Assembly (NCBI GenBank): GCA_946699565.1
Contig: CAMPDW010000003.1
Span: forward strand, 86,473 to 150,472
Reading direction: 5' to 3'
From: an uncultured Commensalibacter sp.
GTDB lineage: Bacteria > Pseudomonadota > Alphaproteobacteria > Acetobacterales > Acetobacteraceae
Length of the DNA: 64,000 bases
Shown here piece after piece: positions 1 to 64,000 of the stretch (its first letter is position 1; each line of letters opens with the position of its first letter). A program made the position numbers and the translations under genes. The notes beneath the pieces were generated by a model, which saw only the letters and a list, made by a program, of their open reading frames with translations, searched no databases and was not told where the DNA came from.

Positions 1-167
1 AGATTTCAGTATTATAACCAACTTTATTTACATCACAATTATCAAATATTAAAATTATTTACTCTTTTTACAAGTAGGTATGATTAGTAAAATAATAAGA
101 CAATTTTATCTTTCCATGTTATAAACAAATAAAATTTATTTACCCTCTCATTATTAAAGGTTTTTTT

Positions 168-1121
168 ATGTCTTTTTATATTAAATCACTCAAATTTGCA
201 GCAGCACTTTTATTTTCATCAAGCCTCGTTACAACTACTGTAATGGCCGATGAACCAACAAAACAAGCTTCAACCACAACATCTTTAAGTCAAAATCAAA
301 CAAATTCAGTCAAAATTGATGATAACACTGTTTTAGCAACAGTAAATGGGGCAAACATTACATATCATGATGTACAAGATATGCTTAAAGTGGTCTCGAA
401 TCAATATAAAACCATTCCAACACCAGCCTTAAATTCAATAATTCTAGAACAATTAATTATTCAGAAAGCTATGCTACAAGCAGCTGAAAAAGAAAATTTA
501 CAAAATTCTCCTAATGTGCTGTTCCAATTTGATTTGATAAAAAAAGAAATTTTAAGTTCTGTTTTCAAACAAGAAGCATTAGATAAAGAATTAAAACAAA
601 ATCCTATTGATGATAAAACTCTTCAAACTTTTTATGACCAGCATTTTGTTAACGCACCTCCTGTAAAAGAGGCGCATATCCGCCATATTCTAGTAAAAAC
701 ACAAGCTGAGGCCATTAAAATTATCAATCAAATTCATGCTGGAAAAGATTTTGCCTTACTTGCAAAACAATATTCCACAGATAAAGATTCAGGTAATGAA
801 CATGGAGGAGATTTAGGTTGGGTCAAACAGAATTATCCTCTCGCTCCTGAAATTATTAATGCTGCTTTTTCATTAAAAGCAAATACAATAACCAACACAC
901 CTGTAAAAACTCAATTTGGTTGGCACGTTATTCAAGTTCTTGGATATAGAAACGCTTCTATTCCTCCCTACGATAAAGTTAAAGAAGCAATTCGTCAGCA
1001 TTTAATTGAACAGAGAATAAAAAATATTATTCAAAATTTAATTAAACAAAGCAAAATCACAAAAAATAATGATGCAATTCAGGCTTTGACTCAATTATCA
1101 GTTTCAAAAAAACAAAAATAA
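168..1121 (+). CDS. Periplasmic parvulin-type peptidyl-prolyl isomerase (SurA/PrsA-like)
   Basis: The 317-residue product starts with a signal peptide (basic residues, then a hydrophobic stretch to about residue 27, ending TVMADE). A parvulin rotamase domain lies at about residues 165-260, recognisable from HIRHILV, the GGDLGWV segment and the closing FGWHVIQV. The helical N-terminal part (about 45-150) resembles the SurA/PrsA chaperone module. Such proteins isomerise prolyl bonds in exported proteins and help outer-membrane protein folding in the periplasm. An AAAGG ribosome site precedes the ATG. In alphaproteobacteria a gene of this kind often lies just before argJ, as here. The family call is firm; the exact orthologue (surA, ppiD or prsA type) is not. 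Confidence 0.88.
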   Translation: MSFYIKSLKFAAALLFSSSLVTTTVMADEPTKQASTTTSLSQNQTNSVKIDDNTVLATVNGANITYHDVQDMLKVVSNQYKTIPTPALNSIILEQLIIQKAMLQAAEKENLQNSPNVLFQFDLIKKEILSSVFKQEALDKELKQNPIDDKTLQTFYDQHFVNAPPVKEAHIRHILVKTQAEAIKIINQIHAGKDFALLAKQYSTDKDSGNEHGGDLGWVKQNYPLAPEIINAAFSLKANTITNTPVKTQFGWHVIQVLGYRNASIPPYDKVKEAIRQHLIEQRIKNIIQNLIKQSKITKNNDAIQALTQLSVSKKQK

Positions 1122-1347
1122 TTTACCCATCATTAAAAAAAGGAAAACCATATTCTCTTCTTTAAAAATTATTTTAATTTAAAAATATATTGCTATTATT
1201 ACCTAATAATATTTATTTATTCTTGGAAAGAATATATGATTTTGCAAATTTTCCTATAAAAGAAAACTTGTAAAATCTTTTTTTTAATCAAATATAAAAT
1301 TTCAAATCCTTTGATATCAATAATCCATATTAAAGTGAGTTTGATAT

Positions 1348-2607
1348 ATGCATTTTTTAAAAGGTAATTTCATGTCAAGTTATCTCATTTCACCTCTTGC
1401 CGTTCCTTTCCCAAAACTTCCACCCGTTTCAGGTGTAAAATTAGCATCTATTGAAGCTGGATTACGATATTCTGGGCGTCTTGATTTAACCTTAATGGAA
1501 TTTACGGAATCTACAACCGTCGCTGGAGTATTCACAAAAAATAAATGTCCAGGCGCTCCTATTGATTGGTGCAGGAAAATTTTACCTCATGGTAAAGCAA
1601 AAGGCTTACTAGTCAACGCGGGAATAGCCAATGTTTTTACAGGTCAGGCTGGATTTAATGCAGTCACCTATTCTGCAGAAGCTGTTGCAAAAACCTTAAA
1701 TTGTCCACCCGAAGAAATTTATATCGCGTCTACAGGAGTTATTGGAGAGCAACTCCCTTACCAAAAAATTATTAATCATATTCCTGATCTTTATAAACAA
1801 CTTGATCCTAATCAATGGGAAAAAACTGCACAAGCAATTTTAACAACCGATACTTTTGCCAAAGGTTTCTCGCTTGAAACAGATATTGATAACGTTACCG
1901 TTATAATTCAAGGGATAGCCAAAGGCAGCGGTATGATTGCCCCAGATATGGCAACAATGCTTTGTTTTGTTACAACTGATGCCAAATTACCAGCTTCAGT
2001 TTTACAAAATTTATTAAATGAAAAAGTGAAAACAACCTTTAATTCTATTACAGTAGATTCTGATACATCTACTTCTGATACTCTTCTTTTATTTGCAACA
2101 GGACAGGCTTCCAATCCTGAAATATCAGATTTTAATGACCCTCGTTTGTATAATTTTGCCAATGCTCTAGAAAATGTTTTGAAAGAATTAGCTTTAATGG
2201 TTATCAAAGATGGTGAAGGGGTTACAAAACTGATTAAAATTGAAATTAAGGGAGCTATCAGCAATGAATCCGCTTTCAAGATTGGACAATCAATCGGTAA
2301 TTCCCCTTTGGTTAAAACTGCTGTTACTGGTGAAGATGCCAATTGGGGACGTGTTGTCATGGCAGTAGGTAAAGCAGGAGAACCTGCAGATCGTGACCGT
2401 TTATCAGTTGCAATTGGTGATATATGGGTTGCCAAACAGGGCGGAGTATTAATTAATTATGACAAGAAAAAAGTTAAACAACATATGAAAGAGCAAACTA
2501 TTAAAATTAAAGTTGACTTAAATTTAGGATCTGGACATGCAAAAATTTGGAGCTGCAATTTAACGCATGGTTATATAAAAATTAATGGTTCCTATTTACG
2601 TTCTTAA
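1348..2607 (+). CDS. argJ: Bifunctional ornithine acetyltransferase / N-acetylglutamate synthase
   Basis: ArgJ moves acetyl groups from N-acetylornithine to glutamate, which recycles acetyl in arginine biosynthesis; bifunctional forms also use acetyl-CoA. The autoproteolysis site is visible as the ATML motif at residues 202-205, where the precursor is cut before Thr203 to give alpha and beta chains and expose the catalytic Thr. Also visible are STGVIGEQ (about 128-135), the DSDTSTSDT segment and GEDANWGR. The C-terminus HGYIKINGSYLRS is typical of the family. Length is 419 residues from the first ATG, or 411 from the ATG at 1372 (MSSYLISPL), which has a weak AAAGGT upstream and gives the more usual length. 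I keep the longer frame but think 1372 is at least as likely. Confidence 0.95.
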   Translation: MHFLKGNFMSSYLISPLAVPFPKLPPVSGVKLASIEAGLRYSGRLDLTLMEFTESTTVAGVFTKNKCPGAPIDWCRKILPHGKAKGLLVNAGIANVFTGQAGFNAVTYSAEAVAKTLNCPPEEIYIASTGVIGEQLPYQKIINHIPDLYKQLDPNQWEKTAQAILTTDTFAKGFSLETDIDNVTVIIQGIAKGSGMIAPDMATMLCFVTTDAKLPASVLQNLLNEKVKTTFNSITVDSDTSTSDTLLLFATGQASNPEISDFNDPRLYNFANALENVLKELALMVIKDGEGVTKLIKIEIKGAISNESAFKIGQSIGNSPLVKTAVTGEDANWGRVVMAVGKAGEPADRDRLSVAIGDIWVAKQGGVLINYDKKKVKQHMKEQTIKIKVDLNLGSGHAKIWSCNLTHGYIKINGSYLRS

Positions 2608-2644
2608 TTCAGTTTAATTTTATAATGAATCGAACAATTCCTAT

Positions 2645-3853
2645 ATGAATACTCTCATTACATCTAATTTTACAGAAGAAGAAAAAATTAAGATACTTGC
2701 AAAATCTGCGTTTTTTAACCCCCCATCCTTAAAGCTATCGGATGGAAGGCAAGAACTTGTCGGACTTTCTCGAGAAGAATTAAAACAAGTATTATTAGAT
2801 ATAGGGGAAAAATCTTTTCGTACAAAACAATTATGGCATTGGATTTATCATAAAGGAGTCACTGATTTTTCTCAAATGAGTTCAATCAGCAAACCTTTAC
2901 AGGCTAAATTAGCTGAACATTGTGTTATCAGCCGACCAGAATTGGTTACACAACAGACATCAAAAGATAATACCAGAAAATTTCTTTTTCGTTTCAAAGA
3001 CCAACAAGAAGCCGAAACAGTTTATATCCCTGATCGTCGTAAAAATCGCGGCGCAGTTTGTATTTCCTCTCAAGTTGGATGCACCCTTTCCTGTCGTTTT
3101 TGTCATACTGGGACTCAAAATCTTGTGCGAAATCTTAGTGCAACTGAAATCGTTGGACAATTTATGGCGGCAAGAGATAGTTATAATGAGTGGCCAACCC
3201 CAACAGCTGGAAGACCTCGCTTTTTATCAACCATTGTTCTTATGGGAATGGGTGAACCCCTTTATAATTATGACAATGTTGCAAAAGCCATGCGTATAGT
3301 CATGGATGATGAAGGTATTGGTATTTCTCGTCGCAGAATCACTCTATCAACATCTGGTGTTATTCCCATGATGGATCAATGTGGTAGAGAATTAGCAATT
3401 AATCTTGCTATTTCTCTTCATGCCGTTAGGGATGATTTACGAAATGAGCTGGTCCCCTTAAACCGTAAATACCCTATTAAAGACGTACTAACAGCTTGCC
3501 GTCGCTATCCTGCAGCCAGCAATTCTCGCCGTATTACCTTTGAATATATTATGTTACGAGGAATTAATGATAGTGAAGCAGATGCTCGAGAACTAATACG
3601 TTTATTAAAAAACATTCATGCTAAAGTTAATTTAATTCCATTTAATTCATGGCCTGGAAGTGCTTATAAACCTTCTCGCACCGAGCAAGTTCAAAAATTT
3701 GCTGATATTATTATGCAAGCTGGTTATTCTTCACCAATACGAATCCCAAGAGGACGTGATATTCTTGCAGCATGTGGACAATTACGCACAGAAAATCAAA
3801 GAGCCAAAGCCTTTAGAAATTTAAAAGAAAACGAAACAATTTCCGACTTTTGA
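2645..3853 (+). CDS. rlmN: Dual-specificity 23S rRNA/tRNA adenine-C2 methyltransferase RlmN
   Basis: RlmN is a radical-SAM enzyme that methylates C2 of A2503 in 23S rRNA and A37 in some tRNAs. The 4Fe-4S cluster motif CxxxCxxC is at Cys146, Cys150 and Cys153 (GCTLSCRFCHTG). Other family signatures follow: VLMGMGEPLYNYDNV, TLSTSGVIPMM, ISLHAVRD, NLIPFNSWPGS and, near the end, RIPRGRDILAACGQL, whose Cys is the methyl-carrying residue. The 402-residue length is normal for the alphaproteobacterial form, which has a longer N-terminus than the E. coli enzyme. It lies 37 nt after argJ on the same strand, so co-transcription is plausible. Confidence 0.95.
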   Translation: MNTLITSNFTEEEKIKILAKSAFFNPPSLKLSDGRQELVGLSREELKQVLLDIGEKSFRTKQLWHWIYHKGVTDFSQMSSISKPLQAKLAEHCVISRPELVTQQTSKDNTRKFLFRFKDQQEAETVYIPDRRKNRGAVCISSQVGCTLSCRFCHTGTQNLVRNLSATEIVGQFMAARDSYNEWPTPTAGRPRFLSTIVLMGMGEPLYNYDNVAKAMRIVMDDEGIGISRRRITLSTSGVIPMMDQCGRELAINLAISLHAVRDDLRNELVPLNRKYPIKDVLTACRRYPAASNSRRITFEYIMLRGINDSEADARELIRLLKNIHAKVNLIPFNSWPGSAYKPSRTEQVQKFADIIMQAGYSSPIRIPRGRDILAACGQLRTENQRAKAFRNLKENETISDF

Positions 3854-3966
3854 TATTATTTTTTAAATTAAATAAAAATTGTAAAAATAGTTTATTCAAC
3901 CTTATTTCCACAATTTATCAATTTATATTAATAAATTACCGATAATTATAGACTTCAATTTTTTTA

Positions 3967-4941
3967 CTAAATATAAACTTCAGATGCCCCCCTTACATTG
4001 GTTATACTGGCCCAAATATCATTTAAAATTATGTATTACTTCATCGAACAATGTAATGAAAAGCCCCTTCTATCGCATTATCTAGCTGTATTTCATTACG
4101 AGGTCCAATAATTATGCTGTAATATCAGGTTAATATCTTAATTATACAAAGGCTAAATTGACAGGAATTATTTTAAATTCAGAAACAAGATTCTCATATT
4201 TTTCAAGTCAGGGTCTTAATTTTTTAATTAGTCTCTTTCCCTACTTTCTAAAACGTCGCTTATCATTTTTCTGTTTTGAAAATGCACTTCTAAGTAATCC
4301 ATCCGCCAATGGAGAATAAGGAATAAACCAAAAACCATTATACCAACAAGAAGAAAACACTTTAAAAATCAACCATATACTATGTCAAATTATAAAGACT
4401 TTGTTTGGAAACCAATTCGTAAAAGTGACATTCTTAAGCCAATTTCTGAATTGTAGTTATTTACCAGCCAAAAAATTACAACCTCCTATATAAAGGATTT
4501 TTCCCCTATTGAACCAGCAACTCCAATGTCTGTCATATTTCCTCCCATGAAATATTTTGATTAATATGATCAATTTTTCAACCTCGTAAACTGTATTCAC
4601 AAACTTTCCGAATATGAAATGCTGATATATGCTGGTCATTTGATCCATAGTACATAGGCTAATAAACTTTGATAGCCAAAACAATTTTATTTTATGACCT
4701 CTTTGTTCTAGCTATCGTACAATAAATTTATGCAGTAATATCATAACCTTTAGGAATAGATAAATATTAAGACCTCCCTCATAAACATAAACTACATCAA
4801 AAAAAATTATTCCAGCATCTATAGCTCTTTGTTCATAATTATGTTACTTGCTTTTTCATCCGTAACACTACCAAAATTTATAGTTCCAAGACATAAATTA
4901 CTGACTTTTAAACCTGTCCTTTCTAAATATCGATATCACAT
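3967..4941 (-). pseudogene. Decayed aldo-keto reductase
   Basis: Reading the minus strand in shifting frames recovers an aldo-keto reductase from end to end. At the 5' end, ATG at 4941 is followed at once by a TGA codon and then [28 protein letters not shown]. The middle (near 4457-4684) gives GKILYIGGCNFLAGK, the decayed form of GKVxYIGSSNFAGW. Near 4270-4360 is FWFIPYSPLADGLL. The end gives IIGPRNEIQLDNAIEGA and a TAG at 3967. Several stops and frameshifts interrupt it. The span is 975 nt, a full-length gene size. The LGTxNFG start differs from the LGCMSFG of the intact neighbour, so this is a different subfamily and not a recent duplicate. It fills nearly all of the 1.2-kb gap after rlmN. 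Confidence 0.85.
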
Positions 4942-5036
4942 GTTACCATTATCCTTATTAATTTTTTGTTAAATTTCAACATTTTATTAATCAGCATTCT
5001 TGATCATACATAGATATTAGAATTAAAAATATTGAT

Positions 5037-6062
5037 TTAAACTAGTGGTGGCGTAATCGCCATTGGCTTACTAGGTAATGGAGGAATAATCCCATTAACA
5101 GAATGAGGAATATAGGGAGCCTCAAGATTTTCAATCTCATTTTCTGTTAAAGAAAAATCAAGTGCCTTTATAGCCGTTGTCAAATGTTCAGCTTTTGTTA
5201 CCCCAATTATAGGTGCAGTTATGTATTTCTTTGATAATAACCAACTTAAGGCAACATACGCACGAGGAACATGATGCAAATTGGCAATCTTTGCAACAAC
5301 CTCCACGACTTTTCGATCCTGTTGTTCAGCATCCTGATACATTTTTAAAGCAAAAGCATCATTTTGAGTGCGTCGTGTAACTTTATCAAAGTCACGAGTT
5401 AATCGTCCCCTTGCCATTGGACTCCAAGGAATAACACCAATACCTTGATCCGCACAAAAAGGTAACATTTCCCGTTCCTCTTCCCGATAAAGCAAATTAT
5501 ATTGAGGTTGCATGGAAACAAAATGTGTCCACCCATTTTGCTGTGCAATATATTGCATTTTAACAAAGCGCCATGTTTCCATAGAGGATGCCCCAATATA
5601 GCGAACCTTACCTGATTTCACGATATCGTGTAATGCTTCCATCGTTTCCTCAATCGGGGTTCCATGGTCAAAACGGTGAATTTGGTATAGATCTACGTAA
5701 TCCATTCTTAAGCGTGATAAACTATCATCAATGGATTGAAAAAGAGCTTTACGGGATAGAAAGCCTGTATTCGGCGAATTCCGCCAAGGGAAAAAAGCCT
5801 TGGTCGCAACCACAATTTCATCTCTTCGTGCCATGTCTTTTAATGCACGACCTGTTATTTCCTCTGAACTACCTCCAGAATATATATTGGCCGTATCAAA
5901 AAAATTAATTCCTGCTTCAAGTGCCTGTCTAAAAAAAGGACGCGCAGCGGTTTCATCAATGGACCAAGCTTGTGGTAACTGATTAGGTTTGCCAAAACTC
6001 ATGCATCCCAAACATAAGCACGATACTTTAAGACCCGTACGACCTAAATTAACATATTTCAT
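5037..6062 (-). CDS. yajO: Aldo-keto reductase, YajO-like
   Basis: This is an NADPH-dependent (beta/alpha)8-barrel oxidoreductase. The catalytic tetrad is visible as Asp56 and Tyr61 (FFDTANIY), Lys88 (VVATKAF) and His129 (YQIHR). GRTGLKVSCLCLGCMSFG, SMQPQYNLLYREEEREML, IPWSPMARGRLTR and the cofactor-site APIIGVTK match the E. coli YajO subgroup closely. The frame extends to an ATG at 6080, but I prefer the ATG at 6062: GGAG sits six bases upstream and the protein then begins MKYVNLGRTG as in the family (341 residues). A divergent AraC-type regulator begins 175 bp away, the usual arrangement for regulated aldehyde reductases. The substrate cannot be read from sequence. Confidence 0.9.
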   Translation of the reverse strand: MKYVNLGRTGLKVSCLCLGCMSFGKPNQLPQAWSIDETAARPFFRQALEAGINFFDTANIYSGGSSEEITGRALKDMARRDEIVVATKAFFPWRNSPNTGFLSRKALFQSIDDSLSRLRMDYVDLYQIHRFDHGTPIEETMEALHDIVKSGKVRYIGASSMETWRFVKMQYIAQQNGWTHFVSMQPQYNLLYREEEREMLPFCADQGIGVIPWSPMARGRLTRDFDKVTRRTQNDAFALKMYQDAEQQDRKVVEVVAKIANLHHVPRAYVALSWLLSKKYITAPIIGVTKAEHLTTAIKALDFSLTENEIENLEAPYIPHSVNGIIPPLPSKPMAITPPLV

Positions 6063-6237
6063 TTTATTCTCCATTATCACTCTGGAATAACTATTTCAAA
6101 TTTTTCAATTACGTAGCAATCAATGAAATAATATAGTAAAATCTTCTCAATTAAATGCCATAATTAGCTTTAATTATTTTCTGATCCTCCAAAATTTATT
6201 TTTTTATCAATAAACACTTCGTTAATAAGTAAAATAA

Positions 6238-7155
6238 ATGAATTCAACATTTTTTACTCTACCATCAAACCGTCAAACAAAAATATTGAATAATCAATTA
6301 ATTAATATCCTTGATCGGTTAACGAAAACAGTGGGAACATATTCAACTCCAATTAAGGGTTTGAAACTTTTTAGACGAGAAACAGCGCGAAAAGCATGTG
6401 CATGTCTCTATAACCCGAGTATCGTGTGGGTATGTCAGGGAGTTAAACAAATGATCATTGACCAGAAGATCTTTAGATATGATGAGAATCATTTTTTAGC
6501 TTCATCCCTTGATCTTCCTGCCTTTAGTCAAATTCTTGAGGCAACACAGGAAAAACCTTGTCTTGGATTTTCTTTAAACTTAGAACGCAATATTATCGTC
6601 GAGTTAATTGCACAAATGGAATTTCCCAATCATAACCGAGACAAATCTTTTAGTGTTAAACTGTGCAATACAAACGAAACATTACTGAATACAATCAGCC
6701 GACTAATTTCTTTAATCAATGACCGAAAATTCATTCCTATATTGGCCCCTTTAATTATTAAAGAAATTCATTATATTATTTTTAATAAGTGAAGCCCTCC
6801 CTATTTTGTGGCAAATTGTGTCAACAGGTCATACAAATTTTCATATCAGAAAAGCGATAGAGTGTTAAAACAAAATTATGCTCAACCTTTGCACATAAGT
6901 TATCTCGCACGTGCTCTCCAAATGAATCCATCAAACCTGCACTATCATTTTAAGCAGCTCACTGGAAAAAGTCCATTACAATACCAAAAATGGTTACGCA
7001 TTAGTGAAGCAAAACGTTTAATGATTAATAATAATCTTAATGCTGCCACTGCATCCTATCAGGTTGGTTATAAAACCCCTTCACATTTCAACCATGATTA
7101 TAAAACAATTTTTGGTAAACCACCCAAACAAGATATACAAAATTTTTATCAATAA
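6238..7155 (+). pseudogene. AraC-family regulator with two compensating frameshifts
   Basis: The first part (to the TGA at 6790-6792) carries the AraC-type N-terminal domain (PF06719 type), ending APLIIKEIHYIIFNK. The same frame reopens and from about 6865 encodes an intact double helix-turn-helix: LKQNYAQPLHISYLARAL, then QYQKWLRISEAKRLM and FNHDYKTIFGKPP. Between them, the frame starting at 6788 reads SEALPILWQIVSTGHTNF then HIRKAIE, exactly the expected linker. So one extra base near 6784-6788 and one missing base near 6863-6865 shift and restore the frame around a 75-nt window. Family members of the YqhC type control a neighbouring aldo-keto reductase, as the divergent gene here suggests. 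It is either a young pseudogene or a pair of sequencing errors. Confidence 0.85.
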
Positions 7156-7339
7156 CGATCAGATTTTTTATCTAAGTTGAAAAACTTAACTTAATATCCC
7201 TTAAGCATATTATTTTATTGATTAAGAAAAATTGATAACTTTTAACACAAATTGGACAAACATTACTTGTTTACATGAAATCACAGAATATAATTATAAA
7301 ACTAAAAATTTTATTAATATTTTATATAAAGATTTAAAG

Positions 7340-8149
7340 ATGAATAAATTTAATAATACGAGAAATCAAGCCTATTTAGTTCACCAATTTAATAATTATC
7401 TTAAAAACAATTCTTTCTCAATTTTAGATGAAGATTCTCCTAGAACTTCAATACGAAAAAGCCCTAACACTATTCCCAAAAAAATTATGCTTTTTTGGCA
7501 TGATCAAAATCTTCCAGATGATGTTACTGAAAGTATTGAAAAAATCAAAAATTTTAATTCAGATTACATAGTGACACTTTTTAACGAAGAAACGGCTCAA
7601 AAATATATTCAACAAAATTATGATGAAAATTTATCTACCCTATTCATTAAACATTGTCCGCATATTATCATGAAAGCTGATTTATTCAGGATATGTTATT
7701 TACTTAAAGAAGGAGGAATATACGTTGATATTGATATTGATTGTTATGCAAGTTTAGATTCAATTTTTGAATATCAACAATTTTCATGTTTCTTTTTATA
7801 TGCTGAAGGAAATCCTTCATGTATTGAAAATGGATTTATTGCTTGTGAACCAAAAAGCTATGTCATTTCTTTCATATTAACTCAAATCACAGACCACCTT
7901 ACTAGAAAGCAAAATTTCACAAACATTTGGGAGCATACAGGACCTGGTGCTGTTACAATGGCCATTATGAAATTACTTTTCCAAGAAATTGCCCAAAATG
8001 GTAATTCCCTTCATTTAAAGTATTATTTATTATTAGGAAAAAACAACTTAATCAATAGAGCATATCATATTGCACCTCTGGAATATAAAAATACGCAGGA
8101 GGGAAATTGGAGGAATTATGTAATCCCTCAATCTATTTATAAAATATAA
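7340..8149 (+). CDS. DXD-type glycosyltransferase (Gly_transf_sug family)
   Basis: The product resembles capsule and lipopolysaccharide sugar transferases with a DXD motif (PF04488 type). IPKKIMLFWHDQNLP opens the fold, KADLFRICYLLKEGGIYVD is the diagnostic helix, and DIDIDC supplies the metal- and nucleotide-sugar-binding Asp residues. ENGFIACEP and TGPGAVT follow as in the family. The open frame extends to a TTG at 7232, but those 36 residues look unlike the family. I chose the ATG at 7340 (MNKFNNTRNQ, 269 residues), although its ribosome site is weak. It is a soluble cytoplasmic enzyme with unknown donor and acceptor, apparently a single-gene unit with no glycan genes directly beside it. 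Confidence 0.75.
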   Translation: MNKFNNTRNQAYLVHQFNNYLKNNSFSILDEDSPRTSIRKSPNTIPKKIMLFWHDQNLPDDVTESIEKIKNFNSDYIVTLFNEETAQKYIQQNYDENLSTLFIKHCPHIIMKADLFRICYLLKEGGIYVDIDIDCYASLDSIFEYQQFSCFFLYAEGNPSCIENGFIACEPKSYVISFILTQITDHLTRKQNFTNIWEHTGPGAVTMAIMKLLFQEIAQNGNSLHLKYYLLLGKNNLINRAYHIAPLEYKNTQEGNWRNYVIPQSIYKI

Positions 8150-8229
8150 TTTGGATAATATTACTGTTCGTCAACAATATAATGTCCTATTATAAAAACA
8201 CAAAATTTAAATTAAATAAAGTGCTTAAA

Positions 8230-8940
8230 ATGACCTTACGTTATAACGCTTATCAACAACCTGTTGGAGAGGCTTTACCTAATTGGAAAAAAGCAAAACA
8301 CCCCGACTCCAAAACAATAATAGGTCAATATTGTCAACTTGAACGAATAAATGTTAAAAATCATGCCTTGCAACTATATGATGCTTTTTTTAATCATTCA
8401 GACCCTAGTTTATGGACTTATCTTTTATCAGGTCCATTTAATAATTTTGAAGAGTATCGTGAATGGCTTAAAAAACTTGAGAATCTCAAAGATCCATTCC
8501 ATTACGCCATTATTAACAAACAAACACAACAAGCTATTGGTTCAGTTGCTTTAATGCGTATTGACACAACAAATGGTGTTATAGAAATAGGAAGCATAAT
8601 TTTTTCAAATCTTTTAAAACATACAAAAATGGCAACTGAAGCCATATTTCTTTTAATACAATATGCTTTTGAAACCTTGACTTATCGACGAATAGAATGG
8701 AAATGTGATTGTTTAAATTCCCCATCAAGAAAGGCTGCTTTACGTTATGGATTTACTTTTGAAGGAATCTTTCGTCAAGCCCTTGTGACGCATGAACGAA
8801 ACAGAGACACTGCATGGTATTCGATAATAGATCGCGAATATGAATCAATACGTCAGGGTTTTATTTCGTGGCTTGATCCTAATAATTTTAATAACAAAGA
8901 TATTCAAATAAAGACTTTACAAGAGTGCAGATTATCATAA
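8230..8940 (+). CDS. GNAT-family N-acetyltransferase
   Basis: This is a RimJ/RimL-like acyl-CoA transferase. I recognise a family whose members start with a QPVGEALPNW motif, then IIGQYCQLERINV, and share YAIINKQTQQAIGSVALM, GVIEIGSIIFS, the coenzyme A-binding strand-helix TEAIFLLIQYAFETL, YRRIEWKCDCLNSPSRKAA, YGFTFEGIFRQ, and NRDTAWYSIIDREY. The frame could begin at 8182, but the ATG at 8230 (MTLRYNAYQQP, 236 residues) places the QPVG motif at the family's usual distance from the N-terminus. The substrate is unknown; such proteins acetylate peptides, antibiotics or metabolites. Confidence 0.85.
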   Translation: MTLRYNAYQQPVGEALPNWKKAKHPDSKTIIGQYCQLERINVKNHALQLYDAFFNHSDPSLWTYLLSGPFNNFEEYREWLKKLENLKDPFHYAIINKQTQQAIGSVALMRIDTTNGVIEIGSIIFSNLLKHTKMATEAIFLLIQYAFETLTYRRIEWKCDCLNSPSRKAALRYGFTFEGIFRQALVTHERNRDTAWYSIIDREYESIRQGFISWLDPNNFNNKDIQIKTLQECRLS

Positions 8941-9080
8941 AAATAATTCAATTTAGAAACCTACATAAGTCTAATTTTATCAATTCATAAAAAATAAAAA
9001 TTGACTCAAAAAAACCACAGTTAACTTTTATTTTACCTCTAATTGACAAAGAACCACTTTAATATAATGAAATATTAACG

Positions 9081-9962
9081 ATGATTGTAAATCCAAGACG
9101 AGGTCTACTGTTTTTAATTCAAACAAGCATTAAACCATTAATGATTCTTTTTATATGGGACATGCTTGTCGTTATTGGGTATAAAATTTTTAATCTTCAC
9201 TGGTTTGACCAATCAGCCTTACCAACCGCGCTAATTGGTTCTGTATTAGTTTTATTTATGAATTTTAGAAATAATACAGCGTATAATCGATGGTGGGAGG
9301 CACGCATACATTGGGGATCAATCACGAATAACTGCCGTTCATTTGCCAGACAATGTATGAGTATTCTTAAAAGCAAACCCGAGCTTATTTACACGATGGC
9401 AGGATATGCCTATAGTTTATCATACCATTTAAGAGGAAAAGATTCTTTATCAAGTTATAATGTAAGAAAAATTCTTCCTTCTCCAATTCAAAGTTACATT
9501 AAGAATCAACGTAACCAACCTAATGGCATTCTTGTACAAATTGGAATAATGGTTACCCAAATAAGTCAACAAAAACATATTGATGGTGCCCTTCATTCAC
9601 AAATTGATCGTATTCTTTCTGATCTTGCCAATGCTCAAGGAGCACTTGAAAGAATTAAAAATACACCCCTTTCAATTCAGTTTTCCACCCTTCCTCGATT
9701 ACTTAGTGAGATTATTTGTATCATATTACCTTTTTCCATGGTAGATACGCTTGGATGGATTACTCCTTTAGGATCAGCCCTAGTAGGTTTTTTATTTTTA
9801 GCATTAGATAGAATTGGCAACGATTTACAAAATCCCTTTGATGAAAGCCCGCATTCTTTACCAATGCTCTCGATGGCACGCAGCATTGAAATTGATCTTT
9901 TAGAACAAATTAACCATGAATCGCAACGTCCCATCCCGTCTATTAATGGAATTCAATGGTAA
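9081..9962 (+). CDS. Bestrophin-like (UPF0187/YneE) membrane channel protein
   Basis: This 293-residue membrane protein belongs to the prokaryotic bestrophin family. Hydrophobic segments lie at about residues 17-35, 45-60, 205-225 and 230-245. The conserved signature FRNNTAYNRWWEAR and the following WGSITNNCRSFARQ are unmistakable, as is NDLQNPFDESPHSLPM near the C-terminus, the equivalent of the cytosolic neck region. Bacterial bestrophins form pentameric ion channels; a characterised Klebsiella homologue conducts cations. Selectivity here cannot be predicted. It stands alone, 140 nt after the GNAT gene and 77 nt before carD. Confidence 0.85.
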   Translation: MIVNPRRGLLFLIQTSIKPLMILFIWDMLVVIGYKIFNLHWFDQSALPTALIGSVLVLFMNFRNNTAYNRWWEARIHWGSITNNCRSFARQCMSILKSKPELIYTMAGYAYSLSYHLRGKDSLSSYNVRKILPSPIQSYIKNQRNQPNGILVQIGIMVTQISQQKHIDGALHSQIDRILSDLANAQGALERIKNTPLSIQFSTLPRLLSEIICIILPFSMVDTLGWITPLGSALVGFLFLALDRIGNDLQNPFDESPHSLPMLSMARSIEIDLLEQINHESQRPIPSINGIQW

Positions 9963-10039
9963 TTAATTCCTTTTTATTTTTATCATTTCTTTATAAATAA
10001 TTAATGACAATTCAACTTGTATATGATATCATTAACTAA

Positions 10040-10627
10040 ATGAACATGATAAAATCCTCTCTTAAAGGTGGTGTAACCGACGAAATGGCTAAAGCAGCTG
10101 TCGCAGAAACTGCCGCACAACAATCGAACAGTAAATCTTCTTTTCCCTTTCAAGAAGGCGATGCTATTGTCTATGCTGCTCACGGTGTAGGACGTATTGA
10201 TCGTATTGGCATGGAAGAAATTGCTGGTACTAAGCTGGAAATGATACAAATTTCATTCCCTGATAATCAAATGACTCTACGGATTCCACTTGATAAAGCA
10301 AAAAAAGCTGGATTGCGTAAAATAGCATCACGCGAAATTGTTGGTAAAGCCATGGCTATTATCAAAAGTAAGCCTCAAACAAGTAAGGGCATGTGGGCAA
10401 GACGCGCGCTGGTTTATCAAGAAAAAATCAATTCTGGTGATCTTATGCAAATTGCTGAAGTTTTAAGAGATTTACGGCGAAATGTCGATAGCCTCGATGG
10501 AAGTTTTAGTGAAAGGAAATTATTTGAAGCAGCACAAGATCGTTTTGTTACGGAGGTAGCTGTTCTCGAATCAAAAAAACCAGAAGACGTGTTGAGTGAA
10601 TTAACAGAAGTTATGAAATCGGCTTAA
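10040..10627 (+). CDS. carD: CarD-family RNA polymerase-binding transcription regulator
   Basis: The core matches the CarD/CdnL family: FPFQEGDAIVYAAHGVGRI is the RNA-polymerase-interacting Tudor-like strand set (about residues 34-52), followed by IPLDKAKKAGLRKI and a helical DNA-binding C-terminus (WARRALVYQEKINSGDLMQIAEVLRDL, SFSERKLFEAAQDR). CarD proteins bind the polymerase beta subunit and stabilise open promoter complexes, often at rRNA promoters. The first ATG has no clear ribosome site, and translation could begin at 10046 or at 10085 (MAKAAVAETA). The 15-40 N-terminal residues are low-complexity in either case. A perfect A/T palindrome begins 3 nt after the stop codon. Confidence 0.92.
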   Translation: MNMIKSSLKGGVTDEMAKAAVAETAAQQSNSKSSFPFQEGDAIVYAAHGVGRIDRIGMEEIAGTKLEMIQISFPDNQMTLRIPLDKAKKAGLRKIASREIVGKAMAIIKSKPQTSKGMWARRALVYQEKINSGDLMQIAEVLRDLRRNVDSLDGSFSERKLFEAAQDRFVTEVAVLESKKPEDVLSELTEVMKSA

Positions 10628-10630
10628 AAA

Positions 10631-10664
10631 TATTTTATAATTATAAAATTATAATTATAAAATA
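10631..10664. repeat. Perfect 34-bp A/T-only palindrome downstream of carD
   Basis: Two 16-nt arms, TATTTTATAATTATAA and TTATAATTATAAAATA, are exact reverse complements separated by AA. The arms contain no G or C. It begins 3 nt beyond the carD stop codon. It could form a hairpin at the mRNA 3' end, but it lacks a following T-run, so it is not a textbook intrinsic terminator. It may instead stabilise the transcript end or extrude as a cruciform. Confidence 0.75.
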
Positions 10665-10834
10665 AAAACAAAAAGAAGATTTTTTACTTTTCTTATAATA
10701 ATTGCTTGGTTTTTAAAAATATACGTTATTTAACTTTTATAAAATAATTATAATTAGTATGATAAAGTAAATGTTATCTGTTTAAAACATTAATAATTTT
10801 TTACAAAATTAAAAATAAATAAAAGCGTATAAAA

Positions 10835-12568
10835 ATGTTTTTCAAAAAAAAATCTACTTTTACTTCTAAAAATCTTAAAAACCATCATTTAATTGATAAA
10901 TTAAAATTAATTGCTGGGGAAAAAAATACTATTACTAATCCAGCTAAAATGGGACTTTATTGTAACGGTTTTCGTTATGGATCAGGAAAAGCCATTGCAG
11001 TTATAACACCTGAACACATATTAGATCAGTGGAATGTCATCAAAACTTGCGTCGAAGCTAACGTTATTATTATTATGCAAGCTGCCAATACTGGTTTAAC
11101 AGGTGGATCAACACCTGATGGCAATGATTATGATCGTGATATAGTCATTGTCAATACCATGAAAATGAAAAAAATTTATATTATTAATAATGGGGAACAA
11201 GTTATCTGCCTTCCTGGGGCAACATTAAATGAACTTGAACAAAAATTAAAATCTTACCATCGGGATCCCCACTCTGTTATTGGATCTTCATGTATTGGTG
11301 CTTCAATCATTGGAGGGATAAGCAATAATTCGGGAGGAGCCTTGGTTCAACGAGGGCCTGCTTATACTGAAATGGCTTTATATGCACAATATACCCAAGA
11401 AGGTAAGTTAGAACTTGTAAATCATCTTGGAGTTGATTTAGGTAATACTCCCGAAGAAATACTCAATCGATTGGATCGTGGTAATTTTGATATCAATCAT
11501 ATCAAACCTGCTGATAAATGCTGCTCAGATCATCATTATAAGGAACACGTCTGTGAAGTTGATGCTTCTACCCCGGCCCGATTTAATGCTGATCCTAACC
11601 ATCTTTATGAAGCCTCTGGATGTGCAGGAAAATTAGCTATTTTTGCAGTTAGACTTGACACCTTTCCGCAAGAAAAAGAAACTCAAGTATTTTATATCGG
11701 AACAAACGACCCCAATGATCTAAGCAATATTCGCTATGAAATGTTAAGTAAAAAAATTGTTCCAATCTCAGGTGAATTTATTCATCAAGATGCTTACAAT
11801 ATTGCCGCTGTTTATGGAAAAGATACTTTTATATTTATTAATTATCTTGGTACGGCTCATATTCCACAATTATTTGCTTTAAAAAACCGATTTGATTTTA
11901 TTGCTAATCAGATACCTTTTTTCCCAAAGCATTTTAGCGATAAAGCTATGCAATTATTCAGCAAATTCTTCCCTCAACATTTACCTGAACGTATGAATAA
12001 TTATGCTAAAAAATATAAATATCATTTATTATTAAAAATAGGGAAAAACGATATAAAATCGGTTCGTTCTCATTTGAATTCTTATTTTAAAAATAAACCG
12101 TCAGCTAGTTTTTTCGAATGCACACCTGAAGAAGGACGTAAAGCTTTTTTACATCGTTTTGCTATTGCTGGAGCTGCAATTCGCTATAGAAATGTTCATA
12201 CGGATGTCGTTGAAAATATCTTGGCTCTGGATATCGCGTTACGTCGAAATGATAAAGAATGGGTCGAACATTTACCTCATGATATAGAAGCACCTATTCT
12301 TCATAAAATATATTATGGACATTTTTTCTGTCATGTTTTTCACCAAGATTATGTTATTAAAAAAGGAAATGATGTATTTGCATTAGAGGATAAAATGCTA
12401 AAAATCCTTGATCAAAGAGGTGCAGAATATCCTGCTGAACATAATGTAGGTCATTTGTATCATGCAAAAGATACATTAAAAAATTTCTATAAAAAGCTTG
12501 ATCCATGTAATAGCTTTAATCCAGGTATAGGTAAGACAAGTAAACAAAAAAATTGGGCAGAAAAATAG
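10835..12568 (+). CDS. dld: Quinone-dependent D-lactate dehydrogenase
   Basis: Dld oxidises D-lactate to pyruvate at the inner membrane and passes electrons to the quinone pool. The 577-residue length fits the E. coli-type enzyme. The FAD-binding (VAO/PCMH) part spans about residues 35-270, with AANTGLTGGSTPDGNDYDRD, ICLPGATLNELEQKL and GSSCIGASIIGGISNNSGGALVQ (quoted here in part only as landmarks) and, at about 250-270, NADPNHLYEASGCAGKLA. The C-terminal membrane-binding D-lactate part includes ATPEEGRKAFLHRFA-like residues, YGHFFCHVFHQDYV and PAEHNVGHLYHA with substrate-contacting His residues. A 207-nt AT-rich leader separates it from carD. It would feed respiration together with the cytochromes matured by the Ccm proteins encoded near 40-45 kb. 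Confidence 0.93.
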   Translation: MFFKKKSTFTSKNLKNHHLIDKLKLIAGEKNTITNPAKMGLYCNGFRYGSGKAIAVITPEHILDQWNVIKTCVEANVIIIMQAANTGLTGGSTPDGNDYDRDIVIVNTMKMKKIYIINNGEQVICLPGATLNELEQKLKSYHRDPHSVIGSSCIGASIIGGISNNSGGALVQRGPAYTEMALYAQYTQEGKLELVNHLGVDLGNTPEEILNRLDRGNFDINHIKPADKCCSDHHYKEHVCEVDASTPARFNADPNHLYEASGCAGKLAIFAVRLDTFPQEKETQVFYIGTNDPNDLSNIRYEMLSKKIVPISGEFIHQDAYNIAAVYGKDTFIFINYLGTAHIPQLFALKNRFDFIANQIPFFPKHFSDKAMQLFSKFFPQHLPERMNNYAKKYKYHLLLKIGKNDIKSVRSHLNSYFKNKPSASFFECTPEEGRKAFLHRFAIAGAAIRYRNVHTDVVENILALDIALRRNDKEWVEHLPHDIEAPILHKIYYGHFFCHVFHQDYVIKKGNDVFALEDKMLKILDQRGAEYPAEHNVGHLYHAKDTLKNFYKKLDPCNSFNPGIGKTSKQKNWAEK

Positions 12569-12598
12569 ATATTAAACGATCAAAATTTTATCACTTTT

Positions 12599-12639
12599 AA
12601 ATAATCTTTATATAAATGAAATTAATATAAAGATTATTT
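12599..12639. terminator. Probable bidirectional terminator between dld and tamB
   Basis: Arms AAATAATCTTTATAT (12599-12613) and ATATAAAGATTATTT (12625-12639) are exact 15-bp complements around an 11-nt loop. The hairpin sits between convergent genes and overlaps the tamB stop codon at 12638-12640. Stability is modest because the arms are nearly all A/T, so function is inferred from position. Confidence 0.45.
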
Positions 12640-15600
12640 AATAATCAAATTCATAAATTAATCCAACATTACTTCCTGGATCATTATCAGGTGTAACAAA
12701 CCGAGAATTATCTTTTCCTGTTCCCACAGCAGCAGTTGCTTTTAAATGTTTGGTTATATCAATTTGCATTTCAGCCTGAGTTCCTGCATTTCCAGTTGAC
12801 TGCTTAGCACCAAGATATACGCCTTTTGCAACATATTTACCCGCGGCAACTGAAGCTCCGTTATTTGACCCACCATTTCCACTTGTACGATTACCCCCGC
12901 CCAATGACAATCGGTCAAGACCAAGGCTTTTTCGAACTGTACCCAAAGGATCAATACCAGCACTTTGACCTCCTAAAGTTGCAAGTGCCAGACCAATTTC
13001 AGCCATTTGCGTTGCTGATAAACTTTGAGAATCCACGCCAAATAACAATAAAGCTAAAACTCTATCTTGAGATAATGGTGGCGAAGAGGTTAAGGTAATT
13101 TTTGGCGCACTTGCAAAACCAGTTATCAGTAATCTTGCTGTATTTCCTTCAACAGTTTTTTTTACCTCAAAATCAAGCGAAGGATCAATTTTACGATCAA
13201 CATTGCTTCCATTAAACCCGATAACTCCCCTTGTAAAATCTAAAGAAATACCTGATAAATCTATATGTCCATTTTGCATTTTCATGCCTCCAGCCATACT
13301 TGGCTCATCTGTAGTACCCGTTATATGAATCGATCCAGCCATATCTGTAAATAATCCAAATCCCTGTACTAGAATCTGACCTGCTGATTTGATGATAAGA
13401 TCTAATCCTATAATTGGACCTAAACTATTTTTCTTGTTTTCAATATCAATTTTCTGACCAGGACGAATGACTTTCAAAGGAACAACTGAACTAGCAATGG
13501 AATGAGGGATATTAATTTCAGCATGTTTTATTTTAATCAAACCCTTAGTTTCAAGGCGTGATCTCGCCATACCATTAACTGTAATATCTCCATCAAGAAC
13601 AGCTGTTAATAAATCACTTATTAAAGGACGAGCATCTTTCATATTAAACAGAATATTAACTGGTATTCCTGGTTGAAAAATACCAATATCACCTTCTGCA
13701 TGTATATTACCTTGTCCAGCCTTAGCATCAAAAGATTGCAATATAATATGATCTTTTTCACCAATCAATTTGGCTTGTATCTTTTGAATGCTAATTCCTT
13801 GTGCATAATCTCTAAAGCTTCCGTCAGCAAGTTGAATATTACCCATAATGATAGGAGTAATATAATTTCCATTAATATGCATGGCAAGATTCACATGACC
13901 CTTCACTTGCTGGCCATATGCACCGATAATAGCATTACTAAGCCCCAAATTAGCATTGCCACTTAAATTCAGTGCCAATCTATCATTTGAATTCAATGGA
14001 ACTAATCCATCTATATCCAAATTGAGTTTGTTATTCATTTGTATCTGGGAACGGATTTGAGCACTTAAACCCGTTAAATTTGCTTGGGCTGATAATTTTG
14101 CAACGGGTAATGATGCGGCATCACCATTTAGCATTTTAACATTAATCGCATGAACTGTAATTGTACCAATAGGTTTATCAAAATTTCCTTTAAGTTTTGC
14201 CTGAGCACTCAAAAGACCCTGTGCCTGTAAAGTTGGCATAAAAGGTTTAAAAATTGCCGGAGTTATATTTTGAACAGAGACATTAAGATTAAGCGATGGT
14301 TTAACCATCCCCATAATATCTATCGTTGCAAAAGGTGCCTTGGGCGGAGCAAAAGTCAATCGTAGATGATCCATAGCTATTCTATTACCAAAATCGACTT
14401 TTACTGGAGAAACAAGATGGATATTTTCCTTTTTTATCAATGCATTTAATTTTTGAAAAAATACTTTTTTCTTGATTAAATCCAGAATCAAAACTGTATC
14501 CAAAAATCCTTTATCTTGTATTAGAGATGGAAAATCAGCATTACTGGTTATTTTTAAATTTTCTAATGTACCTAAAGCGTTAAAACGTATATTTCCTCTA
14601 GCTTGTGGAACACGTAAATCTAAAATTTGAGATTTTAGATAAATATTAGGTTTTTTAAATAGATTTTCGATATAGCCTGATAATGCCAAATTAGTAAATT
14701 GTAAATTTTGCATTGTAATGCGACTATCGAGATTTATTAATAATTTATTATACCCGTTAATTATGGAGTGAATTTGCAATCCTAATTTTCCATCAATATT
14801 TTGATGAAAAATATTTCTAAAATCTGATAAACGGGTAATTTTCAAATCTAAATTACCATCAGGAACAAAATTCTTGTTTGAAACGTTAAAATTAGCCATA
14901 CCTTTTAAAGATCGCCAATTTAGTTTTTTCATTTCTACAAAATAGTTTTTTGTATCCTTTTTTTGACCTGCTTCTAACTGTAACGATATAGGAGAACGAT
15001 CAAGATTTCCTTCTAAAAATAAAGTAAGTTTAGGTAAAGAAAATAAATGCTTCAAGTCTGCTGATAATTTCAACTCGCTTGGAGCAATAGCATAATTTTT
15101 ATTATTAGAAGTTTGAAATTTTGTTTTTGTTTTAAGCTGTAAAGCCAAATCTTTTAAAGAACCGTTTGCTTTAAGTTCAGTTTTGCTTTGCCCTTTTAAA
15201 GAAGGAAAAACAGCTGATAAATTATTGACATCAAGACCTATAATTCCTTTAATTTGTTGATCCAGAAATGTTCCCTTTCCTTGAATTAAAAAATTTTGCC
15301 CCGTTAAAAAACTTTGATCCAATAAAACATCTAAATTTTTATTTTGATAAATACGAGCATGAATACCAACATGCCCTCTTTTTCCCATCATATTAACCAA
15401 AGTAGGTAATCCTTTTTTAAATTCAATGGGACCATCTAAATCAAACAAAATGGGATCTTTTTTCTGTTTTGGAATTCTAAATGCAATATTAAGGGCTGAC
15501 CAACCTTCTAGATCGATATTTTTTAACGCTGCCAACTCATCCAAACGCGGAAAAACCAAATCAATAGAACCATGTAAAGTTGGTTTTATAAATACTTGAC

Positions 15601-16909
15601 CGATAGCTTTGATAAGATCATGCTGAAGTTGAAAATCAACCTGTTGATCTGACAAATTGGGAAAATAAATAGCATCCAATAAAATTGGTTTTTTTGCAAA
15701 TAAATGAGGATATTGTCCAGGAATACGTAATCCATCTATTACTACATGTAATTTAGACCAATTATAACGATTGGATTTATCTTGTTTTAAATTTTCATTT
15801 TCATAACTTGTAAAATTAATGGATAATTTATTTACAATTGTATCCTTTGCAACGAAATTAATGAGATTAAAATAACCTTTCCCAACGGGTTCTTTAAACA
15901 TACCTGATAATTGTGCATCAAGATCCCAACTATCCCAATGGAATTGTTGATTTAAAGTCATTGATGGTGAATGACCCAACAATCGAATATTCAAGGTTGA
16001 ACGCGGAAGATTCAGATAACCCATTTCTTTTAAATAGGTCTGATTAGTCGTTAAATTTAAATTTGTTTGTAATTGATCAAAACGTCCCTTAAATACAAAC
16101 TTAAGGGATAATGGTGTTAATTGATTTGTATTTAATAAACGCTCTAAAATACCTTTTGCATTTGATTGCGCTTCAAAGGTTAAAAATCCATCTGTTATTT
16201 GATGCTTATTAACGGTGGTTGTTAATTTTATCTGGGTTGCATTATTCAGCTCTTCTCCTTGTAATTCCAAATGAAAATTAGGTAAAGTTTCAAGAGAAAT
16301 TGTATAGAAAAAAGATAATAAATTTGATGTTTCAGCACTACCCTGAGCTTTTAGATCTAAATTTTGTAAAGTAATCTTTGGAGAAAAATGTAATTTATCA
16401 ACTTTCACATACTGAATCGATGTGGCAAGTGCAATAAAAGGAGGTTTAGAATTCGTTTTCTGTGTGGATGTTGATGATATTGGTAAATCGTCAAAGTCTA
16501 ACTCTTTTGCAGTTAGGTTTTTAATAGCTATTTTCTTATATAATAACGCAACTGCTGACCAATCAAGTCTAAGTTTCTTCAACGTTAACCATGCTTTTTT
16601 TGTAGGATATAGTTTATTAATTCTTAATTCATCTATTTTTAAATGATTTGGGAAACGACCTGAGACTCCAACAACCTCAAAAGAATGATCTGTCCAATCA
16701 CCAATCTTAGCAGCCAGATAATCTTTTCCTGATTGTGTATTTAAATAAATTATTAAACTTATAAAGAAAATCATAACTAAACCCATTATAATTCCCAAAA
16801 AACAACATAATTTCCATAAAATAGGATGTTGTTGCTGCCATTTTTTCTGAAAAACACCTGTTTTTTGATCTTTATTCATCAAATCAAATTCTAAATTAGA
16901 TTGAGACAT
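12638..16909 (-). CDS. tamB: Translocation and assembly module inner-membrane protein TamB
   Basis: TamB is a long periplasm-spanning beta-taco protein, anchored in the inner membrane, that works with TamA in outer-membrane assembly and lipid transport. The 1423-residue product has a cytoplasmic N-terminal tail, one membrane anchor at about residues 29-53 (CCFLGIIMGLVMIFFISLII), then a long succession of short hydrophobic beta strands, and the C-terminal DUF490 domain (about 1080-1423) with GVIGFNGSNVDRKIDPSLDF, TLTSSPPLSQDRVLALLLFG and a final IYEFDY. Gly/Ser/Asn-rich sequence (GGGNRTSGNGGSNNG) near residue 1350 is a flexible loop. The ATG overlaps the tamA stop by one base (TAATG), which implies translational coupling. 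Confidence 0.92.
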   Translation of the reverse strand: MSQSNLEFDLMNKDQKTGVFQKKWQQQHPILWKLCCFLGIIMGLVMIFFISLIIYLNTQSGKDYLAAKIGDWTDHSFEVVGVSGRFPNHLKIDELRINKLYPTKKAWLTLKKLRLDWSAVALLYKKIAIKNLTAKELDFDDLPISSTSTQKTNSKPPFIALATSIQYVKVDKLHFSPKITLQNLDLKAQGSAETSNLLSFFYTISLETLPNFHLELQGEELNNATQIKLTTTVNKHQITDGFLTFEAQSNAKGILERLLNTNQLTPLSLKFVFKGRFDQLQTNLNLTTNQTYLKEMGYLNLPRSTLNIRLLGHSPSMTLNQQFHWDSWDLDAQLSGMFKEPVGKGYFNLINFVAKDTIVNKLSINFTSYENENLKQDKSNRYNWSKLHVVIDGLRIPGQYPHLFAKKPILLDAIYFPNLSDQQVDFQLQHDLIKAIGQVFIKPTLHGSIDLVFPRLDELAALKNIDLEGWSALNIAFRIPKQKKDPILFDLDGPIEFKKGLPTLVNMMGKRGHVGIHARIYQNKNLDVLLDQSFLTGQNFLIQGKGTFLDQQIKGIIGLDVNNLSAVFPSLKGQSKTELKANGSLKDLALQLKTKTKFQTSNNKNYAIAPSELKLSADLKHLFSLPKLTLFLEGNLDRSPISLQLEAGQKKDTKNYFVEMKKLNWRSLKGMANFNVSNKNFVPDGNLDLKITRLSDFRNIFHQNIDGKLGLQIHSIINGYNKLLINLDSRITMQNLQFTNLALSGYIENLFKKPNIYLKSQILDLRVPQARGNIRFNALGTLENLKITSNADFPSLIQDKGFLDTVLILDLIKKKVFFQKLNALIKKENIHLVSPVKVDFGNRIAMDHLRLTFAPPKAPFATIDIMGMVKPSLNLNVSVQNITPAIFKPFMPTLQAQGLLSAQAKLKGNFDKPIGTITVHAINVKMLNGDAASLPVAKLSAQANLTGLSAQIRSQIQMNNKLNLDIDGLVPLNSNDRLALNLSGNANLGLSNAIIGAYGQQVKGHVNLAMHINGNYITPIIMGNIQLADGSFRDYAQGISIQKIQAKLIGEKDHIILQSFDAKAGQGNIHAEGDIGIFQPGIPVNILFNMKDARPLISDLLTAVLDGDITVNGMARSRLETKGLIKIKHAEINIPHSIASSVVPLKVIRPGQKIDIENKKNSLGPIIGLDLIIKSAGQILVQGFGLFTDMAGSIHITGTTDEPSMAGGMKMQNGHIDLSGISLDFTRGVIGFNGSNVDRKIDPSLDFEVKKTVEGNTARLLITGFASAPKITLTSSPPLSQDRVLALLLFGVDSQSLSATQMAEIGLALATLGGQSAGIDPLGTVRKSLGLDRLSLGGGNRTSGNGGSNNGASVAAGKYVAKGVYLGAKQSTGNAGTQAEMQIDITKHLKATAAVGTGKDNSRFVTPDNDPGSNVGLIYEFDY

Positions 16910-18960
16910 TAAAATGTTTCTCCTAACCCAATATAAACTTCAAACCGATCACCTCGATATGGTCGTTTAACAGGAACTGCTACATCCAAACGAATGGGCC
17001 CTATCGGAGTATAATATCGCACTCCACCCCCAATACCGACTTGAATTTTTCCATCAAAAGGCATACTATTGCTACTAACCTGCCCAGCATCAACAAAAGC
17101 CTGTGCCCCAAATTGACCAAGAATTCTTTGTCTGAATTCAGCCGTTCCCGTATCCATTGCCTTACCCCCTTTTGCATATTTACTCCCTTTAAACTGGGGA
17201 CCTACGCCTTGAAATCGAAAACCGCGAACCGTGGATGCACCACCCGCATATAAACGTTGATCAGGAGGAAGATTCATTCGAGAAGCTCCTTGGATACTTC
17301 CTATATTTCCACGAAACGCCATAATAGAACGTCCTGGTTTGGCTATACCCAGATGCATAAAATCAAAATAGGTCGAGGCCGTCCCTTGCATAATGGCAAA
17401 AAAAACACTTTTTCCACCAAAAGATTCAGTAGGCGTAATTGAAACTGATGCTTTCATTCCATGATTAGGCGATTGCATAGGGTTAGGTAAATCAGTACTG
17501 TCATATGCAGCTCCAAGAGGTAAGTTAATCATTATATAATTATCCCGATTTCCTCTTTGAATAATATGTTCCTGAATTCCACCGAGATCTGCAAACATAC
17601 TCCAGCGTTTACAAAATCTTCTGCTCATACCCACCTTTGCTAAAAAAGCTGTTTGGTTATAAGAATATAATTTCTGTTTTACTGCTTCTATACGAGCATT
17701 AAAATCTTGGTTACGATGTCCAAAATCTGGTTTGGTAAAATCAGCATAAATGTCATACCCTAGCCCACGTTGTGCTGTCCCTGCTATTCCCGTGGCTATC
17801 GCTGCCAATTTCAGTTGTTCTGCATTACCAAAAACATTATGATGCGTCCATTTAGCCCCTAAACGTCCACCCATATCGGTAGAATAACCCGCTTCTAATC
17901 TAACCGTTCTACGTTTTGCTTCTCTAAACACCAATGTCAAAGATAATCGTCCTGTTTGATCAACATTATCAGCTGCATGAACATCTACACTTGAAAATAC
18001 ACCAATTGAGGAAAGATCTAATCTTGCATTTTCAATGATTGACGGTCTATATAACTCTCCTGAGTGAATTAATAAGCGTTTGCGAACATAATCTGCATTC
18101 ACCTTATCCAATCCCTTAAATTGAATATCACCGATATCAACGATGGGCCCTTTATTTAAATCATAAACAACATCCAGTGTTTGAGTATCAGGATGTAAAT
18201 AAGCTATCGGCTCGCCCATTTTAGCCAATGCATGCCCTTCCTCTTGTAAAGCTTTCAAAAATTTATCACGAGTGGCAACAATATCAGCTGAAACGGCAGG
18301 ATCACCTGGTTTTAAACCAAGCTCTTTTTGTTGTTGAATTGACAGAGGTTCTTGCTGATTTTGCTTATTATTTTTAAATTCTATATATCCTATATGGTAT
18401 TGAGGACCTTTTTGAATGTGAACAAGAATTATAACATCCTGTTGAGAGGGAACCTTATAAATAAAATTTGGTAAATCAGCACTTGTACCATCCATAATAC
18501 CATGAGCAACAATTTCCTGTTCATGATCAAAGATTGTGTCGTGTTTATTATTTTTTTTAGATTTTAATTCTTTCTGATCATGCAATGCAACAGCTGTCCC
18601 AACTTTAATCAAGATTTTGGCTTCATAATAACCAAAACTGTCCATGACTGTTTTAAAACGATCATAATCACTTCTAATACGACCAGCCAAGGCAAAAGGA
18701 TTAACTACATTTATTTTTTGAAGACTAACAAGATTGGAAGTATCTGATAAAACTTTATCGATACTCTCTTGGCCTACTGAATAAATCTTAACTCTATAAT
18801 ATTGAGGATCAGCGGCAAAAATTTGCGTAAAATAACTCGCAAGGTAATTTTCATAAAATATAATAAAAAATAAGCAATATAAATGTACAAAAAACCTTTT
18901 ATTGTTACCCTTATAGAATATAGGTTTTTTATTTTTATACCAAAACCATAAAGATAACAA
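16909..18960 (-). CDS. tamA: Outer-membrane BamA-family protein TamA
   Basis: TamA is the outer-membrane partner of TamB. The product (up to 683 residues) has an N-terminal hydrophobic export signal, POTRA-like modules at about residues 60-330 (for example YHIGYIEFKN, PIVDIGDIQFKGLDKVN, and YVRKRLLIHSGELYRP), and a C-terminal 16-strand barrel of the Omp85 type: RLYAGGASTVRGFRFQGVGP contains the VRGF motif of the L6 loop, and the C-terminus GLGETF ends in the aromatic residue used as the BAM signal. The start is uncertain: no ATG lies at the N-terminal end and the frame begins with TTG at 18960; another rare start nearby is possible. It is co-transcribed with tamB. Confidence 0.9.
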   Translation of the reverse strand: MLSLWFWYKNKKPIFYKGNNKRFFVHLYCLFFIIFYENYLASYFTQIFAADPQYYRVKIYSVGQESIDKVLSDTSNLVSLQKINVVNPFALAGRIRSDYDRFKTVMDSFGYYEAKILIKVGTAVALHDQKELKSKKNNKHDTIFDHEQEIVAHGIMDGTSADLPNFIYKVPSQQDVIILVHIQKGPQYHIGYIEFKNNKQNQQEPLSIQQQKELGLKPGDPAVSADIVATRDKFLKALQEEGHALAKMGEPIAYLHPDTQTLDVVYDLNKGPIVDIGDIQFKGLDKVNADYVRKRLLIHSGELYRPSIIENARLDLSSIGVFSSVDVHAADNVDQTGRLSLTLVFREAKRRTVRLEAGYSTDMGGRLGAKWTHHNVFGNAEQLKLAAIATGIAGTAQRGLGYDIYADFTKPDFGHRNQDFNARIEAVKQKLYSYNQTAFLAKVGMSRRFCKRWSMFADLGGIQEHIIQRGNRDNYIMINLPLGAAYDSTDLPNPMQSPNHGMKASVSITPTESFGGKSVFFAIMQGTASTYFDFMHLGIAKPGRSIMAFRGNIGSIQGASRMNLPPDQRLYAGGASTVRGFRFQGVGPQFKGSKYAKGGKAMDTGTAEFRQRILGQFGAQAFVDAGQVSSNSMPFDGKIQVGIGGGVRYYTPIGPIRLDVAVPVKRPYRGDRFEVYIGLGETF

Positions 18961-19240
18961 AATATCAATCCCTTAAATATTCATACACTAACAGCAAATT
19001 TTTTTTAGAATTTTCATTTATAAAAAATATACAAACGCATTAAAACAAAAAAATGTAAACTATAATAAAGCTTAAAATTGGGTAACGATTTTTTTTATTT
19101 TCTTTTCTTAATCAATATTGTAGTCATAAAATAATTGATATAAAAATATTAAATCTTTTAATAAATTATGCATTTATAATGATACGATTAATCTGTTATA
19201 ATATCTCAAAGTTATAAAAATATTAAGAATTTCACTCTAT

Positions 19241-20203
19241 ATGTTACCTCAATTTAAAAAATATATTTTTCGTTCAAAATCAAAACAAGATGAAAATGAT
19301 ACCCAAATAAATTTCGATTCAATATTTAATAAAACTGAATTACGCATTTGCAAATTCAATATTAATCTTTTCAGCAAAATAAGAGCGGTTACAAAATTAC
19401 TAATTATTTTACTCATAACTTTAATTTGTATACCCTTTCAATCTATTTTAACAAACTGTCCCGGTAGATCTAAAGTTTTTATTCCACCTATTTTTTGGAC
19501 TATAATATCCAAAATATTAGGATTGAAAGTTCGCACTTTTGGAAAAAAAATTACATATAATCCTAGAAAAAAGCAAAATCGTCCTATTCTGTATATTTGT
19601 AATCATTATTCTTGGCTTGATATTGTGACACTTGGTCAAGTTTTACCCGCATGTTTTGTTGCTAAAAAAGAAGTTAGCAGATGGCCTTTAATCGGTACAC
19701 TTTGCAGAATAGGTCAGGCAACTTTTATTACAAGAGAGCGTAAAACACTTGTTCAGGAACAAAATGAATTGGAAATCAGACTAAAACAAAATGATAGTAT
19801 GATTTTATTTCCAGAAGGTACATCAACAAACGGTTCTCACCTTTACCCTTTTATGACATCCTTTTTTGTTTTGGCAAAACCATTAAACAATCAAAAGGTT
19901 GATTATACAATTCCCATACTTCAACCCATTTCAATAGCATATGATGGATTAAATATGCTTCCTGCCAATCGATATATTCAACCCATATATTGTTGGTATG
20001 GCGATATGGAGTTAGTTCCACACATATGGGATTTTTGCCAAAATTCAAGTATGCATGCATCAATTATTTTTCATAAACCTCTTTATCCAGAGAATTTCAA
20101 ATCAAGAAAAACGCTTGCCAAGGCAGCTTGGGAAATCATATCCAAGGGTTCTCTTGCTTTAAGAAACAATTATTCTGATAAAGAAATAAAGAAATGCATA
20201 TAA
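19241..20203 (+). CDS. plsC: 1-acyl-sn-glycerol-3-phosphate acyltransferase (PlsC-like)
   Basis: PlsC-type enzymes transfer an acyl chain to lysophosphatidic acid or another lysophospholipid at the inner membrane. The catalytic HX4D motif is His122 to Asp127 (NHYSWLD), the phosphate-binding motif is FPEGTSTNG at about residues 191-199, and a membrane segment lies near residues 52-70. Length is 320 residues; the first 45 residues are charged and poorly conserved. It precedes miaB on the same strand with a 199-nt gap, a gene order I associate with Acetobacteraceae. The paralogue type (phosphatidic acid synthesis versus ornithine-lipid OlsA) cannot be settled from sequence alone. Confidence 0.85.
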   Translation: MLPQFKKYIFRSKSKQDENDTQINFDSIFNKTELRICKFNINLFSKIRAVTKLLIILLITLICIPFQSILTNCPGRSKVFIPPIFWTIISKILGLKVRTFGKKITYNPRKKQNRPILYICNHYSWLDIVTLGQVLPACFVAKKEVSRWPLIGTLCRIGQATFITRERKTLVQEQNELEIRLKQNDSMILFPEGTSTNGSHLYPFMTSFFVLAKPLNNQKVDYTIPILQPISIAYDGLNMLPANRYIQPIYCWYGDMELVPHIWDFCQNSSMHASIIFHKPLYPENFKSRKTLAKAAWEIISKGSLALRNNYSDKEIKKCI

Positions 20204-20402
20204 ACCTTTTTAACTCTTAATCTTTAAATAGTGATAATAACTAATTTATTAAAACTAGATTATAGTAAATGGTTATATCTTTAATTTAATAAAATCTTTT
20301 CTATATTAAATTATAAATAACTTGAATATGTTCTTATCTTTTTATAAAAACTTTACCTTAATCAATTTGTTTAAAAATTAACAATTAAGGCTTATCCTAG
20401 AC

Positions 20403-21782
20403 ATGCTTCATCAAGGCTTTTCTTCAAAAACTACTCATTTAAATCAACAATCGTCACGATATCTCCATGTTATCACCTGGGGATGTCAGATGAATGTTTA
20501 CGATAGCAATCGTATGGTTGATTTATTACGTCCCTTAGGATATAAAATAACCGATAAGGCAGAACAAGCTGATATTTTAATTTTAAATACCTGTCATATC
20601 CGTGATAAAGCTACTGAGAAAGTTTTCTCTGAATTAGGACGTTTAAAACAAATAAAAGATTATCGAAATCAACAGGGACATCCAACACTAATCGCTGTGA
20701 CGGGATGCGTAGCTCAAGCAGAGGGTAATATTATTTTACAACGTGTTCCTTATGTTGATATTATTTTAGGACCTCAAACCTATCATCGTCTTCCTAAAAT
20801 GATTTTAGATGTTGCACGTCAATCTGGACATGTCATTGAAACAGATTTTCCAGTCGAAAGTAAGTTTGATTTCTTACCAACCCCACAAGAAAATACAGGA
20901 TATAGTGCTTTTTTAACCATTCAAGAAGGATGTGACAAATTCTGCTCTTTTTGTGTTGTTCCCTATACCCGCGGTGCAGAGGTTAGCCGCCCTGTTCAAG
21001 CTATTTTTGATGAAGCAACTCATCTTTGCCAATTAGGTGTTAAAGAAATCACCCTTCTAGGTCAAAATGTTAATGCCTATCACGGAAAAGGTCCTGATGG
21101 AAACATTTGGAATCTAGCACGTTTAGCTGAAAAATTATCAACTTTATCTGGATTAACACGAATTCGTTATACAACTTCTCATCCAAGAGATATGAATGAT
21201 AGCTTAATTAATGCACATCGAGACCTACCATCCTTAATGCCCTTTCTTCATTTACCCGTTCAATCAGGATCAGATCGTATTTTGAAAGCTATGAATCGCG
21301 GTCATACTGCAAGTGAATATCGCCAAATTATTGATAAATTAAGAAAAGCACGTCCTGATATTGCTTTATCTTCTGATTTTATTGTTGGTCATCCTGGTGA
21401 AACACAAAAAGATTTTGAAGATACAATGCAGCTTGTTCGCGACATTCAATTTTCTCAAACATTTTCTTTTAAATACTCCCCTCGTCCTGGAACGACAGCT
21501 TACATTTCAACGCATCAAGTAAAAGAAGAAATAAAAAATAAACGTTTGCAAGCGCTACAAACTTTATTAAAAGAACAGCAAAATCAATTTAATAAAAATA
21601 CAGTTGGTCTTACTATTCCTGTTCTTTTCACTGGGAAAGGCCGAAAAGAAGGTCAGCTTTCAGGAAAATCTCCTTATTTACAAGCTGTTCATGTCCAAAG
21701 TGATGACTCCTTGATTGGTCATGAATGCCAAGTTAAAATTAAAGAATCCTTAAGTAATTCACTTTCCGGGGTTTTAGTTTAA
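20403..21782 (+). CDS. miaB: tRNA-2-methylthio-N6-dimethylallyladenosine synthase MiaB
   Basis: MiaB is a radical-SAM methylthiotransferase that modifies i6A37 in tRNAs reading UNN codons. The N-terminal UPF0004 domain carries the three auxiliary-cluster cysteines, in GCQMNVYDS (Cys28), LNTCHIRDKA and VTGCVAQAEG. The radical-SAM cluster is CxxxCxxC at Cys177, Cys181 and Cys184 (EGCDKFCSFCVVPYTRG). A TRAM domain closes the protein (about 385-455). The 459-residue length is normal. It leads a tight cluster with phoH, ybeY and corC; the next start is 11 nt after its stop. Confidence 0.96.
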   Translation: MLHQGFSSKTTHLNQQSSRYLHVITWGCQMNVYDSNRMVDLLRPLGYKITDKAEQADILILNTCHIRDKATEKVFSELGRLKQIKDYRNQQGHPTLIAVTGCVAQAEGNIILQRVPYVDIILGPQTYHRLPKMILDVARQSGHVIETDFPVESKFDFLPTPQENTGYSAFLTIQEGCDKFCSFCVVPYTRGAEVSRPVQAIFDEATHLCQLGVKEITLLGQNVNAYHGKGPDGNIWNLARLAEKLSTLSGLTRIRYTTSHPRDMNDSLINAHRDLPSLMPFLHLPVQSGSDRILKAMNRGHTASEYRQIIDKLRKARPDIALSSDFIVGHPGETQKDFEDTMQLVRDIQFSQTFSFKYSPRPGTTAYISTHQVKEEIKNKRLQALQTLLKEQQNQFNKNTVGLTIPVLFTGKGRKEGQLSGKSPYLQAVHVQSDDSLIGHECQVKIKESLSNSLSGVLV

Positions 21783-21793
21783 AAGGTATAATT

Positions 21794-22882
21794 TTGAATA
21801 ATAAAGTTTCTGAACAAATCTACCCTATAATTTTATTGGAAGAAGTCACTAAAGAATCTTTTTTTAAAACCACCTTACAATTCCCGGATAATTTATTGCT
21901 TGCCCAAATGTTGGGGGATCATGACCGATTCCTTGTTCAGATAGAAAATGAGCTCCAAGTAACATTGGGATGCAGGGGTAATTTACTTACCATTGAAGGT
22001 GACATTCAACAAGTCGAGCTGACAAAAAAAGTTTTAACCAATCTTTACGCCCATATCCATTCTAAAAATGAAATTAATTCAACGATAGTTAATAATTTTA
22101 TCCGTATGGCCTATAATGGTTTATTGACCATTCTTTATCCCTCCAAAAAAAAAGAAACATCTGAATCTATGGGTAATACTATAATTAGTTCAATTCCAAC
22201 CATTACTATGCGTAAAGGTATAATCTCACCCCGTACTAAGGGTCAAGCCGATTATTTGAAAGTACTTACCAAAAGCGAAATGGTCTTTGGTATTGGTCCA
22301 GCAGGTACTGGCAAAACGTTTCTTGCTGTTGCTCAAGCAGTATCCATGCTTTTATCTGGTCAAGTTGATCGTATTATCCTTTCTCGCCCTGCTGTAGAAG
22401 CTGGTGAGAGATTAGGCTTTCTTCCTGGTGATATGAAAGATAAAATTGATCCTTATTTGCGCCCACTTTATGATGCCTTATATGCGATGATGCCAGGCGA
22501 TCAAGTTATTAAACGCCTAACAAATGGTGAAATTGAAGTTGCACCTCTTGCCTTTATGCGAGGAAGAACACTTGAACATGCTTATATTATTCTTGATGAA
22601 GCACAAAATACAACACCAGCTCAAATGAAAATGTTTCTTACACGATTAGGTGCGGGTTCTCGTATGGTTATAACTGGAGATCTTAGCCAAATTGATTTAC
22701 CACCCATGATTAAATCAGGTTTAAAAGATGCAGTTGATACTTTATACAGTGTCCCTGGCATAAAAATTATTCTCTTTAAAGCTGAAGATGTTATACGACA
22801 TCCCCTTGTTAATCAGATTGTGAAAGCTTATGAAAAACAATCTGATAAAATTAAACTTAAATCTGAAAATAATAAAACATAG
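21794..22882 (+). CDS. ybeZ: PhoH-like ATPase (YbeZ)
   Basis: YbeZ/PhoH is an RNA-associated P-loop ATPase thought to act with YbeY in rRNA processing and ribosome quality control. Walker A is GPAGTGKT at residues 168-175, Walker B is IILDEAQN (about 261-268), and TRLGAGSRMVITGDLSQIDLP is the sensor region. An N-terminal KH-like part (about 1-110) is typical of the YbeZ branch. The start is a TTG at 21794, supported by AAAAGGT seven bases upstream; no ATG lies near. Length is 362 residues. It lies between miaB and ybeY. Confidence 0.94.
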   Translation: MNNKVSEQIYPIILLEEVTKESFFKTTLQFPDNLLLAQMLGDHDRFLVQIENELQVTLGCRGNLLTIEGDIQQVELTKKVLTNLYAHIHSKNEINSTIVNNFIRMAYNGLLTILYPSKKKETSESMGNTIISSIPTITMRKGIISPRTKGQADYLKVLTKSEMVFGIGPAGTGKTFLAVAQAVSMLLSGQVDRIILSRPAVEAGERLGFLPGDMKDKIDPYLRPLYDALYAMMPGDQVIKRLTNGEIEVAPLAFMRGRTLEHAYIILDEAQNTTPAQMKMFLTRLGAGSRMVITGDLSQIDLPPMIKSGLKDAVDTLYSVPGIKIILFKAEDVIRHPLVNQIVKAYEKQSDKIKLKSENNKT

Positions 22883-22900
22883 GGGATTTAAACTATTTCA

Positions 22901-23410
22901 ATGTCTATATCTATATCCTTTATGCCTCGCTTCTATAGATATCAAATGATTGATTTCTTATATAAAGAAGTTATTCTTATACAAGATAAAAGATGGTTTC
23001 AATGCATTCCAAATTTAAAATCCTTAATTTATCGTATTTATACTATTCAACCTTTTACTGAACAAACTACACTTTGTTTTTCAAACAACCACATTATACA
23101 AAAATTGAACTATCAATTTAGAAAGAAAAACAAACCTACTAATGTTTTAACATTTGAAAATCTGAATTTCCATTCTTATGGAGGAGATATTATCTTTGCT
23201 TTTGAAACCATTCAAAAGGAAGCAAATAGAAATCAAAAACCACTTACTCATCATCTTGCACATTTAATTATTCATGGTTTACTTCATTTACAAAACTATG
23301 ATCATGTTGATTGCAATGAAGCAAAAACCATGGAAATGAAAGAAGCTTTTCTTCTAAATAAATTAGGTATTTCTAATCCTTGGAAAAATTCTTCTTTTAG
23401 GAGTATATAA
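22901..23410 (+). CDS. ybeY: Endoribonuclease YbeY (rRNA maturation factor)
   Basis: YbeY is a zinc-dependent factor for 16S rRNA 3'-end maturation. The zinc site H-x3-H-x5-H is intact (HGLLHLQNYDH, His125, His129, His135), preceded by the family motif NQFRKKNKPTNVLTFE-type segment and GGDIIFAFETI. Length is 169 residues from the ATG at 22901; an ATG at 22922 is a possible alternative, and neither has a strong ribosome site. It lies 18 nt after phoH and 2 nt before corC, the usual ybeZ-ybeY-ybeX order. Confidence 0.94.
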   Translation: MSISISFMPRFYRYQMIDFLYKEVILIQDKRWFQCIPNLKSLIYRIYTIQPFTEQTTLCFSNNHIIQKLNYQFRKKNKPTNVLTFENLNFHSYGGDIIFAFETIQKEANRNQKPLTHHLAHLIIHGLLHLQNYDHVDCNEAKTMEMKEAFLLNKLGISNPWKNSSFRSI

Positions 23411-23412
23411 TT

Positions 23413-24372
23413 ATGTTTCGTGCGCCAAATAACAATGCGCCGGATGATTCTTTGAATGAACAATCAAATTCTGTTTATACAAATAATTTTAAATCTTTCT
23501 TTAAACGATTATTTCATCATAAAAATCAACATAATCTTCGTCAGTCTATTGTTAATCTTGTAGATAACAAGAACAATAATCTTCCATCAGTACCTGATCC
23601 AAATAAAGAAGAATTCAATCCACACGAACGTTTGCTGATTTCTAACATTTTGCGGCTTAAAGATAAAACAGCTGATGATATCATGATTCCTAGAGCTGAT
23701 ATTTTTGCTGTTGATGATGCCATCAATTTTGAACAAGCCTTAGAAATTATGCAAAATGAAAATCATTCCCGTGTTCCTGTTTACCACCAAGAACTTGATA
23801 ATATTCAAGGAATGCTCCATGTCAAAGATCTTATTGCATACATAGGTTATAATGAAAATTTTGATATTAAAAAAGTCTTACGTCAACCTTTATTCATCGC
23901 ACCCCAGATTCCAGTACTTGATCTTTTGTTACAAATGAGATTACATCGAATACATTTAGGTTTGGTTATAGATGAACATGGAAGTATTGACGGGTTAATC
24001 ACGATTGAAGATCTAGTTGAAACAATTGTTGGTGATATTGCTGATGAGCATGATGAACCAGAAGCCCAGATGATTATCGAACGGGAAAATAATACATTAG
24101 ACATTGATGCACGTGTTCATTTGGAAGATCTAGAAGAAAAATTAGGACAATTTCTTACAGAAGAAGAACGTAATTCAGATATGGATACAATTGGCGGTTT
24201 GGTTTTTCATTTAGCTGAACATGTGCCAACAAAAGGTGAAGTCTTAAACCATCCATCTGGCCTCGTTTTCCGTGTTTTAGAAGCAGATCCAAGACATATA
24301 CGTCGCTTACGTATGCATATTCCAAAAGACTGGTCAGAAATAAAAACCAATGAAAGTTCAGAAATTACATAA
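23413..24372 (+). CDS. corC: HlyC/CorC-family CBS-domain protein (YbeX-like)
   Basis: The product has two CBS domains at about residues 85-205 (DDIMIPRADIFAVD, NHSRVPVYHQELDNIQGMLH, GLVIDEHGSIDGLITIEDLVE) and a C-terminal CorC_HlyC transporter-associated domain (about 225-310). It lacks the N-terminal DUF21 membrane domain, so it is the soluble CorC/YbeX form. The family has been linked to magnesium and cobalt resistance and, for YbeX, to ribosome maturation. An AGGAG ribosome site lies inside the end of ybeY. In many relatives lnt (apolipoprotein N-acyltransferase) follows; here the cluster ends and a gene on the opposite strand follows. Confidence 0.9.
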   Translation: MFRAPNNNAPDDSLNEQSNSVYTNNFKSFFKRLFHHKNQHNLRQSIVNLVDNKNNNLPSVPDPNKEEFNPHERLLISNILRLKDKTADDIMIPRADIFAVDDAINFEQALEIMQNENHSRVPVYHQELDNIQGMLHVKDLIAYIGYNENFDIKKVLRQPLFIAPQIPVLDLLLQMRLHRIHLGLVIDEHGSIDGLITIEDLVETIVGDIADEHDEPEAQMIIERENNTLDIDARVHLEDLEEKLGQFLTEEERNSDMDTIGGLVFHLAEHVPTKGEVLNHPSGLVFRVLEADPRHIRRLRMHIPKDWSEIKTNESSEIT

Positions 24373-24452
24373 AATAAATCTTAATTCTATTTTTATTTAA
24401 AATTTATATTCAAAAAGCTATGTTAAATACAACTTTTTAGAATGTAAAAACA

Positions 24453-25403
24453 TTAAATTTTATTCTGCATTCTTTCAAGAACTTCTTTTCCCCAAGGTGG
24501 ATTAGCTCCTCGACGTTCACAAATCATGGCCGCTGCAACGGAAGCATACTCTAAAGCTTCTCTAATTTCATCAGGATCTATATTTTTTATTTTATCAAGC
24601 GTTAATATGCCTTTCTTCTGTAAATAGGCCAAAATAGCAGCCATAAAAGTATCTCCTGCCCCAATTGAATCAACGACATGATCAATATAATTAGGGGCTA
24701 CTTCAATTGCAGCATAATCAGCAATATAACATAAAACACCTTGATTACCACGGGTGATAATCACAATAGAGGTTCCCTGTTCAATCCAATTTTTAGCAGC
24801 ATCTTCTATAGTTATATCAGGTAAAAGGAATTCTAGATCAGATTTAGATAATTTAATAATATCAGCCATACCCGTTAAACGAGTCATTCTTGCCCTATAA
24901 ACAGCAGGATGATGGGTATTGCTTGGACGACAATTTGGATCAATCGATAAGATTCTTTTACCTTTTTCAGCCCTAAACATCTGTTCGCAAGATTCAGAAA
25001 TAGGAGGTTCGATTAAAGATGTAGAACCAATATGAATTAAATTAATATCATCTGTAAAACCTGGCGACTGAGATCTTACCCATAATCTTGACACAGTATT
25101 TTCATCATAAAAGGCATAAGCTGGTTCTTCATTACCCAATTCAACAAAAGCGAGGGTTGTTTGCTGATTTCCTCTAGCAACATATCGAACATTAACATTT
25201 GAAGATTCAAGAAAATCCATTAATTTCTCGCCCCAGAAATCTGTTGAAATACCTCCCATAAATCCAACTTCTCCACCTAAACGCCCTATAGCTACAGCAA
25301 TATTTGCACAAGATCCACCTGGGACTGGACAATAACAATCAACTCCATCTTTGGTTTTATCTGGAATAAAATCGATTAAAACGTCGCCACAAATAATAAT
25401 CAT
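24453..25403 (-). CDS. PfkB-family sugar kinase, probable fructokinase
   Basis: This is a ribokinase-fold carbohydrate kinase. The N-terminal PfkB signature is PGGSCANIAVAIGRLGG (about residues 28-44), and the ATP/catalytic motif is DSIGAGDTFMAAI with the catalytic base Asp251. FVELGNEEPAYAFYDENT and LIHIGSTSLIEPP resemble bacterial fructokinases closely. It would phosphorylate fructose for entry into the pentose phosphate pathway, which acetic acid bacteria rely on. AGGAGA sits just before the ATG. It is a single-gene unit, convergent with corC. Confidence 0.85.
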   Translation of the reverse strand: MIIICGDVLIDFIPDKTKDGVDCYCPVPGGSCANIAVAIGRLGGEVGFMGGISTDFWGEKLMDFLESSNVNVRYVARGNQQTTLAFVELGNEEPAYAFYDENTVSRLWVRSQSPGFTDDINLIHIGSTSLIEPPISESCEQMFRAEKGKRILSIDPNCRPSNTHHPAVYRARMTRLTGMADIIKLSKSDLEFLLPDITIEDAAKNWIEQGTSIVIITRGNQGVLCYIADYAAIEVAPNYIDHVVDSIGAGDTFMAAILAYLQKKGILTLDKIKNIDPDEIREALEYASVAAAMICERRGANPPWGKEVLERMQNKI

Positions 25404-25642
25404 TTAATTCTCCTTTTAAATACTGTGTATCATGATGAATTTTTAAGTTGGTATTTACATTATAGAAGGTTATATAATTTTAAAAGTACAGTATTCATAA
25501 TTTTAAATAGAAATTAAGTTTAAGATGACAATCTTTTAATGTTAAAAAATATTTTAATTAAACATAGATCCATTTATTATTTTCTAGCATTACTTTATTT
25601 TTCTTCAACCCAGAATTTCAATACTATAAAAAAGGAAAATTT

Positions 25643-25987
25643 ATGCCAATTTGGTTAATCACTGCATGCATGCTAGTATGCTCCAATCTGTTTATGACCT
25701 ACGCTTGGTATGGTCATCTCAAGACCCTATCTAATAAACCATGGTATATCGCAGCATTAATAAGTTGGTATATTGCTCTAGGGGAATATCTTATTCAAGT
25801 TCCAGCCAACCGAATAGGATTTACAAAATTATCTTTGGGGGAATTAAAAATTATGCAAGAAGCAATTACCCTTTCGGTATTTATTCCTTTTAATATTTTC
25901 TTTATGCATCAATCTTTTAAACTGGATTATATATGGGCAGGGTTATGCGTTATAGGTGCTGTATTTTTTATTTTTAGAGGAGGCTAA
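25643..25987 (+). CDS. DUF486 (DMT-superfamily-like) membrane protein
   Basis: The 114-residue product is almost entirely membrane-embedded, with four predicted helices at about residues 3-20, 33-50, 72-90 and 95-111. NLFMTYAWYGHLK, SWYIALGEYLIQVPANRIG and LSLGELKIMQEAITL are the markers of the DUF486 family (PF04342), a small relative of the drug/metabolite transporter superfamily. Function is unknown. An AAAAAGGAAAA ribosome site precedes the ATG. It stands alone between the kinase and the DsbA-like gene, with about 200 nt of AT-rich, apparently featureless DNA on each side. Confidence 0.85.
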   Translation: MPIWLITACMLVCSNLFMTYAWYGHLKTLSNKPWYIAALISWYIALGEYLIQVPANRIGFTKLSLGELKIMQEAITLSVFIPFNIFFMHQSFKLDYIWAGLCVIGAVFFIFRGG

Positions 25988-26185
25988 TCTTTTTTACATA
26001 TTTTACGTTTAAGATTATATGAATTTTAAAAAAAGATATACTTAAAATATTTATATTTGAATATTAACTTTTACTTTACAAACATGTAAAAAGAATTGAT
26101 CTTCTTACGATCTAAATCATACAATTAGATCCAACTTTTTGAACCTTTTCAAACTTTATCTATTATAATCCTAAGGGTCAATAAA

Positions 26186-26818
26186 ATGCCAATTACACGT
26201 CGATTACTTCTTTCTTCTATTATTCCTATCTTATCGTTAATGACAACTAAAATGCCTGCTTATGCAGAAACGCCCAAAAATTTTCTTGAACCCCGTGCAT
26301 TAGGTAATCCAAAAACAAAAGTACATGTTGAAGAATGGTTTTCATTAACCTGTACTCATTGCGGACGATTTGCTCATGATGTGCTTCCACAAATACAAAC
26401 GAAGTATATTGATACAGGTAAGATATATTATATCTTCAAAGATTTTCCACTTGATAAAGTAGCATTAAAAGCTGCAATTGTCGCACGCTGCTTACCCGTC
26501 AATCAATATAAACCTTTTATTACCGCATTACTGGATAATTTAGATCAATGGGTTTTCAACGAAAATATAGACCCTATGCAAGAATTACAAAAATACTCAA
26601 TTCTCGCAGGCATGTCCAAGGAACGCTTTCAACAAGTCACGCATGATATTGCAATCCAGAAATTAATTCTTGATGAAAGTGATTATGCTGCAAAACATTA
26701 TAAAATTGATAGCACACCAACTTTTGTTTTCAATGGCAAAAAAATAGTTGGAGAATTAACGCTTGAAAAATTTGACCAAGAAGTTAAAAATGCCTTGTTA
26801 CGACCTATTCCTACATAA
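26186..26818 (+). CDS. DsbA-family thiol-disulfide oxidoreductase
   Basis: This is a periplasmic thioredoxin-fold protein. The signal sequence (residues 1-27, TRRLLLSSIIPILSL to AYAETP) has a twin Arg that could be a Tat-like signal, though this is uncertain. The redox motif is CTHC at Cys56 and Cys59 (EWFSLTCTHCGRFA), and the cis-Pro loop is DSTPTFVFNGK. Length is 210 residues. It most resembles the DsbA/BdbD-like thioredoxin_4 type. It could oxidise exported proteins or act with the c-type cytochrome pathway. It ends 19 nt before smc, in an order I associate with Acetobacteraceae. Confidence 0.87.
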   Translation: MPITRRLLLSSIIPILSLMTTKMPAYAETPKNFLEPRALGNPKTKVHVEEWFSLTCTHCGRFAHDVLPQIQTKYIDTGKIYYIFKDFPLDKVALKAAIVARCLPVNQYKPFITALLDNLDQWVFNENIDPMQELQKYSILAGMSKERFQQVTHDIAIQKLILDESDYAAKHYKIDSTPTFVFNGKKIVGELTLEKFDQEVKNALLRPIPT

Positions 26819-26837
26819 TTAATGTTTTTTAAACTAA

Positions 26838-29800
26838 ATGCCGATATATTTTACCCGTCTTAAAATTTCTGGTTTCAAAAGTTTCGCTCATACAACATCA
26901 TTAGATATTTTACCCGGGTTAACAGGCATTGTTGGACCCAATGGATGTGGTAAATCAAATATAATTGAAGCTATACGCTGGGTCATGGGTGAAAGTTCGG
27001 CACGCTCTCTTCGTGGTTCGGAAATGGATGATGTTATATTTGCGGGAACTGCAAGACATACTGCTTATAATATCGCTGAAGTAACATTAACACTTGAGAA
27101 GAATAAAAGCCCCGTTCAAGATAATAATGATCAAACCATTCCTTCTTATTTTGAAAAACAAAATTTAATTGAAATTTCTCGCCAAATCGAACGTGAATCA
27201 GGAAGTCAATATCGACTTAACGGTAAATTACAACGTGCCAGAGATATTCAAACCCTATTTGAAGATTTAGGATCGGGTCCCCGTTCAACAGCTATTATCG
27301 GTCAAAATCGCATTGCTCAATTAATTTCCGCAACCCCAGAAGAAAGAAGGCAAGTTCTTGAAGAAGCAGCTGGTATTTCAGGGTTACATAATCGCCGACG
27401 AGAAGCTGAACTTAAATTAAAAGCCACAAAAGAAAATCTTTGCCGTTTAAATGATTTAAGAGAACAACTTGAAGATTTAACCAACACACTTCGTGAACAA
27501 TTTAAACAAACACTTCAATATCGAGCAATTTCTGCATTTTTAAGAAAAGAAGAAACCCATTTAAACGCTCTTTATTATCTTCGTGCCAAAAACAATCTTT
27601 TCTTTTTGAAAAAACAAATCAAATCTACGGCTGATGAAATCAAAGAAAAAAATCATCATATACAAGAATTAAAAACAAACCTAGACAATCTAGAAAGAGA
27701 ATCTACATATTTCCATCAACAAGAAATTCAAGCTCGTATTCACTGGGATTATCAACATCAACATATTGTCTCACTTAAAAATGAATTAACACAAGTAAAT
27801 AAAGAAATTGAACAACTCAATGATCGAATAAAAGAAGCTAAAAATCAATCAGTTATAGCCCAATCTCACATTGAAAAAAATCAAGTTGAACAACAAAATA
27901 TTGAACAACAGATCAATCAAATTCAGGAAAAAATTCATAAAATTCCAGCTAACAAAACAGATAAAGAACAGCATATTGCAACTTTAGAAAAACAATGTTC
28001 ATCATTAAATTCTCAAATTATAGACTTAAACCATATTTTATTCAAAACACAACGAAAAAATCATGAAACAACTCAAAATTTTAATCAAATTAGTAAAGAA
28101 AAAGACCGACTTCAATCTAATTATGATCAGATTTTTTCTGAACATCAACAATGTTTAAAATCGCTTCCATCAACCGAAGAACTAAAAGAAAAAGAACAAT
28201 TCATTCAACAAACTCAGCAAAATTTACACGCAATTGCAATCCAAAATCAAGCAATCAAAACTAAAATTCAATCAATGGAATTGGAAGCAAATAAATATTC
28301 TTATCATGTTCAACAAATTGAAAAAAATTATAATAATCTTGCTCAATCCATTGAACGAACAACAATACAAAAAACTCAATTAGAACAAGAAAAATTCAAA
28401 CTTTTGGATCAAATTAAATGTTTAGAAACAAGGCGTTTCCACAGTAAAGATCAAAATCAATTTAGGAAAAAAATAACACAACTTCAAACAACTCTTTTTC
28501 AAAAAAATAGAGAAATTGAAAATGCAATTTCCGAGCATCAATCTGCGATCAAAATACGTTTAGAACAGGAAAATTTTTATAATCAGTCTTTACAAACTTA
28601 TGAACAAGGTAAATTTTTTTTTGAAACAGCTCAAAAAGATTGGCAACAGACACAAGAAACCTATCATCGCTTAAAAAAACAAGTAAAAAAACTTTCTAAT
28701 CAACGTATTAAGAAAGAATACTTACAAGAAAAAAAGACTTTATATAAAAATATAGAAAATAAACTTGTTAACCAAAAAGTAGTATTAGAAAACTTGGATC
28801 AAGCCATACGACAAAATAATAAAGCATTAGAAAAACAAAGTTCAATTTATGCCAAACATAAAAGTCAACTTTACCAATTGAAAGCTAAACAAGAGGGATT
28901 ACAACAAATTCTTTCAGAAACCTTAGAAATTGATCATCAAACTAAGTTAATCCCTGTTTTAGACCCTTCAACTATTCCAGAAGAATGGATTGTTCTTGTA
29001 ACAACGATATTCGATAATTCTCTTGAAGCACCTATGGGAAATTATGAGAATTACGGGTGGATTGAATTTCCAAAATTACAAACTCAATTTTCATCAAAAC
29101 TTCAAACTTTATCAGATTTTATTTTACCCCCCCCTGCTTTACGAAGAGCTTTTGATCATATTGGCATTGTTCATTCTGTTGAAGAGGGTAACAAACTATT
29201 TCCTTTTCTTTTACCAGGACAAATACTTGCGACTCAAGCTGGAGATATCTGGCGATGGGATGGTTATTACCAATCTCATTTTAAACAGAATAATGCAGCT
29301 CAACGATTAATTCAAAAACATAATTTACAACATGTTGAAGAAAAGCTCGAATGCCTTCAAAAACAAACTCCAGAACTTGATGCTTTATTAAATCATCTAA
29401 AAAGTCAACAAAAAGACCTCAAACATCAATTTTTTAACGAAAAATATACATACAAGAATATTGAAAATCAGAAACAAAAAATTGCTCAAGATTTTTTAAC
29501 TTTACAAAATGAAGATAAATTAATTCAAACAAAATTAGACGTCCTTCAATCTTCATTAAATCAAGCAGAAAATAATGTCAATTTGAAAACAAATAGTTTA
29601 AAACGAGCTCAACAAAAATTAAACATACCTTTACCAAGTCAGGAAAATATAAAGAGATTTTTATATTCAGAACAAGAAAAAGAATTGAATATTAAACAAA
29701 AACAACAATCATTCAAAGCGATTCAAGATGAGCTCACGCATTTGAAAGATCAATATCAGCAAAAATTAAACCAAGAATCTCAAAATAAAGCTAAGATTAT

Positions 29801-31415
29801 ATCACTTCAAAATAAACAATACTACATTCATGAAGAACTTGATAAAAAGAATAAGCAGTTAATTCATTTGAAAACACAACTTCAAAATGCAGAAAATCCA
29901 AATAAGGCTCTTCAAACATTTAAAGAGATGAAATCAGTCATTTCAACCCTCAATAAAGATTACCATAAAGAAAATGAACGGTTTCTACAAGAAGAATCAA
30001 GATTCAAACAAACAGAAAAAGAATATCAACAATTAAAAGAATACGCTATTCAGCAGAAAAGTCGGTTGGAAACACTCAACCATCATTATCATAAACTTGA
30101 AAAAGATTTACAAGAAATTTCAATTTTATTTCATAAAGCTGAATCTAATCTTCAACAATGTATTAATTGCGATGAACTGGAAAAAAAATTAAACAAATTA
30201 AAAAAGGATCATCAAAATATTAAAAATAAAAAAGAACAAAAAAAACTAGATTACTGTTTAACTTTACAAGAAAAAATTAATTTGGAAAATCAAAAAGAAA
30301 ATTTATTACAAAATTTAACAAAATGGAAAAACTATCTTAAAGAAAGACAATCGGAAAAAGATAATATTGATCAAAAAATACTTGCTCTTAAACAGCATTA
30401 TAAAACGATAAGCAAAAAACATGAATCTTTGAAAATTCAGCTCGCCACAATTCAACAAGCTAAACAACAGGCTGAAATAAATTACCTTGAGCTTCAAAAG
30501 AAAAATAATGCAATTCTTGAACAAAAAAACGATTTTAAAAAAAGATACGAATCTTTATTAAATGAAAGACAAAAAATCAATGAGAGCCTTATCAAATCTC
30601 AAACAAAAAAAGAACAAGCTGAAAACTTATTCTTAAAACTTGATCATGAAATCACAGATGATATTAAAAATCTTATAATACAAAATCCAAAACTCGATTT
30701 AAAAGATCAATCAGAGAAAAAAATAAAAAATACGATTTTATCTTTAAAAGAACAACGAGAAGCTATGGGGGCTGTTAATTTACGTGCGGAATTTGAATAT
30801 AAAGCAAAACAAGAACAACTTAATCATCTTAAAAATGAGTTTTCAGAATTAACAATTACCATTCAATACTTGCATGAAGCAATACATAAATTAAATCAAC
30901 ATGGGAAAAGCAAACTTAATGCCATTTTCAAAGAAGTTAATCAACATTTCCAAGAGCTCTTTTCTCGTATGTTTAATGGTGGCCAGGCCTATTTAAAATT
31001 ATTTCCTCATGAAGATCCTTTACAATCTGGATTAGAAATATTCGCTCAACCCCCCGGTAAAAAACTTTCCACTCTTTCTTTACTTTCAGGAGGCGAACAA
31101 GCACTAACAACCCTATCTCTTGTTTTTGCAGTTAGTCGCTGTAACCATGTTCCTATCTGTATATTAGATGAAGTCGATGCCTCTTTGGATGATCCAAATG
31201 TAGAACGTTTCTGTGCTCTACTTTCCGATATGACGAAACGAGCTGGAACACGTTTTTTAATTGTAACCCATCATCAATTAACCATGAGTCACATGAACCG
31301 TTTATACGGAATTACTATGCAAGAACGCGGCATCAGTCAATTAATTTCAATTGATTTGGAAAATGCCCTTCAAATTCAACAAAGCAAACAACATGAACAA
31401 TTAAAATTATATTAA
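26838..31415 (+). CDS. smc: Chromosome segregation protein SMC
   Basis: SMC dimers with ScpA/ScpB form the condensin that compacts and separates sister chromosomes. The N-terminal ATPase half has Walker A GPNGCGKS (residues 33-40) and the arginine-finger region ARSLRGSEMDDVIFAG. The C-terminal half has the ABC signature LLSGGEQALTTLSL (about 1414-1427) and Walker B ICILDEVDASLDDPNV (about 1439). A hinge of about 120 residues lies near 693-818, and the two coiled-coil arms are rich in Gln, Lys, Asn and Glu. At 1525 residues it is much longer than the usual 1150-1200. The extra length is in the arms, and the frame is intact. scpA and scpB are not in this window. Confidence 0.95.
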   Translation: MPIYFTRLKISGFKSFAHTTSLDILPGLTGIVGPNGCGKSNIIEAIRWVMGESSARSLRGSEMDDVIFAGTARHTAYNIAEVTLTLEKNKSPVQDNNDQTIPSYFEKQNLIEISRQIERESGSQYRLNGKLQRARDIQTLFEDLGSGPRSTAIIGQNRIAQLISATPEERRQVLEEAAGISGLHNRRREAELKLKATKENLCRLNDLREQLEDLTNTLREQFKQTLQYRAISAFLRKEETHLNALYYLRAKNNLFFLKKQIKSTADEIKEKNHHIQELKTNLDNLERESTYFHQQEIQARIHWDYQHQHIVSLKNELTQVNKEIEQLNDRIKEAKNQSVIAQSHIEKNQVEQQNIEQQINQIQEKIHKIPANKTDKEQHIATLEKQCSSLNSQIIDLNHILFKTQRKNHETTQNFNQISKEKDRLQSNYDQIFSEHQQCLKSLPSTEELKEKEQFIQQTQQNLHAIAIQNQAIKTKIQSMELEANKYSYHVQQIEKNYNNLAQSIERTTIQKTQLEQEKFKLLDQIKCLETRRFHSKDQNQFRKKITQLQTTLFQKNREIENAISEHQSAIKIRLEQENFYNQSLQTYEQGKFFFETAQKDWQQTQETYHRLKKQVKKLSNQRIKKEYLQEKKTLYKNIENKLVNQKVVLENLDQAIRQNNKALEKQSSIYAKHKSQLYQLKAKQEGLQQILSETLEIDHQTKLIPVLDPSTIPEEWIVLVTTIFDNSLEAPMGNYENYGWIEFPKLQTQFSSKLQTLSDFILPPPALRRAFDHIGIVHSVEEGNKLFPFLLPGQILATQAGDIWRWDGYYQSHFKQNNAAQRLIQKHNLQHVEEKLECLQKQTPELDALLNHLKSQQKDLKHQFFNEKYTYKNIENQKQKIAQDFLTLQNEDKLIQTKLDVLQSSLNQAENNVNLKTNSLKRAQQKLNIPLPSQENIKRFLYSEQEKELNIKQKQQSFKAIQDELTHLKDQYQQKLNQESQNKAKIISLQNKQYYIHEELDKKNKQLIHLKTQLQNAENPNKALQTFKEMKSVISTLNKDYHKENERFLQEESRFKQTEKEYQQLKEYAIQQKSRLETLNHHYHKLEKDLQEISILFHKAESNLQQCINCDELEKKLNKLKKDHQNIKNKKEQKKLDYCLTLQEKINLENQKENLLQNLTKWKNYLKERQSEKDNIDQKILALKQHYKTISKKHESLKIQLATIQQAKQQAEINYLELQKKNNAILEQKNDFKKRYESLLNERQKINESLIKSQTKKEQAENLFLKLDHEITDDIKNLIIQNPKLDLKDQSEKKIKNTILSLKEQREAMGAVNLRAEFEYKAKQEQLNHLKNEFSELTITIQYLHEAIHKLNQHGKSKLNAIFKEVNQHFQELFSRMFNGGQAYLKLFPHEDPLQSGLEIFAQPPGKKLSTLSLLSGGEQALTTLSLVFAVSRCNHVPICILDEVDASLDDPNVERFCALLSDMTKRAGTRFLIVTHHQLTMSHMNRLYGITMQERGISQLISIDLENALQIQQSKQHEQLKLY

Positions 31416-31422
31416 TCTATTT

Positions 31423-32925
31423 CTAAAAGGTTAATTGAACACGGGACATAATTAAATTACTTGTACGCCCTGTCAAATTATAATAATTTTTACGCGACCT
31501 TGTTGCCATTACATGATTATAATCCAGCGAAATTCTCATATGGGCAGAAGGATACCAGTTAAACCCTGTTGAAACAACATTCTGTTTACCCCCTTGTATT
31601 CCCAGAAAATAACTTTTATCATCCATACGATGAGTATAATGATTCAAATTTAAACTACTCCATCGGACTGATAATTCCAACCCTCCCCATTCTCCTGCTT
31701 CTGGATTAAAATAAGAGCCAATTGGAGGACCAAAAACAGCTCGACTTTCATCATAAGATCTTGGTTGACCCAATAAAACATAATTAAGACTTGCATACCA
31801 ACCAGAAAAATGTAAGTTGGGTTTCCTACCTGAATTTTCTGAAACACGTTGTAAAAACATTGAATAATATTCAGATTGAATAAGAAAACGATTCAAATGC
31901 AAAGCAAATTCTGGTCCAATAGCTGCAACATTATCAACTCCTGAAATGGTACCAGTTTTTAAATAAGGACGTCCCAACCAAATTAGAGCCTCTTGTCCTG
32001 TACTTAGGGAAAATTTTCTTGAATCTCCATGCGTAATAAAAGTTCCTGATATACCTATGTGTAAATCATAATACATCAATATAACAGGTCTTACCGCCAA
32101 TCTTAAGTTACCACCAAGTTCATTGCGCTGGAAATCTTTATAAGTTTCTCCCAATCTTTGTCCAGTAATTGAAGCACTTACATAATATCTTTTATTCCAA
32201 TGCGTCATCATGAGAGCCAACCGTGCATCTGATCCCGATAAATTTCTTACCAAGTCAACAATCATTGGACGTTCGACAAGTATAAAGCCATTTGAACTTT
32301 CTGTATCGAACATTGTAACTGGGGGTTGTAATAAACCAATAGCAATAATTGTATTTTTAAAACCAATATATTTTAAATAAGCTTCATAAATTGAATCATT
32401 TACTAAAGCTGGTCGTCCTACATCAGGTGTAATATTAAAGATAAAATCATCATATCGCACAGCAACATTAAAACGTCCTCTTCGTAAAAATGACTGCGAT
32501 CCATCCATTCGCGAACCATTTTGTTTTTTGTCAGGACCAATAATTCCCCCTATATCCAACTGAATACTTGCACCCAATGAAATACTTAAACGATGATCAT
32601 GAGATGTTAAAGTTGGTCGACCTTTTGGAAAATTTAATTGAAATTCTCCAAACTGATAAAAAATTTCTTTATACGGATCAATATTTACAACTTGATCCAC
32701 ATTCAATACTGTACACTGTTGAACAGCATTAAAACACAAATAAAAAGATTCTTTTTTTTTATTATCTATTAAACCGACATCAGGTATGGAAAATATTGGT
32801 TCTGTTTTAGCAAAAGCAAATGAAATTAAAAATTTAATAAATACAACATTAAATGTACATAACAAAAACGGCCTTATACTTTTATATAAGACCTTAGCAC
32901 TCTTTATTCGATTTTTATGAATCAT
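31423..32925 (-). CDS. OprO/OprP-type porin, copy 1
   Basis: This outer-membrane beta-barrel porin of the Porin_O_P type (PF07396) has 500 residues. The export signal ends near AFAKTEP (about residue 40). A short N-terminal segment contains a Cys pair, CFNAVQQC (C-x6-C), before the barrel begins at FPKGRPTLTSHDHRLSISLG. RRGRFNVAVRYDDF, GLLQPPVTMFDTES and the C-terminal GGKQNVVSTGFNWYPSAHMR, with final RVQLTF, are family landmarks; the last Phe is the BAM signal. AGGA precedes the ATG. It is the last of three tandem paralogues and is convergent with smc (7 nt apart). The substrate (phosphate, polyphosphate or other anions) is unproven. Confidence 0.85.
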   Translation of the reverse strand: MIHKNRIKSAKVLYKSIRPFLLCTFNVVFIKFLISFAFAKTEPIFSIPDVGLIDNKKKESFYLCFNAVQQCTVLNVDQVVNIDPYKEIFYQFGEFQLNFPKGRPTLTSHDHRLSISLGASIQLDIGGIIGPDKKQNGSRMDGSQSFLRRGRFNVAVRYDDFIFNITPDVGRPALVNDSIYEAYLKYIGFKNTIIAIGLLQPPVTMFDTESSNGFILVERPMIVDLVRNLSGSDARLALMMTHWNKRYYVSASITGQRLGETYKDFQRNELGGNLRLAVRPVILMYYDLHIGISGTFITHGDSRKFSLSTGQEALIWLGRPYLKTGTISGVDNVAAIGPEFALHLNRFLIQSEYYSMFLQRVSENSGRKPNLHFSGWYASLNYVLLGQPRSYDESRAVFGPPIGSYFNPEAGEWGGLELSVRWSSLNLNHYTHRMDDKSYFLGIQGGKQNVVSTGFNWYPSAHMRISLDYNHVMATRSRKNYYNLTGRTSNLIMSRVQLTF

Positions 32926-33113
32926 AAACGATCCTACTGTAATAACGGCTTACAACTGACTAATAATAGCCAGAAAAATATTCTGATATTTAAAAAGCCT
33001 AGTATCAAGTAATAGGTATTTTCCATGAACTCCTTATAAATTATAAATAACTTCTACCCGGTCATAGATTGAAAGATTTATCATTTAAAATCAAGTTATT
33101 TGTCTGAAAATAT

Positions 33114-34514
33114 TTAAAAATTAAATTCTACACGGGAAATAAGAAGGTTGCTTTTACGTCCAGCATGATTATAAAAATTATTTCTCGAACGTGTAGCAAA
33201 AACATAGTTATATTCCAGAGAAAAACGCATTTGATCCGCAGGATACCAGTTAAATCCAGTAGCAATAATATTTTGTTTACCACCTTGTGCACCCTGTGAT
33301 TTACCATTTCTGAAATCATAACGATGGCTATTCAAATTCATTGTACTCCATCGAATTGACCATTCCAAAACTCCCCAATCCCCTGCAGCAGGATTGAAAA
33401 CAGCAGCTTGTGGTGCCGCAAAGAAACCTTTTTCAATAAAATAATGTCGAGATTTACCAAATAAAACATAATTCACATTTATATACCAACCTGAAAACCG
33501 TAAATTTTTATTATTAAAATCATTTTTTGATATTCTTTGCAATTGAATACTATAATATTCCGATTGCAAAATTAAATTTTTATAGCGAAATGCAAACTCG
33601 GGTCCTATTGCCCAAACATTATCAACACCATCCAATTTATCTGTTCGTATATAAGGACGACCTGTAAAAATCTGTGCTTCCTGTAATGAATTCATTGAAT
33701 ATCGTCTAGTATCCCCATGAAATGCAACTGTACTATTTATACCTAAATGCAAATCATAATTTGTAGTGCCAATTGGATGAAAAGTCACACGGACAAGCCC
33801 TCCTTTTTGATTCTTTTGAAAATCTTGGTAAAAGCAACCTAATCTTTGACCTGTAACACTAGTATTAAGAAAAAAATATTTATTCCAATGGGAAAAAGAT
33901 AAACCTATTCGAGCATTGGCTGCAGCGATATTACGAATAATATCAATAACCATTGGTCTTTCAACCAAAGTAAAACCGGCAGAATTTTCGGATCCATACA
34001 TTGTAACAGAGGGTTGAATCAAACCAATTGATATTGCTGTATTATGAAAACCCGTGTAATTAAAATTAGCTTCATGCATTGAATCGTTAACCAATGCCGC
34101 TCGGCCAATATCTGGCGCAACAACAATCTTAAAATCATTGTAAGACGCAATTATAATAAATCGTCCTCTACGTAAATTTGCTTGAAATCCAGCCATATTA
34201 GGTTGGTTATGTTCTTTATCAGGGCCTATAAAACCACTAAAATCATATTGAATAGATGTACCGATAGATAAAGTAAAATGATCATTCTTGGACTGAAGTG
34301 TAAACCTCCCTTTTGGAAAACTTATTTTAAAAACACCCAAATCATACAGAATATTTTTATATGGATCATAATAAGACAGTTTATTTTCCTGCGATAGTAC
34401 AACATCTTTGGCATAAACAATCAAAATAAAATAAGAAAGAAAAAGCGGAAATAAAGAATAAAATAAAAGACTGGTAAAAATATTAACGAAATAAATTTTT
34501 TTAATTTTAATCAT
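33114..34514 (-). CDS. OprO/OprP-type porin, copy 2
   Basis: This 466-residue paralogue of its neighbours shares FPKGRFTLQSKNDHFTLSIG, LRRGRFIIIASYNDFK, GLIQPSVTMYGSENS, LVERPMVIDIIRN, and the closing GGKQNIIATGFNWYPADQMR with final RVEFNF. The signal peptide is long and very hydrophobic, ending near IVYAKDV. Unlike copies 1 and 3, it has no Cys pair before the barrel: the segment from the signal to YYDPYKNILYDLG is shortened. It lies 188 nt from copy 1 and 158 nt from copy 3, so each gene may have its own promoter. Confidence 0.85.
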   Translation of the reverse strand: MIKIKKIYFVNIFTSLLFYSLFPLFLSYFILIVYAKDVVLSQENKLSYYDPYKNILYDLGVFKISFPKGRFTLQSKNDHFTLSIGTSIQYDFSGFIGPDKEHNQPNMAGFQANLRRGRFIIIASYNDFKIVVAPDIGRAALVNDSMHEANFNYTGFHNTAISIGLIQPSVTMYGSENSAGFTLVERPMVIDIIRNIAAANARIGLSFSHWNKYFFLNTSVTGQRLGCFYQDFQKNQKGGLVRVTFHPIGTTNYDLHLGINSTVAFHGDTRRYSMNSLQEAQIFTGRPYIRTDKLDGVDNVWAIGPEFAFRYKNLILQSEYYSIQLQRISKNDFNNKNLRFSGWYINVNYVLFGKSRHYFIEKGFFAAPQAAVFNPAAGDWGVLEWSIRWSTMNLNSHRYDFRNGKSQGAQGGKQNIIATGFNWYPADQMRFSLEYNYVFATRSRNNFYNHAGRKSNLLISRVEFNF

Positions 34515-34672
34515 TATAAAGACTCATTCCGTTAATAACAATTTATTTTAGTAGTATATTTAATATACAAATTTAATATGTATTTATCATGTTTACCCAT
34601 AAAAGATATATCTGTTTAATTTAGCATATATAAATATTTAATTTCTTATAATAAATAAATCAAACCAATATT

Positions 34673-36214
34673 TTAAAAGGTCAATTGCAAACGAGAAAGT
34701 ATTAAATTGCTATCTTTTTTCCGCAAATGCCATAGATTATTCCTTGCTCGTGACGCTATAATATGATTGTAATCAATCATTACCCTAAAATGAGGAGAAG
34801 GATACCAGTTAAATCCTGTTGCTATTACTCTTTGTCTACCACCTTGAACACCAGCCCCATATTTATTATTTTCAAAATCTCCGGCATGGCTGTTAAGATT
34901 CAGATAACTCCATCGGGCTGACCATTCAAGAGCTCCCCACTCCTCAGCAGATGGATTAAACAAAGAACCTTGGGGGGCCGCAAATATACCCCGAGATGGC
35001 AAATAATTGCGTCGTGCCCCGAGAATTACGTAGTTAACACTTCCATACCATCCCCAAAAATGAAGATTATCGTTATGGCCCTGCCCTTCATCTTTTCGAG
35101 GCATAAAAAAGGAGTAATATTCTCCCTGGAATATTACTCTTTTCCACCTGAACGCAAATTCTGGCCCAACAGCCCAAATACTATTGACTCCGTTTATTAT
35201 TCCAGTTTTAAAATCTGCACTAGAAGGAAATAAACGAGATTCATTATAACTAACAATGGAATATTTTCTATTTTCTCCATGAACAGCAAAGGTTCCCGTT
35301 ACACCTAAATGAAGATCAAAATTGTTAGAAGCAATAGGCCGGCCTGCCACTCTTAAAACACCACCTTTTTGACCCTGCTGAAAATTAGTAAATTTTTTAC
35401 CAACACGTTGACCTGTATAAGCAACGCTTATCAAATAATGTTCCCCCCAATGAAGAACATTAAAAGAAACACGAGGTTCGCCCCCCGCAACATTTCTCAA
35501 CATATCAATAACCATTGGACGTTCAGCAAGAAAAAATCCTCTGGATGTTTCAGAATCTAACATGGATAAGGTAGGCTGCATTAAGCCACCCCCAATAACA
35601 AGATTTTTGAATCCAGTATATTTTAAATCTGCACCAAACAGATCATGATGCTCTAAACCAAATCGTCCAATATCTGGAGTAACGGTCAAGGCGAAGTCGG
35701 TATATTTAATTACAATGATAGGACGCCCACGACGTAAAGATCCGTGATAATTCGACACTTTGGGCCCATTTGCCCGTTTATTCGGTCCTAATAAAGAACC
35801 TATATCATAGTTAATATAGACACCGAAAGCGATACTCAGTTTTTTATTTGAAGAATAAAAAGTTGGCCTTCCCTTTGGAAAAGTCAAAGAAGCGTAGCCA
35901 ATTTTATAATAAAAATCTTTATACAGATCAACATTAATAATTTTATCTGCATTCCACATTGTACATCGTATAACTTTATTGTTACAAACATACTCCGAAG
36001 TTTGATAATTTTCATCTTGATTTTTTTTTTCTTCTTTATCTTTATTGTAAGAAGGTGGTAATTTTAACTGTAATGTATTTGTCTGACTTACATTTGCATA
36101 TGCAAAGGATACAAATACTTTTAAAAAAAGAATGCCCATCGTGCAAGATTGAATAATATTTATCTTACACTTATTAAAGGGGTCATTTTGTGTGGTGAAA
36201 TATTGAATTACCAT
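34673..36214 (-). CDS. OprO/OprP-type porin, copy 3
   Basis: This 513-residue paralogue is the first of the array in the direction of transcription. An uncommonly long N-terminal extension precedes the hydrophobic signal (MGILFLKVFVSFAYAN, about residues 26-41), so translation may start later than the annotated ATG, although AGGGG lies upstream of that ATG. A charged linker (KEEKKNQDENYQ) is followed by the Cys pair CNNKVIRC (C-x6-C), then FPKGRPTFYSSNKKLSIAFG. The barrel landmarks LRRGRPIIVIKYTDF, GLMQPTLSMLDSETS and GGRQRVIATGFNWYPSPHFR and final RLQLTF match copies 1 and 2. Confidence 0.85.
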   Translation of the reverse strand: MVIQYFTTQNDPFNKCKINIIQSCTMGILFLKVFVSFAYANVSQTNTLQLKLPPSYNKDKEEKKNQDENYQTSEYVCNNKVIRCTMWNADKIINVDLYKDFYYKIGYASLTFPKGRPTFYSSNKKLSIAFGVYINYDIGSLLGPNKRANGPKVSNYHGSLRRGRPIIVIKYTDFALTVTPDIGRFGLEHHDLFGADLKYTGFKNLVIGGGLMQPTLSMLDSETSRGFFLAERPMVIDMLRNVAGGEPRVSFNVLHWGEHYLISVAYTGQRVGKKFTNFQQGQKGGVLRVAGRPIASNNFDLHLGVTGTFAVHGENRKYSIVSYNESRLFPSSADFKTGIINGVNSIWAVGPEFAFRWKRVIFQGEYYSFFMPRKDEGQGHNDNLHFWGWYGSVNYVILGARRNYLPSRGIFAAPQGSLFNPSAEEWGALEWSARWSYLNLNSHAGDFENNKYGAGVQGGRQRVIATGFNWYPSPHFRVMIDYNHIIASRARNNLWHLRKKDSNLILSRLQLTF

Positions 36215-36420
36215 ATATAAATTACCCCTAAAGAAAGTCGTTTTAACTAGTTAAAAATAAAGATTAACCTCATAAATTCTTAAAATCATCGTACATAAAG
36301 AAAGATAATTTCAAAAAACATAACTCTATGTTTCTTAAAATATTATCAAATCTATATACTTTGAAGTTTTATATCTTTTTATATTTATTGGATTTTGTCG
36401 AATAAAATAATTGAAATACA

Positions 36421-38424
36421 ATGTCACTTTTCCGAGATTATCAATTTTTAAAAATAAATTTATCTAAGAAGCATCAGGGAAAATGGTGCTTGATCTATAT
36501 AAAATCAAAAAAAACATTACCTAGATCAATGTTTTTTAACCTATTTATTAAACGTTATGATTTTCCTGATCTAGAAGCATTATCTTATCTAACATCTTGT
36601 CGTTTTTTTCCTAATTGCTGGCGAATAAGCCTTAATTATATTCCTGACAAAACCAATTCTTTAATGCTTTATCCTGTTACAAAAAATTATAATACATCCA
36701 TCGATTCTATTATTACCATTGAAATACTTCCATTAAATCGTTTAATTGCATCTATCATTCTGACGATAATCAATCCCTTTTCACTTATAAAAATTCTTTT
36801 TCAATCACCTTTTCATTTAATAAAAAAAGTAAAATTAGTACTATTACAAAATCAACAAACAATGGCACCTTGTATATCCTATAAAAATTGGTGTAATTTT
36901 TATGATTTATGGTCAGAGGAAAAAATAAAATCTTTATTTCAAAGTCCTTATTATAAAAATTGGCCAAATCTTTTTTCTTTTTTTAATTCCAAAAATAAAA
37001 ATAAACCTAACAATCTAAAAATTCATCCCCTACAAACATGGTCAACATATTCATTGAATATTTCAAAAACAAATCAATCCTATTATGTTTTAATATCTCA
37101 TCATGAAACTTTAAGACCTCATAGTCTGGCCGTTTTTGCCGATCAAGCTGCTCGACATCATTATCCTGCTGCAATTTATGCTGATTCTGATGAAATTGAT
37201 CAAAAACATCAGCGATTTAATCCAATATTTAAACAAAAATTTAATTTACCTGTTTTACTTACAGGATTATTAACCCAAGATGTATGGATCATAAGACAAG
37301 ATATTTTTGAAGCTTTTCAAAAACAGACATCCGAACTTTATCAATCAATAACAGCACTCCGTTTGGCATTAGGATTATATTTATGGGAACATCATCTTTA
37401 TATTCATCATATAAGTTTCATTCTTAGTCACAGAATTTCAAAAATAACTCAAGAAGAACAATCAGAATTAAATAATGTTATACAATCTTTTAAAATTAAA
37501 CATCGTTGGCAATTCAATGTTCATCATCAGTTTCCTTTTAGGATAGCCTTTAATGACTATCAATCCCCTGTTAGTATTGTCATTCCCACAACTGTTCGTT
37601 CAGTTATTATACAAAAATGCCTTTTAAATCTTATTAAAAATACAAATTTTCCATCACATGAAATCATTCTTGTTATTTCTCAAAATAATCCACTAAATCA
37701 TTTGCAAAATAAAATTCTTCGTTCTTTATTAGTCTTTAAAAACATTCGAGTTATATTTTATAAAACTGATGAATTTAATTTTGCAAAAAGTTGCAACTAC
37801 GCAATAAAAAAAACGAAATATCCTTTTATAGCTTTGGTTAACGACGATATCGAACCCTTAAATTCAACTTGGTTGTTTTCCATGATGGGTCATATGAAAA
37901 ATGAAAACATAGGTGTTGTCGGTGCAAAATTATTTTATCCTAATGGTCTTATTCAACATGCTGGTATTATTATGGGTGCAGCCAATCTATGTGAACATGC
38001 CGGACGATTTCAACAATCAAACCAATTTTACCTTACCCATGATCATGAAATTAGTGCAGTAACAGGGGCTTGTATGCTTATTCGCCGTTCAGCTTTTGAC
38101 CAAGTCAATGGATTTGATGAGAAATTTGAAATTGCTTATAATGATATTGATTTTTGTCTACGCCTTTCGCATAAAGGCTATCATATTATCCAATGTCAAC
38201 AGGCCCATTTAATTCATTATGAATCTTTGTCTTTAGGTAATCATTATACTGGAAAAAGAGCTGGTAAAGAACGTCAAGAAATTCTGGCTTTGAGAAACAA
38301 ATATCATCATATTTGTAATAATGATCCTTTTTATAGCCCTAATTACGCTTTACAACGTGGAATGGATTATCAGCTTGCATTTCCCCCTCGTATTTCCATC
38401 CCTTTTGGATTAACAGAAAAATAA
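36421..38424 (+). CDS. Two-domain glycosyltransferase family 2 protein
   Basis: The C-terminal half is a complete GT2 domain: SIVIPTTVRSVIIQKCLLNL (about residue 385), the DXD-equivalent LVNDDIEPLNSTW (about 475), GVVGAKLFYPNGLIQHAGII and the acceptor-site NGFDEKFEIAYNDIDFCLRL (about 565-585). The N-terminal half looks like a decayed first GT2 domain: near residue 253, YADSDEIDQKHQRFNPIFK is the counterpart of the usual YxDEDxxD...FKPxW, but the nucleotide-binding strand before it is missing. Such two-domain enzymes extend rhamnose- or mannose-rich surface glycans. The stop overlaps the next ATG (TAATG), linking it to an ABC ATPase gene. Confidence 0.82.
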   Translation: MSLFRDYQFLKINLSKKHQGKWCLIYIKSKKTLPRSMFFNLFIKRYDFPDLEALSYLTSCRFFPNCWRISLNYIPDKTNSLMLYPVTKNYNTSIDSIITIEILPLNRLIASIILTIINPFSLIKILFQSPFHLIKKVKLVLLQNQQTMAPCISYKNWCNFYDLWSEEKIKSLFQSPYYKNWPNLFSFFNSKNKNKPNNLKIHPLQTWSTYSLNISKTNQSYYVLISHHETLRPHSLAVFADQAARHHYPAAIYADSDEIDQKHQRFNPIFKQKFNLPVLLTGLLTQDVWIIRQDIFEAFQKQTSELYQSITALRLALGLYLWEHHLYIHHISFILSHRISKITQEEQSELNNVIQSFKIKHRWQFNVHHQFPFRIAFNDYQSPVSIVIPTTVRSVIIQKCLLNLIKNTNFPSHEIILVISQNNPLNHLQNKILRSLLVFKNIRVIFYKTDEFNFAKSCNYAIKKTKYPFIALVNDDIEPLNSTWLFSMMGHMKNENIGVVGAKLFYPNGLIQHAGIIMGAANLCEHAGRFQQSNQFYLTHDHEISAVTGACMLIRRSAFDQVNGFDEKFEIAYNDIDFCLRLSHKGYHIIQCQQAHLIHYESLSLGNHYTGKRAGKERQEILALRNKYHHICNNDPFYSPNYALQRGMDYQLAFPPRISIPFGLTEK

Positions 38425-39164
38425 TGTCAAATCTTCCTCCCCCCAGCATTCTTGTTCAAAATGTTTCTTTAATTTATAACCATCGTTTAATATTTTCAAA
38501 ATTAAATACTTTTTTTCCATCGGGTAAAATCAATATCATTCTTGGAGCTAGTGGTATTGGAAAAAGCAGTCTTTTAAAAATGATCGCGGGTTTGCAACCC
38601 TGTCATCAAGGAATCATTCAAGCAAATGATCATCACCCTCTTTTAAACCGAATCAGCTATATGGGACAGCAAGACTTTTTAATGCCTTGGGCAAGAATTA
38701 TACAAAATATTATGTTGGGCAATAAACTTCGAGGAGAAACCCCAGAGCCTCAACGTGCTTTGCATATTCTTGAACAAGTTGGTCTTTCCCATGTTGCCAA
38801 AGCATATCCCTCGGAGTTGTCAGGTGGAATGCGTCAGCGAATTGCTCTTGCAAGAACCTTATATGAAAACCGTCCTATTGTGTTAATGGATGAACCTTTC
38901 TCAGCTTTAGACAGCGTGACAAGAACAAATATGCAAACCTACACTGCAAATTTACTTAAAGGAAAAACAGTTATTCTCATTACCCATGATCCTTTCGAAG
39001 CATGTCGATTAGGAGAGCAAATCCAAATCATGACAGGATACCCTGCCAGTTTATATAATGCTCCCATCGTTAAAGGGACAATACCCCATCCTTTGACGAG
39101 CCTTTCATTACAAAAAGCCCAAGCTCACTTATTATCGCTTTTGATGGAAAAAACATCATTATGA
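38424..39164 (+). CDS. ABC transporter ATP-binding protein, NitT/TauT family
   Basis: The 246-residue ATPase has Walker A GASGIGKSS (about residues 41-49), a Q-loop in YMGQQDFLMPW, signature LSGGMRQRIALARTL (about 132-146), Walker B IVLMDEPFSALD and the switch His in LITHDPFEA. It groups with ATPases for nitrate, taurine, sulfonate, or thiamine-precursor (ThiZ-like) importers. It overlaps the upstream glycosyltransferase by one base and the permease by four (ATGA). No substrate-binding protein gene is nearby, so the substrate remains open; a pyrimidine precursor of thiamine is one possibility. Confidence 0.85.
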   Translation: MSNLPPPSILVQNVSLIYNHRLIFSKLNTFFPSGKINIILGASGIGKSSLLKMIAGLQPCHQGIIQANDHHPLLNRISYMGQQDFLMPWARIIQNIMLGNKLRGETPEPQRALHILEQVGLSHVAKAYPSELSGGMRQRIALARTLYENRPIVLMDEPFSALDSVTRTNMQTYTANLLKGKTVILITHDPFEACRLGEQIQIMTGYPASLYNAPIVKGTIPHPLTSLSLQKAQAHLLSLLMEKTSL

Positions 39165-39934
39165 AATTTCATTTTCATCAGACTTTATTTGTCAGTATTC
39201 GTGTTATCGCTATTATCACAAGTCTGATTCTTATTTGGTGGATAATAAGTTTATCAGGTTCTATTCCTGTTTATCTTTTACCATCACCCTTCACTGTTAT
39301 TCTGGCTTTAAAAAATAATCAACATCTTTTATGGCTTGCCACGTTTACAACAATACAAGAAACATTGATTGGACTCGTTATCGGATGTATTTTTGGAATG
39401 CTTCTTGCCTTGCTCATGATACAAGTCCCTTTGATACGGCACTGGTTAATGCCGATTATCATTATTAGTCAATCTATACCAACTTTTGCCTTAGCCCCCT
39501 TGCTTGTATTGTGGTTAGGTTTTGGAATAAATTCCAAAATTGTTATGACGGTTTTGATGATTTTCTTTCCCGTAACCTCATCTTTTTTTGATGGCCTAAA
39601 CAGAACGCCTCAAGGATGGCTTGATTTAAGCAAAACCATGAATGCTTCTCGCTTTAGGCAATTATTTTTTATCCGTATACCTGCTGCTTTACCTGCCTTC
39701 TCATCAGGTTTAAAAATTGCAGCAGCAATTTCCCCCATTGGCGCAGTTATTGGAGAATGGGTTGGTGCTTCTTCAGGTTTAGGTTATTTAATGCAAAATG
39801 CGAACAGCCGTTTTCAGACTGATTTGATGTTTGCCGCTCTTTTAATCCTTTCCCTAATGACCATAAGCTTATGGGGATTCGTTACAATCATGATGAAAAT
39901 AATGGTCCCCTGGTTAAAAGAAAACAACGATTAA
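39161..39934 (+). CDS. ABC transporter permease, NitT/TauT (BPD type)
   Basis: The 257-residue inner-membrane permease has about six transmembrane helices. The EAA loop that docks the ATPase is visible as GWLDLSKTMNASRFRQLFFIRIPAALP. GAVIGEWVGASSGLGYLM and the start LLPSPFTVILALK are typical of SsuC/TauC/ThiX-like permeases. Its start lies inside the end of the ATPase gene (ATGA), so the two are translationally coupled. Specificity depends on a binding protein encoded outside this window. Confidence 0.87.
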   Translation: MKFHFHQTLFVSIRVIAIITSLILIWWIISLSGSIPVYLLPSPFTVILALKNNQHLLWLATFTTIQETLIGLVIGCIFGMLLALLMIQVPLIRHWLMPIIIISQSIPTFALAPLLVLWLGFGINSKIVMTVLMIFFPVTSSFFDGLNRTPQGWLDLSKTMNASRFRQLFFIRIPAALPAFSSGLKIAAAISPIGAVIGEWVGASSGLGYLMQNANSRFQTDLMFAALLILSLMTISLWGFVTIMMKIMVPWLKENND

Positions 39935-40228
39935 TTACATCAACATATGACCTTCTGAACAAACTTCTTTGAAAGCACGGATAACAACACTTTCAAATAA
40001 TCCTGCCTTGGCATAAGGATCACTTATGGCAAATCCTTCAGCAGCCGCACAATCTTCCACATTTAATATAATTAAAGACCCACAACTTTTTCCATCATTA
40101 TTCAATAAAGGCCCAGCAATTTTTATTTGTTTTTCATAAGTTTTCAGATAAGCTAAATGCTGAGAACGAACCGCTATTCTCATTTCCAAAGATGATGGTT
40201 TATCAGTACACATAACAATAAATAACAT
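39935..40228 (-). CDS. YciI-like protein (YCII domain)
   Basis: The small protein (97 residues from the ATG at 40228) has the YCII ferredoxin-like fold: MLFIVMCTDKPSSLEMRIAV, HLAYLKTYEKQIKIAGPLL, GSLIILNVEDCAAAEGFAISDPYAKAGLF (landmarks only). The conserved His and Asp of the family, RSQHLAYL and SDPY, are present. The frame extends to a GTG at 40243, but GGGGGA lies just before the ATG at 40228. YciI-like proteins are small putative enzymes of uncertain role. It is tail-to-tail with the permease, with no bases between the stop codons. Confidence 0.85.
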   Translation of the reverse strand: MLFIVMCTDKPSSLEMRIAVRSQHLAYLKTYEKQIKIAGPLLNNDGKSCGSLIILNVEDCAAAEGFAISDPYAKAGLFESVVIRAFKEVCSEGHMLM

Positions 40229-40359
40229 AAAATCCCCCAACACTACTTTACAAATCTTGTATAAAAAAACATATTATGACGAAGAATGTGCAAGCTTTCC
40301 AGTTTTTAAAATGTAAAATCTCTTTGTATTATTCCACAAAATAATGATTATCTTATTCA

Positions 40360-41145
40360 ATGACAGATTCAATGTTCCTATCCAAACCTAAAAAGATCCG
40401 ATTCTTTATAATTAATCAATTAGCAAATCCCAAAAATTTTTTTCAATTTACTGCAAAATTACAACCTTGGATTAATTTTTTTGCTCTATTATGGATTGTC
40501 ATTGGTTTAATCTGGGGACTTTTTATATCTCCAGCAGATTGGCAACAAGGCGATAGCGTAAGAATCATGTATATCCATGTTCCCATGGCTTTACTTGCCA
40601 GTACAGGATATATTTTATTAGCTTTTTGTGGTTTTTCATCCCTAATTTGGAAACATCCTTTGGCTGATTTAGCTGCCAAAGAAATCGGACCTGTTGGTGC
40701 GACCGTTACCGCTTTATGTTTAATTACGGGCTCTATTTGGGGAAAACCCATGTGGGGAACATGGTGGGTATGGGATGCACGATTAACATCCGTTCTAATT
40801 TTATTCTTTCTCTATATGGGTCATATTGCATTATGTCATGCTTTTGATGAACCTCAAAAAGGATATAAAGCGGCTGCAATGCTTGCGCTTATAGGTGTTT
40901 TTGATCTGCCCATAATTAAATTTAGCGTTCAATGGTGGAATACGTTGCACCAGCCAAATACATTCAGTCTAACCCATGCCTCATCCATCACTCTATCTAT
41001 TGCTGCTCCTCTAATCTGTTGTTTCATAGGATTTTCCCTAGGTTTTATAGGATTAATATGCATTAAAATAAGAACTGCTATTCTCGAACAACAAATTCAC
41101 CGTTTTCTTATTAACGCACCTACTCTGTCAAAAGAACAAATATGA
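40360..41145 (+). CDS. ccmC: Heme exporter/handling protein CcmC
   Basis: CcmC is an inner-membrane protein of cytochrome c maturation System I that loads heme onto CcmE at the periplasmic face. The tryptophan-rich WWD motif is WGKPMWGTWWVWDARLTS (about residues 126-143), flanked by six membrane helices. Heme-ligand His residues lie in YIHVPMA (about residue 68) and near WWNTLHQPNTFSL (about residue 196). Length is 261 residues. It opens the ccm operon here; ccmA and ccmB, which precede it in many proteobacteria, are absent. It ends in a four-base overlap with ccmD. Confidence 0.93.
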   Translation: MTDSMFLSKPKKIRFFIINQLANPKNFFQFTAKLQPWINFFALLWIVIGLIWGLFISPADWQQGDSVRIMYIHVPMALLASTGYILLAFCGFSSLIWKHPLADLAAKEIGPVGATVTALCLITGSIWGKPMWGTWWVWDARLTSVLILFFLYMGHIALCHAFDEPQKGYKAAAMLALIGVFDLPIIKFSVQWWNTLHQPNTFSLTHASSITLSIAAPLICCFIGFSLGFIGLICIKIRTAILEQQIHRFLINAPTLSKEQI

Positions 41146-41282
41146 CCCATTTACCCTATATTCTTTCAGCTTATGGAATAACCGTATTAACTTTATCAGG
41201 TTTATGGTTTATTTCATATAAACGATTTAACCAAGCAAAAAAGAAATTAGATGTTTTGAAAAAACACAATTATGAAGCGTAA
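41142..41282 (+). CDS. ccmD: Heme exporter protein CcmD (46 residues)
   Basis: This small gene encodes MTHLPYILSAYGITVLTLSG, a membrane helix, then the basic tail WFISYKRFNQAKKKLDVLKK and HNYEA. One N-terminal transmembrane segment followed by a Lys/Arg-rich cytoplasmic tail is the CcmD pattern; CcmD helps release holo-CcmE from CcmC. The ATG overlaps the ccmC stop (ATGA), and its 3' end overlaps the start of ccmE by 11 nt, so position and size both support the call. Confidence 0.9.
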   Translation: MTHLPYILSAYGITVLTLSGLWFISYKRFNQAKKKLDVLKKHNYEA

Positions 41283-41766
41283 AACTCAACGACTATGTAT
41301 TATTTTAAGCTGTATGATGGGGTTTGCCATTGCAATCGTGCTCGTCCTTTCAGCTTTTTCAGATAATTTAGTCTATTTTAAAGTCCCTTCACAATTAATA
41401 AATCAATCACAACCTATAGGTTCTGTAATACGATTAGGAGGTATGGTTGTTGCCAACTCTCTTCATCATCTAAATGATAACCAAACACCCATAACAACTT
41501 TTGATGTTACCGATGGGCAAGCCGCCATTCATGTAAGCTATAAAGGGATATTACCAGATTTATTTCGGGAAGGTCAAAGTGTTGTTGCGATTGGTTCCTT
41601 GAATCAACAAAAAATTTTTATTGCTACAGAGGTTTTAGCAAAACATGATGAAACCTATATGCCAAAAGAAATTGCAGATTCCTTACGCAAAAATGGAAAA
41701 TGGGATCCACGCTTTGGTTCTCCACCCGACCCAAGCCGTTGGAATCATATGATTAAACCTCAATAA
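41272..41766 (+). CDS. ccmE: Cytochrome c-type biogenesis protein CcmE (heme chaperone)
   Basis: CcmE carries heme covalently on a His residue from CcmC to CcmF. The 164-residue protein has one N-terminal membrane anchor (about residues 9-27), an OB-fold periplasmic domain (GSVIRLGGMVVANSL, AAIHVSYKGILPDLF, EGQSVVAIG) and the heme-binding motif AKHDETYMP, in which the His at about residue 124 is the attachment site and the Tyr four residues later is the axial ligand. It overlaps ccmD and is followed 13 nt later by ccmF. Confidence 0.95.
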   Translation: MKRKTQRLCIILSCMMGFAIAIVLVLSAFSDNLVYFKVPSQLINQSQPIGSVIRLGGMVVANSLHHLNDNQTPITTFDVTDGQAAIHVSYKGILPDLFREGQSVVAIGSLNQQKIFIATEVLAKHDETYMPKEIADSLRKNGKWDPRFGSPPDPSRWNHMIKPQ

Positions 41767-41779
41767 AAAAGATAAATAA

Positions 41780-43774
41780 ATGATTTCAAACTTCCTCAGT
41801 CCTGAACTTGGTCATTTTACTTTAGCACTTGCTTGTTGTTTAGCAGGGGCTCAATTTATTTTACCTTTACTTGGAAATCAAAAAAACGACTTTCATCTAA
41901 TGAATCTTGCGGCACCTCTAGCATGGGGACATTTTTTTAGCCTGATGATTGCTTTCGTCTGTTTAATCATCGCAGCGTTAAATGATGATTTTTCTGTTCA
42001 AAATATTTTGCAAAATAGTGCAACTGATAAACCTTTACTCTATAAAATTACAGGAATATGGGGCAATCATGAAGGCTCAATCCTTTTATGGTCTTTTATT
42101 CTTTCCTTTTTTGGGATTCTTTTTTCGAGTTTCAGCCATCGTCTTTCCTTTTCACTAAGAACTAAAATTATTGCTATTCTTGGCGGATGTGCTACCGGTT
42201 TTGAAATTTTTTGCTTAATAACGTCTAATCCTTTCCTACGAATTTGGCCTGCCCCTATGGAAGGACAAGGCATGAATCCTCTTTTACAAGATCCGGGATT
42301 AGCCTTTCATCCGCCTATTCTTTACACAGGATATGTAGGATTTTCGGTTCCTTTCGCTTTTGCCGTGGCTGGATTAATGGAAAAAAATATTGATTCAGCT
42401 TGGGGGTGTTGGTTACGACCATGGGTTATTCTTGCTTGGATTTTTCTGACCGCTGGTATAACCATTGGTTCATGGTGGTCATATTACGTTCTTGGTTGGG
42501 GTGGTTATTGGTTTTGGGATCCCGTCGAAAATGCTGCTCTTATCCCTTGGTTAACAGGAACAGCTCTATTACATTCAACATTGATTGTCGAAAAACGTGA
42601 AGCGCTCAAAACATGGACAGTTTTCCTTTCAATAATAACTTTTTCACTTGCCTTATGCGGAACATTTTTAGTTCGTTCTGGAATCTTGAATTCTGTCCAT
42701 GCTTTTGCTTCTGACCCCACCCGAGGAATTTTTATTCTAGTATTATTGATCATCATTTGTGGTGGAGCCTTGGTTCTTTTTGCATGGCAGGCCCCTCTTC
42801 TTCCATTCACCGCATTATTTGCACCCTTCTCACGAGAAGGATCAATTATTCTCAATAATATTTTATTCTGTTCTTTAGCCACTATTATTTTTGTTGGAAC
42901 CCTTTATCCATCAGTCTTACAAATGATCAATGGACAAACAATTTCCGTAGGAAAACCATTTTTTGATAAAACTTTTGTCCCACCTGCCCTGATTACAATT
43001 TTCTTTATGGCGTTTGCTCCTTGGTTAGCATTCAAAAAAACCAGTCTGAAAAAATTAATCCAGCCTCTATCCTTTATGGGAATTATAACGCTCGTTATTA
43101 TCATTATAAGTTTTATTTATTTACATCGCTTTCTCCCAGCCTTGGCAACAGGTCTAGCATTCTGGGTTATTATGGGAGCTTTAACCGATTTTAGTAGTAA
43201 ATTATCCTTGTTTAAAACCTCTTTTAAGAATAATTTTCATCGGATGAAAAATTTATCCCTATCATTTTATGCTACCTATATTGCCCATATTGGCGTAGCC
43301 GTTATCTTGTTAGGAATTATCGGAATGGCTTACAGTCAACAAAAAATCGTAGAAGTCCCTATTGGCACAACACTTCATCTGGCAGGATATGAATGGACAC
43401 TAGAAGCTGTTCAAAATCATAAGGGTCCTAATTATCTGGCAACAGAAGCAATCCTCAAAATAAACTACCATCATAAGACAATATGCTGGATGTTTCCTGC
43501 ACGGCACTTTTTCCCACGCCAACAACAAGTCATAACAAATGTTGCCATTCACACCAATTTAATTGCTGATTTATACGCTGTTTTAGGTGACAGTAAAAAT
43601 ATTAATGATACCTCTCCTACTTATATTTTAAAATTACATTATAATCCATTAGCACCTTGGATCTGGATTGGTGGTTTCATAATGATTTTAGGTGGTTTTC
43701 TTACTCTTATTGATCTTTATAATCACAAAATAATTAAACAAAACTCAAAACAAAATATGGAACAACCATTATGA
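41780..43774 (+). CDS. ccmF: Cytochrome c heme lyase subunit CcmF
   Basis: CcmF forms the heme ligation complex with CcmH and CcmI. The 664-residue protein has many membrane helices and the WWD domain GSWWSYYVLGWGGYWFWDP (about residues 233-252), followed by VENAALIPWLTG and TFLVRSGILNSVHAF. Heme-coordinating His residues lie in WGNHEGSILLW (about residue 96) and LAFHPPILYTGYVG (about 177). Its stop overlaps the ccmG start by four bases (ATGA). The C-terminal membrane anchor and periplasmic domain are intact. Confidence 0.95.
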   Translation: MISNFLSPELGHFTLALACCLAGAQFILPLLGNQKNDFHLMNLAAPLAWGHFFSLMIAFVCLIIAALNDDFSVQNILQNSATDKPLLYKITGIWGNHEGSILLWSFILSFFGILFSSFSHRLSFSLRTKIIAILGGCATGFEIFCLITSNPFLRIWPAPMEGQGMNPLLQDPGLAFHPPILYTGYVGFSVPFAFAVAGLMEKNIDSAWGCWLRPWVILAWIFLTAGITIGSWWSYYVLGWGGYWFWDPVENAALIPWLTGTALLHSTLIVEKREALKTWTVFLSIITFSLALCGTFLVRSGILNSVHAFASDPTRGIFILVLLIIICGGALVLFAWQAPLLPFTALFAPFSREGSIILNNILFCSLATIIFVGTLYPSVLQMINGQTISVGKPFFDKTFVPPALITIFFMAFAPWLAFKKTSLKKLIQPLSFMGIITLVIIIISFIYLHRFLPALATGLAFWVIMGALTDFSSKLSLFKTSFKNNFHRMKNLSLSFYATYIAHIGVAVILLGIIGMAYSQQKIVEVPIGTTLHLAGYEWTLEAVQNHKGPNYLATEAILKINYHHKTICWMFPARHFFPRQQQVITNVAIHTNLIADLYAVLGDSKNINDTSPTYILKLHYNPLAPWIWIGGFIMILGGFLTLIDLYNHKIIKQNSKQNMEQPL

Positions 43775-44319
43775 ATTCTCTAACCCGCCGTCGATTATTA
43801 TGGGGATTACCTTTGGGAATAACGGTGCTAGCTGGTGGAGGATTCGCTAAAATGCTGTCAAGTTTAAGAAAAGGTAAATTTGATCCGCACAAAATTGATC
43901 TACCCAATTTAAACAAAACCATTCCAAATTTCACACTTGAAGCTGTATCTTCTCCTTATAAAAATTTTAATAGTTCAATATTAAAACAACAAACCAAACC
44001 TGTATTAATCAATTTTTTTGCTTCTTGGTGTTTGCCGTGTATTAGTGAAATGCCTATTCTAAAACAGCTTGCCTCTCAACTTTCCATCTGGGGCATCGCA
44101 TACAAAGATAAAATCAATATGATTGACCTATTTCTAAAACATCATGGAAACCCCTACCAATTTTTAGGTCAAGATAATCAAGGTAATATTGGAATCGATT
44201 GGGGAATTTCTGGTATTCCAGAGAACTTCCTTATTATACCAGGTGGAATTATACGTTGGCATTATGCGAAACCTTTGGACTATACAGCAATTTCATCCTT
44301 ATTATCTCTTGTAAGGTAA
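43771..44319 (+). CDS. ccmG: Thiol:disulfide interchange protein CcmG/DsbE
   Basis: CcmG is a membrane-anchored thioredoxin that keeps apocytochrome cysteines reduced for heme attachment. The active site is CLPC at Cys87 and Cys90 (FFASWCLPCISEMPIL), and the cis-Pro loop is GISGIPENFLIIPGG. The N-terminus has a hydrophobic anchor (about residues 9-27) behind RRRLLWG, a Tat-like arginine cluster of uncertain meaning. Length is 182 residues. It is translationally coupled to ccmF. Confidence 0.93.
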   Translation: MNSLTRRRLLWGLPLGITVLAGGGFAKMLSSLRKGKFDPHKIDLPNLNKTIPNFTLEAVSSPYKNFNSSILKQQTKPVLINFFASWCLPCISEMPILKQLASQLSIWGIAYKDKINMIDLFLKHHGNPYQFLGQDNQGNIGIDWGISGIPENFLIIPGGIIRWHYAKPLDYTAISSLLSLVR

Positions 44320-44324
44320 TAAAT

Positions 44325-44783
44325 ATGCGCTTGATCTCATTTGTATTTCTATTACTCATAAGCTTTTTTTCCATTGCAGCCTATGGTCTTAATAGTCCCA
44401 ATGAATTATTACCTAACGCTCAACAGGAAAAAAGAGCGGAACAAATTGGAGCACAATTACGTTGTCTTGTTTGTCAGAATGAATCAATTGAGGATAGTAA
44501 TGCCGAACTTGCTAAAGATTTGAGGAAGGTTGTACGTCAACATATCCAAGCAGGTGAAAGCGATAAACAAATTATTCAATGGATGGTTGATCGTTATGGT
44601 AATTTTATACGGTTAAGCCCTCCATTTAATTTCACAACAGCCTTATTATGGCTGATGCCCTTTCTTGCTTTTATTATAGGTTGTTTATCAGCTTTTACCA
44701 CTTTTAGAAAAATGCAAAAAGAACCCTTGCCTTTAAATGAAAATGAAAAAAAACGTCTCGAAAAATTAATGAAAGAATCTTAA
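44325..44783 (+). CDS. ccmH: Cytochrome c-type biogenesis protein CcmH
   Basis: CcmH reduces or holds apocytochrome c cysteines during heme ligation. From the ATG at 44325 (preceded by AAGGTAAT, 5 nt after the ccmG stop) the protein has 152 residues: a signal sequence (MRLISFVFLLLISFFSIAAY), the LRCLVCQNES motif with Cys47 and Cys50, the helical QHIQAGESDKQIIQWMVDRYG and a C-terminal membrane helix (LLWLMPFLAFIIGCLSAF). An open frame reaches back to 44199 inside ccmG, but the downstream ATG gives the right signal peptide and is clearly the real start. It is the short CcmH form; the TPR part is a separate gene, ccmI. Confidence 0.93.
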   Translation: MRLISFVFLLLISFFSIAAYGLNSPNELLPNAQQEKRAEQIGAQLRCLVCQNESIEDSNAELAKDLRKVVRQHIQAGESDKQIIQWMVDRYGNFIRLSPPFNFTTALLWLMPFLAFIIGCLSAFTTFRKMQKEPLPLNENEKKRLEKLMKES

Positions 44784-44786
44784 ATT

Positions 44787-45533
44787 ATGTTATGGATCAT
44801 GATGATCTTGATCAGCCTTATAAGTTTAATACCCTGTTTCATGAGCCTGAGTCGCAAAAATTTTTCTTCTTTTCCTAATCAGTCTGCCTTGACTTTCTAT
44901 CAATTCCAACTTAAAGAACTGGAAAATGAATTAAATCACCATTTAATTTTACCCGAGGCATACCAGCAAGCAAAACTTGAAATTCAACGACGAATTTTAG
45001 TTTCTACTGACTCAAAAGAAAAAAATCATCCCTTGCACCTCATTTTTCCTACAAAGAATAGTAATCTTTTTATTTTATGTGGATTGATTTGTATTCCTCT
45101 AACCTCAATTGGGCTTTACTTGATCAACGGTGTACCTGTATTACCTTCTCAACCCTTACAAGTTAGATTAATTGAACAAAAAATACAGACTAAACAACTT
45201 GCTCCTTATGTAAAACAATTAAAAGAAAAAATTGCATCACTTAATCATGAAGATCCCAAACGAATTGAGGGTTACCTCTTATTAGGTAGGATAGAAGCCA
45301 AACAAGGTCAATTAAACGATGCCATTCAAGCCTGGAAAACAGCTCTTAATCAACATTTCGATCCAAACTTAGCAGCACAGATTGCTGAAATGATTATTCA
45401 AGAAAATGGTCATATCACCAAAGAAGCTTTTAATCTTTTCCAACAAGCTTTACAACAAGCGTCTCCTAATGCATCATGGAAAAATCTAGCTGAAGAAAGA
45501 ATTATTGAATATCAAAAAACAACCACTAATTAA
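44787..45533 (+). CDS. ccmI: Cytochrome c-type biogenesis protein CcmI
   Basis: CcmI is the apocytochrome c chaperone of the heme ligation complex. The 248-residue protein has an N-terminal membrane helix (LWIMMILISLISLIPCFM), a cytoplasmic loop with a coiled segment (YQFQLKELENELNHHLI), a second helix (LFILCGLICIPLTSIGLYLI) and a periplasmic TPR region (LLLGRIEAKQGQLNDAIQAWKTAL). It lies 3 nt after ccmH and is the last gene of the operon. No hairpin with a T-run follows; the next gene is on the other strand. Confidence 0.88.
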   Translation: MLWIMMILISLISLIPCFMSLSRKNFSSFPNQSALTFYQFQLKELENELNHHLILPEAYQQAKLEIQRRILVSTDSKEKNHPLHLIFPTKNSNLFILCGLICIPLTSIGLYLINGVPVLPSQPLQVRLIEQKIQTKQLAPYVKQLKEKIASLNHEDPKRIEGYLLLGRIEAKQGQLNDAIQAWKTALNQHFDPNLAAQIAEMIIQENGHITKEAFNLFQQALQQASPNASWKNLAEERIIEYQKTTTN

Positions 45534-45618
45534 ATAAATGTAAGCAATTCAAGTAAAGAATCCTAACACCCATTTTTCTTAATCTCTCTACCCCTTACTT
45601 AATCGAACAATCTCAATT

Positions 45619-46146
45619 TTATTGCATGATATTTAATGAAAAAACCGGTTGGCGTTTCTTTTCAGGAGGTGGATTAGGCTGGCAGGATATAAAATAAATA
45701 CCGAAAACAAAAATTGTATTACTAATACTATTCAAAAGTAATGTATCCTGAAAACGCTGATCAGCCATAACCCCCAAATAAATTGAATATATTGCAAAAG
45801 GAATCGATATAATACGGATACCAGCTAACATCATTCTAAATGGATTTAAAAAACCAACGCGAATAACCGATTGCATCCGATAAATAGCAACATAAAATAA
45901 TAAGCCTAAACACCATGCCAATACGTTGAAAAGTATTGAAAAAATACTCATTTCAAAATAAAGAACAAGCAAAATCAAAGATCCAGCTGAAAAAACTAAA
46001 GATCCAAGTTGTAGGCTCATCCCAATTTTTAAAGCTGACCATTTTTCTGGTAAACGATCCGCAATTGGTTGAAAGAAATGATCCAGCAACCATAAATCCA
46101 AGGCTAAAATACGATCTGAAACAGGTGGCTTGTTTTGTAAAGGCAT
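45619..46146 (-). CDS. Conserved-looking membrane protein of unknown function
   Basis: I do not recognise this 175-residue protein. It has a hydrophilic N-terminus (RILALDLWLLDHFFQPIADR), four hydrophobic segments at about residues 47-65, 68-90, 103-123 and 135-153, and a basic, Pro-rich C-terminal tail (NPPPEKKRQPVF). There is no signal peptide and no enzymatic motif. It is convergent with ccmI and lies downstream, in the same orientation, of bfd, from which a strong terminator separates it. Its codon use looks like its neighbours', and the long intact frame supports a real gene. Confidence 0.65.
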   Translation of the reverse strand: MPLQNKPPVSDRILALDLWLLDHFFQPIADRLPEKWSALKIGMSLQLGSLVFSAGSLILLVLYFEMSIFSILFNVLAWCLGLLFYVAIYRMQSVIRVGFLNPFRMMLAGIRIISIPFAIYSIYLGVMADQRFQDTLLLNSISNTIFVFGIYFISCQPNPPPEKKRQPVFSLNIMQ

Positions 46147-46239
46147 TCAACTTTTTATCCAAAAAATTATATAAATTTGATATGATTATTTTAAAAAGTT
46201 ATTTTATCATAAATGTGCTAAAAACTTATCTAAAATCTA

Positions 46240-46274
46240 TAAAAAAAGAACCCGCTTTAATTAAAAAGCGGGTT
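46240..46274 (-). terminator. Rho-independent terminator of bfd
   Basis: Arms AACCCGCTTT (46249-46258) and AAAGCGGGTT (46265-46274) pair perfectly around a 6-nt loop, with GC-rich middles. Read on the minus strand, the stem is followed by CTTTTTTT (46248-46241). It lies about 30 nt after the bfd stop codon and before the next minus-strand gene. Confidence 0.9.
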
Positions 46275-46303
46275 AAAGGATATCAAGAAACAAACATACA
46301 AAA

Positions 46304-46483
46304 TTAGGGTTGAATCATGTTTTGTTTACGTTCTTTCAACATGGTTACAATTCGTTGAACGCATCGACCACAATCTGGTCTACATCCACAAGATTGATAG
46401 ATTTTACTTGGACAATCTGCACCTTCTTGAATAGCTGTACCAATATCTTTATCAGTAAGAGCACGACACGAACAAATATACAT
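46304..46483 (-). CDS. bfd: Bacterioferritin-associated ferredoxin Bfd (59 residues)
   Basis: Bfd is a small [2Fe-2S] protein that reduces bacterioferritin and so releases stored iron. The translation begins MYICSCRALTDKDIG and continues through SCGCRPDCGRCVQRIV. Cluster ligands are Cys4 and Cys6 (C-x-C) and Cys38 and Cys41 (C-x2-C), in the family's spacing. Three further Cys residues, at about 24, 32 and 34, are present. It is divergent from bfr, its functional partner, and its predicted promoter overlaps a Fur-box-like site. A strong terminator follows. Confidence 0.93.
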   Translation of the reverse strand: MYICSCRALTDKDIGTAIQEGADCPSKIYQSCGCRPDCGRCVQRIVTMLKERKQNMIQP

Positions 46484-46514
46484 CTGAAAAAAACCCTATT
46501 ACAACAAAGTTGTT

Positions 46515-46533
46515 AATAATGATAATAATAACC
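46515..46533. promoter_or_regulatory. Fur-box-like site near bfd
   Basis: AATAATGATAATAATAACC agrees with the classical 19-bp Fur consensus at 15 of 19 positions by hand count. It overlaps the predicted bfd -10 element (46525-46530), a position suited to iron-dependent repression of bfd. The AT-rich background raises the chance rate, so this is suggestive only. Confidence 0.45.
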
Positions 46534-46552
46534 ATTCTTAATTAAATGTCTA
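46525..46552 (-). promoter_or_regulatory. Predicted sigma70-type promoter of bfd
   Basis: On the minus strand TAGACA (46552-46547) and TATTAT (46530-46525) are separated by 16 nt; each differs from the consensus hexamer at one position. The start point would be about 35 nt upstream of the bfd ATG. Confidence 0.4.
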
Positions 46553-46563
46553 GTCTTTTTTTT

Positions 46564-46582
46564 AATAATGATGATAATTTTT
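46564..46582. promoter_or_regulatory. Second Fur-box-like site, on the bfr side
   Basis: AATAATGATGATAATTTTT matches the Fur consensus at 14 of 19 positions by hand count. It lies about 20 nt upstream of the predicted bfr -35 element. Being upstream, it would not block polymerase directly, so its role, if any, is less clear than that of the first site. Confidence 0.35.
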
Positions 46583-46602
46583 TCAATTAATAATTTAATA
46601 CT

Positions 46603-46630
46603 TTGTTATCCATATAAATAATCATATAAT
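46603..46630 (+). promoter_or_regulatory. Predicted sigma70-type promoter of bfr
   Basis: TTGTTA (46603-46608) and a perfect TATAAT (46625-46630) are 16 nt apart, giving a leader of about 70 nt before the bfr ATG at 46710. Confidence 0.4.
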
Positions 46631-46709
46631 AGGAGAAATAATCTCTAAGATTATATAAATGAAATAATATCAATTGACATACATACAAAATTTTTTAAGG
46701 ACTACCATA

Positions 46710-47192
46710 ATGATTAAAGACAAAAAAGTTATTGAATATTTAAATCTTCAATTAACCAACGAACTGACAGCAATTAATCAATATTATCTTCACTATAAAA
46801 CCCTATGTCACTGGGGTGTTACAATTCTTGGTAAAAAAGAATATCAAGAATCTATTGAAGAAATGAAACATACAGATACTTTGATCGAACGTATTCTGAT
46901 GCTTGATGGATTACCCAATATGCAACGTCTTAATACGGTTCAAGTTGGACAAACTGTTGAAGAAGTTTTAAAAGCTGATCGTGAAATGGAAATCAAGGCT
47001 TGTAAAGATTTGCGCGAAGCCATTGCTTATTGTGAACAAATTCATGATTTTGTCACACGTCATATATTTGTATCCATTTTGGAATCTGAAGAAGATCATA
47101 TTGACTTTATTGACAGACAATTTGACCTTATTAAACAAATTACTATTGGTCGTTATATCACGCTTAATTCTGATCATGCTACGGATCAGTAA
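46710..47192 (+). CDS. bfr: Bacterioferritin
   Basis: Bacterioferritin is a 24-subunit heme-containing iron store. From the ATG at 46710 (AAGGA upstream) the protein has 160 residues, and the whole ferroxidase centre is present at canonical numbers: Glu18, Glu51, His54, Glu94, Glu127 and His130. Met52, the heme axial ligand, is also present (EEMKHTD), so this is a heme-binding subunit. The open frame extends to a TTG at 46674, but the ATG gives the family's usual start (MIKDKKVIEYLN). It is divergent from bfd, which encodes its electron donor, and is followed by an intrinsic terminator. Confidence 0.96.
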   Translation: MIKDKKVIEYLNLQLTNELTAINQYYLHYKTLCHWGVTILGKKEYQESIEEMKHTDTLIERILMLDGLPNMQRLNTVQVGQTVEEVLKADREMEIKACKDLREAIAYCEQIHDFVTRHIFVSILESEEDHIDFIDRQFDLIKQITIGRYITLNSDHATDQ

Positions 47193-47243
47193 TATTTTTT
47201 TTGTATATTATTTCTAAAATAAAACTTTAAACTATTTATTAAA

Positions 47244-47277
47244 TCGTTTCTAATCTATAAGATTGAAACGGTTTTTT
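47244..47277 (+). terminator. Rho-independent terminator of bfr
   Basis: TCGTTTC-T-AATC and GATTGAAACGG pair with one bulged T and one G-T pair around a short TATAA loop, followed by TTTTTT (47272-47277). It lies about 50 nt after the bfr stop codon. Confidence 0.7.
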
Positions 47278-47451
47278 ATTTGAAATAACTTATATGGATA
47301 CTATTATAAGAATGAAAAATTAAATAAATTACAGTTAAAGATATATTTTGACAGACGCCCTATAATCTCGCAAAATCAATTTTAATTTAATTAAAACAAA
47401 CCCTGTTCTCCTTTTTGTATTTATTAAATCTGTACAGGATAATCAAAGATT

Positions 47452-50169
47452 ATGAAATCCATCTTCACTTCTCTTGCCTTAAATTTAACCCTACTTGCAT
47501 CCACACCTTTAACAGAAATAGCATTTCCCTCTTACACATACGCTGCTTCACAAATCATAGATAATAATACACAAATTTCTAAACAGAAAATCTTACGAGA
47601 AACTTTAAAAAATGGATTAAGAGTCGTGATCATAAAAAATGATCTGGCCCCTGTTGTAACAGCACAAGTTAACTATCTTGTAGGGTCCAATCATGCACCT
47701 AAGAAATTCCCTGGCACAGCCCATGCTTTAGAACATATGATGTTTCGGGGAAGTAAAGGACTGGATAAAGACCAACTCGCCATTATTGAAGAACAATTGG
47801 GAGGAAGTTATAACGCGTTTACGACAGAGCAAGTAACGCAATATTATTATACTGCACCCGCTGAAAATCTTGATGTAATATTAAAAATTGAAGCCATGCG
47901 CATGAATGGACTTAATTTAAATGCTAAAGAATGGGAAAAAGAACGAGGGGCAATTGAACAAGAAGTTTCACGAGATTTATCTAATCCTGTTTATAAATAT
48001 ATTTCAAAACTACAAAAAATTTTATTCAAAGATACTCCATATGAACATGATGCTTTAGGAACTCGTCCTTCATTTAAAAAAACAACGGTGCAAGATTTAC
48101 GCAGATTTTACGAAACATATTATACACCGAATAATGCTATACTTGTTATTTGCGGTGATATAGATCCTCAAAAAACATTAGAGACAGTTAAACAGAATTT
48201 TTCCATCTTACCACATAAAACAATACCCAAGCTTCCTGCCTATAAATTAAAACCCTTGAAGGCTGAAACTCTTCATTTTCCAACTGATTTATCAGCAGGG
48301 CTTGTAACAATTGCATGGCGTATGCCTGGTGAAAAATCAAAGGATTATGCAGCCACCACTATTTTAAGTGATGTTATTTCAAGTCAAAGAGCAAAATTAT
48401 TTGGGCTTGTTCCACAAGGTAAAGCATTAATGACCGATTTTGAATATATACCTAAAGGAAATGTAGGTTTTGGAGTTGCGATTGCTGCTTTTCCAAAAAA
48501 CAAAAATTATAAAGTCCTCTTAAACGAAATGCAAGCTATTGTTGAGAATTTTTATAAAAATGGTGTTCCTGCTGAATTAGTTGAAGCGGCAAAACATAAA
48601 GAAATAGCCTCTTTAAATTTTTCAGCCAATAGTATTACAGGTTTAGCCAGCAGCTGGTCCAATGCTTTGGCTTTTCAAGGTCTCAACAATCCCGATGATA
48701 TGATTACAGCGTTTAATTCAGTAACTTCTGAAAAAGTCAATCAATTAGCCAGACAAATCCTTAATCCGCAAGAGGCAGTGACTGCAATTTTAACCCCTGA
48801 AAATTCTGGAAAACCTCTTTCAAATAAAGGTTTCGGTGGCGCAGAAACTTTTTCTTCAATCCCAGAAAAACCTATTCCTTTACCTGATTGGGCAGATAAA
48901 GCCTTAAAAAAAATTAATTTACCCAAAAAATCCTCTTTACCTGCCGATATAACTCTTGAAAATGGTATACGCTTGATTGTCCAACCTGTTAATGTCAGCA
49001 ATACAGTTAGTGTATATGGGCATATTCGTCAGAACCCTAGTCTTCAAGAAGATATAAATAAAGAAAGTGTTTCAGACATCATTGATGAAATATTCAAATA
49101 TGGTACAAAAACCTATGATCGGTTGGCATTCCGTAAACAAGTTGATGATATTGCTGCCGATATTAATGCTGGCAGTGATTTTTCTTTATCTGTCCTAACA
49201 CCGTATTTTGATCGTGCCTTACAATTATTAGCCGATAATGAATTAAATCCCTCTTTTAAACAAGAAAATCTTGACGTTGTAAAACAGCAAACAGCCCAAT
49301 CATTAATTGGACTATATCAATCTCCAGGTTATCATTTTAGTCGTTCAGTTAAAAAAGCCATCAATCCACCGAATGATCCAAGCCTTCGCCAGCCTAACCC
49401 TGCCAAAGTTATGAAGCTGACTTTGCAAGATTTGAAAGATTTTTATCACAAATCTTTTCGTCCAGATTTAACTACAATTGTTATCGTTGGAAATATAACA
49501 CCTAATAAGGCAAAAGCTACCGTTGAAAAATATTTTAGTTCATGGAAAACTACTGGCTCTAAACCCAATCTGGATTTGCCACAACGTTCTAATAACAAAA
49601 CATCTTATGTTCATGTACCTGATAAAACAGCAGTTCAAAATAGTGTTACATTAGTTGAATCTCTTCCTTTGAACGTTTATCATCCTGATCATTATGCGCT
49701 TAATTTAGGTAATGAAATATTAAGTGGCGGATTTGCAGGACGTTTATATAAAGATTTACGAGTTAAAACAGGATATGTTTATAATGTAGATAGTTCTTTT
49801 GATTGGTCTCGTACCCGTGCAAGTTATAGCATCAACTTTGGTGCTGATCCTAACAAAGTTATCTTGGCTCATAAAGCTATTTTAAAGAACCTATACTCTA
49901 TGCAAACTCAACCTGTCAGTGAACATGAATTGCAACTTGCCAAAGCCTCATTACTTCGTAATATCCCTTTACAACGCGCCAGCGTCGATAAACTTGCATC
50001 GCAATATTTATTATATAGCCAATTAGATTTACCTTTAGATACTCCTCAAAAAACAGCAAAAATTTACTATCAAATGAATGCTGCGGATATTCAGAAAGCT
50101 TTTAAAACATGGATAAGAATTGATGATTTAGCTGAAATTATTAAGGGACCAGCCACATCTCAACCATAA
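47452..50169 (+). CDS. M16-family (pitrilysin/insulinase-like) zinc peptidase, double-length
   Basis: This 905-residue protein, exported by an N-terminal signal (residues 1-31, ending YTYAAS), contains two full M16 units. The first has the inverted zinc motif HxxEH (HALEHMMF, His91, Glu94, His95) and the downstream zinc-ligand Glu in GAIEQEVSRD. The second (from about residue 495, LPADITLENGIRLIVQ) lacks an HxxEH and is the inactive partner; ILSGGFAGRLYKDLRVKTGYVY is its conserved arginine/tyrosine substrate motif. Fusing the active and inactive halves resembles PqqL and similar periplasmic peptidases. It probably degrades peptides in the periplasm. It is a single-gene unit with a terminator. 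Confidence 0.9.
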   Translation: MKSIFTSLALNLTLLASTPLTEIAFPSYTYAASQIIDNNTQISKQKILRETLKNGLRVVIIKNDLAPVVTAQVNYLVGSNHAPKKFPGTAHALEHMMFRGSKGLDKDQLAIIEEQLGGSYNAFTTEQVTQYYYTAPAENLDVILKIEAMRMNGLNLNAKEWEKERGAIEQEVSRDLSNPVYKYISKLQKILFKDTPYEHDALGTRPSFKKTTVQDLRRFYETYYTPNNAILVICGDIDPQKTLETVKQNFSILPHKTIPKLPAYKLKPLKAETLHFPTDLSAGLVTIAWRMPGEKSKDYAATTILSDVISSQRAKLFGLVPQGKALMTDFEYIPKGNVGFGVAIAAFPKNKNYKVLLNEMQAIVENFYKNGVPAELVEAAKHKEIASLNFSANSITGLASSWSNALAFQGLNNPDDMITAFNSVTSEKVNQLARQILNPQEAVTAILTPENSGKPLSNKGFGGAETFSSIPEKPIPLPDWADKALKKINLPKKSSLPADITLENGIRLIVQPVNVSNTVSVYGHIRQNPSLQEDINKESVSDIIDEIFKYGTKTYDRLAFRKQVDDIAADINAGSDFSLSVLTPYFDRALQLLADNELNPSFKQENLDVVKQQTAQSLIGLYQSPGYHFSRSVKKAINPPNDPSLRQPNPAKVMKLTLQDLKDFYHKSFRPDLTTIVIVGNITPNKAKATVEKYFSSWKTTGSKPNLDLPQRSNNKTSYVHVPDKTAVQNSVTLVESLPLNVYHPDHYALNLGNEILSGGFAGRLYKDLRVKTGYVYNVDSSFDWSRTRASYSINFGADPNKVILAHKAILKNLYSMQTQPVSEHELQLAKASLLRNIPLQRASVDKLASQYLLYSQLDLPLDTPQKTAKIYYQMNAADIQKAFKTWIRIDDLAEIIKGPATSQP

Positions 50170-50199
50170 AACTTATATCATTTAAATTTTTTAAAAAAG

Positions 50200-50226
50200 C
50201 AGGGGAATAGATATCTCCTGTTTTTT
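50200..50226 (+). terminator. Rho-independent terminator of the M16 peptidase gene
   Basis: CAGGGGA and TCTCCTG (seven pairs, one G-T) enclose an ATAGATA loop and are followed by TTTTTT. It lies about 30 nt after the stop codon. Confidence 0.8.
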
Positions 50227-50332
50227 ATTAGTTATCATTTAATGTTAAATGTTTGTTAATAAAAATTTTTGCAAATTATTTATTTTTACGGTTCTTAACT
50301 CATAATCATTTATATAAGCTAAAAGTTGTTTC

Positions 50333-50557
50333 TTAACTTCTTGTCAAAAAGATATTTTTTTCATTATTATTCAGATTACCGCTTTTATAATGAAAATAAA
50401 TAGCTTTTATAAAGTCAGCAAATAAATTATTTTTGCTATCGGTAACATATAATACAAATTCATTAACATATTCATTATCTATAAAAATTTCTTTTTGTTG
50501 TTTAAAATCATTATAATATAATGAAATATTAACGTCGTTTACTTCTTTGCCTTTCAA
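50333..50557 (-). CDS. Small ORF of unknown function, probably a remnant
   Basis: The 74-residue frame contains NDVNISLYYNDFKQQKEIF, NEYVNEFVLYVTDSKNN and NNEKNIFLTRS. I recognise no family. Hydrophilic, Asn/Lys-rich composition and its position in a decayed stretch suggest the C-terminal fragment of a lost gene, perhaps the same one whose remains lie at 50694-51156. No convincing ribosome site precedes it. Confidence 0.3.
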   Translation of the reverse strand: MKGKEVNDVNISLYYNDFKQQKEIFIDNEYVNEFVLYVTDSKNNLFADFIKAIYFHYKSGNLNNNEKNIFLTRS

Positions 50558-50627
50558 CTTTTTAATTATATTTAGTAATTTTGACGAGCCTCTTAAAGAG
50601 ATAAATCTTTATAAAATTCCTTTTTTA

Positions 50628-50659
50628 TTTTTTCAAAATTATCTTGAATTTTGAAAAAA
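50628..50659. repeat. Perfect 13-bp inverted repeat in the decay zone
   Basis: TTTTTTCAAAATT and AATTTTGAAAAAA are exact complements around ATCTTG. It lies between two minus-strand remnants and could be the relic of a terminator; with only one C-G pair per arm it is weak. Confidence 0.4.
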
Positions 50660-50693
50660 TCATTTGAAAAATATATAGTCTAGCGAAATATTA

Positions 50694-51156
50694 TTATTTT
50701 TCATATTTTTTTAATATTAGAGAAATATAATTTAAATAAAATATCGCTATAGTGTTCAAATTGCTCCATTGCTTAAGCATCGCATTATTAAACCTTATTA
50801 TAAATGCTTTAGCTGTTTCCAATGCTGCAACATTACCTATTTTAACATATTTTATTTTCATAGTTACTTCTGATCGAGTCCATAATATTTTTTACTTATC
50901 GGTATAAAGAATTTCATTACTCGAAATTTGATTTTCATCAATGATTTGTAAACCAACATATGATGGTTTTAATGTTGAAACACGATTATTAAATCCTTTT
51001 ACAACCGTTAATCTAGTCTCTTTAATCGGAATAATTTTTTGTAAAAATTTTCCTATTAAGTTATTATTGAGTTATACATATCCTTTTAAGTTAATCTTTT
51101 TACTTCGGAAAATTCTTTATTTTTTAGAACTGTAGCTAAAACATGAGCAAACATTT
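50694..51156 (-). pseudogene. Decayed gene of unknown function
   Basis: The minus strand reads MFAHVLATVLKNKEFSEVKR, then (after a frameshift) IGKFLQKIIPIKETRLTVVK, GFNNRVSTLKPSYVGLQIID and ENQISSNEILYTDK, an in-frame TAA near 50899, and on in the same frame with ILWTRSEVTMKIKYVKIGNV, AALETAKAFIIRFNNAML to a stop at 50694. Continued protein-like sequence after the stop points to a broken gene rather than chance. I do not recognise the family. The rest of 50227-51396 holds the small ORF and inverted repeat listed separately and otherwise only AT-rich sequence in which I see nothing. Confidence 0.45.
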
Positions 51157-51396
51157 TTTCTGTATCATTTTTTAGTTGGATTAATAAAATAAATAAAATA
51201 CAACAAAAAAGACGCAATATTTATATTTTTTAATTGATATTCTTAATTTTTTGAAAAATTAAATATAAAAAACGATCTAAAAAGTTGTTTGCAAACTCAA
51301 AAAATTATACAATTACGTTATAAATGTATGATATTTTATTTAAAATTACAATAAATTAAACAAAAATTTATCAAACCCTCAACTTAATAAATTTAC

Positions 51397-51858
51397 CTAA
51401 TTAATACTTTTTGCAGGGAAACCCCATTTATTATTTACAGGTTTTGTATCAATACAGAACATAATTAATAATGCTAAAGAACCTATAACTGTAAAATAAA
51501 GTAAAGCCCACCATCCAGATAAATTAATATCATGCAAACGTCTAATTGATACACATATTAAAGGTAATATAGTAAATAATAACCAACAGAATAATGTAAG
51601 ATAAAACAACCATATAATAATTGATATTAAAGTAGAAGGTGATGAACCCTGACTATAAATAAATAAAAAAAGAATTACTTCGCTTATTATCATTACTACT
51701 AGAAAAACAAATAAAAAAGACCAAAATTCTTTCCTACCAGCCCTTCCTTCGATATTAACATAATTTTTTATACATTTTTTAAACCAGTCAAAAACTGTAT
51801 AATTTTGTTCATTTACATCATGATTTATAGAAGTCGCGGATTGTTCTGAAGTTTGCAT
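51397..51858 (-). CDS. DUF805 membrane protein
   Basis: This 153-residue inner-membrane protein carries the DUF805 signature: NYVNIEGRAGRKEFWSFLFV at the start of the first helix, ISIRRLHD-type motif CVSIRRLHDINLSGWWALLY, and the C-terminal CIDTKPVNNKWGFPAKSI. Four hydrophobic segments are expected. DUF805 proteins (YhaH/YiiR-like) have no firm function; some are linked to stress and envelope phenotypes. It is the one intact member of a local pair, the second copy lying broken 230 nt upstream. Confidence 0.88.
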   Translation of the reverse strand: MQTSEQSATSINHDVNEQNYTVFDWFKKCIKNYVNIEGRAGRKEFWSFLFVFLVVMIISEVILFLFIYSQGSSPSTLISIIIWLFYLTLFCWLLFTILPLICVSIRRLHDINLSGWWALLYFTVIGSLALLIMFCIDTKPVNNKWGFPAKSIN

Positions 51859-52089
51859 TTTACTCTTTTCTACCCGTTAAAAAATCAGCTAGGACACATC
51901 ATTCAATCAAACACATCATTATATTTTTAGTAATATGTTTAATTTATTGAATAACAATTATTATATATACAAACTATATTATAAACAATTAAAAATAAAA
52001 AAAGAGTAATACTTTTTAAACTGTATTATATATAATAATAATACTCTACTATTATTTTATATTACTTTTTTTAATTTAGCTAGTGTATC

Positions 52090-52490
52090 TCATTGATTAT
52101 CTTCTGGTTTTGTATCAATACAAAACTTAATTTATACAACAATAGATCCCACTAAAATAAAATGAAATAATAACTAAAATCCTAATAAATTAATATTGTA
52201 TAAACATTGAACAGCAACAAAAATCATGAAGATAAACAATAAAATACTGATAATAAATCAAATAAATGCCAAAATATAACACCCCAACATCAAAAAATAA
52301 TAACATTTGAGAAAATATCTTGTTGGATCACTATATAAGAAAGAAATGAACTAAATAGGATAAAATCAAATCCAAATATCTCCCAATAAATAAGTTGCAA
52401 TGACCAAAATTCAACTCTTCTTGCTCTGCCATCGAAATTAACATAATTTTTCAAACTAATTAATGACCGTATATCAAGATTCTTGTTCAT
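52090..52490 (-). pseudogene. Broken DUF805 paralogue
   Basis: The 5' part (52290-52490) reads KNYVNFDGRARRVEFWSLQL, the DUF805 start, then ends at a stop. Further on, another frame gives AVQCLYNINLLGF (compare VSIRRLHDINLSGW in the intact copy), then FILVGSIVV and IKFCIDTKPEDNQ before a TGA at 52090. Frameshifts and at least two stops separate the parts. Its arrangement mirrors the intact gene at 51397-51858, so this is a duplicated copy in decay. The remaining sequence between 51859 and 52090 is AT-rich, and I see nothing in it. Confidence 0.8.
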
Positions 52491-52565
52491 ATTGTTATTG
52501 ATAATGAATATTTTTTTTCATCAATACAGATAAAATACGGCTACAGCATCACCAAATTGATGAAT

Positions 52566-52706
52566 TTAAAAATGAACACTCATCCCTTTTTCTGAAGTAT
52601 AATCTTCTTTCCATTTTTCACTTGCAAACACGTAAAATTGTCCATCAACATTCAAAATGTAATCTTTATTTACCTGTATAGAAAAATTAAGAAGATACCC
52701 TCGCAT
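52566..52706 (-). CDS. 46-residue ORF resembling the N-terminal domain of some DUF805/TM2 proteins
   Basis: The translation is MRGYLLNFSIQVNKDYILNV then DGQFYVFASEKWKEDYTSEK and GMSVHF. The pattern MxGxxLxFSIQxNxGxI...DGxxYxFxxxEWK...GMxVxF is, as I recall it, the small cold-shock-like N-terminal domain found fused to DUF805 or TM2 membrane domains. Here it ends in a stop 76 nt before the broken DUF805 gene. It is either a split-off fragment of that gene or an independent mini-gene. No clear ribosome site. Confidence 0.4.
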   Translation of the reverse strand: MRGYLLNFSIQVNKDYILNVDGQFYVFASEKWKEDYTSEKGMSVHF

Positions 52707-52785
52707 ACAATAGTCTTTTGAAATTTTATTTCATTAAAACTATAAAAAATTAGAATTTAAAATTTAATTTGACATCGAAATGTAA

Positions 52786-53772
52786 TTAATTTAAAAATCC
52801 ATCTTTTTTCAATATCTCCATTACGGTCTGTATACGATTATTATAAAGATGATCTTTTAATGTTCTCGCTTGAGCTTTTTTAGCTGTTTCAAGAAGTAAC
52901 TCTGGATTATTTAAATATTTATTCAATTGCTGTTGAAAATCAAAACGTGTCGAAAAAACAGGCACTTCATCTTTTTCATAAAAATCATGTATAGCATAAT
53001 TTTCTTCATGATAAAGCTGCATTGCTCCAGCTGCTGCAGCCTCAAAAGTTCTTGGACCTGGATTAGAAGGCATAATAAAATACCGTTTATTTTCAAAATG
53101 CAAACTACGTCCCAAGTTAAGCACTATTTTAGACCGTTGATATAATTCAATTAACTGATCTTTTTCAATTCTTGCATCTGAAAAACCAATTCCAAATTCA
53201 CCCCATCCAGGACCTATAATTTTTACTCTTAAATCTGCCAGTGCAGGTTTAATACTCCGAATGACATCCTTACGGCTTCCAAAAGCTACACCGCAAAACA
53301 TGACATCAACAGTTTTTTCTATCGTTTCATCAATTGGACGATAATGCAATTTCTCACACGCTGCCAATGGAAGAAAATGAACATGAGGACGATTATAAAA
53401 ATTTGTTCCCCATCGATCACATGAAAAAATAATATCAAAATCATCTATAATACGATAATTGGCATCCTGTTCATATGGATCTTCTGTAGCCCAAAAGACA
53501 GTAACTGCACCTATCTCTTTTGCTTTTTTACATACTTCACTAAAATATGTACTTTCTGGCAAATAAGAACCAAGTGCAAAAACAATTTTTGGTTTTATAT
53601 AATCAATTGCAGCAGCAGCTCCTGCTATATTTGTTGATATAACATTTCCCTCACCAAAAATACTTTCCCATCCAGACATAACCGCTTCTCTAACTTGAGC
53701 ATTTGCTTGTGATTCATAACGTCCACCACTACAAACCATTACTTTATCATTTACAATTTTTTTATAATTCAT
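52786..53772 (-). CDS. CgeB-like glycosyltransferase (GT1-type fold)
   Basis: The 328-residue protein has a Rossmann-like first half (VMVCSGGRYESQANAQVREA, PKIVFALGSYLPES, TVFWATEDPYEQDANYRIID, DIIFSCDRWGTNFY) and a second half with the nucleotide-sugar-binding region of CgeB/Glyco_trans_1_2 proteins (VDVMFCGVAFGSRKDVIRSI, IVLNLGRS, PGPRTFEAAAAGAMQLYHEE). The E of RTFEAAAAGA corresponds to the conserved glutamate of GT-B enzymes. It is soluble. The first half aligns by eye with the N-terminal part of the 1119-residue protein encoded at 58908-62267 (FWAxEDP, FLPLAA, HYRxxxET). It is the last gene of a three-gene glycosyltransferase cluster. Confidence 0.78.
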   Translation of the reverse strand: MNYKKIVNDKVMVCSGGRYESQANAQVREAVMSGWESIFGEGNVISTNIAGAAAAIDYIKPKIVFALGSYLPESTYFSEVCKKAKEIGAVTVFWATEDPYEQDANYRIIDDFDIIFSCDRWGTNFYNRPHVHFLPLAACEKLHYRPIDETIEKTVDVMFCGVAFGSRKDVIRSIKPALADLRVKIIGPGWGEFGIGFSDARIEKDQLIELYQRSKIVLNLGRSLHFENKRYFIMPSNPGPRTFEAAAAGAMQLYHEENYAIHDFYEKDEVPVFSTRFDFQQQLNKYLNNPELLLETAKKAQARTLKDHLYNNRIQTVMEILKKDGFLN

Positions 53773-53825
53773 AATATTATATTTCGTACTTTTATTGAGT
53801 AACTGTTACAAATATCATTTTTAGA

Positions 53826-56800
53826 TTAGTCTAATACTTTTGATAAGATTAGCTTTATTTGCTCTCTAAATTGCTTTTCATTACAATCTTCTTCAATTCG
53901 TTTAAAGGCATTTTGTCGTATATAATGCCATAAATCTTTATTTTCATATAATTTTATTATTTGAGATGCAAAGAATTCAGGGTTGTCAATCGGAGCTGAA
54001 AGAATATCTTGATCATTCTTCCAACCTAATTGGTTTACTAATATTTCTGAAGCAACTACAGGAATACCATATGAAGCCGCTTCATGAACTTTATAAGGAA
54101 TACCCCCTGCAAATCTTGTAGGCGCGATATAAATACGATGTTTATTATATATTTCTGACAAATCGGAAACTATACCCAAAAATTTTACATTCGGATATTT
54201 AGATAGTTCATACATATCTACGGATGCAACATTAATATATCCTGCAATTGAAAATGTAAAATCCTGCCCTAACTTTTCAACTAAAATAGGCAATATATTT
54301 TTAAGAAACCATTCTAAACTATCATAATTAGGGCATGTATTATCATGTAATGCACCAACAAATAGAATATTTTTCCGTTCCAGCCAATTATCAGGGCTAT
54401 CTTTTATTTGAAGATTATGACCCAAAACATTAACATTATCAAATCCTGCTTTTTTGATATATTCTGCATCAATGGTATTAACAGCAACAATTTCCTGACA
54501 ATGTCTTGCACACGATAATTCTTCTTCTAACGCTTCATCAAAAGTTTTCTTAGGTTTAATTCCTAATATTTTTTCTTGTTGCTGAGTTCTCACCGTTGCC
54601 ACAACCTCCGTATCAAGGATAATGGATTTTTGAGGTAAATAGCGTGTTGCTTCACCCATAATCGGTAATATTCTATTAAGATTATGAGTTCTACCAATCC
54701 AGATCAAATCATAAAACCCAGCTCGTTCTTTAAAAAATTCACGTAAATTTTCAATAGTATGATTGAATAATATTTCCACAGTATCGGGTAAACTTAAATA
54801 AATTTGATAAAGATGTGGATAATAATAATTAATCGGATAAACAGTTACTTCATAACCCATTTTATCCATTTGAGTGATAATATCATTAGACCGGATATAA
54901 CCTGATCCCAAAAATTTTAAAGGTATCCGATCTTCAATAAAAAGTATTCTTTTATTGTTTTTTCTGCGTTGTCTTGCAATTAAAACATTATCTAAATGAC
55001 ATGGAGATTGAAATCTCAAAAAATCTGAATGTTCTTTTGTAAAATTATAATGATTACGCTGCATTAATCCACTTGATACAATAGGATTACTTGAGGCATA
55101 TTCTAAATGTTCAACAACTGCATTTGGATCATATACAACTCGATAACCTGCTTTTATTATCTTTACACATAAATCTGTATCTTCGAAATAAGCAGGATAA
55201 TAAATTGGTGTAAATCCATTAACTTCTTGTAAAATATCAGTTTTTACAGCTAACATCGAAGCAGAACAATAATCTACATCACGGACAAAATTTGCTTCAG
55301 GGATTAAGGGATCCTCTCCTCTTAAATAACCTGAAGTTGTTCCATCGCGCCAAATAATTTGGCCTGCTTCTTGTAAGTAACCATTAGGATGAATAATTTT
55401 TCCACCCACCGCACCAATCGTATCTGATGAAACAAGACGTTGACACAAGGCATTAATTGCATTAGGAAATAGATTGATATCATTATTTAAAAAGATTGTT
55501 ATTGGTGCATCAACCTTCTCAATTAATTCATTACAAGCTTTACCATAACCAAAATTGAAAGGAAAATGAGTAACATATGCTCCAGTTAAACAACTTTGAA
55601 TATATTGCCCATCATCTGTAGAATGATTATCCCCTAATAAAAGCTGAATCTTTCCATTAAAATTTCCACGTAATGAAGCTAATGCCATTAAGGTTACTGA
55701 TAGATGGTTATACATTAACATAATTACACAAATATCAGCTTGACCTTCATAAGAAAAATCTAACTTATTATGAGCAACTAAAGGTATAGCAATTTTAGAC
55801 TTGCGCTGAAAATATTTTCTACTGTCATTCGTTTCTTTACTCAAACGATAATGAGAATATTCAGGTAATTTATTTAGCCATTCTTCAATCTTATTATCAA
55901 ATACATAATGAGCATATACATCCCTAAAAATTTTATTTTCAATTTCTTCTTGTACATTGCCAGAATAATAATATTGTCGTAAATCAATATCTTTATTGGG
56001 TGAACGGAATTCAAATGTACCATGATAAACAAAATGGTCATAGCCATTTCTAAAATTTTCAGAATTTTCAATAGTTTGACGTATATCAGGATAAGTTTCT
56101 AAATAATATTGCTCATCAAACCATTTGGAAGGATTAAACTTTTTAGGTGTATCATTAACACAATAATGATGTAATGCACATTGATATTCTCCATTTTCAA
56201 TTTCTTGATGAACTCCAGGATATTTTTCAATATACCATAATGTATCAAAATATAATGAGACATCTGAATTTTTATCAGTATCTGGTAAAGAAATTAAATA
56301 ATTCTGATATGGAGTTTCTGTTTTTTCTATCAGACCTCTTTGATAACATTGTTGTTGATAGATTAAAGGATCAAAAAACAAAGAACCTCTGCGTTTAAGC
56401 ATATCCCCAATTTTTAAATAATGATCATAGGCATTAACATATTGATCATTATTTAAAATATCATAAACAAAATCTTGATTATTTTTTAAATAATAATATG
56501 TGGAAAATAACCAATGAGGATCATTCGTTAAATATCCGCTTAAACAATAATGTTCAAATCCAGACTTAAAAGCTCCACGATCAATATTCTTTTTTAATTG
56601 AGGATATTGTCTTAAATACCATTCTTCATCGAAATAGGGATTTGGAGAATGTCCCAAAACAGAACCTATTTGCTCGTAAAAGACTTTTGCATCATTGATT
56701 CCACAATTAGACATTTTTTCTTTTGTATCAGGATATCTTTTTAAATACCAATCTTCATCAAATTTTGCCCATAATGCATGACTGGAATCTTTATTAGAGG

Positions 56801-58832
56801 TAATTTTTTCCTCTTCAGAAAATTCATTTTGTATAAAATTCAATGGTTTATGATTTGCAGATGCAATCAGCCAACCAATATAAACATTTGGAAAAATATT
56901 ATCAACCAAATCTTTTTGTACAGCTGGATTTGAGGCATATTGTAACAAATTGACTTCAGCACTTGGATTCCATAGTAATTTTATACCTTCATAGATAAAA
57001 TGTTCATATCCATTGCGATATTTATCAAAAGCTTTTTGTTCATCTAATTGATTACGATATTTTGAAAGATAGTATTTTTCATCAAACCAAGCTGTTGGAT
57101 TATAATCAAACGCATTTTCATTAGCTAAATAATGATGAAGATAGTTAATATATTTACCATCATTAATTGCACGAGTTACTTCCGGATAAGCTTGTGCATA
57201 CCATTTTGGATCAAAATACCACGACACCCTTAAAGTTTTTTCAAAATTTATTAAAAATTTAAGATAATGGCAATAAGGCCCCAGATTTTCTTGAATGACT
57301 TGATGATATTGCCCTAAAAAGAAATTGCTATCAAAAAATAAACTTCCACTTATTCCCTCAACACTACCGGTTTTTAAAAAATGATCATAACCATTAACAA
57401 AACCATTTTGTTCTAAATTTTCTTTAGTTAAATGTGGGTTGGCTTTCTTATAATAATCTTCAGAAAATAACCAATGAGGATCATTAAATAAATATCCTTC
57501 TTTACAATAATGTTCAAATCCCGAGTTAAACAAATGACGATTAATCATTATTTGAACATTAGGATATTTATTTAAATACCATTTTTCATCAAAATAAGGA
57601 TTGGGTGAATTACCCTCAAAACAACCATATGAATGATAATATTCTTCAGCTGTTGTAATATCTAAAGTCTGCATCTTAGAAATAACAGAAGGATAATTTT
57701 GGATATACCATTGTTCGTCGAATTTTTTCCAAAATGGAAACTTACTATCCTCTAATTCGACATTCTCAAGTGATGATCCTTCTATATTTATCTCCTCTAA
57801 AAGAGGAACCTCAACATTCTTAATGACCGTATTTACTTCGTCTAAACCATTTAAATCAAAATTAACTATCCCTAATTTGATTAAATTGTCTTTAAGATTT
57901 TGTAATTTCAATAATAAATCAGGATTTTTTTTAGCTTCCCAATATTCAAAAATATTTACATATTCTTTACGAACATAAACCAAGTCATATTCTTCTTGAG
58001 TAAACTCATTATAATTAAATTTTTCGTTTGGTTTTCTTTTTTCATCACAACCACAAATAATAAAATGATCATATCCATTACGAAACACACCCTGACCATC
58101 TTTAGAAATCGTAGTTATTAAATCATGATAACATCCAAGATAATATCGCTCCGAAAAGTCGATTAATGGAGAAAACAATGTAGGTGTAGCGTTAACTAAG
58201 TAATGATGTAAAGTATTTAGGAATTTTGGATTAGATGAAAGGGATGAGGATTTATAGTAAGTTTCAAAATACCATTGTGGATCAAAAAACCAAGATATCT
58301 TTAAAAGATCACAATCTCGTAAAGCTGATTTAATTAAATATTGAAAAGGTCCAACATCAAGAATTTCTTCATAATTATCTTTTTGACTAAGATATAAAAA
58401 AGGATTAAAAAAATAACTTCCTGTTAAAAATTCTTTATCTCCTTTTTGCAAATAATGATCATAACCATTAATATATGGTTTTCCCTCTCCTATTAGATCC
58501 ATAATTTGAGGATTAAATTTTATATAATTTTCTTCTGAAAACAACCAATGAGGCGAATGATCTTTAAAGCCTATCTTAGTATAATGATCAAACCCTGAAA
58601 TATATTCACCATCTTGAATAAGTTTTTTGATATTAGGATACTTATTTAGGTACCATATTTCATCAAAATAGGGATTAGGTGAATTACCTATTTTACATCC
58701 TGTACCAAGATGATAGGCATAAAAATCCCCTTGATATATATCCTGAATCAATACAGTAAAATTTTTATATCTACGGCTATACCATTCAAGATCAAAAATT
58801 TTCCATTTAGGCTCCTTTTGAATAGTATCCAT
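53826..58832 (-). CDS. Giant modular glycosyltransferase: FDxxWY repeats + GT2 + GT4
   Basis: This 1668-residue protein has three parts. Residues about 10-980 are repeats of a unit of about 40 residues built on F(D/S)xxWYLxxYPxV...G...G(F/Y)xHYxxxG, arranged as three super-repeats of seven units (see the repeat entry). About 1028-1247 is a GT2 domain: ICVIMLMYNHLSVTLMALAS, FLNNDINLFPNA as the DXD-equivalent, and YFEDTDLCVKIIKAGYRVVY. About 1290-1668 is a GT4-type GT-B domain: RILFIEDRIPLKFLGSGYIR, NILFVGALHDNTCPN, and PYKVHEAASYGIPVVASEIL with the conserved E. There is no signal peptide or membrane helix, so it is probably cytoplasmic. It likely adds two kinds of sugar to a surface glycan or glycoprotein; the acceptor is unknown. 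Confidence 0.85.
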   Translation of the reverse strand: MDTIQKEPKWKIFDLEWYSRRYKNFTVLIQDIYQGDFYAYHLGTGCKIGNSPNPYFDEIWYLNKYPNIKKLIQDGEYISGFDHYTKIGFKDHSPHWLFSEENYIKFNPQIMDLIGEGKPYINGYDHYLQKGDKEFLTGSYFFNPFLYLSQKDNYEEILDVGPFQYLIKSALRDCDLLKISWFFDPQWYFETYYKSSSLSSNPKFLNTLHHYLVNATPTLFSPLIDFSERYYLGCYHDLITTISKDGQGVFRNGYDHFIICGCDEKRKPNEKFNYNEFTQEEYDLVYVRKEYVNIFEYWEAKKNPDLLLKLQNLKDNLIKLGIVNFDLNGLDEVNTVIKNVEVPLLEEINIEGSSLENVELEDSKFPFWKKFDEQWYIQNYPSVISKMQTLDITTAEEYYHSYGCFEGNSPNPYFDEKWYLNKYPNVQIMINRHLFNSGFEHYCKEGYLFNDPHWLFSEDYYKKANPHLTKENLEQNGFVNGYDHFLKTGSVEGISGSLFFDSNFFLGQYHQVIQENLGPYCHYLKFLINFEKTLRVSWYFDPKWYAQAYPEVTRAINDGKYINYLHHYLANENAFDYNPTAWFDEKYYLSKYRNQLDEQKAFDKYRNGYEHFIYEGIKLLWNPSAEVNLLQYASNPAVQKDLVDNIFPNVYIGWLIASANHKPLNFIQNEFSEEEKITSNKDSSHALWAKFDEDWYLKRYPDTKEKMSNCGINDAKVFYEQIGSVLGHSPNPYFDEEWYLRQYPQLKKNIDRGAFKSGFEHYCLSGYLTNDPHWLFSTYYYLKNNQDFVYDILNNDQYVNAYDHYLKIGDMLKRRGSLFFDPLIYQQQCYQRGLIEKTETPYQNYLISLPDTDKNSDVSLYFDTLWYIEKYPGVHQEIENGEYQCALHHYCVNDTPKKFNPSKWFDEQYYLETYPDIRQTIENSENFRNGYDHFVYHGTFEFRSPNKDIDLRQYYYSGNVQEEIENKIFRDVYAHYVFDNKIEEWLNKLPEYSHYRLSKETNDSRKYFQRKSKIAIPLVAHNKLDFSYEGQADICVIMLMYNHLSVTLMALASLRGNFNGKIQLLLGDNHSTDDGQYIQSCLTGAYVTHFPFNFGYGKACNELIEKVDAPITIFLNNDINLFPNAINALCQRLVSSDTIGAVGGKIIHPNGYLQEAGQIIWRDGTTSGYLRGEDPLIPEANFVRDVDYCSASMLAVKTDILQEVNGFTPIYYPAYFEDTDLCVKIIKAGYRVVYDPNAVVEHLEYASSNPIVSSGLMQRNHYNFTKEHSDFLRFQSPCHLDNVLIARQRRKNNKRILFIEDRIPLKFLGSGYIRSNDIITQMDKMGYEVTVYPINYYYPHLYQIYLSLPDTVEILFNHTIENLREFFKERAGFYDLIWIGRTHNLNRILPIMGEATRYLPQKSIILDTEVVATVRTQQQEKILGIKPKKTFDEALEEELSCARHCQEIVAVNTIDAEYIKKAGFDNVNVLGHNLQIKDSPDNWLERKNILFVGALHDNTCPNYDSLEWFLKNILPILVEKLGQDFTFSIAGYINVASVDMYELSKYPNVKFLGIVSDLSEIYNKHRIYIAPTRFAGGIPYKVHEAASYGIPVVASEILVNQLGWKNDQDILSAPIDNPEFFASQIIKLYENKDLWHYIRQNAFKRIEEDCNEKQFREQIKLILSKVLD
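55885..58800 (-). repeat. Protein-level hierarchical repeat: 3 blocks of 7 FDxxWY units
   Basis: Anchor motifs recur in the same order in each block: unit b PNPYFDExWYLxxYP at residues about 51, 410 and 728; unit c HWLFSxxxY; unit d GS(Y/L)FF(N/D); unit e S(W/L)(F/Y)FDxxWY with a LHHY tail; unit f (D/W)F(S/D)E(R/K/Q)YYL...RNGY(D/E)HF; and a more divergent unit g. The spacing between blocks is about 359 and 318 residues. Same-letter units match one another across blocks better than neighbouring units do, so a seven-unit block probably arose first and was then triplicated. DNA identity has clearly decayed, so the event is old. Confidence 0.85.
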
Positions 58833-58907
58833 AATAAATTACCCCATAATTATATAATTAAAAAATAAGTATAATAAATTAATTTAAATCCATATCTTAA
58901 ATGAATA

Positions 58908-61900
58908 TTAATATTTCAAAAATTTTTTTTCAAAAAAAGTATTAAATTTATTTAATATATTATCATCACAATTTTCATCAATTATTTCGATTATCTTATT
59001 ATCAATAAAATTAATAGAAATATTAATTGATACTGTTTTATATTCATTTCCTATAACATTAATTAAAAAAACGCGATAATTTCCATTAACTTTAAAATTA
59101 TAACCCTTATTCAAATCTAACAAAACGTAAAAACCATTATTCAATGGAACATTTTGAAAGACAGAAACAGTTTCATGACGAATAAACCTTGATGTTGCTA
59201 CATAAAAACATTCTTTTAAATTTTCAGAAACAAAAGCTATATATATTCTTCCTGCCATACTGATACTTCTGTTAAAAGCCCAACCAGAAATTTTTAATAA
59301 GTTCGCTTCTACAACCTTATCCGAATTTTTATTCACATTTGCTGAAAAAGTTTCAATACAATATTCTAACTGCCCAGCTGTTTTTGGGTATATATTGTTT
59401 TCGGAAATCTGATTTAATTTAATTCCTCGCATAATACCGTCTTTTTCGGTTATACGTAAAAAATCATCTAAAATAATTTGATTATTATGTGCTTCATTAA
59501 ATACTTTAATAATTTTTCCACCCGTAACCATTATTTCATAATTAGAAAGCTGAAACGCTGCAACACCATTAATAATATTTATTAATCCAATTCTAAAACG
59601 CCCTTCACACCATTTTCCACGCAGTGCAGATGTACATGAAAAACCATTTCTTAAAGGTGCATTGGAAAAATTAGATGCAACATCTTCTCTGTTTTCACGA
59701 TCACATTTCAAAAAAATTGTTAAATCGCTACTTTGATTAATCAGAACAGTATAAAGCGTTCCGGCATTAGATATATCCGAAAGAATAAACCATCCTCTAA
59801 TATGAAATTCACTAGCTTCTTTAAATTTTTCATCATCATCCACATTTAGAACATGATAACAAATATCATCAATATAATAATTTGCACCTTGAATATATGC
59901 CCAATCCTCAATAGGTTGGGGTAATTCAATATGAATATTACTTAATGTAGGAGCATCAAGAATATGACGTGGAGGAGCTTGTTCTTTCCAGCTTGAATGT
60001 GGAATGAAATTCAAACGTCCAATATCCCATTTTAAATTACTATCACCAAAGGTACAGGGTTGTAGAAGATCTTTATATATCTTCAATAGCTTATTAGAAT
60101 ATTCTTTTGAATTTACCCACATATCAGGCATAATATTTTCTATGAGCAACTTACGCAATTTTTCATCTGATCGAATTAATTCCAGACGATCAATAACTAA
60201 ATTAACTTCGCCAATAGGAACTTTGAACCCATTCAAACCTTCTTGCACTCGGTCATTTAACCCACCAACATCAGTGACAATTGGAATTAAACCATTTTGC
60301 CATACTTCCGATAAAGAAATACAATATGTTTCAGGCCATATAGACAAAATCAAAGCAACATCTGCAACTTGCAATGCTGTTGCTTCACCCAATGCATAAG
60401 ATCCGTGAATAATTATGTTTTCTTGATTTAAGTTTTTTAAAACAGATTCATAATCAGGCTGCATATAGCCAAAAATATGAAATTCATATAACTTTGGATT
60501 GGCTGATTGTAAAATAGATAAAATAGTATCCGCACCTTTTGATCGGATAAAATTACCTACCGTAGCAACTTTTAACTTTTTACCATTTAATGGCGTATAT
60601 TTTTTAGGTTGAGTAGGAATAGCTGTATCTGGTAATGGTATACCTAAAACATGATTTTTCTTATGTTTTACAATAGGATAGACATATTCAATAACGTCAT
60701 AGGAATGTTGTGTTCCATATAAACACACATCTACGGATTTCATCACATTACCAATAAATGCACGACGTGTTTGCTGAACCCCAAATTCAAGCTTATCCGA
60801 AATTTTTAAACAAATATCACAAGTACCAACATCTTTATTTTCTTCAATTCGACAATATCGTTGTTCATAATTTAACAAATTATAATGCGAACAAACAGCC
60901 AAAAAATCATGAAAAGAATAAACAACTCCAACACCACAAGCTTTAGCAATGATAGGTAAAGAAAGTGTATGATGTCCAAGATGTTGAATATGTACAATGT
61001 CAAATTTATATTGGGTAATTACATTTGAAAAAACCGTTTCTTCACCTGCATCATTCATGGAATCTAACCATCCTACATCAGGCATATCAAAACGTTCTAA
61101 CTCTTGACCATTTATATCTGTTAAAAAACAAGCCCCTCTTCGACGTAACCAATAATAAAATTCAACCTCTTTCATTAAAGCTAAAGAAATAATTTGTTGA
61201 TAAACTTCAATACCACCCCAAACCTGTTCATTAATAGTTGAATGCGTAACAAACAAAACTTTTATTTTCTTTTTATATGTAGAAACAGCAGTCTTTATTT
61301 GCTCTTTTCTCTTACGTGTAAAATCAGCATGCGTAATATCTTCAATTTTTTTTAGGCGATTTTGATATAAATGAGATTGTAATACAGATTGCTGAGCTGC
61401 GTCAGCCATCTTTTTTCTTAAACCCTTTTTATAGAAAATTACTTCAATTTGTTTGATAATTTCTTCTGTATTATGCGCAATTGCTATACCACTCACTTCT
61501 TCAACAAATTTTTCATCCATTTCAGAAGGAAGTTCAACAATTTGAGCCGCACCTGATAAACCCAACTCATAAAAACGTGGTCCTGGCGCCGTTGCTTGTC
61601 CTATATCACCATGACTTGCATAATTGCGAAACATAGTTAAAGTAATTTTACTTGCATTCGCGAAATCAACAAATGATTCAATATTTACAGGTCTGTGAAT
61701 AACTCTTTCACTTAAATCCGCAGGTAAAGGAGGTAAATATTCATTACATGGACAAATCAATTTATAACGAGCATTTGGAAAAGCTATAATCACTCGTCGC
61801 AAAACATCAACACGATTGGGCCACATGGTTCCGGCAAAACAAATATCGTAATCTAAATTTTCTGTTTCTTTAACTCGACGATAATGAATTTGATCACTAG

Positions 61901-62267
61901 CTGCCAAAGGCAAATAATAAGCTTCAATTTGATAAGATTTGATGCAATCAGGATCATTTGAAAATACATAATCAAAAATCGTTGTAACTTGAATATTAAA
62001 ATCCAACATAAATGGATCTTCAAAAGCCCAAAATATCATTGTTTTAAAGCATGGACGCAGCCTTTTCATCAACTCATAATCAGTACGCTGACCATCAATA
62101 CAAATCAACACATCATGTTCACCACTTGCCGCAACAAGTAAAATATCCATATTGTCAACAACAACAACGTTTTCCTCCCCCCACAATTTTTTAGCCGCCC
62201 AAAAAATTGCCAAGGTTAAGTATGAATTAGAATTATGAGTATAATTTGTATTATAAATGACTGCCAT
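58908..62267 (-). CDS. Modular glycosyltransferase: CgeB-like + GT4 + twin C-terminal domains
   Basis: The 1119-residue protein begins with a CgeB-like region (about 1-325: IFWAFEDPFMLDFNIQ, YYLPLAASDQIHYRRVKET, DICFAGTMWPNRVDVLRR, APGPRFYELGLSGAAQIVEL). A GT4 GT-B domain follows at about 333-740 (KVLFVTHSTINEQVWGGIEV, VKVATVGNF-type strand LKVATVGNFIRSKGADTI, IHGSYALGEATALQVADVAL, ISLSEVWQNGLIPIVTDVGG). The C-terminal third (about 805-1085) contains two similar beta-rich segments described under findings. No signal peptide or membrane segment. It is the first gene of the cluster in transcription order, 75 nt from the giant glycosyltransferase. Sugars and acceptor are unknown. Confidence 0.82.
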   Translation of the reverse strand: MAVIYNTNYTHNSNSYLTLAIFWAAKKLWGEENVVVVDNMDILLVAASGEHDVLICIDGQRTDYELMKRLRPCFKTMIFWAFEDPFMLDFNIQVTTIFDYVFSNDPDCIKSYQIEAYYLPLAASDQIHYRRVKETENLDYDICFAGTMWPNRVDVLRRVIIAFPNARYKLICPCNEYLPPLPADLSERVIHRPVNIESFVDFANASKITLTMFRNYASHGDIGQATAPGPRFYELGLSGAAQIVELPSEMDEKFVEEVSGIAIAHNTEEIIKQIEVIFYKKGLRKKMADAAQQSVLQSHLYQNRLKKIEDITHADFTRKRKEQIKTAVSTYKKKIKVLFVTHSTINEQVWGGIEVYQQIISLALMKEVEFYYWLRRRGACFLTDINGQELERFDMPDVGWLDSMNDAGEETVFSNVITQYKFDIVHIQHLGHHTLSLPIIAKACGVGVVYSFHDFLAVCSHYNLLNYEQRYCRIEENKDVGTCDICLKISDKLEFGVQQTRRAFIGNVMKSVDVCLYGTQHSYDVIEYVYPIVKHKKNHVLGIPLPDTAIPTQPKKYTPLNGKKLKVATVGNFIRSKGADTILSILQSANPKLYEFHIFGYMQPDYESVLKNLNQENIIIHGSYALGEATALQVADVALILSIWPETYCISLSEVWQNGLIPIVTDVGGLNDRVQEGLNGFKVPIGEVNLVIDRLELIRSDEKLRKLLIENIMPDMWVNSKEYSNKLLKIYKDLLQPCTFGDSNLKWDIGRLNFIPHSSWKEQAPPRHILDAPTLSNIHIELPQPIEDWAYIQGANYYIDDICYHVLNVDDDEKFKEASEFHIRGWFILSDISNAGTLYTVLINQSSDLTIFLKCDRENREDVASNFSNAPLRNGFSCTSALRGKWCEGRFRIGLINIINGVAAFQLSNYEIMVTGGKIIKVFNEAHNNQIILDDFLRITEKDGIMRGIKLNQISENNIYPKTAGQLEYCIETFSANVNKNSDKVVEANLLKISGWAFNRSISMAGRIYIAFVSENLKECFYVATSRFIRHETVSVFQNVPLNNGFYVLLDLNKGYNFKVNGNYRVFLINVIGNEYKTVSINISINFIDNKIIEIIDENCDDNILNKFNTFFEKKFLKY

Positions 62268-62455
62268 GATTAATGCTTATTTTTTTATATTTAATGATCA
62301 AATAACTATATAAAACTTAAAAAATAAACGAAAGTTTTATCTCGTTTATTTTACGATATACTGCATATTTCGCTCTCTGTAAACGAATTGCAAAATTGCA
62401 TTTCAAAACATAATATAAAACTATTAATTATATAAATTAAATTAATTTGATTTTA

Positions 62456-62492
62456 TATAAAAAAACAGACTTTAAATAATTAAAGTCTGTTT
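62456..62492 (-). terminator. Rho-independent terminator of rpsA
   Basis: Arms AAACAGACTTTAA (62463-62475) and TTAAAGTCTGTTT (62480-62492) are exact complements. Read on the minus strand, the stem ends in an unbroken T-run formed from 62459-62465. It lies 22 nt beyond the rpsA stop codon and ahead of the glycosyltransferase cluster, which therefore has its own promoter somewhere in 62268-62455. Confidence 0.85.
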
Positions 62493-62514
62493 TCCAAAAT
62501 GAATATCGTAAAAT

Positions 62515-64000
62515 TTATTCTACTTCTGTATCATTTTCATTGCGTCGACGTATAGCAGCCCCTAGGATATCCCCTAAAGATGCTCCACTATCTGAAGAGC
62601 CATAATCAGAAATAGCTTGCTTATCTTCTTCAACTTCACGACCTTTAATCGTTAAGGTTAAACGACGTGCATTTTTATCGATTGATACAACTTTAGCATC
62701 AACGCGATCGCCAACATTAAAGCGTTCTGGCCGTTGTTCCGCCTTATCACGAGAAAGTTCAGTACGACGAATAAAGCCTGTTAAAATATCATTTACACTA
62801 ACATCTACCCCATTAGGTTGAATACCAGTAATCGTACATGTAACAATGCTACCTTTGTTAACTTTAGCAAGCGCATCAGCAACTGAATCTTCACTTAACT
62901 GCTTAATTCCTAAAGAAATACGCTCTTTCTCAACATCAACATCGATGACTTTTGCCTTAACAACATCACCTTTTTTGTAATGTGTAATAGCAACCTCACC
63001 TGGTTCATCCCAAGAAAGGTCAGACATATGGACCATACCATCAATATCAGATGATAATCCAATAAATAGACCAAATTCTGTAATATTGCGGATTTCGCCT
63101 TCAATTTCAGAACCAACTTGATGTGTATCTGCAAATTGTTGCCAAGGATTAGGTTGAACCTGCTTCAAGCCAAGAGAAATTCGACGTTTTGAACTGTCCA
63201 CATCCAATACAACGATTTCAACTTCTTGAGATGTTGAAACAATTTTACCTGGATGCACATTTTTCTTTGTCCAAGACATTTCTGAAATATGAACAAGACC
63301 TTCTACCCCTGGTTCAAGTTCAACAAATGCACCGTAATCCGTGATATTTGTCACTCGACCTGTAAAGCGTGAGCCAACTGGATATTTTGTTGCAACATTT
63401 TCCCATGGATCTGCCTCAAGTTGCTTCATACCCAATGAAATACGATGTGTTTCAGGATTAAAGCGAATAACCTGAACACGTACAGGTTGACCAATCTGTA
63501 GTGCTTCCGCAGGATGATTAACACGTTTCCAAGCAATATCGGTTACATGTAATAATCCATCAACACCACCTAAATCAACAAATGCACCATAATCAGTAAT
63601 GTTTTTAACAACACCATCCAAGATCATGCCTTCTTTAAGACCTTGAATAAGTTCACTACGTTGTTCAGCACGCGTTTCTTCAAGAACAGCACGACGAGAA
63701 ACTACGATATTTCCACGTGCACGATCCATTTTTAAAATTTGAAAAGGTTGTGCAACACCAATCATAGGATTGATATCGCGAATTGGTCGAATATCAACCT
63801 GCGACCCAGGTAAAAAAGCCATGGCTCCACCTAAATCAACAGTAAACCCGCCTTTAACGCGACCAAAAATGGTTCCATTAATGCGTTGACTATTCTCAAA
63901 TGCTTTTTCAAGAGCAGACCACGCTTCTTCACGACGTGCCTTTTCACGCGAAAGCAAAATTGAACCGTCACGATCCTCGTAACGTTCCACATAAAGTTCA
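62515..64000 (-). CDS. rpsA: 30S ribosomal protein S1 (5' end outside the window)
   Basis: S1 binds mRNA and brings it to the 30S subunit for initiation. The visible part (about 495 codons) runs from ELYVERYEDRDGSILLSREK, in the linker after the first S1 domain, to the C-terminus. Five S1 RNA-binding repeats can be seen, beginning GTIFGRVKGGFTVDLGGAMA, GMILDGVVKNITDYGAFVDL, GSRFTGRVTNITDYGAFVEL, GSEIEGEIRNITEFGLFIGL and GSIVTCTITGIQPNGVDVSV. Repeats three to five are the best conserved. The reading frame stays open to the window edge; the GTG at 63990 is an internal Val codon and not the start. The acidic tail (RRRNENDTEVE) is typical of alphaproteobacterial S1. Confidence 0.97.
   Translation of the reverse strand, partial: ELYVERYEDRDGSILLSREKARREEAWSALEKAFENSQRINGTIFGRVKGGFTVDLGGAMAFLPGSQVDIRPIRDINPMIGVAQPFQILKMDRARGNIVVSRRAVLEETRAEQRSELIQGLKEGMILDGVVKNITDYGAFVDLGGVDGLLHVTDIAWKRVNHPAEALQIGQPVRVQVIRFNPETHRISLGMKQLEADPWENVATKYPVGSRFTGRVTNITDYGAFVELEPGVEGLVHISEMSWTKKNVHPGKIVSTSQEVEIVVLDVDSSKRRISLGLKQVQPNPWQQFADTHQVGSEIEGEIRNITEFGLFIGLSSDIDGMVHMSDLSWDEPGEVAITHYKKGDVVKAKVIDVDVEKERISLGIKQLSEDSVADALAKVNKGSIVTCTITGIQPNGVDVSVNDILTGFIRRTELSRDKAEQRPERFNVGDRVDAKVVSIDKNARRLTLTIKGREVEEDKQAISDYGSSDSGASLGDILGAAIRRRNENDTEVE

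Follow-up and report, generated by a model that had tools for sequence, protein, structure and literature searches.

A glycosyltransferase of Commensalibacter with three copies of a seven-unit N-terminal repeat domain, and its single-block orthologues in acetic acid bacteria

What, if anything, does a glycosyltransferase of the insect-gut bacterium Commensalibacter gain from carrying the same array of repeats three times over in front of its catalytic domains? The question arises in the window, a stretch of 64,000 nucleotides from the genome of an uncultured member of the genus (1.92 Mb in 29 contigs), where a single open reading frame on the minus strand (53826..58832) encodes a protein of 1668 residues in which three repeat blocks, each of seven units of about 43 residues, are followed by a GT2 and then a GT4 domain. 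All window features given here lie on that strand. Block 1 (57930..58808, residues 9-301, the end of its unit g being approximate), block 2 (56865..57731, residues 368-656) and block 3 (55899..56771, residues 688-978) are separated by linker 1 (57732..57929), which is variable in length and weakly constrained, and by the short linker 2 (56772..56864), both with approximate boundaries. The GT2 domain (55092..55730, residues 1035-1247) is matched by Pfam Glycos_transf_2 over residues 1035-1151 (38.8 bits against a cut-off of 23.3), weaker GT2-related models extending to residue 1247 at scores below their own cut-offs, and the C-terminal half of the GT4 domain (53940..54374, residues 1487-1631) is matched by Glyco_trans_1_4 at 75.1 bits against a cut-off of 27. 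In an alignment of 79 rows the NND at 1116-1118 of the GT2 domain is nearly invariant and D1220 invariant, as are R1573 and K1581 of the GT4 domain, with E1584 nearly so; solved relatives exist for the GT2 half, for example TagF. Assignment to TIGR03087 (stp1) was rejected, its score of 57.3 bits falling far under the curated cut-off of 316.65.

The repeat hierarchy is evident from self-comparison of the protein. The blocks are 39-41% identical to one another over aligned columns, and their local BLOSUM62 scores of 531, 490 and 652 compare with means of 46-48 and maxima of 81, 91 and 76 for the respective pairs over 300 shuffles each. Units a to g begin at residues 13, 56, 98, 141, 183, 226 and 272 in block 1, at 371, 414, 456, 499, 540, 583 and 627 in block 2, and at 691, 734, 776, 819, 862, 905 and 949 in block 3, so that their order is the same throughout and their spacing almost constant. 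In 37 of the 42 comparisons between blocks a unit scores highest with its counterpart of the same letter; four of the five exceptions are comparisons of the short unit g, and the fifth is that of unit e of block 3 (b3e) against block 1. The first-pass annotation, which had proposed a three-by-seven hierarchy with equivalent units matching best across blocks, is borne out on both counts. It had also read the frame and its length correctly, leaving the strand unstated, and had counted about 21 units over some 980 residues: 21 unit positions can indeed be placed between residues 9 and 978, but linkers interrupt the array, the GT2 domain starts only at 1035, and no more than 15 of the 21 units score strongly because units d and g are divergent. 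Together F, W, Y and H account for 23.7% of block residues, compared with 13.8% in the glycosyltransferase part and a mean of 12.6% and maximum of 18.9% in the 36 other open reading frames of the window; this richness would suit a binding role, but may reflect nothing more than the packed core of a repeat. At the DNA level similarity between blocks is patchy, with 67-73% identity over 166-256 bases in the main segments, and a recent duplication was rejected on that ground.

The number of blocks is fixed within the genus. In whole-genome searches the full block matches number three, all in one frame, in each of the nine Commensalibacter genomes, the named three-block relatives being Commensalibacter papalotli, C. 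intestini, C. communis and an uncultured Commensalibacter. Outside the genus the picture is different: a block match with E no higher than 1e-20 was obtained in 198 of the 397 family genomes drawn, nine of them Commensalibacter, and a second block within one frame was seen in none of the other 189. In the 78 of these that at first gave two or more matches, and that were re-searched with all candidates scored, the matches lie in separate frames of at most 1179 residues, save for the pieces of a broken copy in one genome (G645); in the 111 with one match, for which five candidates per genome were scored, a missed second block is unlikely, if not excluded. Larger frames with partial arrays do occur in the family, such as one of 1656 residues in G035, and in six genomes (G356, G493, G564, G593, G635 and G666) the second block match is broken by a stop codon, as if decaying.

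A comparison of loci, restricted to the best 80 of 225 relatives, gives the same contrast, with 15-16 recognised units in all 4 Commensalibacter loci and 3-6, equivalent to one block, in all 76 others; the four genus loci come from four of the nine genomes above, and the two counts therefore overlap. The single-block orthologues, found at the rpsA locus in Gluconobacter, Asaia, Bombella, Saccharibacter and some Acetobacter, share with the window gene its locus, its neighbours, the seven-unit domain and the GT2+GT4 half, and among those best 80 of 225 relatives they are about 41-44% identical to it, but they are only about 1000 residues long, with one block in place of three. Where these relatives have one seven-unit block before GT2 and GT4 the window protein has three, and it is otherwise collinear with them over its last ~985 residues, block 3 occupying the position of their single block. 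The gene family and the unit are of known kinds; what is new is a differentiated seven-unit domain whose number is fixed at three in a single genus, and a literature search, with most subscription journals outside it, found no paper on this protein.

A fixed number bears directly on the idea that the array sets the length of a glycan chain by its number of blocks, a role that the first-pass annotation had entertained and proposed to recognise by a variable block count in orthologues. The count is three in 9/9 genus genomes and a second in-frame block appears in 0/189 of the other family genomes with a match, the reverse of that expectation. A large hierarchical array ahead of catalytic domains is what such a ruler might look like, but because block number is fixed, relatives make do with single-block orthologues and linkers that differ in length (61-177 residues for linker 1) make a poor ruler, we consider it extremely unlikely as the main reading. 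The other roles entertained in the first-pass annotation, binding of a repetitive acceptor and scaffolding of the two catalytic domains, may still apply.

The locus itself is old. Upstream of the gene lies a 1119-residue glycosyltransferase (58908..62267) and downstream a 328-residue one (52786..53772; DUF3880 and Glyco_trans_1_2 in Pfam), both syntenic, and the flank is formed by rpsA, encoding ribosomal protein S1 (62515..63990), whose match begins at model position 79, so that its true start is probably past the window edge and the gene cut there. For the C-terminal 385 residues of the upstream enzyme (58908-60065) a search of Pfam up to E = 1 gave no match. The order rpsA, large glycosyltransferase, repeat gene, 328-residue glycosyltransferase holds in all 4 Commensalibacter loci and the corresponding order in 35 of the 76 others; both neighbours are present in 42 of the 76 (in 4 of them in reverse order) and neither in 34, some of which are on short contigs, these counts again being limited to the best 80 of 225 relatives. 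Since Commensalibacter and its relatives have this locus order in common, the extra blocks most probably originated within a gene that is old and orthologous.

How the copies arose was addressed with two trees. The first, built from 30 single blocks and 24 from the genus, gives every block position a clade of its own with 99-100% support, and the same clades recur at 99-100% in the second, which joined 21 genus blocks to 23 single ones and to 14 retrieved as second gene copies, one of the latter (L216) turning out to be the copy at the syntenic locus. With one clade per block position, the triplication is older than the radiation of the genus, and there has been no homogenisation among the copies. 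We infer that one block was the ancestral state and that the copies were made by tandem duplication. It might instead be supposed that blocks 1 and 2 were fused from the paralogous second gene that many relatives possess, given that 78 other family genomes have two or more block matches in separate places and Commensalibacter has full blocks in one gene only; such a fusion is very unlikely, as in the second tree the second-copy blocks group with no block clade of the genus, and a topology uniting every genus block is not rejected (p-AU 0.43). That common origin is also not proven: in the best tree the 21 genus blocks fail to form one clade, and the side on which they lie, itself weakly supported, also holds three Acetobacter loci.

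Purifying selection acts on each of the three copies, and most residues conserved in the family are still present in all of them. With 9 of the 76 loci left out, 67 single blocks define 51 columns that are conserved at 95% or more, and of the cells in these columns block 1 retains 93%, block 2 94% and block 3 97%. The copies may nevertheless not be equivalent, because two of the conserved positions, 941 and 943 by the numbering of block 3, are missing from block 2 alone in each of the 8 species. For the pair L011/L012, dN/dS is about 0.18 in block 1, 0.07 in block 2 and 0.04 in block 3, with 0.04 in the glycosyltransferase part and 0.46 in linker 1, and when the window gene is compared with L006 the three blocks give values of about 0.18, 0.15 and 0.28 at high dS; the gradient across blocks is not uniform, since the latter pair does not favour block 3, and such ratios are of limited use, dS being high in all pairs but L006/L007, which has very few changes. 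These values must be set against a neutral account, in which the extra blocks stem from chance duplication in a small-genome lineage and serve a redundant role in stability or folding with no new function. Between-species identity falls from 61% in block 3 to 58% in block 2 and 51% in block 1, the most divergent copy, as such an account would have it, and the extra blocks have no known phenotype. Against this, two additional blocks of ~300 residues have been kept in 9/9 genus genomes, with dN/dS well under 1 and 93-94% of conserved cells retained, and we regard the neutral account as improbable.

Clues to function come from the company that the unit keeps elsewhere. Its type is F-D-x-x-W-Y ... 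H-Y-x-x-x-G, and in searches up to E = 5 neither the blocks nor the small two-unit proteins match any Pfam or NCBIfam model, barring very weak hits to DUF5988 below cut-off. No convincing match was obtained among solved structures in the PDB (best E 0.17 and 0.27), nor any Pfam match to a TPR or Sel1-type repeat family up to E 1 for the whole protein and E 5 for the blocks, and a crude Chou-Fasman reading of the unit gave too mixed a signal to be of use. The block profile nonetheless finds matches at E 0.001 in 29 of 299 phylum genomes drawn, Commensalibacter included, where the loci contain 1 to 12 units at a usual spacing of ~38 residues. The longest of these arrays, 12 units at a ~38-residue period, is on a glycan-synthesis enzyme, the RgpF-like protein L152, which belongs to the same unit family but has RgpF in place of GT2+GT4 and in which no three-by-seven register was seen; long arrays as such are thus not unique to the Commensalibacter enzyme. 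A plasmid survey with a two-unit protein as query matched 126 records, and the 60 rows listed, sampled across these and including near-identical ones, carry 19 glycosyltransferase names, 11 GH99-like, 5 methyltransferase, 1 LPS biosynthesis, 3 calcium-binding, 1 Hint, 1 DUF4347 and 1 DUF616, the remaining 18 being hypothetical (8) or without annotation (10). This agrees with the view in the first-pass annotation that the unit occurs on assorted glycosyltransferases and is triplicated here. Escherichia coli and Enterobacter plasmids carry the unit on genes annotated as methyltransferase and glycosyltransferase. Closer to home, two adjacent small genes in the window's own genome (L005, contig C11, 1024-1761 and 2102-2413) encode proteins of 245 and 103 residues with two copies of the same unit at their start and no enzyme domain found in Pfam or NCBIfam, the former having a polar, lysine-rich tail after the units, and in 7 of the 8 other genus genomes unit matches are likewise present in short frames (179-200 residues).

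Because the unit is found on enzymes of different chemistry and on a few secreted-type proteins, its role would be binding rather than catalysis, with a glycan as the simplest common ligand. Our preferred reading, held tentatively, is that the protein is the Commensalibacter orthologue of what we here name the "rpsA-linked repeat glycosyltransferase of acetic acid bacteria", a GT2+GT4 enzyme, and that its N-terminal domain, having gone from one copy to three, may supply multivalent binding modules for a partner. The seven-unit domain would have been triplicated before the genus radiated; each block would be an independently folded binding module; all three would hold one and the same partner, the surface glycan as it grows or its acceptor being the likeliest; and three such modules on flexible tethers would confer higher avidity or processivity on the two catalytic domains. 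Linker lengths (61-177 residues for linker 1 and 26-33 for linker 2 over 8 species, with the boundaries used for the conservation count) vary, and for that reason the sequences suggest three separate tethered modules rather than one continuous solenoid of 980 residues. A broader proposition, which we think rather unlikely, is that the unit represents a glycan-binding repeat, widespread but as yet unnamed, of enzymes for bacterial surface polysaccharides and of some secreted-type proteins, the trivalent Commensalibacter version making its glycosyltransferase processive on a repetitive acceptor.

Ranking just under multivalent acceptor binding, and nearly as good, is docking to partner enzymes, by which the blocks would bind the syntenic glycosyltransferases or a membrane complex and three copies would collect three partners. 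The three glycosyltransferase genes are a conserved trio, on one strand in 46/46 loci that hold both neighbours (among the best 80 of 225 relatives), the unit is found on many different glycan enzymes, and differentiated units a to g kept in register would suit a protein interface. On the other hand, the two neighbouring enzymes themselves contain no repeat units, and 5 of the 60 plasmid rows listed are calcium-binding, Hint-domain or DUF4347 proteins, for which such partners are not expected. Docking is possible, though on the unlikely side.

Two further known systems bear comparison with this enzyme. In O-GlcNAc transferase a TPR superhelix before the catalytic domains helps to hold the substrate; the Commensalibacter enzyme likewise has a repeat array before its catalytic domains, but Pfam gives it no TPR match. 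In the same bacterial family PolE, from acetic acid bacteria, is described as a glycosyltransferase-like gene for surface polysaccharide that lies downstream of dTDP-rhamnose genes (PMC5553594); the homologues of the window protein in three Acetobacter genomes do not. Identity with PolE, which would place the gene beside rmlD (rfbBACD/polABCD), was rejected: in 3/3 Acetobacter genomes all matches to the window protein are on a different contig from the over-cut-off rmlD.

Common as it is on polysaccharide enzymes, the unit finds no convincing counterpart in Pfam, NCBIfam or the PDB, and a syntenic pair of orthologues with one block and three offers a clean natural comparison for the role of the domain. 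If the block binds glycan, it would be a new binding repeat, with a bearing on how insect-gut symbionts build their surface glycans; and if the trivalent form does confer processivity, Commensalibacter would provide a natural experiment on how non-catalytic modules control polymer synthesis.
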